IMG/VR virus record: IMGVR_UViG_3300048008_000179
Span: 1-29,533 of that record
Origin: a virus
Length of the DNA stretch: 29,533 bases
Strand: one strand, 5' to 3'
Shown: positions 1-29,533 of the stretch, piece after piece
Position numbering within the stretch: position 1 is the first letter of the stretch
Layout: each line of letters starts with the position of its first letter
Notes under the pieces: generated by a model
Database searches by the model: none
Told to the model about the DNA's origin: nothing
The model's input: only the letters and a program-made list of their open reading frames with translations
Position numbers and translations under genes: made by a program

Positions 1-127
1 TGGGAGGGGGCGAGTAAGGAAGCAATTGAAGCAGAAACCAATTTTAAGAGCTTTGAAGCTAGCAGCCAGAAGGCGCACATGGATGCAGGGGCAAGCGCTG
101 CTAAGGCGCAAACAGAAACCAGATCAA
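1..127. repeat. Terminal direct repeat, left copy (circular-assembly overlap)
   Basis: These 127 bases recur exactly at the right end of the window. Joining the two ends through this overlap restores one continuous reading frame, so the overlap closes a circle. A length of exactly 127 equals a common assembler k-mer size, which makes an assembly overlap more likely than a physical terminal repeat. The unique genome is 29,406 bp. Confidence 0.95.
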
Positions 128-267
128 CCGGAGAGTGGGCCAACCACTACAGAACAGTCCAGCAAGCCAGTCTGAAGGCTGAGACACTGAAGAAAAAGAT
201 CATGCTTGGGCAACTAGCCTTTGATGCTGAACGAACCAAGCAAGCCAACCAGCGCCGTATCGTCTGA
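1..267 (+). CDS. Small coiled-coil protein, 3' part (gene spans the circle junction)
   Basis: The frame is open from base 1 to the TGA at 265-267, and its true start is the ATG at 29356 near the right end. The joined gene encodes 105 residues. The protein is charged and helical, rich in Ala, Glu, Lys and Gln, with heptad-like spacing and no cysteines or membrane segment. It precedes the YqaJ exonuclease with an ATGA start/stop overlap, so the two are translationally coupled. A role in recombination or as an exonuclease partner is only a guess from context. I do not recognise the family. The ATG at 79 is internal and should not be taken as the start. Confidence 0.75.
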   Translation, partial: WEGASKEAIEAETNFKSFEASSQKAHMDAGASAAKAQTETRSTGEWANHYRTVQQASLKAETLKKKIMLGQLAFDAERTKQANQRRIV

Positions 268-899
268 TGATCCAGGGAAGCGAAGAATGGCATCTTTCCA
301 GAATTGGCAACTTGACCGCAAGTAGATGCCATGAGGCTGTCGCTAAGACCAAGAGTGGATATAGCGCATCGCGCCAGAAATTGATGGATGACCTTGTGAA
401 TGAAAGGCTTACGGGTGAGCGCAGGATAATAATTCCAAGCCCAGCGATGCAATGGGGCGTAGAAACAGAACCGTTGGCTCGCCAAGCCTATGAATTAATT
501 AAGGGTTGTGATGTATGCGAAACTGGCAGTGTACCCCACCCACTAATCGAAGAATCAAGCGCAAGCCCTGACGGATTGGTCGGGGATAACGGGCTGATAG
601 AAATTAAATGCCCGAATACTACAACGATGGTTAATACAGTTATCAGAGGCGACATTCCAGAAAACTACAAGACGCAAATGATGTGGCAACTTGCTTGCAC
701 GAGGCGCAAATGGTGCGACTTTGTGATGTACGACCCTAGACTTCCTGATGAGCGCAACATTTGGATAAAGAGATTTTCGCCATCTCAAGAAGAAATTTTG
801 GCGCTAGAGCTGCAAGTAATAGATTTTTTGCATGAAGTACGGGAAAGGGTAAATATGTTTAAACAGACCATAGACGCAAACTACAAAGCCCAGTTGTGA
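267..899 (+). CDS. YqaJ-family viral exonuclease
   Basis: A 210-residue protein of the YqaJ/lambda-exonuclease family (PD-(D/E)XK fold). Such enzymes degrade one strand of double-stranded DNA to leave 3' tails for an annealing protein. Visible active-site elements are the W63-G-V-E66 helix motif, D102 in SPDG, and E112-x-K114 in IEIKCP. The N-terminal GSEEWHLSRIGNLTAS matches the usual family start. The ATG at 267 overlaps the upstream stop as ATGA, and the stop overlaps the GTG start of NinG. Its natural partner here is the ERF annealing protein at 27237-27866, which is in a separate, oppositely transcribed operon. Confidence 0.93.
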   Translation: MIQGSEEWHLSRIGNLTASRCHEAVAKTKSGYSASRQKLMDDLVNERLTGERRIIIPSPAMQWGVETEPLARQAYELIKGCDVCETGSVPHPLIEESSASPDGLVGDNGLIEIKCPNTTTMVNTVIRGDIPENYKTQMMWQLACTRRKWCDFVMYDPRLPDERNIWIKRFSPSQEEILALELQVIDFLHEVRERVNMFKQTIDANYKAQL

Positions 900-1330
900 A
901 GTCGAAGAACCAAACCTCAGCAACTCTTCGCGCCAAGGCATTGAAGACATTGCAGAAACTTGCAAGAATCAGCGCGGCTGACGACAATGGATACTGCAAA
1001 TGCGTATCCTGCGGGAAGCTCGACCATTATAAGTGTATGCAAGGCGGCCACTGGCTGGCAAAAGGCTCATCCTCGCGGTGGGCGCTAGAGGAGCAGAACG
1101 TTAACCCTCAGTGCGGCGGGTGCAATCTTCACGGTATGCGCTATGGGTCAGCGGCTCAGGAATATACAATCTGGATGCAACAATGGTACGGGCATGACAC
1201 CGTTGAGCACATGTTGGCGACCAGAAGAGATCCAGTGAAGTTCTACAAGCAGGACTACATCGAGATGATTGCCGATTGGGAAGAGCAAATAAAAGCCCAT
1301 GAAAGACGCTTGGGGGAGCGTGGCAGATGA
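896..1330 (+). CDS. ninG: NinG-like recombination endonuclease
   Basis: A 144-residue protein resembling lambda NinG (Rap), which acts on recombination intermediates such as Holliday junctions and D-loops. A zinc-binding HNH-like core is visible: C36/C39 (CVSCG), then QGGHW with H52, then C73/C76 in NPQCGGCN. The N-terminal basic helix and the C-terminal EMIADWEEQIK helix are typical. The start is GTG at 896, overlapping the exonuclease stop by 4 nt, so expression is coupled to YqaJ. Together they form a recombination pair. Confidence in the family is high. Its exact substrate is not known from sequence. Confidence 0.88.
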   Translation: MKSKNQTSATLRAKALKTLQKLARISAADDNGYCKCVSCGKLDHYKCMQGGHWLAKGSSSRWALEEQNVNPQCGGCNLHGMRYGSAAQEYTIWMQQWYGHDTVEHMLATRRDPVKFYKQDYIEMIADWEEQIKAHERRLGERGR

Positions 1331-1506
1331 GATCCCCCAGGGTTGTAGCGCAAGACATGGTGAAGGCTATGGACGCAGCAGCCAAACAGGTCTGGGACTC
1401 TGAACCAAAGAATGAATCGGATGAAAAGCTGAAGGCATTGGTTTTTGCCCATGTCTGCAATTCGTATTCAAGAAGAGGGGGCTATGGCAAGACCGATCCT
1501 ACCTGA
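1327..1506 (+). CDS. Small hypothetical protein, 59 residues
   Basis: The ORF starts with ATG at 1327, overlapping the NinG stop as ATGA, and has a strong Shine-Dalgarno (GGGGGAG at about 1314-1320). It ends with TGA at 1504-1506, overlapping the start of the metallophosphoesterase by 23 nt in another frame. The protein is helical and charged, with the C-terminal sequence RRGGYGKTDPT. I do not recognise a family. The coupled start and good ribosome site make it a probable real gene, and it fills the gap between NinG and the next gene. Confidence 0.6.
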   Translation: MRSPRVVAQDMVKAMDAAAKQVWDSEPKNESDEKLKALVFAHVCNSYSRRGGYGKTDPT

Positions 1507-2449
1507 TCCAGAGGTGTTCGCAGTAGAGTTTGAGGCATTGGGCGCGACAAATATGGCGGCCAAGTACAACGTCTCGGTCAGAAACGTGTTTGCCAAGCGC
1601 AAGCGGGTTGAAGGGATGTTGGGCAGGACTCTCAACGTCCCTGCGCACCTATCCAAGACTAACGGGCCGAGAAAGGCAGTTCGTCAGACGCTCACCATCA
1701 AGAAAGACAAAACCTTCTTGATCGGTTCAGACGCTCACTATGAGGCCAACACCGTAACCACTGCCCACCTTGCCTTTGTTGAATTAGCCAAGCAACTCCA
1801 GCCAGATGTCATCGTCTTGAATGGTGATCTGATGGATGGCGCGAGCATCAGCCGCCACGCCCCACTGGGGTGGGAGGAAAAGCCAACGGTAGAACAAGAG
1901 CTAAGCACTGTGACGCAGAGGCTTTCAGAGATTGAGAAGGCAGCGCCTAACGCGGAGCGGTTCTGGACAATGGGCAACCATGACCAGCGCTTTGATATGT
2001 CACTGGCGCAGAATGCGGCAATGTTCCAGGGAGTCCCAGGGTTCAGCCTGAAAGACCATTTTCCTAGCTGGACGTTTTGCATGTCCCTATGGGTAGAGGG
2101 CGCAGAAAAGCCGATCATGATAAAGCATAGGTTCAATGGCGGGGTTCACGCAGGCTACAACAACGCCCTCAAATCTGGCGTTCACATGGTCACGGGCCAC
2201 ACTCATCAGATGGAATGCAAGAGTTGGTCTGATTACAACTCGCACCGCTATGGCGTTCAGTGTGGGACAATGGCCGATCCGCACCAGCCGACATTCGACT
2301 ATGCGGAGGACACCCCTAAGAACTGGGTGTCAGGCTGTGTTGTTCTAACTGTTCGTGATAACTTCCTACTGACGCCAGAGTTCGTCAAAGTTCACAAGCC
2401 AGCTGAATACGAGTGGCGCGGCGAGATCCACCGAGTAGATTACGAATGA
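1484..2449 (+). CDS. Calcineurin-like metallophosphoesterase
   Basis: Counting from ATG 1484, the 321-residue protein carries the full dimetal motif set: D83-x-H85 (GSDAHYE), G-D115 in NGDLMDG, GNHD at 164-167 and GHTH at 238-241. The start at 1484 is preferred because AGAGGGG precedes it at a good distance. Longer starts at 1445 (TTG) and 1451 (ATG) lack this. Residues 12-50 (EALGATNMAAKYNVSVRNVFAKRKR) look like a helix-turn-helix, so this may be a DNA-associated phosphodiesterase or nuclease. Proteins of this family with an N-terminal HTH-like region occur in environmental phages. The substrate cannot be read from sequence. Confidence 0.88.
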   Translation: MARPILPDPEVFAVEFEALGATNMAAKYNVSVRNVFAKRKRVEGMLGRTLNVPAHLSKTNGPRKAVRQTLTIKKDKTFLIGSDAHYEANTVTTAHLAFVELAKQLQPDVIVLNGDLMDGASISRHAPLGWEEKPTVEQELSTVTQRLSEIEKAAPNAERFWTMGNHDQRFDMSLAQNAAMFQGVPGFSLKDHFPSWTFCMSLWVEGAEKPIMIKHRFNGGVHAGYNNALKSGVHMVTGHTHQMECKSWSDYNSHRYGVQCGTMADPHQPTFDYAEDTPKNWVSGCVVLTVRDNFLLTPEFVKVHKPAEYEWRGEIHRVDYE

Positions 2450-2646
2450 TGCGTGAAATAGACGCCACAGAATACATCATCGCCAACCAACTCAACTACC
2501 TGAGTGGGCGGGTGGTTCACTTGATTACGGAATACGGGGTCACAAAAGACATCCAACTACTTGAGGAAGCCTGCCGTGACTTGGCGACCTTGGTTCAGCG
2601 CGAGCGCTTTATAGAGGAGAGGTTTGGTGCCGACAGTTCTGATTGA
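2446..2646 (+). CDS. Small hypothetical helical protein, 66 residues
   Basis: Starts at ATG 2446, overlapping the metallophosphoesterase stop as ATGA. A second in-frame ATG follows immediately at 2449. The protein begins MMREIDATEY and is helical and acidic, with no cysteines or membrane segment. It ends ADSSD. The gene continues the coupled rightward cluster and overlaps the next small gene by 20 nt. A longer in-frame extension back to 2413 lies inside the upstream gene and is unlikely. I do not recognise the family. Confidence 0.65.
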   Translation: MMREIDATEYIIANQLNYLSGRVVHLITEYGVTKDIQLLEEACRDLATLVQRERFIEERFGADSSD

Positions 2647-2788
2647 GGATCTACCCAACAACTGTCAGGTGACAGTCATCGTCTCAGACCTCTACGAAGA
2701 AGAGCCAGACCCGAACCCTCCAGCGGAGATGCCAGAGGGTCAGGAAAGGGAGAATATCTGGCTGGTTAGCAAGAAGGCCGCAGATTGA
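2627..2788 (+). CDS. Small acidic hypothetical protein, 53 residues
   Basis: A GTG start at 2627 is preceded by GAGGAGAGG at a good distance. The protein starts MPTVLIEDLP and is acidic and proline-rich in the middle (EEEPDPNPPAEMPEGQE). It ends in WLVSKKAAD. It is the last gene of the rightward recombination cluster. Its final 23 bases overlap the 3' end of an opposite-strand gene (2766-2924). No family is recognised, and the assignment rests on the ribosome site and coupling. Confidence 0.5.
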   Translation: MPTVLIEDLPNNCQVTVIVSDLYEEEPDPNPPAEMPEGQERENIWLVSKKAAD

Positions 2789-2924
2789 GATAGTCCTTGT
2801 GGACTCCGTCGCAGACGCGCTCGACGTACTGCCGTTCCTCCATCACTTCGTTCTCGTAGTCGTTCTGGCCGGCAGCAAAGAAGCCGACGATCAAGAGCAG
2901 GGCGAGTGGATAGCGTAGTTTCAT
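2766..2924 (-). CDS. Small exported protein with signal/anchor and two cysteines, 52 residues
   Basis: Reading leftward from ATG 2924, with AAGGGG 5 nt upstream, the protein starts MKLRYPLALLLIVGFFAAG, a classic short signal peptide or membrane anchor. A short acidic mature region follows, ending VCDGVHKDYLNLRPSC. The Cys-x-Gly...Asp-Tyr...Cys layout resembles small secreted cysteine-pair proteins encoded by many gammaproteobacterial phages, whose function is unknown. The mature part would sit in the periplasm, where the two cysteines could pair. It is the second gene of a two-gene leftward operon and follows the stop-codon hairpin at 2937-2952. Confidence 0.68.
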   Translation of the reverse strand: MKLRYPLALLLIVGFFAAGQNDYENEVMEERQYVERVCDGVHKDYLNLRPSC

Positions 2925-2936
2925 GGTATCCCCTTG

Positions 2937-2952
2937 GGCCGCTTACGCGGCC
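2937..2952 (-). promoter_or_regulatory. Intercistronic hairpin with the stop codon in its loop
   Basis: In the leftward transcript this reads GGCCGC-GUAA-GCGGCC, a perfect 6-bp GC stem with a GNRA-type GUAA loop. The UAA stop of the upstream gene (2943-3137) is in the loop. The next start codon lies 12 nt downstream, with the ribosome site between. The same arrangement occurs at 28450-28463. It could control re-initiation, translational coupling or RNA stability. There is no U-tract, so a classical terminator is unlikely. Confidence 0.75.
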
Positions 2953-3137
2953 TCTCCACAGGCTTTCAAGCAAATGGCGAGAATGTCGCCAGCCAGTTCA
3001 TCGCTGGCGCATTCGTAGATTCTTCGGTCGCAATTGACGTGTAGCATCTTGGCGTTACGGTCAAAGTAGGCAAGAACCTCTCCGTCGTTTGACTTGATGA
3101 TGCCATTTTCCAAGATGTTGAAGTTGATTGTTAGCAT
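2943..3137 (-). CDS. Small hypothetical protein, 64 residues
   Basis: Leftward gene with ATG at 3135-3137 and GAGG 7 nt upstream. The protein starts MLTINFNILENGIIKSNDGEV. It has three cysteines (C35, C43, C57) and looks like a beta-rich N-terminus followed by a helix (SDELAGDILAICLKACGEAA). No family is recognised. It is the first gene after the operator-bearing leftward promoter at 3164-3191. Its last codons and stop form the hairpin at 2937-2952, the same layout as the first gene of the main early operon. Confidence 0.65.
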   Translation of the reverse strand: MLTINFNILENGIIKSNDGEVLAYFDRNAKMLHVNCDRRIYECASDELAGDILAICLKACGEAA

Positions 3138-3163
3138 GTCCGTTCCTCGTTGTTGATGGGGTT

Positions 3164-3191
3164 ATTGTACACCAAAGGTTTACACATACAA
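3164..3191 (-). promoter_or_regulatory. Leftward promoter with embedded operator
   Basis: On the minus strand: -35 TTGTAT (3191-3186), a 16-bp spacer, and -10 TACAAT (3169-3164). A near-perfect palindrome, TGTACACCAAAGGTTTACA (3166-3184), fills the spacer and overlaps the -10. Its core shares 14 of 16 positions with a site in the divergent promoter region at 28705-28720. Binding by the Cro-type protein would block this promoter and could also affect the facing rightward late promoter. Confidence 0.65.
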
Positions 3192-3211
3192 CAGGGGGGA
3201 GGGCGAAAAAG

Positions 3212-3242
3212 TTGCCTTTTTTGTAAAAAAGACGGGTATAAT
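3212..3242 (+). promoter_or_regulatory. Rightward late promoter
   Basis: A perfect TATAAT lies at 3237-3242, with TTGCCT at 3212-3217 as the best -35. The spacer is long at 19 bp, so an activator or an alternative -35 may be involved. The first downstream gene starts at 3284, after an AAGGA ribosome site. This promoter would begin the lysis, packaging and structural gene series. Between 3192 and 3211 there is only a G-rich then A-rich stretch with no gene. Confidence 0.6.
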
Positions 3243-3283
3243 TCCCACCTAGCACATAATGAACACCGAAACAAGGATCGCAA

Positions 3284-3688
3284 ATGGCTTTATTGCAACG
3301 ATTTGCATACCTAGACAGTGGAACGCTTGGAAAGCTAAGTATTGGCGACTGGTCGTGCTACACAGTGGAAAGACCGTGGAAGGATAACCAACCAAACGTG
3401 TCCTGCATTCCCGAAGGGACGTATGCCTGTCAGCCATTTAGCGGGACGCGGTTCAAAGACGTCATTCAGGTGATGGATGTGCCAGACCGCACGTTTATCC
3501 TCCTTCATGTTGCAAATTTCCCACACGACGTGGAGGGCTGTATCGGTGTTGGGGATCGCTTTGTGTCAGATGCGCTAGAGCCTGCTGTTTATAACTCCAA
3601 GAAGACGCTGCAAAGGTTGATGGAGATATTCAACGGGCATGAAGAACGAATGACCCTGAAAATAACGGGTGTGAGGGCTGAGGTATGA
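3284..3688 (+). CDS. DUF5675 family protein, candidate endolysin
   Basis: A 134-residue protein matching the DUF5675 pattern: VERPWKDNQPNVSCIPEGTY at 28-47, then H75 and GCIGVG at 85-90 with C86. The His...Gly-Cys-Ile arrangement resembles the catalytic region of YkuD-type L,D-transpeptidases, but this likeness is by eye. It is the first late gene and overlaps the holin gene by 4 nt. No other lysozyme, amidase or endopeptidase of the lysis type is visible in the genome, so this is the best candidate for cell-wall degradation. The family name is secure, but the function is an inference. Confidence 0.8.
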   Translation: MALLQRFAYLDSGTLGKLSIGDWSCYTVERPWKDNQPNVSCIPEGTYACQPFSGTRFKDVIQVMDVPDRTFILLHVANFPHDVEGCIGVGDRFVSDALEPAVYNSKKTLQRLMEIFNGHEERMTLKITGVRAEV

Positions 3689-4158
3689 AGTGGGACGCGA
3701 TCAAAGGTTTAGTGGGCGCAGTAGCACCGACGCTAGGAAGTGCCATAGGAGGCCCAGTAGGGGCCGGAGCGGGGAAAATACTCGCACAGGTACTTGGGGT
3801 GCCAGCAGAGCCACAAGCCGTTCAGAAGGCGCTCAGTGAAGCCTCACCCGAACAGCTAGCCGAGATCAAGAAAGCCGATCTTGCCTACAAAACCCGTCTT
3901 GCAGAGTTAGAGGTGGATATCTTCGAGCTTGAGACTGCCGACATCCAAGACGCCAGAAAGAGTGGTGACTGGACGCCAAAGGTTCTGGCCTTGCTAGCCT
4001 TCCTGTTTTTCGGTGGGTATGTGACCCTTGTTACCGTTCAACCGCCAGATGCCAACTCAGAAGCGGTGATAAACCTTGTCCTGGGATACTTGGGAGGGGT
4101 GGTATCAGCGGTCGTTTCTTTCTACTTCGGCGCAAGCCATAAATCGGATAATCAATGA
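3685..4158 (+). CDS. 3TM-family holin
   Basis: A 157-residue protein of the three-transmembrane holin family found in gene transfer agents and related phages. Residues 7-33 are a glycine-rich hydrophobic segment (AVAPTLGSAIGGPVGAGAGK). An amphipathic central helix is followed by membrane segments at about 100-118 (LALLAFLFFGGYVTLVTV) and 128-149 (LVLGYLGGVVSAVVSFYFGA). Holins form holes in the inner membrane to time lysis. The start overlaps the DUF5675 stop (ATGA), and its stop overlaps the ParB-like gene. The position next to the candidate lysin supports the call. Confidence 0.88.
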   Translation: MKWDAIKGLVGAVAPTLGSAIGGPVGAGAGKILAQVLGVPAEPQAVQKALSEASPEQLAEIKKADLAYKTRLAELEVDIFELETADIQDARKSGDWTPKVLALLAFLFFGGYVTLVTVQPPDANSEAVINLVLGYLGGVVSAVVSFYFGASHKSDNQ

Positions 4159-4682
4159 ATCAGAATCTTGAGGTGGCATATATCGCCACAACGGACGTTA
4201 TTCCATACGCAAACAATCCACGCACTCACAGCGATCAGCAGGTTGCGCAGGTAGCGGCGAGCATTAAGGAGTTTGGGTTTAACAACCCGATCCTGCTGGA
4301 TGAGCATAATGGAATCATCGCAGGCCACGGCAGGTTAGCAGCGGCGCAAAAGTTGGGTATGGGGTTGGTGCCCACGATAACCCTTGAGGGACTGACGGAA
4401 GCGCAGCGCAAGGCGTATGTGATAGCAGACAACAAACTTACCGAGAACGGGGGGTGGGATTACGACCTGTTAGGGGTGGAGATTGAGCGCCTGAAGGAAC
4501 TTGAGATAGACGTTGATTTAACGGGCTTCGATGCAGAAGAATTGCAAGTGATAACGCAAGATGTAGCGTTCGAGCCAGCGTCAGAAGATGAGCAAGGCAA
4601 ACTGGATGAATTAGACCCTAAATGGATAGATTGTCCGCACTGCGGGAAAGAATTCGATATGAGAGCAAACAATGTTGGATAA
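4155..4682 (+). CDS. ParB-like nuclease domain protein with C-terminal zinc-knuckle-like motif
   Basis: A 175-residue protein. Residues 8-95 form the ParB/sulfiredoxin N-terminal domain, with NPRTHSDQQV, ASIKEFGFNNPILLDE and the key GHGRLAAA at 57-64. There is no helix-turn-helix of true partition ParB, so specific parS binding is not expected. The tail has CPHCGKEF (C157, C160), a single CxxC knuckle. In phages this domain often accompanies DNA modification enzymes, sometimes fused to methyltransferases. Here it stands two genes upstream of a Mom-like protein. It may act as a nuclease, an NTP-using partner or a modification cofactor, and the sequence does not decide. Confidence 0.85.
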   Translation: MNQNLEVAYIATTDVIPYANNPRTHSDQQVAQVAASIKEFGFNNPILLDEHNGIIAGHGRLAAAQKLGMGLVPTITLEGLTEAQRKAYVIADNKLTENGGWDYDLLGVEIERLKELEIDVDLTGFDAEELQVITQDVAFEPASEDEQGKLDELDPKWIDCPHCGKEFDMRANNVG

Positions 4683-4875
4683 CGAACAAAGAAACAAAAA
4701 CATATTAGCCCGATTCGATAATAAAACTGAAGGCACCTTGATCGCCAAGTATAGGGTGGTGTTAGATGACAGAAGTTTGACGATGATTAACATGGATGGT
4801 CTTGATTTACCTGAAGCGACTTTGATCGCAAAACAAAAGTTCGGCGAAAGGATGCGGTCGATCTATGCCTGTTGA
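4672..4875 (+). CDS. Small hypothetical protein between ParB-like and Mom-like genes
   Basis: A 67-residue protein starting MLDNEQRNKNILARFDNKTE. Its start overlaps the ParB-like stop by 11 nt and its end overlaps the Mom-like start by 11 nt, so all three appear to be one translational unit. Base composition is clearly AT-rich (21 G/C of 60 at 4681-4740 by hand count). No family is recognised. By position it could be an accessory or regulator of DNA modification, a guess inspired by phage Mu, where a small protein (Com) controls mom. It has no zinc motif like Com. Confidence 0.65.
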   Translation: MLDNEQRNKNILARFDNKTEGTLIAKYRVVLDDRSLTMINMDGLDLPEATLIAKQKFGERMRSIYAC

Positions 4876-5572
4876 ATTAAAGATAGATTGGGCCTCTTAT
4901 AAAGCCGCAAAATTTGCGTGCCAGAACTGGCACTATAGCAAGTCAATTCCAGCAGGAAAATTGGTCAAGGTCGGTGCTTGGGAGAATGATAATTTTATTG
5001 GTGTAGTTATTTTTGCTAGAGGTGCAAACAAAAGTATGCTGTCGCCATTTGATTTGCGCCAAGACCAGGGATGTGAACTGGCGAGAATTGCATTGCGTAA
5101 ACATGAAACACCAGTTTCCAGAATTGTAGCTATAGCTTTAAGGTTGTTAAAAGGCAAATTTCCAGCGCTTCAGCTAGTGGTCAGCTACTCAGATTGTGAC
5201 CAAGATCATCACGGCGGCATATATCAAGCAGGGAACTGGATATATGACGGAAGGCATAATGTTGGAATGGTAAGTGGGTATATTATCAATGGTCGAAAAA
5301 CTCACAAAAAAACTGTCCACAGTAGAGGGGTGCGTCAAACATTGTCTGAGGTGAGAAAGCACCTAGACCCAAATGCCGAAGAGTTTATAACCACAGGAAA
5401 GCATCGTTATTTAATGCCATTGAACAAACAGACAAAAACGAAGCTGCAAGAACGATCGCAGCCATACCCAAAACGCGCTGGAAGTGTAGATAGCGACACA
5501 CCCACTATCCAAGTGGGAGAGGGCGGTGCAAATCCGACCTCAGCGCTCCAAACAAAAGATGCTCATGGCTAG
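4865..5572 (+). CDS. Mom-like adenine modification protein
   Basis: A 235-residue protein resembling phage Mu Mom, a GNAT-fold protein that converts adenine in DNA to a carbamoylmethyl derivative and protects phage DNA from restriction. Conserved-looking stretches are NWHYSKSIPAGKLVKVGAWE (21-40), the FIGVVIFARGA strand, CELARIALRKHETPVSRIVA (70-89), and SYSDCDQDHHGGIYQAGNWI (107-126). The last ~35 residues look unstructured. The coding region is AT-rich compared with its neighbours, suggesting transfer. It lies directly upstream of the terminase, so DNA could be modified before packaging. The family is confident from motif pattern, but the exact chemistry is from Mu and not shown here. Confidence 0.85.
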   Translation: MPVELKIDWASYKAAKFACQNWHYSKSIPAGKLVKVGAWENDNFIGVVIFARGANKSMLSPFDLRQDQGCELARIALRKHETPVSRIVAIALRLLKGKFPALQLVVSYSDCDQDHHGGIYQAGNWIYDGRHNVGMVSGYIINGRKTHKKTVHSRGVRQTLSEVRKHLDPNAEEFITTGKHRYLMPLNKQTKTKLQERSQPYPKRAGSVDSDTPTIQVGEGGANPTSALQTKDAHG

Positions 5573-5906
5573 ACCGCGCATAATCATAGACTGGGATCAA
5601 GTCGACAAAATGTGCGCTATTCACTGTACGGGAGAGGAGCAGGCCGCAATCTTGGGTGTGAGCTACGACACATTAAACCGAGCATGTCAGCGTGAATACG
5701 ACTGTAGTTTTGCGGAGTATTTCAGGAAAAAGGCCAGTCACGGGCGAATGAGCCTACGACGCAAGCAATACACGGCTGCAATGGATGGCAATACGACCAT
5801 GCTTGTGTGGCTTGGAAAGAATTGGCTGGGGCAAGCAGATCAGCCAGAGACAGAGGCCCAAGACTTGCCGCCGATCATTATCGAGAGGGCGGGTGAAGCT
5901 CACTAG
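5559..5906 (+). CDS. terS: Terminase small subunit
   Basis: About 115 residues. The N-terminal part IIIDWDQVDKMCAIHCTGEEQAAILGVSYDTLNRACQREY is a helix-turn-helix DNA recognition domain. The following FAEYFRKKASHGRMSLRRKQYTAAMDGNTTMLVWLGKNWLGQ region is typical of small terminase subunits that bind the packaging site. It overlaps the Mom-like stop and the start of the large subunit. ATG 5559 or 5565 (MARPRII) are both possible starts with weak ribosome sites. An earlier start at 5526 is unlikely because it lies further inside the upstream gene. Its role is to recognise phage DNA and recruit the large subunit. Confidence 0.8.
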   Translation: MLMARPRIIIDWDQVDKMCAIHCTGEEQAAILGVSYDTLNRACQREYDCSFAEYFRKKASHGRMSLRRKQYTAAMDGNTTMLVWLGKNWLGQADQPETEAQDLPPIIIERAGEAH

Positions 5907-7119
5907 GCCACAAGATGACATCTTCTTCAGTGACTCACGGTTTAGGGCGGTGGTCGCTGGTAGACGATTTGGGAAGACGTTTCTGTCTACCCATGAGCTT
6001 CTTCGTGCTGCCCTAGAAGGCAAGAACAGGAACTGCTGGTATGTAGCTCCGACCTACAAGGCTGCAAAAGAGATAGCCTGGGACATGCTGAACGAGGCTT
6101 TGCCTGCTGGGTATATCAGTAAGCGGAACGAAACCGCACTATCGCTGACGCTGAAGAATGGTTCTACCATATCCCTTAAAGGGGCAGAGAAGCCTGACAA
6201 CCTCAGAGGGAGGGCGTTGGACTTTGTTGTTCTGGACGAGTTCGCAGATATGCGGAAAGAAGCGTGGTACGAAGTGCTTCGGCCCAGTCTGTCGGATCGT
6301 CATTCTGGAGATAATCCGACGCGGGCACTGTTCATTGGAACACCTAAGGGGCGTAACCATTTCTATGACATCTGGACGCGAGGCGTCGATGAGGAGGAGG
6401 GCTGGGAAGCCTTCCAGTATACGACCATCGAGGGCGGCAATGTTGATGAAGCTGAGATCGAGGCAGCGCGGAATGACCTAGATCAGAGGACATTCGACCA
6501 AGAGTACGGCGCTAAATTTATCAATTTTGCAGGGGTAATTTACTACGCATTCAGCCGAGAGGAGAGCGTGCGGAAGGGTTACATGAACGACCAGCTACAT
6601 ATCGGCATGGACTTCAACCTAGACCCTATGAGTGCAGCAGTGTGCGTGAGGGAGGCGGATACGATCCAAGTGATCGACGAGATCGTTATTTATGGATCAA
6701 ACACCGATGAGATGGTGGACGAGATAAAGCAAAGGTATGGTGACAGGCAAATCACTATCTACCCTGACCCAGCCAGCAAGCAGAGAAAGACTAGCGCGGG
6801 AGGGCGGACAGACCTATCAATCCTCCAGAACGCAGGGTTTGCGGTAAAGGTGCGGAACAGTCACCCCGCAATCAGGGACAGAATCAACAGCGTAAACAGC
6901 AGGCTACGCTCCACCAGTGGAGTGCGGTCTTTGTTTATTGACCCCAAGTGCAAGCAGACCATCGCTTCCCTTGAACGACAGACCTACAAGGAAGGCACTA
7001 GCCAACCCAACAAAGATGACGGCTATGACCACATGAATGACGCGCTAGGGTATCTGGTCGAGTACCTGTACCCGATTCGTAAGCAAAGAGAAATTGAACA
7101 ACCAGTGAGGTGGAGCTAG
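5893..7119 (+). CDS. terL: Terminase large subunit
   Basis: A 408-residue packaging ATPase and nuclease from GTG 5893, chosen because GAGAGG precedes it. Upstream in-frame starts lie inside the small-subunit gene. Walker A is AGRRFGKT (22-29) and Walker B is FVVLDE (111-116), followed by the coupling motif FIGTPKG. The C-terminal RNase H-like nuclease has acidic residues D240 (GMDFNLDP), D292 (YPDPASKQRK) and D383 within the DHMNDALGYLVEY helix. This motor drives DNA into the procapsid through the portal, whose gene follows directly. Length and motifs are complete. Confidence 0.96.
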   Translation: MKLTRPQDDIFFSDSRFRAVVAGRRFGKTFLSTHELLRAALEGKNRNCWYVAPTYKAAKEIAWDMLNEALPAGYISKRNETALSLTLKNGSTISLKGAEKPDNLRGRALDFVVLDEFADMRKEAWYEVLRPSLSDRHSGDNPTRALFIGTPKGRNHFYDIWTRGVDEEEGWEAFQYTTIEGGNVDEAEIEAARNDLDQRTFDQEYGAKFINFAGVIYYAFSREESVRKGYMNDQLHIGMDFNLDPMSAAVCVREADTIQVIDEIVIYGSNTDEMVDEIKQRYGDRQITIYPDPASKQRKTSAGGRTDLSILQNAGFAVKVRNSHPAIRDRINSVNSRLRSTSGVRSLFIDPKCKQTIASLERQTYKEGTSQPNKDDGYDHMNDALGYLVEYLYPIRKQREIEQPVRWS

Positions 7120-8501
7120 TGGCATCTAACATCGAATATCAGCACCCGGACTACGACGCCAATGAGAATAGGTGGGAGCTTTATGTTCGCTCATACCTTG
7201 GGGGTGAGGAGTATCAAGCAGGCAACTACCTGACTGGCTACTTGAACGAGTCAGAGAACGAGTATGCTCGACGCATACAGTTGACCCCGATTGATAACCA
7301 CTGCCGCAACGTGGTTCACATCTACAGTTCGTTCCTGTGGCGCACTCCCCCTGTTCGCGTGTTCAACTCTCTAGCCAATAACCCAGCGCTAGAAGCGATG
7401 ATAAACGATTCCGACTTGGACGGCGCAAGCCTCAACAGTTTTATGAAGCAGGCCCAGATATGGTCATCGGTTTATGGTCACGTCTGGATTCTTGTGGACA
7501 AGCCAGAGTCCAACGCGCAGACGAGAGCGGAGGAGCTAGACCAAGATATACGGCCCTATCTGTCGCTGTTTACCCCTGAAAACGTCTTCGACTGGAAGTG
7601 GGAGCGCACGCCCTCTGGACGCTTTGAACTCACCTACCTGAAGCTAAGGGAAGCGGTAGACCGTGAGAACGCCACAACCAAGGTGAGCTACTACCGCATC
7701 TGGCGCAAAGACACGATCCAGCAGTGGAAGTCTGACGGCGACAAGGAGCAGATGGTTAGCGAGATAGACAACCCACTGGGCAAGATTCCAGCGGTCTATC
7801 TACCTGCCCAACGTAGTGTGACCCGTGGTGTGGGAGTGAGTGACCTGTCAGACATCGCCTACATGCAGAAAGCTATCTATAGTGAGCTATCAGAGATCGA
7901 GCAGCTAATCAGGATCAGCAACCACCCCTCTCTGGTTAAGACCTACGACACAGATGCGAGCGCGGGAGCGGGTTCTGTTATCAACGTACCCGATGACGCA
8001 GCCGAAACCATGAAGCCGTTTCTGTTACAACCCTCTGGTCAGAACATCAACAGCATCAGGGAGTCCATCAAGGACAAGGTGGAGTCCATCAACCGCATGG
8101 CCCAGATGGGCGCTGTACGCGGAACAGATGCGAAGACGATGTCAGGCATTGCCATGCAGACCGAGTTCCAAATGCTCAACGCTAAGCTGTCAGAGAAAGC
8201 CGACCTATTGGAGTTAGCCGAGGAACACTTGTGGACGTACTTCTGCAACTGGCTAGACGTAACGCCAGACGTGGAGGTGTTCTATCCTGATTCCTTCGAT
8301 ATCCGCGACTACGACAAAGAGCTTGAGTTCTTGCAGAAGATGAAAGCCAGCGGCGTGAGATCAGTGACATTAGCGCAAGAGCTAGACAAGCAGATAGCCG
8401 ACCTCGCCCTTGATGATGACAAGTTGGCGCAATCCCATGTGGAGATTGAGGGATCAGCGCAGGTTCTAGGGCAGTTCCCAGTGGTGGATAACAACCAGTA
8501 A
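7119..8501 (+). CDS. Portal protein (DUF4055-like)
   Basis: A 460-residue protein directly after the large terminase. The GTG at 7119 overlaps the terminase stop by one base and has a GGTGGAG ribosome site. A GTG at 7110 is the alternative. The sequence has an N-terminal beta region (RRIQLTPIDNHCRNVVHIYSSFLWR) and a long helical stretch with EIEQLIRISNHPSL. The later MSGIAMQTEFQMLNAKLSEKADLLELAEEHLW helix is typical of DUF4055 and SPP1-type portal proteins. Twelve copies would form the DNA channel at one capsid vertex. Position and size agree with portal. Confidence 0.85.
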   Translation: MASNIEYQHPDYDANENRWELYVRSYLGGEEYQAGNYLTGYLNESENEYARRIQLTPIDNHCRNVVHIYSSFLWRTPPVRVFNSLANNPALEAMINDSDLDGASLNSFMKQAQIWSSVYGHVWILVDKPESNAQTRAEELDQDIRPYLSLFTPENVFDWKWERTPSGRFELTYLKLREAVDRENATTKVSYYRIWRKDTIQQWKSDGDKEQMVSEIDNPLGKIPAVYLPAQRSVTRGVGVSDLSDIAYMQKAIYSELSEIEQLIRISNHPSLVKTYDTDASAGAGSVINVPDDAAETMKPFLLQPSGQNINSIRESIKDKVESINRMAQMGAVRGTDAKTMSGIAMQTEFQMLNAKLSEKADLLELAEEHLWTYFCNWLDVTPDVEVFYPDSFDIRDYDKELEFLQKMKASGVRSVTLAQELDKQIADLALDDDKLAQSHVEIEGSAQVLGQFPVVDNNQ

Positions 8502-9379
8502 TGGCGGCACCTGATGACTACGCAGAGTTCCTAGAGCGCCTAGCTTTACAGCATCAGCTTCGATTGGCCGATGCTCTGCAAACGCTAGAAGGCCGTCTTG
8601 CTGGTTATATGCAAACCGCGCCTGCTACGGATGGCGAATTGTTTGATATGGAGTGGGCTTTATCCGCTCGCTCAGAGATCAGGCAAGCGATGGAGGAAGA
8701 GTATCTCGCGGAGGTGCAAGATATCCTTGGTGACTATCAAGAGGTGGCTCAACAGCAGCTGGACATGCTCAACACCTTTGGGCAGTTCACCAGAGTCCCG
8801 CCAGAAGTCATCTCAGGGCTACAACGGCAGTCCTTCCAAGGGTTTGAGGCGTTAGCCTCACAGCAGCTAGATGTCCTATCCAATGGAGTTTATCAGGCAT
8901 CACTCACCGGCAGAGGCAAAGCCGACTTCATCGAGCAACTGAGAGGTAGTATCAATGGAATCTATCAAGCAAGCGATCAAGCGGAAATTCAAGAACTGGT
9001 GGAAGTGGCTCAAAACGCAACTGGAGCCAGACAACAGGCGGCGATTGATCGACTCCATAGAGTTTATGCTGCTGACCGCTTGGGCAATAACCTTCGGCGT
9101 TATGCGTCACTTTATGCAGTGGATTCGCTCAATCAATTTTCCTCGACGCTAACTATCACAACCGCCAATGAGCAAGGCATTGACCGCTTTGAATACTACG
9201 GTGACCTCATACTGGATAGCCGTCAGTTCTGCCGAGATCACATAGACAAGGTCTATAACAGAGCGCAGATCAAGAAGATCTGGAAGGGAGAGTGGGCAGG
9301 CAAGGCTCCAGGTGATCCGTTCATCGTGAGGGGTGGGTACAACTGCCGCCATCAATGGCTACCAATCGTAGAGGAATAA
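8501..9379 (+). CDS. MuF-like head morphogenesis protein
   Basis: A 292-residue protein starting at ATG 8501 overlapping the portal stop (TAATG). The N-terminal two thirds are helical. The C-terminal region contains the MuF-type signature: RFEYYGDLILDSRQFCRDHIDKVY, a spacer, then GDPFIVRGGYNCRHQWLPI. Proteins of this family are minor capsid proteins encoded just after the portal and may be packaged into the head. No toxin domain is fused at the C-terminus. Confidence 0.85.
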   Translation: MAAPDDYAEFLERLALQHQLRLADALQTLEGRLAGYMQTAPATDGELFDMEWALSARSEIRQAMEEEYLAEVQDILGDYQEVAQQQLDMLNTFGQFTRVPPEVISGLQRQSFQGFEALASQQLDVLSNGVYQASLTGRGKADFIEQLRGSINGIYQASDQAEIQELVEVAQNATGARQQAAIDRLHRVYAADRLGNNLRRYASLYAVDSLNQFSSTLTITTANEQGIDRFEYYGDLILDSRQFCRDHIDKVYNRAQIKKIWKGEWAGKAPGDPFIVRGGYNCRHQWLPIVEE

Positions 9380-9381
9380 CT

Positions 9382-9639
9382 ATGTCCAAAGAATTAGACC
9401 GCGCCAAGAATCTGGTCGCTAGACGGCCAATCCCACCAGCTATCCGCGAACTGTTGGAGCCGTTAGCAGCGGCGGCACCAGAGGAAGAGAAGCTGGAGTT
9501 TGAAGACCTCTATGGAATCGTGAACGTGCTGCTCCCCCTCCCCAAGAAGACTAGGAAGAAAAAAGATGCCGAGCCATTACGGACACAGCAAGACGAAGAA
9601 GAAAAAGAAGAAGCCAATGAGCAGCCGAAAGAGGACTAA
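9382..9639 (+). CDS. Small charged hypothetical protein, 85 residues
   Basis: The start at ATG 9382 is supported by GAGGAA five bases upstream. An in-frame ATG at 9355 overlaps the preceding gene and is less likely. The N-terminal half is helical (SKELDRAKNLVARRPIPPAIRELLEPL). The C-terminal third is highly charged, first basic (KKTRKKKDAE) then acidic (DEEEKEEANEQPKED), so it is likely disordered. It sits between the MuF-like gene and the capsid-cassette promoter. It could assist head assembly, but no family is recognised. Confidence 0.7.
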   Translation: MSKELDRAKNLVARRPIPPAIRELLEPLAAAAPEEEKLEFEDLYGIVNVLLPLPKKTRKKKDAEPLRTQQDEEEKEEANEQPKED

Positions 9640-9659
9640 TAGAAATTAACCGCCAGCTA

Positions 9660-9686
9660 TTGACATCCCTGTGAAGCTGGTATAAT
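9660..9686 (+). promoter_or_regulatory. Extended -10 promoter for scaffold and capsid genes
   Basis: TTGACA at 9660-9665 and TATAAT at 9681-9686 both match consensus perfectly, with a short 15-bp spacer. TGG just before TATAAT gives the extended -10 element, which can compensate for poor spacing. Transcription would begin near 9693, before the scaffold ATG at 9712. It lies in the only clear gap (9640-9711) in this part of the late operon. Confidence 0.75.
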
Positions 9687-9711
9687 GCCCCCACTCGAAA
9701 GAGGTTCGTAC

Positions 9712-10380
9712 ATGAGCGAAGAAGTCATGGTTGAAAGCACTGAAACTGAACCAGTGCAGGATACGGAAGTTCAGGAAAGCAAAACGTTTACCCAGGAGGA
9801 GCTTGATCGCATTGTTGCTGATCGAATCCAGAGGGAGAGGCGAAAGCTAGACAAGAAGCTGGAAGGTATCGACATCGAGGAAGCTCGCCAACTCATGCTT
9901 GAGCGTGAACAGGCGCAGATTGAACGCCAAAAGGAAAAAGGCGAGTTCGAGCAGGTACTGAAGCAGACTGTCGAAAAGAAGGATCTGGAGCTTGCCGCTA
10001 TGCGAGCCGCGTTAGAAACCACCAAGATAGACGGTGCGTTACTGACGGCAGCTAGCAAGCACAACGCTGTAGACTCCCAACAGGTATCGCAGTTGCTGCG
10101 GAATCGTGTAAAACTCTCCGACGATGGTTCGGTTGAAGTCTTAGACGATAACGGAACAGTCCGATACAACGACAAAGCCGACCCCCTCTCAGTTGATGAG
10201 TTGGTGGGTGACTTTCTTACGGCTAACCCGCATTTTGTCAGAGCCTCCCAAGGTGGCGCTGGCACTCAGGGAATGGCTGGTGGCTCCACGCAGAAGCCTA
10301 TATCTGTGGCTGACATGGTAGAAAACTGGAACGACGGAGGGCGAGAAGCCTTTGCCGCGTTAAAGAAGAAAGCCAAATAA
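9712..10380 (+). CDS. Capsid scaffolding protein
   Basis: A 222-residue protein with AAGAGG seven bases before ATG 9712. Longer in-frame readings reach back into the promoter and are rejected. The N-terminus is acidic (VMVESTETEPVQDTEVQESK) and is followed by a long charged coiled coil from about residue 25 to 105 (QEELDRIVADRIQRERRKLD, then repeated Gln/Glu/Lys heptads). The C-terminus ends in a basic helix (EAFAALKKKAK), as expected for binding the coat protein. Its position immediately before the capsid gene is classic. It would direct procapsid assembly and then leave. Confidence 0.85.
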   Translation: MSEEVMVESTETEPVQDTEVQESKTFTQEELDRIVADRIQRERRKLDKKLEGIDIEEARQLMLEREQAQIERQKEKGEFEQVLKQTVEKKDLELAAMRAALETTKIDGALLTAASKHNAVDSQQVSQLLRNRVKLSDDGSVEVLDDNGTVRYNDKADPLSVDELVGDFLTANPHFVRASQGGAGTQGMAGGSTQKPISVADMVENWNDGGREAFAALKKKAK

Positions 10381-10405
10381 ACCACTTTTGATATAGGACA
10401 TAACT

Positions 10406-11239
10406 ATGGCTGCTACAACTAGCACAACCCTTGACGACCTGTTTGCGAACATCATCGCTCAGGCACGATTCACCGCTGAAGAAGAATCCCTAATGATGGG
10501 ATTGGTGACTCAGTACAACATCGGCGACGAAGCTGGCAAGACGATTCAGGTGCCAAAGTACCCTGCAATCACTGCCGCTGACCTAACCGAAGGCACCGAC
10601 CTGACCAGCACGACTGTTTCTACTTCCTCTGTTGACATCACCGTTGGTGAAGTTGGCGCGCAGGTAGTATTGACCGACCTGGCTGCTATGGGTGCTGGCA
10701 ACCCTGCTGAAGAGTTGGGTACGGTACTGGGTAACGCTATCGCCACCAAGATGGACGCAGACCTGATCGCTTTGTTCGATGGGTTCAGCACTTCCTTCGG
10801 CGCTGCCGCTCAAGAGATCACTGTTGCTGATCTGTTTAAGGCTGCTGCTACCTTGCGTAACAACAAGGCACAAGGCGACATCTTCGCGGTTGTAAACCCT
10901 TTCCAGGCGTATCAACTGAAAGCCAACCTAACCAATACCTTCGCTAACCCCAACGGTGGTGACGCGCAGAACACGGCTATGGTTAACGCTTACGTTGGAA
11001 CCATCGCTGGAATCGACATCTATGAGTCATCCAATGTGACTGTAGACGGTTCTGGTGACGCGAAAGGCGCTGTCTTCTCACGCGAGGCTTTGGCTATCGC
11101 TATGAAGCGCGACTTCCAGATCGAAGCGCAACGAGACGCATCGCTACGGGCCTTCGAGCTTAACGCTACCGCCATTTATGGTGTGGGCGAGCTTGATGAC
11201 ACCTACGGCTGCGAGATGTTGTTCGACGCTAGCATCTAG
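10406..11239 (+). CDS. Major capsid protein
   Basis: A 277-residue protein with composition and layout of an HK97-fold coat protein of the N4-gp56/P22-like kind. It has an N-terminal helix (TTLDDLFANIIAQARFTAEE), then VPKYPAITAADLTEGTDLTS and repeated beta strands. The A-domain-like part has FAVVNPFQAYQLKANLTNTF, and AFSREALAIAMKRDFQIEAQRDASLRA-type sequence lies near the end. It is rich in Ala, Thr and Asp. The gene follows the scaffold in a promoter- and terminator-bounded cassette, which would allow high output. The start has no alternative nearby. Confidence 0.9.
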   Translation: MAATTSTTLDDLFANIIAQARFTAEEESLMMGLVTQYNIGDEAGKTIQVPKYPAITAADLTEGTDLTSTTVSTSSVDITVGEVGAQVVLTDLAAMGAGNPAEELGTVLGNAIATKMDADLIALFDGFSTSFGAAAQEITVADLFKAAATLRNNKAQGDIFAVVNPFQAYQLKANLTNTFANPNGGDAQNTAMVNAYVGTIAGIDIYESSNVTVDGSGDAKGAVFSREALAIAMKRDFQIEAQRDASLRAFELNATAIYGVGELDDTYGCEMLFDASI

Positions 11240-11250
11240 AGCGTTTGGAT

Positions 11251-11295
11251 GGCCCTGCCCCTATCTCTCCTTTGGGGTGGGGCCGTCCCTTTTTT
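11251..11295 (+). terminator. Intrinsic terminator after the capsid gene
   Basis: An 11-bp stem pairs 11251-11261 (GGCCCTGCCCC) with 11274-11284 (GGGGTGGGGCC), including two G-U pairs, around a 12-nt loop. A run of six T residues at 11290-11295 follows after GTCCC. The T-run starts a few bases from the stem, so termination may be partial, which would let the tail genes still be read at a lower level. Confidence 0.78.
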
Positions 11296-11305
11296 GGAGG
11301 TTCTA

Positions 11306-11593
11306 TTGGCTATAACTTACCGAGGCGAGCGGTTCGAGGGTTACAACAAACCCAAGCGCACACCTAAGCACCCAGATAAAAGCCATGCAGTATTGGCAAA
11401 GGAAGGCGACAAGGTGCGTCTGATCCGTTTTGGGCTACAAGGTGCGGAGAATAAGCCCCCTCGCAAGGGTGAGAGTGAGGCAGACAAGGCCAAGCGTAGA
11501 TCGTTCAAGGCTAGATTCGCCAAGCAGATAGCAGCAGGGCGCAAAGACAAAACAGCATCAGCCGCGTATTGGGCTGACAAGGTGAAGTGGTAA
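11306..11593 (+). CDS. Conserved hypothetical phage protein, 95 residues
   Basis: The start is TTG at 11306, with GGAGG five bases upstream. An ATG at 11249 in frame would translate through the terminator hairpin and is rejected. The protein is basic, with ITYRGERFEGYNKPKRTPKHPDK near the N-terminus and a C-terminal SFKARFAKQIAAGRKDKTASAAYWADKVKW-type segment that I associate with small proteins near head genes in other phages. Its function is not known. It may be a virion-associated or DNA-interacting protein given its charge. It overlaps the next gene by one base. Confidence 0.75.
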   Translation: MAITYRGERFEGYNKPKRTPKHPDKSHAVLAKEGDKVRLIRFGLQGAENKPPRKGESEADKAKRRSFKARFAKQIAAGRKDKTASAAYWADKVKW

Positions 11594-12006
11594 TGGCATT
11601 TTCTCAAGACTCCGATCTGGTAGCCCTTGTCCCTGACATCTTGGACTTCGGCATCACATCCTTTGCGACTGAACACACGAAAGCGCAAACAGATTTAACC
11701 CGTACCATCCGAAACGAGTGGTGGTACAAGAAGCAGATCCCAGGGGAAATGAACCCCGCTTATCTGACAGATTCCCAGTGGACTCGCTGCAATGCCTACT
11801 TGGTGTTGTGGAAGTTCGCCCTCCCCCAGCTAACCAACTGGGTTCAAGATGACCGCTTTCTCAACATGATTAACTTCTACCAGCAGCGCTACCAAGAAGA
11901 ACTGGTGGCGGTGTTTGCTGATGGTGTTGAGTATGACGACGACGCAAGCGGCACCATTGAAGATGATGAGAAGGGCATTGTCGCTTATGGGCGACTCACA
12001 CGATGA
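11593..12006 (+). CDS. Probable head-tail connector (neck) protein
   Basis: A 137-residue protein starting at ATG 11593, overlapping the previous stop (TAATG). It is mostly helical and rich in aromatics (NEWWYKKQIPGEMNPAYLTDSQWTRC...YLVLWKFALPQLTNW), with an acidic C-terminal stretch (EYDDDASGTIEDDEKG). Its position between the capsid and the tail-completion gene, and its length, fit a connector or adaptor protein under the portal. The call rests mainly on gene order. Confidence 0.6.
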   Translation: MAFSQDSDLVALVPDILDFGITSFATEHTKAQTDLTRTIRNEWWYKKQIPGEMNPAYLTDSQWTRCNAYLVLWKFALPQLTNWVQDDRFLNMINFYQQRYQEELVAVFADGVEYDDDASGTIEDDEKGIVAYGRLTR

Positions 12007-12446
12007 GCATTGGCCTGAAGATCAGCATAAACCCCAAGGATCTAAAGGGGTTGACTGAGAAAAAGCGCCAAGAGATTCAGCGCAGGATCTCCCCTGCCAT
12101 TGATAAGACGGCAACCCTAGGCGAGCAGATAATTCTGGGGCGTACCAAGAAAGGAGTCGGCATTGATGGCCCCTTCAAGCTGTACTCCCCTGCCTATGTT
12201 GAGTTCCGGCGCACAAAGCTCCGCAAAGAGACCCCCAACTTGGTCAACCTTAATGCAACTGGGGACATGTTGCGCTCTGTACAGGTGGAGGGGAGCAAAG
12301 GCGGAAGGGTGGCTAGTATCTACCTTGTTGGTCAGTTCAACGCTCAGAAGGCTTACTGGACGGACAGACAGCGTCCTTGGTGGGGCTTCAACAACCAAGA
12401 AGAGTCACGCATGGCTAAGTTATTCCGTAAGGAGCTTCTGCGATGA
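12003..12446 (+). CDS. Virion morphogenesis / tail-completion protein
   Basis: A 147-residue basic protein starting MSIGLKISINPKDLKGLTEK, overlapping the upstream stop by 4 nt (ATGA). The pattern of an N-terminal helix, then GPFKLYSPAYVEFRRTKLR, NLNATGDMLRSVQVEG and a C-terminal FNNQEESRMAKLFRKELLR resembles the gp10-like/virion morphogenesis family, whose members join tail to head. Its neighbours, a connector before and a tail terminator after, agree. Confidence 0.75.
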   Translation: MSIGLKISINPKDLKGLTEKKRQEIQRRISPAIDKTATLGEQIILGRTKKGVGIDGPFKLYSPAYVEFRRTKLRKETPNLVNLNATGDMLRSVQVEGSKGGRVASIYLVGQFNAQKAYWTDRQRPWWGFNNQEESRMAKLFRKELLR

Positions 12447-12877
12447 GTGTGAGAGAGAACATAGCCGCAAACTTGGTGACAGCGCTACAAGCCGTAACTA
12501 CCCCAGTTACCATCAAGTTTGTTACTCGGGAGCCATTCGACTTTGACAAGTTAAGCAATGCCCAATATCCCGCGGTCTTGGTTAGGACTACCAGCGAGGA
12601 CAGAGGTGACTCCACATTGGGTGGAGCGGCAGCACAACGCTTGGCAACGATTGACTATCAACTTGTCTGCTATGTGAAGGGGACAGGCTTAGACCAAGCA
12701 AGGAATAACATCGTCGAGGCTATAGAAGAAAAGCTAGACGAAGACAGATCGCGTGGTGGCAATGCTATTGATACACAGATCATAAGCGTAGACACCGATG
12801 ACGGCAGTATTGCCCCAGTGGGTGGGGTGATTATAACGGTACGCATCGAGTACCAATACACTAGAGGCACAACCTAA
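12443..12877 (+). CDS. Tail terminator protein
   Basis: A 144-residue protein overlapping the previous gene by 4 nt. An N-terminal helix (VRENIAANLVTALQAVTTP) is followed by alternating strands, with YPAVLVRTTSEDR, IDYQLVCYVKG, a helix NNIVEAIEEKLDED and a final strand GVIITVRIEYQY. This alpha/beta plan is typical of tail terminator (gpU-like) proteins that stop tube growth and bind the head. It sits directly before the tail tube gene as expected. Confidence 0.75.
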   Translation: MSVRENIAANLVTALQAVTTPVTIKFVTREPFDFDKLSNAQYPAVLVRTTSEDRGDSTLGGAAAQRLATIDYQLVCYVKGTGLDQARNNIVEAIEEKLDEDRSRGGNAIDTQIISVDTDDGSIAPVGGVIITVRIEYQYTRGTT

Positions 12878-12887
12878 GAGGTGAAGC

Positions 12888-13289
12888 ATGGCAACGACTA
12901 AAGGCTCAAGCGGCGTAGTCAAATTGGCGGTAAGCGGCGGCAGTGTCGCTGCTATGGGTGAGATTCGTAGTTTCACCTTGGATGAAACGGCAGACACAAT
13001 TGAAGATTCTGTGATGGGCGATACCGCCCGCACTTATGTTTCTTCGTTGACCACTGCCACTCTCTCCGTGGACGTTTACTGGGATGATGCGGATGCAGTC
13101 CAACTGGTAATGGATGCGGCGGCAGACCTTGATTGGGAACTGTACCCAACGGGAACAGGCACTGGCGAGAAGTATTACAGTGGCTCTGGAATCCTGACGA
13201 GCAAGTCATTGACTGCCTCGTTTGATGGTATGGTTGAGGGTAGTTTCGCTCTGCAAGTATCTGGAGCGGTTACCGAAGCCACTGCATAA
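12888..13289 (+). CDS. Major tail tube protein
   Basis: A 133-residue protein starting MATTKGSSGVVKLAVSGGSV. It is beta-rich with Thr, Ser, Gly and Asp, includes IRSFTLDETADTIEDSVMGDTARTY and TLSVDVYWDDADAVQLVMDA, and ends in a strand (GSFALQVSGAVTEATA). This matches the TP901-1 type tail tube family, which forms hexameric rings around the tape measure. AGAGGTG six bases upstream is its ribosome site. The tail assembly chaperone follows. Confidence 0.85.
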   Translation: MATTKGSSGVVKLAVSGGSVAAMGEIRSFTLDETADTIEDSVMGDTARTYVSSLTTATLSVDVYWDDADAVQLVMDAAADLDWELYPTGTGTGEKYYSGSGILTSKSLTASFDGMVEGSFALQVSGAVTEATA

Positions 13290-13301
13290 AGGAATCCCCT
13301 G

Positions 13302-13652
13302 ATGGGTTTAGCTAAAGACTTACGAAACAGAAGAAAAGTGAATGCTCGAAAGATCGAGGTAGAGGCATGGGCTGATCCTGATGGACAGCCTTTTGCCATT
13401 TACTGCTTCCCGATCACTTGTTTTGACATGAACGAGATGCAGAAAAAGCACCCGAAGTTCATGGAAGGTATGACCATCGCATCAATGGTTGATTTGATTG
13501 TCTTGAAAGCCTGTGACGAGTCTGGAGACAGACTGTTTTCCTCGGGTGATGACAAGCACGACCTGATGGGTGAGGAGAGTTCAATCATCACAGACATAGC
13601 GGCAAGAATGTTCTCTGCCGTTCAGACTGTAGAGGATCACGAAAAAAACTAA
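13302..13652 (+). CDS. Tail assembly chaperone, short form (gpG-like)
   Basis: A 116-residue protein between tail tube and tape measure, the standard place for the tail chaperone pair. It begins MGLAKDLRNRRKVNARKIEVEAWADPDG, which resembles the head of gpG-like chaperones. The last codons GAA AAA AAC TAA contain a classic -1 slippery heptamer, so a fraction of ribosomes would continue into the downstream frame. The protein would bind the tape measure and recruit tail tube subunits. An AGGAATCCCC site precedes the ATG. Confidence 0.85.
   Translation: MGLAKDLRNRRKVNARKIEVEAWADPDGQPFAIYCFPITCFDMNEMQKKHPKFMEGMTIASMVDLIVLKACDESGDRLFSSGDDKHDLMGEESSIITDIAARMFSAVQTVEDHEKN
13643..13649 (+). promoter_or_regulatory. 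-1 programmed frameshift heptamer A-AAA-AAC
   Basis: The zero-frame codons are GAA AAA AAC TAA (13641-13652), and the heptamer is in the correct X-XXY-YYZ phase, with a stop right after it. Slipping back one base continues into a 48-residue open frame ending at 13795. A weak downstream stem (AGCCG with CGGCT about 40 nt later) may stimulate it, but I am unsure of that stem. Confidence 0.85.
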
Positions 13653-13795
13653 GAGCCGGTTCGTTGAGGTTCAACCTAGTTGCCTTGGCGGATCGGCTGC
13701 ATATGAGCATCGGAGAGGCCGAGCAGATGCCGTTGTCAGAGTTCAACGAGTGGATGGCCTACTTTAACTTGATAGGTACAGACGATGGCAAATGA
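13649..13795 (+). CDS. Frameshift extension of the tail chaperone (gpT-like, DUF4035-like)
   Basis: This segment is reached only by -1 frameshifting from 13302-13652. It adds 48 residues after residue 116, giving a 164-residue GT-type fusion. The added part, LRFNLVALADRLHMSIGEAE then PLSEFNEWMAYFNL, has the LA..L...VGE....S..E..EW.AYF pattern of DUF4035-like tail chaperone extensions. It has no ribosome site of its own, and its stop overlaps the tape measure start by 11 bases. In long-tailed phages the extension contacts tail tube subunits while the shared part binds the tape measure. Confidence 0.85.
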   Translation, partial: LRAGSLRFNLVALADRLHMSIGEAEQMPLSEFNEWMAYFNLIGTDDGK

Positions 13796-15278
13796 AGCGG
13801 TAAGAATCCCGATAGAGGCGGTGGATAACACCAAGGCCGCTTTCAACTCTGTCAACGCTAACCTTAACAAGACCGCAAAGAATGCCAAGGTAGTCACCGG
13901 CTCCTTCGGCAAATTCCGCGGCGCATCTCAGCAACTTGGTTTTCAGATACAGGACGTTGCCGTCCAACTTCAAAGTGGTACAGCTGCGTCTACAGTTTTC
14001 GCACAACAAGGCTCGCAGATTGCCTCCATCTTCGGGCCTGCCGGTGCCGTAGTGGGTGCTCTGATCGCTGTTGGCGCTGCGGTTGCTGGGCCTCTGATTC
14101 AGTCATTGTTAGGCGGAACCAACGCTCTAGAAGAGATGGGCGAGGCTGCCGATAACGTAGCGACATCACTAGCAAACATGACTGCCACGCAGCTGATTCA
14201 AGCACAAAGGCAGAATGCTCAGGCAGTGGTTGATGCGCAGAACGTCATAACCGAAGCAACAGAGAGGCTTGCTCAAGCAGAAGCAAAAAGGGCCGCTGCT
14301 CAATCGAGCGTGTTCTCCAATCTTCGGTCATATCAACAAAGCATTGAAGACCAGAACCAAGCAATAGAAGAAGAAAGGGCGATAATTGAAGAAGCCACAA
14401 TCGTCATTGAGAAGGTTGAGAAGGCAAATAACAAGTTCGCGGAGTCTCAGGAAAAGGTAGCCAACAAGACCAAAGAAACAGAAGACCCGTTGGTAGCGTT
14501 CAATGAGCGTATGCGCGACCAGCTAGCAACCATGTCGATGAACAATGAGCAGACTGCAACCTACAACGCCTTGAAAGATGGGACGATCACGGCTTTGGAG
14601 CGGGAGGCGATTCAGTTAGGCGCAGCAAAGGATGCTCTCACTTCGTACAACGAAGAAAAGAAACGAGCAGAACAACTAGACAAAGAAATACTGAGCGGCG
14701 AACAGGCTGCTAGCGCAATGTTTGGGGCGATGGATATTGACCGCCTAAAAGCTATTAAGAAAGAGCGCAAAGAAAAAGAGGACGCTAAGAATGCGGTTCT
14801 TGGAAATTTAGATCAGCAGTTAGAGGCATCTGCCCAGAACAGTAAGAAGATGTTTGCTGTTAACAAGGCTTTCCGCATCGCTCAAGCCACCATGCAGACC
14901 TACGAGGCGGCCACTAAAGCCTTGGCTGCATTCCCTCCCCCTTTTGGTCAGTTAGCGGCTGTAGCTACAGTCGGATTCGGTCTAAGCCAAGTGGCGGCTA
15001 TTAAGTCCCAGAGTTTTGAGGGTGGGGGATTCACTGGAAGAGGTGCCAGGGCTGGCGGCTTAGATGGTAAGGGTGGCCGTATGGCCATGATTCATCCAAA
15101 TGAAACAGTGATTGACCACACAAAGGGCGGTGCTAGTGGCATCACGATTATCAACAACGTAGACGCTAGAGGCTCTGGTGCTGACGTAGACCAAAGAATC
15201 AAAAGCGCTATGGCCCAGACCAGTCAACAGACTATAATGACCATCCAAGATTTGATGCGCCGTGGGAGGTTTGCATAG
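13785..15278 (+). CDS. Tail tape measure protein
   Basis: A 497-residue protein, short for a tape measure. By the usual ~0.15 nm per residue it would set a tail of roughly 75 nm. The N-terminal part has VDNTKAAFNSVNANLNKTAK and the GFQIQDVAVQLQSGTAASTV region common to tape measures. A strongly hydrophobic segment lies at 82-109. A long Ala/Gln/Glu/Lys coiled coil follows (about 135-370), then a second hydrophobic patch (FPPPFGQLAAVATVGFGLSQ) and a Gly-rich FEGGGFTGRGARAGG region. The start overlaps the chaperone extension. It also helps eject DNA through the membrane. Confidence 0.92.
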   Translation: MANEAVRIPIEAVDNTKAAFNSVNANLNKTAKNAKVVTGSFGKFRGASQQLGFQIQDVAVQLQSGTAASTVFAQQGSQIASIFGPAGAVVGALIAVGAAVAGPLIQSLLGGTNALEEMGEAADNVATSLANMTATQLIQAQRQNAQAVVDAQNVITEATERLAQAEAKRAAAQSSVFSNLRSYQQSIEDQNQAIEEERAIIEEATIVIEKVEKANNKFAESQEKVANKTKETEDPLVAFNERMRDQLATMSMNNEQTATYNALKDGTITALEREAIQLGAAKDALTSYNEEKKRAEQLDKEILSGEQAASAMFGAMDIDRLKAIKKERKEKEDAKNAVLGNLDQQLEASAQNSKKMFAVNKAFRIAQATMQTYEAATKALAAFPPPFGQLAAVATVGFGLSQVAAIKSQSFEGGGFTGRGARAGGLDGKGGRMAMIHPNETVIDHTKGGASGITIINNVDARGSGADVDQRIKSAMAQTSQQTIMTIQDLMRRGRFA

Positions 15279-15878
15279 ATGACTACCTTTACCTTCCCAA
15301 GTATCACCCCAACGACTAACACGTTTGAGCTTGTTTCTAACACTCGCACGTTCCAGTCGCCCTTAACCAACGCTGTACAGACCACCTCTCGCAAAGGTTC
15401 GCTTTGGCGAGCCAGTTTGCAGTTTAGAAACCTCTCAGGTGATGACCGCCAAGAGATGCAGGCGTTTCTGGTTAAGCTAAACGGGCAGCAGCATCGGTTC
15501 ACCTTGCACGATCATTCCTTTACGCGAAGGGGTGCGGGTGGCGGCACGCTGGTTGTGAACGGTGGTAGCCAATCGGGTACCAGCCTGGTCTGTGATGGGG
15601 CGACGGCTAACGTCTCAAACTACCTGCGAGCCGGTGATTACATCTCGTTCAACAACGAGCTTCACATGGTCGTGGCAGATGCCAATAGCGATGCCGGTGG
15701 GAACGTCACCCTTTCAATCGCTCCTCCCATTCGCAAGACGCCAGCAGATGACACAATAATTGCTTACACGTCACCAGTGAGTGGGGTCTTCATGTTGGCA
15801 GGCCCAGCGTCATGGGATACCCAAGTGGATATAACGTCTAATTTCAACATTGAAGCGGTGGAGGACGTTCTGGCATGA
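15279..15878 (+). CDS. Minor tail / distal tail protein
   Basis: A 199-residue protein starting one base after the tape measure stop. It is beta-rich, with TRTFQSPLTNAVQTTSRKGSL, ASLQFRNLSGDDRQEMQAFL and ASWDTQVDITSNFNIEAVED. Its place, between tape measure and the next tail-tip protein, and its all-beta look suggest the ring that joins tube and tip (Dit-like). The same order occurs in gene transfer agents. Family assignment is by context, not by a strong motif. Confidence 0.65.
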   Translation: MTTFTFPSITPTTNTFELVSNTRTFQSPLTNAVQTTSRKGSLWRASLQFRNLSGDDRQEMQAFLVKLNGQQHRFTLHDHSFTRRGAGGGTLVVNGGSQSGTSLVCDGATANVSNYLRAGDYISFNNELHMVVADANSDAGGNVTLSIAPPIRKTPADDTIIAYTSPVSGVFMLAGPASWDTQVDITSNFNIEAVEDVLA

Positions 15879-16525
15879 GTCGAGGCTTTCCATCCAATGT
15901 CCTTACGGCATTATCAGCACAGCATGTCGTGTTGGTTACGTTCACCAAGCTGGAGTTCCCAAGCGGGACTTTGTACCTGCATAACTCAATCGGCACATAT
16001 ACTTGGGGTGGTCAGGACTGGTTAGGTACTGGTGATCTGGGAGAGATTAGTCAGATTGAAGAAGGTGCTGATGTCAGTCCTTACAAGATAACTCTCTCCC
16101 TTAGCGGATTAGACCCAGACATCTCTGCCGCCGCTTTGACTGAAGACTACTACCTCCAGCCTGTAACGGTTTACCTTGGCGTTTTAGATACCAGTGATGA
16201 CCTGATTGCTGACCCTACTGTTATCTGGGAAGGTGCTATGGACCAAATGCTTGTCACGGTAGGGGCTGCTGGTGGCGATGTAATATCTCTGACCGCTGAA
16301 TCAGAACTTGCCAGATTCAACAAAGCATCGAATCTGAAATACACCAGCGCTCAATTGCAGAATGACTTTGCAGGCGATCTAGGTTTTGACCTAATGGCTG
16401 AGGTTGAAGGCGCGAAGCTCAGATGGGGTGATGCGTATTCAAGTGCAATAATTGGAAGGTCAAGATCCTCGTCTGTGGACACTGACTACAGCGACTTCGA
16501 CCCCGGCAATATGGCAGGGCTTTAG
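15875..16525 (+). CDS. Tail tip hub protein (DUF2163-like)
   Basis: A 216-residue protein overlapping the previous stop by 4 nt. The N-terminal part (LSAQHVVLVTFTKLEFPSGT, YTWGGQDWLGTGDLGEISQI) and VSPYKITLSLSGLDPDISAA resemble tail-hub domains found before a cell-wall peptidase in gene transfer agents and lambda-like phages. It lacks a catalytic motif. It probably connects the distal ring to the central fibre. Confidence 0.65.
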   Translation: MSRGFPSNVLTALSAQHVVLVTFTKLEFPSGTLYLHNSIGTYTWGGQDWLGTGDLGEISQIEEGADVSPYKITLSLSGLDPDISAAALTEDYYLQPVTVYLGVLDTSDDLIADPTVIWEGAMDQMLVTVGAAGGDVISLTAESELARFNKASNLKYTSAQLQNDFAGDLGFDLMAEVEGAKLRWGDAYSSAIIGRSRSSSVDTDYSDFDPGNMAGL

Positions 16526-16531
16526 ATTTTG

Positions 16532-16900
16532 ATGAAGGTTCACAACGCACTAAACAAGTGGAAGCGCAGAGAGTTCAGCTATGGCGATGCCGACTGCTGC
16601 CAATTTGCAGCGTTTGTCGTGAAAGAGCTAACTGGAAAAGACTACGCGGAGCGGTTCAAGTATGAATCAGAGGCTCAGGCAGAGTTGCTAGTGGGGCGAG
16701 AGGGCGAGCTTGTGGATTTCATTGGCAGTATTTTGGGTGATGTCAGTTCTGACATAAAGGACGGCGACCCTTGCATTGTTGAAATACCTATAATTGGTCA
16801 GGTGTGTGGGATAAAGCTATCAGACAAGGTGGTCTGCCTGACTGAAAAAGGCATGACACAGATTCCAGACCGATACCTAGTAGCAGGATGGAGCGTATAG
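16532..16900 (+). CDS. DUF6950-like protein, possible NlpC/P60-related tail peptidase
   Basis: A 122-residue protein with start at ATG 16532. The TTG just before it, at 16529, is less likely. The N-terminal motif FSYGDADCCQFAAFVVKELTG (about 15-35) resembles the catalytic Cys helix of NlpC/P60 proteins, with C22 and C23. An obvious catalytic His is not clear; H4 is the only histidine and it is N-terminal. The protein may therefore be a structural relative rather than an active peptidase. It lies directly before the large central tail protein, where the lambda K-like peptidase normally sits. Confidence 0.65.
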   Translation: MKVHNALNKWKRREFSYGDADCCQFAAFVVKELTGKDYAERFKYESEAQAELLVGREGELVDFIGSILGDVSSDIKDGDPCIVEIPIIGQVCGIKLSDKVVCLTEKGMTQIPDRYLVAGWSV

Positions 16901-16901
16901 A

Positions 16902-19900
16902 ATGCCACCAGTAGCGGCAGCGTTAGTTACAGCAGGGCTTAAGATTTACTCTGTTGGTTTAGCGACCATTGGTGCAGTTGCTGGGGTGAGCGCGGCGGCA
17001 ACCGCTTCTACTTTCGCGGTCATGGCTGCTGGCACAGCTACTATTGTTGCGGCGGGTGCTGCGTTAAATGCCGCAATAAAAGGCTTGATGCCTGATATTT
17101 CCATGCCTCAGTCCGACACTGATAGCACTAGGCAGCACACAGTTCGCGGGACAATTGAACCTCAGAAGATGGTCTATGGGGAGGCTCTGGTATCTGGGCC
17201 TATCTTCTTCGTTGGCTTGAGCGGCACTGAAAATCGTGATCTTTACCATGCTATAGCGCTCACAGGGCATGAGGTACAAGATATTTCTGACGTTTATTTT
17301 GACAACAAAGTGATAACAGACGGGGAAATACAAGGTTTTGACGTAATCGACGGGGTTTTTGGCCCAAGAATTGACCAACCATTAGTCACCATAACCCAAA
17401 TTAATCGAAGGCTAGGGGCGAGCGACCAGACCTATGACACGCTCCTTCAGCCTTTTGTTGGTGCGAACTGGAGCGCAGCACACAGGACTCGTGGAATTGC
17501 CACGATATCAACTAAGTTTACGCTGACCGACTCATCTCAAGAAGTGTGGGATCGGTTTAAGCCTCAGAACATTAAAGCCTTGGTCAAAGGCAAGAAAGAT
17601 ATTTACGACCCTCGACTTGATACGAACGCGGGGGCCAATCCTACTAATGCAACCTATCAGCAGTGGTCAGACAATCCCGCTCTCTGTGTGGCTAATTACC
17701 TGACCGATACCAAGTTTGGTCTGTCTATCCCAGTTAGTAAGATTGACTGGGCTGCGGTAGAGACTGCGGCAGATGCTTGTGATGTTACGGTAACGGTGCC
17801 CAACTCAGGAACGCAAAAGCGGTTTACTGCGAATGGTGTTTTGTTCGCAACAGACACTCACCGAGCGAACATTAACAAGCTGCTGTCTTCCATGAACGGC
17901 AGCCTCGTATATTCCAACGGTATTTACACTATCAGGGCAGGTATCTATGAAGCACCCACGGAAAGCCTTACGGAAGATGACCTTGCAGGAGCAGTTGCGG
18001 TTAAGACATCGGTGGAACGCGGTGAGCGTTTTAATACAATCCGCTCGATTTTTATTGACCCCTCCCAAAACCACAAATCAGTTGAAGCTCCAGAAGTATC
18101 TATTACGGCAGCGGTTAGCCGAGATAACGACGAAATTCTAACGAGGGATATACAGCTACCGTTTACCAATAGTTCATTCATGGCACAAAGGATCGCTCAC
18201 AAACAGATCCAGATGTCAGACCAGCAAAAGATATTAAACTTCCCTGCCAACCTCACAGGTCTTCGAGTTGACGTTGGGGACAGAGTGTCGGTTACCATCG
18301 CGGAACTAAACTACAGCAACAAGGTTTTCCGCTGCGCGAGCTGGTCGTTCTCTGATACTCAAGACGGAGTGGTTAACCTTACGCTTATGGAGGATGACGC
18401 TGGGTCATACGCTGACCCTGCTGCAAATGAATACAGCACTATTTCTCCTTCTGGCGTTATCACCGAGGCATTCCGTGGAGTACCCGACCCACAGAACCTA
18501 TCAGCTACTTCAGGACTCAAGTTCATTGAACTGAACTGGGATAATCCAGCAAACCCGAAGCTCTTTGAGACTATCGCGGTTTATGCTTCTGCGGATTCTT
18601 CATGGGCCAATAGTCAGTTGATTGGCGAGACTCGTGGAACCCAGTTCTTCCATGACGCAGCCAACGCCATAGACCCACTAGCTGTAGGAGACACCCGCTA
18701 CTACTGGGTTCGCGCTTTAGCTTATGGCGGCGGCAGTGATGACCCCTTTGTTCGCTCAGACCGAAACCCAGACAACGACACATCCAACATTGTCGCCACG
18801 GTGGGGCCAAACAACCCAGACTATTCAGACATTGTTGACGATACGCCAGCGCAAGGGCCACCAACGGCTCTCACCCTCACAGAAACTACTGTCTTGGGCA
18901 ATGATGGCTCCGTTCTGCCTGCTGTTCGTGTGTCATGGACTGCGCCTAGTGTTAACACCTACGTTTCATTCTACGAGGTTGAGTTTAAGCAAACCTCACA
19001 AGGCGAAATCGACTACGGGCAGGTTGCAGATTCCTACAATCAGACCATCAACTATGGTTCTGTGGCTGACGCCACGACCCTAGAGCTTAACTATGGTGGG
19101 GTGAACGAGGCGATAACTGGAGCCGGTACAGACTTCTCTTCTATAAACGTCTACGGCACCAGCACTGTCATTGCTGGCATGAAGGAATTGGAAGAGTTCA
19201 CCTTTAGGGTGAGGGCGGTTACGTTCACAGGCAGAGTCTCTGGTTTTGTCACCGAAGCTCTGACGTTGCAGGGCGACCAGACTGCTCCGGCTATCCCATC
19301 CAGCATCGTAGCTACCGGCGGCATCCAGCAGATTAAGCTGGATTTTGAACTGCCCAGCGACAGTGACCTTGCTTATGTGGAAATCTTCGAGAACACGGTT
19401 AACAACCTTTCATCCGCCAGCCTGATTGTTCGCACCAAGTCTGACCAGCACACAGTGACGGGATTGGGCAATGATGTCACCCGCTACTATTGGTTAAGAA
19501 GTGCTGACCGCTCTGGCAACCTGTCGGGCTATAGCGCGTCATTCTCAGCTACCACGCAAAAGATTGTTCTGGATGACTTCGCCCAAGATGTCTTGGATGA
19601 GTTCGCTGCTGGTGATGCCTTTGGTATTGAGCCTGTTAGCACCCTCTCAGGCGTTACAGGGTCGCACATAGGGCAGATTAAGTTCCTGACAACCACATCT
19701 GAACTGTATGTCTGGAATGGCACTGCGTGGACTACAGACCTTTTCACGGCATCATCTGTTGACCCAGGTTCTATCACTGCGGCTTCGTTTGCAGCCGGTG
19801 TTGAGCCGATTTCTGCCGTTAATACTCTGCCCTCTCCCACGGGATACACTGGGCCGTCTTTGGTCTTCTTGACCACTGACTCCAAGGTTTACCGCTACGA

Positions 19901-21476
19901 TTCGTCGGTTCCTGAGTTCACGACACTGGTTAACACCACCGACCTATCAGGTACGCTTGGCGACAACCTGTTCAGTGACACCTTAAGACCAGTAGAGCGG
20001 GTGGGTACGTTACCGACCACAGGCTTGACCACTGGGCGAGTGGTGATGCTTACCACTGATGGCAAGCTGTATCGGTACAACGGAACCTCGTGGACTTCTG
20101 CCATCTCAGCAGCCGACCTAGATGACCAGTTGAACCTAGCCACACAGGCATCGGGCTTGCTGCCGGTAGCAAATGCGGCGTCAGGATTAGTGAATGGCAA
20201 CATAACCATCAATGCCGATGGCAGCCTTTCTGGCGCAGGATCAGGTCAAGCTACCCTTACTGGGCTGGGTGGCGGTGCGGTGGCAACGCTAGACACCATC
20301 ACGGAGACTTACATTGGCAGCAACTCCATCAGCACTGCCAAGATTCAAGCCAACGCAATCACGGCTAACGAGATCCTAGCGGGAGCAGTAACAGCGGCAA
20401 AGGTAGCTGCTTTGGCAATCTCTGCTGACAAGATAGCGGCTAACGCCATCACGACGGCGAAGATAGCGGCGGGAGCTATAACAGCAGACCAAATCGCGGC
20501 TGGTTCAGTTTCCGCTGATGCTATCGCGGCCAATGCTGTTACAGCGGCCAAGATCGCTGCCAACTCGGTTAGCGCCTCTGAGATAGTTTCCAATAGCATT
20601 ACCACGGCAGAGCTTAACGTCTCACAGATATTCGCTGACTCGGCGGTAATAGGCGCGATACAAGCATCGTCTATAACATCGGCGGCTATTGATGCTGCTG
20701 TGGCTAACTTTGAGTTCGTGGAGAGTGTGAACATCGCCTCTAACGCGATAACAGCAGGAAAGATTGCTGCCAGCGCTGTGACTGCGAACAAGATAAGCGT
20801 GGTGAATCTAGCTGCCATCTCAGCGGATCTCGGCACTATAACCGCCGGAACAGTAAACGCGGATGTCATCAAGCTAGACAATGTGACAATGGACACCGAC
20901 GCCAACAACAATCTTGTCATCAAGAATTCTGGCGTCGACTCCGTGCAGATTAAATCCAACGCCTTGGGAACCATCAAGAGCGTTGTTGATGATGTCGAGG
21001 TTGCTACTCAATTTGTGCCGGCTGCTAGTTTGTTTACGGCATCCACGCCATTCCATAAATACTCCACTTACACGCTCGACCTATTGGCTGAGCTTACGTT
21101 CACTTCGCCGCTTACAACTTCTGAAACAGTGGACTACGTAATTCGGTTCGAGTCAGATGTGGATGGCTCAATTTGGAGCGATTCTGTTGGAATGATTACA
21201 ACACACATACAGCGAACAAACTCTCTAGGCGATTCCTATGATATCAACGGGACAAGAACCGGCGACGATAACCAATACTACTTTGAAGTAGCGCAAGCAG
21301 GCTCAGTAGTCGGCGGATTTAGAATACCTAGAGCAGCGACCTTGAGAGGTGGTAGCACCATCTATTTGAAGCTGTACGGTTATCAAAAGAACGTCTATCA
21401 AAGCACAACAACACCAAGAACGGGAGTTGGGAACTGGGCGCTCAGTGTAATATCGGTTGAGGGCTTGGCACGATGA
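16902..21476 (+). CDS. Central tail tip / host-specificity protein (J-like)
   Basis: A 1524-residue protein, the largest in the genome. The first ~60 residues are hydrophobic. Residues ~75-420 contain the J-type region (GTIEPQKMVYGEALVSGPIF, IALTGHEVQDISDVYFDNKV and a long AVFRGERFNTIRS-like segment). Fibronectin-like domains follow (PDPQNLSATSGLKFIELNWD and AIPSSIVATGGIQQIKLDFE). Three tandem ~50-residue modules with a T.D.KLY..NGT.W pattern lie at about 907-1075. Ten decapeptide repeats at 1142-1241 precede a beta-rich C-terminus. It should form the trimeric tail tip that touches the receptor. The C-terminal part is the best candidate for host range. Confidence 0.88.
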   Translation: MPPVAAALVTAGLKIYSVGLATIGAVAGVSAAATASTFAVMAAGTATIVAAGAALNAAIKGLMPDISMPQSDTDSTRQHTVRGTIEPQKMVYGEALVSGPIFFVGLSGTENRDLYHAIALTGHEVQDISDVYFDNKVITDGEIQGFDVIDGVFGPRIDQPLVTITQINRRLGASDQTYDTLLQPFVGANWSAAHRTRGIATISTKFTLTDSSQEVWDRFKPQNIKALVKGKKDIYDPRLDTNAGANPTNATYQQWSDNPALCVANYLTDTKFGLSIPVSKIDWAAVETAADACDVTVTVPNSGTQKRFTANGVLFATDTHRANINKLLSSMNGSLVYSNGIYTIRAGIYEAPTESLTEDDLAGAVAVKTSVERGERFNTIRSIFIDPSQNHKSVEAPEVSITAAVSRDNDEILTRDIQLPFTNSSFMAQRIAHKQIQMSDQQKILNFPANLTGLRVDVGDRVSVTIAELNYSNKVFRCASWSFSDTQDGVVNLTLMEDDAGSYADPAANEYSTISPSGVITEAFRGVPDPQNLSATSGLKFIELNWDNPANPKLFETIAVYASADSSWANSQLIGETRGTQFFHDAANAIDPLAVGDTRYYWVRALAYGGGSDDPFVRSDRNPDNDTSNIVATVGPNNPDYSDIVDDTPAQGPPTALTLTETTVLGNDGSVLPAVRVSWTAPSVNTYVSFYEVEFKQTSQGEIDYGQVADSYNQTINYGSVADATTLELNYGGVNEAITGAGTDFSSINVYGTSTVIAGMKELEEFTFRVRAVTFTGRVSGFVTEALTLQGDQTAPAIPSSIVATGGIQQIKLDFELPSDSDLAYVEIFENTVNNLSSASLIVRTKSDQHTVTGLGNDVTRYYWLRSADRSGNLSGYSASFSATTQKIVLDDFAQDVLDEFAAGDAFGIEPVSTLSGVTGSHIGQIKFLTTTSELYVWNGTAWTTDLFTASSVDPGSITAASFAAGVEPISAVNTLPSPTGYTGPSLVFLTTDSKVYRYDSSVPEFTTLVNTTDLSGTLGDNLFSDTLRPVERVGTLPTTGLTTGRVVMLTTDGKLYRYNGTSWTSAISAADLDDQLNLATQASGLLPVANAASGLVNGNITINADGSLSGAGSGQATLTGLGGGAVATLDTITETYIGSNSISTAKIQANAITANEILAGAVTAAKVAALAISADKIAANAITTAKIAAGAITADQIAAGSVSADAIAANAVTAAKIAANSVSASEIVSNSITTAELNVSQIFADSAVIGAIQASSITSAAIDAAVANFEFVESVNIASNAITAGKIAASAVTANKISVVNLAAISADLGTITAGTVNADVIKLDNVTMDTDANNNLVIKNSGVDSVQIKSNALGTIKSVVDDVEVATQFVPAASLFTASTPFHKYSTYTLDLLAELTFTSPLTTSETVDYVIRFESDVDGSIWSDSVGMITTHIQRTNSLGDSYDINGTRTGDDNQYYFEVAQAGSVVGGFRIPRAATLRGGSTIYLKLYGYQKNVYQSTTTPRTGVGNWALSVISVEGLAR
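20325..20624 (+). repeat. Ten tandem 30-bp (decapeptide) repeats in the tail tip gene
   Basis: Ten consecutive units of 10 codons, starting SISTAKIQAN, AITANEILAG, AVTAAKVAAL and ending SITTAELNVS. The consensus is (A/S)-(I/V)-(T/S)-x-x-x-I-A-A-(N/G). DNA copies differ at many third positions, so the repeat is kept at protein level. Such repeats suit a trimeric shaft. Confidence 0.9.
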
Positions 21477-21706
21477 GGTTTTCTGGAAGTTCAGACGCGA
21501 TAACCGCTTATCCACACGAAAAAATGAACAAGTATCGGAGAGGGCAAGCCTTAGCGGAAACCGACTGGACTCAGGCAAATGACTCGCCCCTCTCTGAGTC
21601 GGATCAGCTAAAATACAGAGCATACCGGCAAGCCCTACGCGACCTAACAACGCACGAAAACTGGCCTGAGCTTCAAGAGGAAGACTGGCCCACACTGGAG
21701 AACTAG
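21473..21706 (+). CDS. Tail fibre assembly chaperone-like protein
   Basis: A 77-residue protein overlapping the stop of the tail tip gene (ATGA). The C-terminal half, YRAYRQALRDLTTHENWPEL followed by EEDWPTLEN, is the pattern of small phage tail assembly chaperone domains found next to tail fibre genes. The N-terminal half is probably disordered. It is placed between the central tail protein and the S74 fibre and may help fold or attach either one. Confidence 0.7.
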   Translation: MRFSGSSDAITAYPHEKMNKYRRGQALAETDWTQANDSPLSESDQLKYRAYRQALRDLTTHENWPELQEEDWPTLEN

Positions 21707-23563
21707 ATGGCTACTCAATTACAGATTAGACGCGGAACCAGCGCACAGGTAGCCGCTTTCACAGGTGCCGAGGGTGAGGTAGTAGTTAACACCACCAACG
21801 ACTCCATCCATGTTAACGACGGCTCGACGGCGGGTGGGTTCGAGCTTGCGCGGGTGGATGGTTCCAACTGGGCTATCACCAACAATATCTCCACTACTGC
21901 GAACATATCCTTTGGCGACAACGACAAGGCTATTTTTGGGGAGGGCAGCGACCTACAGATTTTTCATGATGGAACAGACAGCATCATCAACGAAAGCACG
22001 GCTGGAAATCTGTTAGTTCAAGGCGCAACAATAAAGTTACAAACAGCAAACGGCGCAAAAGATTATTTGGTTGCATCTCCAAGTGCAGAAGTAACTCTAT
22101 ATCACAACAATGCCGCCAAACTTGCCACAAACTCCACAGGCATAGACGTTACTGGCACAGCCACGATGGATGGGCTTACTGTAGATGGTGCTGTAGCTAT
22201 AAACACTAACAACGTTGTACACACAGCCCTAACACCTAGCTACAGCTTTATTGAGTCTGACGTAACAGGCGAAAACACACAGTTTCTCCAAGCATCTGGA
22301 ACTTTAAGGATTAGAACAGTAGACGATTCTTTAGCCAACCCTGTTGAGCGTCTGCGTATTGACCACGGAACTGGAGATATCAGCTTCTACGAGGACACAG
22401 GCACAACGCCAAAAATGGTGTGGGATAGTTCTGCGGAGTCTTTGGGTATTGGGACGACGAGTCCATCAAGGCTTCTGCATATCAATAGTGCTGGCGTCCA
22501 AATTGGAGCCTTGATTGAAAGCACCAGTACAGCTTCCGCTAGACTTGCGTTAGCAAACGCCAACACAACCAGTGAGTCAAAAGTAGGTATCGGCGCTATA
22601 GCGGATGATCTAGTTTTGTATGCTGGTGGCGCACAAGCAGTAACTGTAGACGACAGCCGCAATGTGGGTATTGGTACTAGTTCGCCTAGTCGCAATTTAG
22701 ATATTCAAGGAACTGGGGACACTCTTGTTTCTATTGTTTCTCCGGCGTCAAATCAAGCGGCTTTATTTTTTGGTGATACTGACAGTGACTCTGTAGGTCG
22801 CGTAGCTTACGACAACAGCGATAATTCCATGCGTTTTAATACCAATGGCTCAGAAGCCATGCGCATAGACTCCAGCCAAAATCTCTTGGTGGGGAAGACT
22901 ACTACTGCCTTTGGAACAGCTGGTATTGCTTTGCGTGGGACTGTTGCTGATTTTACAAGAGATGGTGGAACACCCATAAACGTCAATCGTCTAACGGACG
23001 ATGGGAGCCTAATTGACCTGCACAAAAATAGCACAGCCGTAGGTAGTATTGGTGTTAGAGGTTCCACAAATCTTTATGTTGCTTTCCGCACTGAGGCTAA
23101 TGGCGACGGTTGTGGCTTAACAGGTTCTGCTGCCTCTACCGGAGCAATAATTCCTTCAGACGGTGACGGCGATGCCGTAGATAACCATATTGATTTAGGC
23201 GCTTCTGGAACACGCTTTGATGATGTTTTTTGCGTAAACGTAAACGAATCATCTGATCGCAATTTAAAGCAAGACATTGAAGAACTGTCCGAGGCAGAGA
23301 AGCGTGTAGCAGTAAGAGCCAAAGGACTGTTGCGTAAGTATCGTCTTGTATCAAGCGTTTTGGAAAAAGGTGATGACGCACGCATTCACTTCGGAATCAT
23401 TGCACAAGATTTACAGGCCGCTTTTGAAGCAGAAGGTTTAGACCCAGCACGCTACGCAATGTGGTGTAGTGACACATGGACTGATGAAGACACAGGTGAA
23501 GAAGTAACTCGTCAAAGCATACGTTACACACAACTACTCGCCTTCATCATCTCAGCAATCTAA
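21707..23563 (+). CDS. Tail fibre with C-terminal S74 self-cleaving chaperone
   Basis: A 618-residue protein. The N-terminus (MATQLQIRRGTSAQVAAFTG...VHVNDGST-like) is a short repeat domain of environmental phage fibres. Middle repeats include SLGIGTTSPSRLLHI and NVGIGTSSPSRNLDI. The C-terminal ~104 residues start at S515-S-D-R-N-L-K, the S74 intramolecular chaperone motif with Ser and Lys for self-cleavage. They end at LLAFIISAI without the usual terminal coiled coil. S74 domains trimerise the fibre and are then cut off. G+C is lower here than in the preceding tail gene by eye. This is probably the side or distal fibre for receptor binding. Confidence 0.9.
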   Translation: MATQLQIRRGTSAQVAAFTGAEGEVVVNTTNDSIHVNDGSTAGGFELARVDGSNWAITNNISTTANISFGDNDKAIFGEGSDLQIFHDGTDSIINESTAGNLLVQGATIKLQTANGAKDYLVASPSAEVTLYHNNAAKLATNSTGIDVTGTATMDGLTVDGAVAINTNNVVHTALTPSYSFIESDVTGENTQFLQASGTLRIRTVDDSLANPVERLRIDHGTGDISFYEDTGTTPKMVWDSSAESLGIGTTSPSRLLHINSAGVQIGALIESTSTASARLALANANTTSESKVGIGAIADDLVLYAGGAQAVTVDDSRNVGIGTSSPSRNLDIQGTGDTLVSIVSPASNQAALFFGDTDSDSVGRVAYDNSDNSMRFNTNGSEAMRIDSSQNLLVGKTTTAFGTAGIALRGTVADFTRDGGTPINVNRLTDDGSLIDLHKNSTAVGSIGVRGSTNLYVAFRTEANGDGCGLTGSAASTGAIIPSDGDGDAVDNHIDLGASGTRFDDVFCVNVNESSDRNLKQDIEELSEAEKRVAVRAKGLLRKYRLVSSVLEKGDDARIHFGIIAQDLQAAFEAEGLDPARYAMWCSDTWTDEDTGEEVTRQSIRYTQLLAFIISAI

Positions 23564-23577
23564 CTAGGAGAACTAAA

Positions 23578-23892
23578 ATGGCTACATGGACCATCGCAAC
23601 ACTTGAACGAGACTTACAAGGCGACTTAGCGGGAGGCGTTATTGTAGCCCATTGGCGGGTCACTGAAGAAGAAACTGTGGGGGAGGATACATACAGTGCT
23701 TCATCCTACGGAACCTGTGGCTTTACCCCAGACCCTTCCTCTGAAGGATACATCGCATATGATGACCTGACTGAAGCTGATGTCATTGGCTGGGTGCAGG
23801 GTGAGTTAGACGTTGATGCCATTGAAGCCTCTCTCACTGCCAGCATTGAAGAGCAGAAGAACCCTACAACCGCTGATGGGGTGCCGTGGTGA
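23578..23892 (+). CDS. DUF7936-like small virion-region protein
   Basis: A 104-residue protein with AGGAGAACTAAA upstream of its ATG. The pattern MATWTIATLERDLQ, VIVAHWRVTEEE, SSYGTCGFTPDPSSEGYIAY and a C-terminal IEEQKNPTTADGVPW is one I recognise from a widespread family of marine phage proteins of unknown function next to tail fibre genes. It is acidic with one cysteine and no membrane segment. The role may be in the virion, but there is no direct evidence. Confidence 0.75.
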   Translation: MATWTIATLERDLQGDLAGGVIVAHWRVTEEETVGEDTYSASSYGTCGFTPDPSSEGYIAYDDLTEADVIGWVQGELDVDAIEASLTASIEEQKNPTTADGVPW

Positions 23893-24095
23893 GCGATAGA
23901 GCAGAGCAAGCCCTAGAGAAGATCGCTAAGCACGAGCAAGAATGTGCTCAGCGGTGGGGTGAGGCTCTGGTGGAGCTTCGAGAACTACGCAAGGCCACTG
24001 ATGCTCACGCTCTACGGTGGGAGAAGCTAGCGTGGCTTGTTGTCGCCTCTGCTGTGACGGGTGTTGTCACCGTTGTAGTTAGTAACCTCCAGTGA
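23889..24095 (+). CDS. Small C-terminally anchored membrane protein, 68 residues
   Basis: GTG start at 23889 overlapping the previous stop. An alternative GTG at 23886 adds one residue. Residues 1-46 form an amphipathic charged helix (SDRAEQALEKIAKHEQECAQ...). Residues 47-65 (KLAWLVVASAVTGVVTVVVS) are a single membrane segment at the C-terminus. The shape resembles XhlA-type lysis accessory proteins, although the main holin is at 3685. A membrane role late in infection is likely, but its exact function is not known. Confidence 0.7.
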   Translation: MSDRAEQALEKIAKHEQECAQRWGEALVELRELRKATDAHALRWEKLAWLVVASAVTGVVTVVVSNLQ

Positions 24096-24535
24096 TTATC
24101 GAGGCTGTTGCAGCGGTAACGACTGCCTGCAAAGCCTTGGAAATGGCGGCGGGAGCGGCCAACAACATAGAGTCACTAGGCGTCTTCATAGGGCGCATGG
24201 GGGCCGCAGAATTCGACCTACAGCGAGCCAAGAACCAAACCAGAAGCATGAACGAGGCCGAGGCTGCAAAAGCGGTCATGGCCGAAGAGATGGTTCGCCA
24301 GTCCAAGGAAAATATCTACAACGTGTTCCTCGCTACAAATCGGCTGGATTTGTGGAACGACATGCAAAGGAAGATGGCTGAAGCCAGGAAGGCGCGGCAG
24401 GAAGAAATCAAGCGGCAGGAGTTAGCTGCCAAGAAGCGCAAAAAGCAGATGATCGAGGTTCTGATTGTTCTCGCTATCGCCCTTGGGTTGGTTCCCGTCG
24501 CCATTGCACTGGTGGTCTGGTGGGCTACGTCTTAA
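24092..24535 (+). CDS. Coiled-coil protein with C-terminal membrane segment, 147 residues
   Basis: GTG start at 24092 overlapping the previous stop by 4 nt. The N-terminal stretch IIEAVAAVTTACKALEMAAG is hydrophobic and helical. The middle is a charged helix (EAEAAKAVMAEEMVRQSKENIYNVF). The end is a strongly basic patch (KRQELAAKKRKKQ) followed by a membrane segment at ~121-145 (EVLIVLAIALGLVPVAIALV). I associate this layout with marine phage proteins of unknown function. It could be an ejected or lysis-related protein. Confidence 0.7.
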   Translation: MIIEAVAAVTTACKALEMAAGAANNIESLGVFIGRMGAAEFDLQRAKNQTRSMNEAEAAKAVMAEEMVRQSKENIYNVFLATNRLDLWNDMQRKMAEARKARQEEIKRQELAAKKRKKQMIEVLIVLAIALGLVPVAIALVVWWATS

Positions 24536-24537
24536 CT

Positions 24538-24585
24538 ATGATCGTCGGGATAGTGCTAGCTGTCTGGCTGGCTTACACAATTTGA
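24538..24585 (+). CDS. Candidate 15-residue membrane micropeptide
   Basis: ATG ATC ... ATT TGA reads MIVGIVLAVWLAYTI, almost entirely hydrophobic. It lies between two well-supported genes (24092-24535 and 24593-25303), just after a membrane protein. No clear ribosome site is seen. It may be chance, or a very small membrane peptide like some phage lysis peptides. Confidence 0.2.
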   Translation: MIVGIVLAVWLAYTI

Positions 24586-24592
24586 GGCAACC

Positions 24593-25303
24593 ATGTACCA
24601 ATACCATCAGCAAAGACCCACCCCCCATTATCTATTCGACGTTGCACAAGGCAAGATGTGGGACCAGTCAGCCGTCAACATCTTTGGCTTTAACACCCTT
24701 GTGGGAACGTCCTTCGAGACGCTTTGGAACGACGGTGGAGCGTATGTATTCCCTTCCTCAGATGTTACCATGGATCTGGTTTCAACCAGCGCTATCGACA
24801 CCATGGACGTTCTGGTGGCGGGTTTGGATTCCAGCTACAACCAGATCACCGAGACTGTAACGCTCACCGGCACATCAGCAGTCACAACTTCTGCGAGCTT
24901 CCTGCGGGTTAACTCTGCCATCATCCTGTCAGGGCAGAACGCTGGTGAAATCTCTATCAGCAATGGCGGCACCACTTACGCTTTCATCGGCACCAACCTG
25001 GGAACCACGCAGGCTTGCATCTACACGGTGCCAGCAGGGTATTCGCTCTACATCTTCCGCATCGACTTCAACAGTGCGACAGTTAACCCAAACAAGTATC
25101 TAACGGTAAGGAATAAGCTATCCAGCCACACGGGGAGAGTGCTACACGTTGCAGAGGCGACATTTTCCACCAGTCAGGTAAGCTACGACCGTCAGGTGCC
25201 GTTCAAAATAGCGGAAAAGACTGACTTTGAGTTCCAAGCGAAGTCCAGCAGCAGTGACAATGAAGTTGCTGTCTTCGTGGAGTGTGTGTTGATTAAAAAC
25301 TAG
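24593..25303 (+). CDS. Virion structural protein of environmental phages
   Basis: A 236-residue beta-rich protein starting MYQYHQQRPTPHYLFDVAQGK, with TFETLWNDGG-like and ITETVTLTGTSAVTTSASFL segments and a YTVPAGYSLYIFRIDF stretch. I associate this type of protein with virions of marine phages of several kinds, possibly decorating the capsid or fibre. It contains no catalytic motif. It is expressed with the late operon. The exact location in the particle is uncertain. Confidence 0.65.
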   Translation: MYQYHQQRPTPHYLFDVAQGKMWDQSAVNIFGFNTLVGTSFETLWNDGGAYVFPSSDVTMDLVSTSAIDTMDVLVAGLDSSYNQITETVTLTGTSAVTTSASFLRVNSAIILSGQNAGEISISNGGTTYAFIGTNLGTTQACIYTVPAGYSLYIFRIDFNSATVNPNKYLTVRNKLSSHTGRVLHVAEATFSTSQVSYDRQVPFKIAEKTDFEFQAKSSSSDNEVAVFVECVLIKN

Positions 25304-25312
25304 GAGAATCAA

Positions 25313-25507
25313 ATGATCACAATTGATGGCGTTGAATACACGGAAGAAGAGCTAAGCGGAGATTCTAAGATCAGAGCTAACAGGATCATGGAGCTACGAG
25401 CGGAGGTCGTGAGGTTAATACTGGCTCAGCAAGAAGCCGATCAGAACATTAGGTTTCACGCTCAACAGATCAAAGAAGAAATGGAACCATCCGAGGAAGA
25501 CGAATAG
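25313..25507 (+). CDS. DUF6447-like small coiled-coil protein
   Basis: A 64-residue protein with TAGGAGAATCAA upstream of its ATG. MITIDGVEYTEEELS followed by a helix with AEVVRLILAQQEADQNIRFHAQQIKEE is a pattern of short phage proteins in this position. Its stop codon TAG (25505-25507) overlaps the parS-like palindrome. It is the last gene of the rightward late operon. The function is not known. Confidence 0.75.
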   Translation: MITIDGVEYTEEELSGDSKIRANRIMELRAEVVRLILAQQEADQNIRFHAQQIKEEMEPSEEDE

Positions 25508-25521
25508 TTCCACGTGGAACA
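25506..25521. promoter_or_regulatory. parS-like palindrome at the meeting point of the two operons
   Basis: AGTTCCACGTGGAACA contains a perfect 14-bp palindrome (25507-25520). It matches the bacterial partition-site consensus TGTTNCACGTGNAACA at 15 of 16 positions. It sits exactly between the rightward stop (25505-25507) and the leftward stop (25522-25524). As RNA it could form a 5-bp stem with an ACGU loop, but no T-run follows, so it is not a normal terminator. Binding by host ParB is a possible use. Confidence 0.6.
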
Positions 25522-25752
25522 CTAAGAAAGGTTAGAGGGAGAGGGCCAAGAAGTCCGCTTGGTTAGCAGCATCACTTTGTGCCGTGTGACACCTAGTTGG
25601 TCTGCCATCCACCTAGTGGTCATCCCCTCTCGCTGCCACTCATATATTTGGCGCTTGGTCTGTTCACTGAACGGCGCTATCACCGAAGCCAAAACCTCAG
25701 AGATATACCGCTCCCGCAGTTTCTCTTGGCACACAATGGCTTGATAGAACAT
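25522..25752 (-). CDS. Helix-turn-helix protein, last gene of the early operon, 76 residues
   Basis: Leftward gene from ATG 25752, following AAGGAG 11 bases upstream and only 2 nt after the previous stop. A start at 25803 would add 17 residues but overlaps the previous gene by 49 bases. The middle, SEQTKRQIYEWQREGMTTRWMADQLGVTRHKVMLLTKR, looks like a helix-turn-helix similar to resolvase or sigma-like DNA-binding helices. No family is recognised. A regulatory role at the end of the early operon is possible. Confidence 0.7.
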   Translation of the reverse strand: MFYQAIVCQEKLRERYISEVLASVIAPFSEQTKRQIYEWQREGMTTRWMADQLGVTRHKVMLLTKRTSWPSPSNLS

Positions 25753-25754
25753 GT

Positions 25755-25946
25755 CTACCGGCGCTCCTTGTAGGTCGTATGCCTTTGGTGGCACTTCTGG
25801 CATCGTCTCGTTATCCCCTTCGTCAGATCCTTTGTCTCAAACAACCCTTTGCAGTTCATACACACTTGCATGTCGCGTGGTACGCCAAACGGAATTTGAG
25901 TGATCTGGCCCCCTTCTTCAAGAAATTTCTTGACGGCTTCGTTCAT
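25755..25946 (-). CDS. Small zinc-ribbon protein, 63 residues
   Basis: Leftward gene from ATG 25946 with GGGGGA upstream. It overlaps the preceding stop as ATGA. A longer frame to 26003 lies inside the preceding gene. Residues 29-32 (CMNC) and 49-52 (CQKC) make two CxxC pairs 16 residues apart, a typical zinc ribbon, and the C-terminus HQRHTTYKERR is basic. It is probably a nucleic-acid or protein-binding protein. The function is not known. Confidence 0.75.
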   Translation of the reverse strand: MNEAVKKFLEEGGQITQIPFGVPRDMQVCMNCKGLFETKDLTKGITRRCQKCHQRHTTYKERR

Positions 25947-26401
25947 CGTTCCCCCTGAGCTACTGCTAAACCGACCCGAGCAAGCCTGACATTTATCGGG
26001 CAATCATCGGGCAGTTGATTGTTTACGCTCTCCACTAATTCGCTGACCCAGTGAGGGACTCCTTCTGGGCGCTTCACCGCTTTGCCTTGGTATTCGATCC
26101 CGTGGATGTGCTCCAACAAACGAGTAGCCAGGGTTTCATTGTGTGAGGTTACGTTGGTCTTAACCTCTCCCCCTTCGGTCTTGCTGCTAGAAAGCTGATT
26201 TAGCTTTGCCCTTATCTGTTTGGGTGAGGGGAAGTTGTCTATCTCCTCGGTTAATTGCCCCAATGCTTCGGTCATCAAAGCCACGCTCTCTCTAGAGAAC
26301 GCTTGATAGTGAACCTTGCCTAATTCCGGCCAGTCTCTCTTCTTGAACGGATGCAGTGCAAACCATTGCTCATAAAGCGCTGTGAAGTCGTGTTTATCCA
26401 T
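25943..26401 (-). CDS. Hypothetical protein of the early/replication region, 152 residues
   Basis: Leftward gene from ATG 26401 with CAGGGGA upstream. In-frame extensions to 26500 would run through a 10-bp inverted repeat and are rejected. It begins MDKHDFTALYEQWFALHPFKKRDWPELGK. It contains ALMTEALGQLTEEIDNFPSPKQIRAKLNQLS, which has a look of phage helicase-loader proteins, but this is weak. It follows the SSB-like gene after the structured gap 26402-26578. Its translation may be controlled by that structure. Confidence 0.75.
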   Translation of the reverse strand: MDKHDFTALYEQWFALHPFKKRDWPELGKVHYQAFSRESVALMTEALGQLTEEIDNFPSPKQIRAKLNQLSSSKTEGGEVKTNVTSHNETLATRLLEHIHGIEYQGKAVKRPEGVPHWVSELVESVNNQLPDDCPINVRLARVGLAVAQGER

Positions 26402-26578
26402 ATTTTTCCCCTGATTGGTAGGATATTTGGAGCCGTGAAATATCCTATTTGAGTGCGGCAGTTGATCGCTTTGGCGGTGAATGTTGCGGGCCGCAAGCAA
26501 GCGACCTATCTCTCATGCCCCGAGGGGAGACTGACGCTGCCGCTCGCCTGTCTGAATCACCCGCTCGGCAATGTTACA
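26402..26578 (-). ncRNA. Non-coding structured stretch; candidate leader RNA or regulatory element
   Basis: No convincing gene lies in these 177 bases. In the leftward transcript, four stems can be drawn. P1 pairs GAGCGGCAG (26545-26537) with CTGCCGCACTC (26461-26451), with a bulge. P2 is a hairpin at 26530-26511 (TCTC-CCC...GGG-GAGA). P3 pairs GGTCGCTT (26506-26499) with AAGCGATC (26471-26464), and holds the hairpin TTGCGGCCCGCAA (26496-26484). A final perfect 10-bp inverted repeat, TAGGATATTT/AAATATCCTA (26447-26419), is next to the ribosome site of 26401. P3 needs a G-U pair that exists only on the minus strand. Confidence 0.5.
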
Positions 26579-26842
26579 TTAAAAGGGGATGTCTTCCTTC
26601 CAGTCCTCTTCTTGTGGAAGCGCAGCCTTGAACGCTGGCTGACCACCGGCCTGGGGCCGAGATTGTGGCAGTTGCAGTTTCCCGTTGAGCGTGGGTGCTC
26701 TGGGGTTGTCGCTGTCGTTCTTCCATAGGGCTACGTCGTATTCGGTGCCGTTGATGGTCGCTTTGCCTTTCAGGATCGGAGCTTTGGCGTTGGTGCCGTC
26801 ACTCTTCCACAGGCTTATCTTCAGTTCGTTGTCGTAGCTCAT
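26579..26842 (-). CDS. SSB-like small protein with EDIPF tail, 87 residues
   Basis: Leftward gene from ATG 26842, overlapping the previous stop as ATGA. It has two similar beta units, ISLWKSDGTNAKAPILKGKA and VALWKNDSDNPRAPTLNGK, then a proline/glutamine-rich linker, and ends in EEDWKEDIPF. The last residues match the SSB C-terminal tip (DDDIPF), which binds many host DNA-repair and replication proteins. It is much shorter than normal SSB and lacks a clear full OB-fold, so it may be a minimal single-strand binding protein. Neighbours ERF and YqaJ support a recombination role. Confidence 0.7.
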   Translation of the reverse strand: MSYDNELKISLWKSDGTNAKAPILKGKATINGTEYDVALWKNDSDNPRAPTLNGKLQLPQSRPQAGGQPAFKAALPQEEDWKEDIPF

Positions 26843-27240
26843 AGGTTTTCCAAAATGGTGGTGGTTAGCGCTGACGTGATGACAGCAATGACAATGACTA
26901 TGGCAGAGTCTTTCAGGTTCATGCCAAACAAGCCCTCTGTGGGCGTTATTTCGACGCTCTCAGGCGTTTTATCTACGGGGGAGGGCGTTTGTATAGGGTC
27001 TGAAAGCTGAAGCTCAAAATCGGGCTGTTTAGTGCGGATCTCGTACCTGCGGAAATCAGCCTGACTGCGCTGGATGTACTTTCTGCCCATCAGGTTGTTG
27101 ATGGCTGTTCTGGCTTGCTTCGCCTTCATCTCTGACCCTTTGTCGAGCAAGTGCCGGCGGATGGTGTGGTAAGCCATCGGGCCGTGTTCGTCCAAGATGT
27201 CGAATATCTCACGGGCGTTGCCCTTTCTTGGTCTTCTCAT
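26839..27240 (-). CDS. Winged-helix protein with C-terminal membrane anchor, 133 residues
   Basis: Leftward gene from ATG 27240, with GGAG upstream and an ATGA overlap with the ERF stop. Residues 5-65 (NAREIFDILDEHGPMAYHTI, then NLMGRKYIQRSQADFRRYEI) are a winged-helix DNA-binding domain. A Pro/Thr/Glu-rich linker follows, and a membrane segment at ~111-130 (DSAIVIVIAVITSALTTTIL) ends the protein. The combination could tether phage DNA or the recombination complex to the membrane. No family is recognised. Confidence 0.75.
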   Translation of the reverse strand: MRRPRKGNAREIFDILDEHGPMAYHTIRRHLLDKGSEMKAKQARTAINNLMGRKYIQRSQADFRRYEIRTKQPDFELQLSDPIQTPSPVDKTPESVEITPTEGLFGMNLKDSAIVIVIAVITSALTTTILENL

Positions 27241-27866
27241 TTGGGATTCTCCACTTTTCTGATTGCTGATCGGATGTTGCTTGGAAGCTCTGCCCACACC
27301 GCCAGCTTCATATCACTGTCTTGGCGTAATTCGTCGAGCAGTTCTTTCATGCCTGCGTGATCTTCGGCTGAAGTGGCTTCGGTTAGAAGGGAAATGTAAC
27401 TGGTTCGTTTTCCCTCATCGACCTTGATGCCTTCTTCTTGGATGACAGTCTTGGTGACTGACTGAGGCTTTCGGCCAGTAGTGTTCTTTGCAGCCGCGTT
27501 GCCATCATCGTCCTCATCTGCTGCTACACCGCAAGCCATCGCCAGAGAGTAGCGCTTGGCATAGGTTAGGGCCGAGCCAAAGCCTTGGGCGTTCTCACGA
27601 TCTATAGGGACGGGAACTGGCCCAGTGGATAACTCCTCACAGTGACCGTAAAAGACGGTTTCTACAGCGATGCCATGATCCATTGGAACTGACTTTTGGA
27701 TGTACGCTATTCCGTTCGCGTTGAGCGCGGGTTTAACCGCGTCGATCACACTCTTGAGCGAGGCAAACTTGCTCTTGAAGTGTGGGTTAGTTTGGTCAAA
27801 TGCCGCATGGGACATTTGTGACTGCGCCTTCACGAGTGCGCTAATCAAGGTTTGTTTTGATTCCAT
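27237..27866 (-). CDS. erf: ERF-family single-strand annealing protein
   Basis: A 209-residue protein from ATG 27866, with AAGGAG upstream. The N-terminal ~130 residues have the ERF pattern: LVKAQSQMSHAAFDQTNPHF, KSKFASLKSVIDAVKPALNA, then GFGSALTYAKRYSLAMACGV and the acidic ADEDDDGN. ERF proteins anneal complementary single strands in phage recombination and circularisation. The C-terminus has a basic linker and an alpha-helical end. Its exonuclease partner YqaJ is on the opposite strand, about 2 kb away across the junction. It lies within the leftward early operon. Confidence 0.93.
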   Translation of the reverse strand: MESKQTLISALVKAQSQMSHAAFDQTNPHFKSKFASLKSVIDAVKPALNANGIAYIQKSVPMDHGIAVETVFYGHCEELSTGPVPVPIDRENAQGFGSALTYAKRYSLAMACGVAADEDDDGNAAAKNTTGRKPQSVTKTVIQEEGIKVDEGKRTSYISLLTEATSAEDHAGMKELLDELRQDSDMKLAVWAELPSNIRSAIRKVENPK

Positions 27867-28026
27867 CCATCAACTCCTTTAGTTGGTTTTTGAGGTAAAG
27901 GTGACGCTCTACCGAGTTTCTTGGTAAATCACAGTTTCGGATGTTGTCCACAACCTGCGAAATTGGTTTGGCGACCAGTTCATCGTCTGGCCCATCGGTC
28001 ATAAGTTCAGATTTAACGCGACCCAT
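27841..28026 (-). CDS. Small hypothetical protein before erf, 61 residues
   Basis: Leftward gene from ATG 28026 with GGAGG six bases upstream. A TTG at 28032 is the alternative. Its 3' end overlaps the erf start by 26 bases and contains the erf ribosome site, so the genes are coupled. The protein begins MGRVKSELMTDGPDDELVAK, has a helical C-terminus (VERHLYLKNQLKELMDGIKT) and no cysteines except C34. No family is recognised. Confidence 0.65.
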   Translation of the reverse strand: MGRVKSELMTDGPDDELVAKPISQVVDNIRNCDLPRNSVERHLYLKNQLKELMDGIKTNLD

Positions 28027-28438
28027 TAGCAACCTCCGTCACGCAGCCGATCTGATTGCCGCGCCACCAGATAAAATACTGACCAGCGGGGTTGCCATCG
28101 CGCACGTCGGCAAGTTCATGAATGTCGTTTACAATTTTTGAGAGTTTCCAGTGCAGGTTTTCTTCCCACCACATCTGGAGATCAAACATTTCAGAGCGGG
28201 AGTGCTCAACGATGCCGTTTTCAAACGACTGGCATTCGGTCATGCCGTAGAAGTGCAGGTTAAACAAGACGTCGTTGTCTTTGGGTTCACCCAGATCGCA
28301 GACTGGGCAGACCAGATAGGCGTGGCCTGCATCGCGCAGGTTGTGCAGTTCAGTCTCACACTTTGGGCAAGTGTCAGGATCACCCCACATTGCTTGAAAG
28401 CGTGGGTCAGATTCAATTGGTCTATCAGGTACAAGCAT
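28013..28438 (-). CDS. Zinc-ribbon protein of the early operon, 141 residues
   Basis: Leftward gene from ATG 28438 with GGAGG four bases upstream. A longer frame to 28486 crosses the hairpin and is rejected. C24-x-x-C27 (CPKC) and C44-x-x-C47 (CPVC) form a zinc ribbon near the N-terminus. The rest is rich in Trp and aromatics (EMFDLQMWWEENLHWKLSKI, QYFIWWRGNQIGC). No family is recognised. It is the second gene of the early operon and follows the stop-codon hairpin at 28450-28463. Confidence 0.75.
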   Translation of the reverse strand: MLVPDRPIESDPRFQAMWGDPDTCPKCETELHNLRDAGHAYLVCPVCDLGEPKDNDVLFNLHFYGMTECQSFENGIVEHSRSEMFDLQMWWEENLHWKLSKIVNDIHELADVRDGNPAGQYFIWWRGNQIGCVTEVANGSR

Positions 28439-28449
28439 GATTCCTCCAA

Positions 28450-28463
28450 GCCGCTTACGCGGC
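28450..28463 (-). promoter_or_regulatory. Intercistronic hairpin with the stop codon in its loop (second copy)
   Basis: The leftward transcript reads GCCGC-GUAA-GCGGC, a 5-bp stem with the UAA stop of the gene at 28455-28676 in the loop. The next ATG is 11 nt downstream, with GGAGG between. Sequence and geometry match 2937-2952, although the genes around them are not alike. Confidence 0.75.
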
Positions 28464-28676
28464 AAGCTCTGGTCGTTTCCATTCAAGCTCTGCGATCACC
28501 TCTTTCTTGGTGCCGCGTCCGCTCACGATGCGAGTGCCGTTCTCGGTAGCAACCCATCCGCTTCCGCTTTTGCGTACAACGATGTCCTCTGCGCCTTTGA
28601 CCACCCACTCAGCAGCTTCGTTGCCAAAGCCGTTACCAGCCCAGAATGCGTCTGCTTTTTTAGTAAGTTTGATCAT
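28455..28676 (-). CDS. First gene of the early operon, hypothetical, 73 residues
   Basis: Leftward gene from ATG 28676 with CAGGAG six bases upstream. In-frame extension to 28724 would enter the promoter and is rejected. It begins MIKLTKKADAFWAGNGFG and continues EAAEWVVKGAEDIVVRKSGSGWVATENG, a small beta-rich basic protein. It is expressed from the operator-controlled promoter, so it should be among the first proteins made. No family is recognised. Host-takeover or regulatory roles are possible. Confidence 0.7.
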   Translation of the reverse strand: MIKLTKKADAFWAGNGFGNEAAEWVVKGAEDIVVRKSGSGWVATENGTRIVSGRGTKKEVIAELEWKRPELAA

Positions 28677-28700
28677 CACGTTCTCCTGTTGTGTGAAGCC

Positions 28701-28728
28701 ATAATAAACTATTGGTGTACCCATGCAA
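28701..28728 (-). promoter_or_regulatory. Leftward early promoter
   Basis: On the minus strand: -35 TTGCAT (28728-28723), a 16-bp spacer and -10 TATTAT (28706-28701), upstream of the ATG at 28676. The operator-like site at 28703-28721 covers the -10 and spacer, the same layout as the leftward promoter at 3164-3191. Confidence 0.7.
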
Positions 28729-28781
28729 GCACTAATGCAAACTTTTTTTGTATTATTGTTCTTGCAAACTGCTGGTGTATC
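28703..28781. promoter_or_regulatory. Operator array between early operon and Cro-type gene
   Basis: Three similar 19-bp sites lie at 28703-28721, 28736-28754 and 28763-28781. Their cores are TAAACTATTGGTGTAC (28705), CAAACTTTTTTTGTAT (28738) and CAAACTGCTGGTGTAT (28765). A fourth copy lies at 3166-3184 in the opposite direction. The middle site is the weakest. The array is placed as expected for autoregulation by the gene at 28797. Confidence 0.6.
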
Positions 28782-28789
28782 TGTACTGT
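28762..28789 (+). promoter_or_regulatory. Possible rightward promoter of the Cro-type gene
   Basis: TTGCAA (28762-28767), 16 bp, then TACTGT (28784-28789). Transcription would begin at about 28796, next to the ATG at 28797, which lacks a strong ribosome site. The message may therefore be leaderless. The -10 match is weak, so confidence is low. Confidence 0.35.
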
Positions 28790-28796
28790 GGACGGA

Positions 28797-28994
28797 ATGG
28801 AAACAGAAGCATTCAAAAGAGTCGTCGAAATTGTTGGGTCAAAGGCTGAGATAGCCCGACAGTGTGGGGTCAGCGGACAACATATTCAGAAATGGAAAAG
28901 CCAAGTACCGGCTGTCCATGTGATAAAGTTGGAAAAGTTGACAGGTGGAGCGGTTCGACGCGAAGAATTGCGGCCAGATGTTTTCTACGATTAG
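28797..28994 (+). CDS. Cro/YdaS-type transcriptional regulator, 65 residues
   Basis: The protein METEAFKRVVEIVGSKAEIA..., with RQCGVSGQHIQKWKSQVPAV and KLEKLTGGAVRREELRPDVF, closely follows the YdaS/Cro-like pattern: a helix-turn-helix at about 16-38 followed by the LTGG..R.ELRPD tail. Such proteins repress early phage promoters. Longer upstream readings pass through the operators and the divergent promoter, so ATG 28797 is chosen. It is divergent from the early operon. No CI-type repressor or integrase accompanies it, which argues against ordinary lysogeny. Confidence 0.85.
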   Translation: METEAFKRVVEIVGSKAEIARQCGVSGQHIQKWKSQVPAVHVIKLEKLTGGAVRREELRPDVFYD

Positions 28995-29355
28995 CGGTCA
29001 GTCCCTCCTTCCCTCCTCCCTCCCCTGTTGTTGTGAGGGGCTGGCCCTTTTTATTTGCTCCACTTCGGTGGCAGAGGCATGTACGGAAAAGCGTACTTGT
29101 GCGGGTGGTTGACCCGTTGAGCAAAACGACCAACAGACAATTTGTTTGAAGCTGGGCGCTGTAGTAGGGAGCGCCAAATGGAACACTCGTTAATGGTGGC
29201 ATAAAAACCCTCTCCCCCGTTTTAATATGGGCAGAGAGGTGGGCAGCGTTTGAGCCAGCGCAGAAATGGTTGAGTGGAAATACAGCCTAACGATACAAAC
29301 AAATCAAGTATGGGCCACCAAACCCCTACTAAATGTCATCTGTGGGAGAGAGAAA
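28995..29355 (+). other. 361-base gene-free region with several hairpins; leader of the recombination operon
   Basis: No convincing ORF is found. In rightward orientation the region holds a weak terminator-like CCCCT...AGGGG stem followed by CCCTTTTTATTT (29032-29056). Hairpins follow at 29060-29071 (CCAC-TTCG-GTGG), 29081-29096 (GTACG...CGTAC), 29103-29115 (GGGT...ACCC), 29155-29175 (GGCGCT...AGCGCC) and 29209-29239 (CCTCTC...GAGAGG). A possible promoter is TTGAGT (29270-29275), 18 bp, TACAAA (29294-29299). The region may act as a leader or terminator/antiterminator before the operon starting at 29356. Confidence 0.45.
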
Positions 29356-29533
29356 ATGGATAGAATGGATCAGATCCTTGACCGACTCAGTCAACGTATA
29401 AACGAGTGGGAGGGGGCGAGTAAGGAAGCAATTGAAGCAGAAACCAATTTTAAGAGCTTTGAAGCTAGCAGCCAGAAGGCGCACATGGATGCAGGGGCAA
29501 GCGCTGCTAAGGCGCAAACAGAAACCAGATCAA
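29356..29533 (+). CDS. Small coiled-coil protein, 5' part (continues at base 1)
   Basis: ATG 29356, preceded by GGGAGAGAGAAA, begins MDRMDQILDRLSQRINEWEG. From 29407 the bases repeat the left end, so only 29356-29406 is unique here, and the reading continues at base 1 and stops at 267. The whole product is 105 residues. It is the first gene of the YqaJ/NinG operon. Confidence 0.75.
   Translation, partial: MDRMDQILDRLSQRINEWEGASKEAIEAETNFKSFEASSQKAHMDAGASAAKAQTETRS
29407..29533. repeat. Terminal direct repeat, right copy
   Basis: Exact copy of bases 1-127. Removing it joins the two halves of the first gene in frame and closes a 29,406-bp circle. Confidence 0.95.

Follow-up and report, generated by a model that had tools for sequence, protein, structure and literature searches.

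Very stable CUUCGG tetraloop hairpins without a T-tract lie between cistrons of phage T4, and we know of no stop codon inside their UUCG loop. The hairpin described here resembles them in being a stable tetraloop hairpin between phage cistrons that lacks a T-tract. Promoter-early stem-loops (PeSLs), said to have been described by Arbiol in 2010 and Comeau in 2014, reportedly combine a stem-loop terminator and an early promoter and lie outside coding sequence. The PeSLs of T4-like phages are described as mediating modular gene shuffling (PMC4503421). The likeness is in repeated stem-loops that lie between accessory genes and are tied to modular shuffling. However, at the joints described here no early promoter is joined to the stem-loop, the stop codon is in the loop, and the stem directly precedes the Shine-Dalgarno (SD) sequence and start codon of the next gene.

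In cluster K mycobacteriophages, the SAS/ESAS repeats include an asymmetric 13-mer, GGGATAGGAGCCC, that is itself the ribosome site (PMC3203893). Like the hairpin, SAS is a short repeat found at many unrelated non-structural gene junctions near the next start codon, and it at times contains the upstream stop codon (PMC3203893). However, that study saw little evidence of RNA pairing in ESAS (PMC3203893), whereas pairing is supported for the hairpin joint, and here the repeat is not a ribosome-binding site with an AGGAG core, as the SD is variable and lies downstream of the hairpin. Rad52-like phage recombinases, the Erf/Red-type annealing proteins, bring about mosaic exchange where homology is short, and a minimal pairing length of 23-27 bp is quoted for Red beta (PMC3945230). 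The homologies considered there are longer or diverged, and the shared hairpin alone is below the quoted minimum. No described gene joint with a stop codon in a tetraloop was found in literature searches.

The hairpin in the window and in other phages

The ends of the window (the whole stretch of viral DNA analysed, 29,533 nt) overlap by 127 bp. The genome is therefore a circle or has a terminal repeat, with a length of 29,406 bp, and the two hairpins are about 3.9 kb apart. The closest phage relatives of its large terminase are Pelagibacter phages (51-54 % identity), and the recombination proteins identified are ERF and YqaJ (Table 1).

Exact GCCGC-GTAA-GCGGC (GCCGCGTAAGCGGC) is present in two copies, each of which is the stop of a leftward gene, compared with 0 expected (0 in 100 shuffles). 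The first-pass annotation had reported a stop-in-loop hairpin in both leftward operons, and both copies are exact, with the TAA ending a short ORF. As it also described, the next ATG follows the stem after 12 nt (copy 1) or 11 nt (copy 2), with an SD-like GGGG/GGAGG in between, and the two first genes are not similar, A1 and A2 falling in different families when clustered. Its suggestion that the operons share an operator type is weakly borne out: TACACCA is found in both promoter regions, but there are only 6 copies in the window where 2.7 are expected. Three of the sites, which are possible operators, are near an ORF for a Cro/YdaS-like regulator (Table 1).

Table 1. Positions of features in the window and of hammerhead-like motifs in other viral stretches
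Feature	Position	Strand	Remarks
Stop hairpin copy 1, GGCCGC-GTAA-GCGGCC	2937..2952	-	6-bp stem; TAA of gene A1 in GNRA-type loop
Gene A1	2943..3137	-	64 aa, C-terminus GEAA*; relatives found in IMG/VR; no match in Pfam or PHROG
Linker, hairpin 1 to gene B1	2925..2936	-	Ribosome site CAAGGGGATACC
Gene B1	2766..2924	-	52 aa, N-terminus MKLRYPLALLL; phrog_6168 (unknown function)
Stop hairpin copy 2, GCCGC-GTAA-GCGGC	28450..28463	-	5-bp stem; TAA is stop of gene A2
Gene A2	28455..28676	-	73 aa, C-terminus ELAA*; relatives found in IMG/VR
Linker, hairpin 2 to gene B2	28439..28449	-	Ribosome site TTGGAGGAATC
Gene B2	28013..28438	-	N-terminus MLVPDRPIE; weak zinc-ribbon match
ERF-family single-strand annealing protein	27237..27866	-	PF04404, 3e-20; candidate recombinase for shuffling
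YqaJ-type viral recombination exonuclease	267..899	+	PF09588, 1e-22; candidate partner of ERF protein
TACACCA sites	3168-3174, 28713-28719, 28773-28779		In both leftward promoter regions; possible operators
Cro/YdaS-like regulator ORF	28797-28994	+	Near TACACCA sites
Hammerhead-like motifs	L021:854, L022:~5226, L023:2890, L024:5068, L012:5537, L391:6954		At gene ends

The GUAA loop is a GNRA-type tetraloop with a C-G closing pair. Hairpin energies are predicted at -9.2 to -12.5 kcal/mol, and in local folds the hairpin is predicted to form with a mean probability of 0.95. An Rfam search of the window and 11 loci at gathering thresholds gave no match, and a permissive search of the window gave only a weak whalefall-1 match away from the hairpins.

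Each scan of other sequences listed up to 120 stretches, and counts derived from them apply among the matches listed. A search for the motif at gene ends in related phages, as proposed by the first-pass annotation, found the same 14-mer at the ends of many different, unrelated genes in related IMG/VR contigs (exact scan, among the matches listed). The most copies per short stretch were noted in L133, with five in 1.3 kb, where the genes of two short operons are joined by the hairpin and one copy is followed by a run of Ts. In L133, near-identical promoter/operator regions (CAACAAACAGTTGTCATTACC...TCTGTATGATCTGTCTTGTCTTAACAAGAAA; 3789-3844 and 5122-5180) precede two hairpin-joined operons. There are three copies in L089, two each in L010, L029, L087, L103, L105 and L120, and five of the GCCGC type in G009. 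G054 has three GCGGC joints and two GCGGCTTAGGCCGC sites, and L265, from the same record, has one GCGGCTTAGGCCGC site followed by a T-tract. The stem is usually of one kind within a genome. Hairpins of the general stop-in-loop type but with other stems are uncommon in these contigs, and AUAA-loop variants also occur. A related form with TAG in the loop, GCGGC-TTAG-GCCGC, was seen in L158, L171, L265, G033, G046 and G054; in the first three it is followed by eight Ts, making it a stop-in-loop terminator. Phages with this terminator use GCGGC-GTAA-GCCGC at internal joints.

Six annotated records of phages carrying the exact motif were examined, and an annotated CDS ends in the loop in all of them (Phage C72C1, Rhizobium phage RHph_TM3_3_14B, Sinorhizobium phage AP-16-3, Bordetella phage PHB04, Blackfly microvirus SF02 and Stenotrophomonas phage RAS14). 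The GenBank entry for Phage C72C1, for which a literature search found no paper, contains a full joint with SD and start. Chimaeric assembly was judged unlikely, as some joints recur across samples and Phage C72C1 has the same kind of joint.

Pairing, loop and orientation at gene junctions

A site was counted as a joint if an open frame of at least 50 codons ended there at TAA or TGA and an SD and start codon followed within 40 nt. In the viral collection, 66/132 GCCGC-GTAA-GCGGC sites among the matches listed were joints. The arm-swapped pairing GCGGC-GTAA-GCCGC, which keeps the stop, Ala-Ala and composition of the original, gave 40/121, and non-pairing GCGGC-GTAA-GCGGC 2/116, both among the matches listed (p=4e-20 for the latter; this and the other p-values given here overstate significance, because the sites are related to one another and are not phylogenetically independent). 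Also among the matches listed, the share was 9/154 for a UUAA loop, counted on both strands because the pattern is self-complementary, 13/116 for a GTGA loop (UGA stop) and 8/122 when bacterial genomes were scanned with the original motif. When only contigs of less than 55 % GC were counted, the corresponding shares among the matches listed were 51/81 (original), 25/55 (arm-swapped), 0/42 (non-pairing), 6/102 (UUAA), 2/19 (GTGA) and 1/30 (bacteria). These scans indicate that pairing is needed, that another pairing stem works in other phages, that the GUAA loop is favoured, and that it is in phages that the motif serves as a joint. A host or bacterial origin of the motif was rejected, as the bacterial copies are not at junctions.

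The arms also encode Ala-Ala, and this protein end could have been kept as a C-terminal degron for ClpXP-type proteases, with the hairpin a by-product. AA* ends 58/58 genes at called hairpin joints and 24/783 others. However, GCC GCG TAA can only encode Ala-Ala, the non-pairing control likewise encodes Ala-Ala-stop and is not at gene ends, and homologues without the hairpin often end in LVA, LVS or LAS. This reading, ruled out by that control and by the other C-termini of the hairpin-less homologues, is scarcely credible.

Sites were found in the sense orientation in 65 cases and antisense in 2 (among the matches listed). The sixth stem pair, which is outside the fixed core, covaries (57 paired, 49 expected, p=0.002, 81 different joints), and the stem covariation foreseen by the first-pass annotation is thus seen at this position. 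Comparison with the control patterns shows selection for a base-paired hairpin with a GUAA cap at phage gene junctions, in keeping with the earlier view that there is a reason for the conservation of the hairpin and its geometry, of which RNA structure is a part. Against this, the stem sequence is nearly fixed within one phage group rather than freely compensated, which would be more constancy than RNA structure alone requires. Modelled accessibility of the ribosome site is slightly higher at hairpin joints (0.51 versus 0.46, p=0.006), a gain that may fit insulation but is weak.

The joints could instead be remnants or variants of intrinsic terminators laid over a stop codon, that is, fused gene and terminator units minus the T-tract. 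The same stem followed by a T-tract is found at operon ends in L133 (5076), L391/L051, L022 (5482) and two rhizobial phages; the copies in Rhizobium phage RHph_TM3_3_14B and Sinorhizobium phage AP-16-3 look like terminators. UUAA-loop joints that end long frames often precede T-tracts, and UUAG-loop ones were seen likewise. However, a T-tract is absent at both window copies and is present at just 3-6 of 132 GUAA sites (among the matches listed), and the joints look maintained, because they have a well-formed ribosome site, near-constant spacing and the covarying sixth pair. We consider a terminator origin rather unlikely as the explanation of the joints.

Exchange of genes at the hairpin

When 127 hairpin sites were clustered by their flanking genes, 119 families and at least 83 distinct joints were obtained, and 17 families occur on both sides of the hairpin (among the matches listed). 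The most promiscuous upstream partner, the MTLL family, has at least 10 different following genes. Relatives of A2 have at least four different following genes, and relatives of B1 and B2 have at least seven and at least four different preceding genes, respectively. One MTLL family member (L133:3865-4350) is a 162-aa protein without a Pfam or PHROG match; distant relatives (31-42 % identity) are found in Rhizobium, Pseudomonas, Shewanella, Vibrio and Serratia phages.

MTLL genes stay alike at their 3' ends as far as the end of the hairpin, and the sequences diverge immediately beyond it. Among 56 pairs of sites sharing the upstream gene, identity is 0.85-0.97 ahead of the hairpin and 0.44, 0.38, 0.30 and 0.24 in successive five-base steps after it. 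For 28 pairs sharing the downstream gene, identity stays at about 0.3 until the hairpin and is 0.98 once the start codon is reached. Neighbours were compared using simple gene calls in 65 records, for homologous genes at 60-98 % identity. The downstream neighbour was kept at 6/69 hairpin joints and at 569/786 other joints of the same phages; it was kept at 80/120 other joints within four genes of a hairpin, and at other joints of the same gene families at 36/98. Hairpin-bearing operons are thus variable anyway on these gene calls, yet the hairpin joints are far more variable. Comparison of the joints places the exact seam at which operon genes differ between these phages, which are small and mostly uncultured, at the hairpin. 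As with PeSLs, a repeated stem-loop marks exchange points at many gene junctions; other phages have the same stop-in-loop device, built on another stem.

These comparisons bear on the possibility that the hairpin provides stop-dependent translational control, in which a ribosome at the UAA would open the stem, and its refolding would block or steer re-initiation 11-13 nt downstream. The tight geometry, with a hairpin-to-start gap that peaks at 13 nt (25/79 joints), and the importance of pairing and loop in the control scans favour this. However, the element goes with no particular second gene, the same gene is found with and without the hairpin, and the SD is outside the stem and hence not hidden by it. 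Control of one particular second gene, as put forward in the first-pass annotation, is not supported, since A2 is kept without the stem in L012, L014, L019 and L021-L024, an outcome that the annotation itself had named as refuting; a function for the gene pair fails, as the following gene differs from phage to phage. Translational control is in our judgement unlikely.

A pure DNA recombination site, integron-like or annealing, with no RNA role, would account for homology that breaks exactly at the motif and for a sequence fixed within the group. However, the sites are always in sense orientation and their stop is in frame, and other phages use a different stem with the same GUAA loop in the same place, which a sequence-specific DNA site does not predict. 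A DNA-only palindrome as sole cause was ruled out by the pairing and loop controls and the sense orientation, and a site acting purely as DNA is improbable.

Linkers at joints of different genes resemble each other more within a genome (0.74) than across genomes (0.57, p=3e-7), and a longer homology would thereby be available for exchange. Three joints in L133 share GCCGCGTAAGCGGCCCGG(G)AGGAGATAGACATG, and the repeated homology of hairpin plus linker there is up to about 34 bp. As the shared 14-16 bp is below the Red beta minimum, shuffling would need linker homology, or rare events followed by selection.

Hammerhead-ribozyme-like motifs (CUGANGAG...CGAAAC) were found directly after the A2 relative in L021-L024 and at gene ends in L012 and L391 (Table 1), 6-14 nt past a gene's stop. 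Stems I-III are all present, with stem III and its loop varying (caps GCAA, GAAA or UUCG). Only six motifs passed in a scan of 13 Mb of strands, and this phage group accounts for five. The L022 motif was seen by the Rfam search; the motifs are below Rfam thresholds and are few, related copies. Their position at gene ends suggests that the junctions may carry RNA-processing elements of more than one kind.

A proposed portable gene joint

We propose, with a probability of roughly 0.6, that the hairpin is a portable gene-joint RNA element that also serves as a seam for gene shuffling. The 5' arm encodes the last two codons (Ala-Ala) of any preceding gene and the tetraloop holds its stop, with the SD and start of the next gene following the stem, the start typically at 13 nt; the intergenic gap at hairpin joints has a median of 20 nt. 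Once the terminating ribosome leaves, the hairpin would form in the mRNA and separate the finished cistron from the next ribosome site, providing insulation and 3'-end protection. Any unit of ribosome site, ORF and hairpin could thereby work next to any other. Because many joints, also in different phages, have the same 14-16 bp and a similar linker, recombination of the annealing type could exchange gene units at the hairpins and leave reading frames unbroken. The phages' own Erf/YqaJ-type recombination, both proteins of which the window encodes, probably does the shuffling. Where a T-tract follows, the hairpin would act as an operon-ending terminator.

More tentatively, this may be a general phage device that arose repeatedly, each time with another stem, and in it termination inside a GNRA tetraloop would make cistrons interchangeable, the hairpin being both insulator and recombination seam of a combinatorial gene pool. 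Phage genomes are mosaics in which the seams can seldom be seen. A defined element of 14-16 bases marks the seam here, which makes it possible to count, date and test gene exchange and to find unknown accessory genes by searching between seams. Should the hairpin insulate expression as well, it would be a natural modular part like those that synthetic biology builds by hand.
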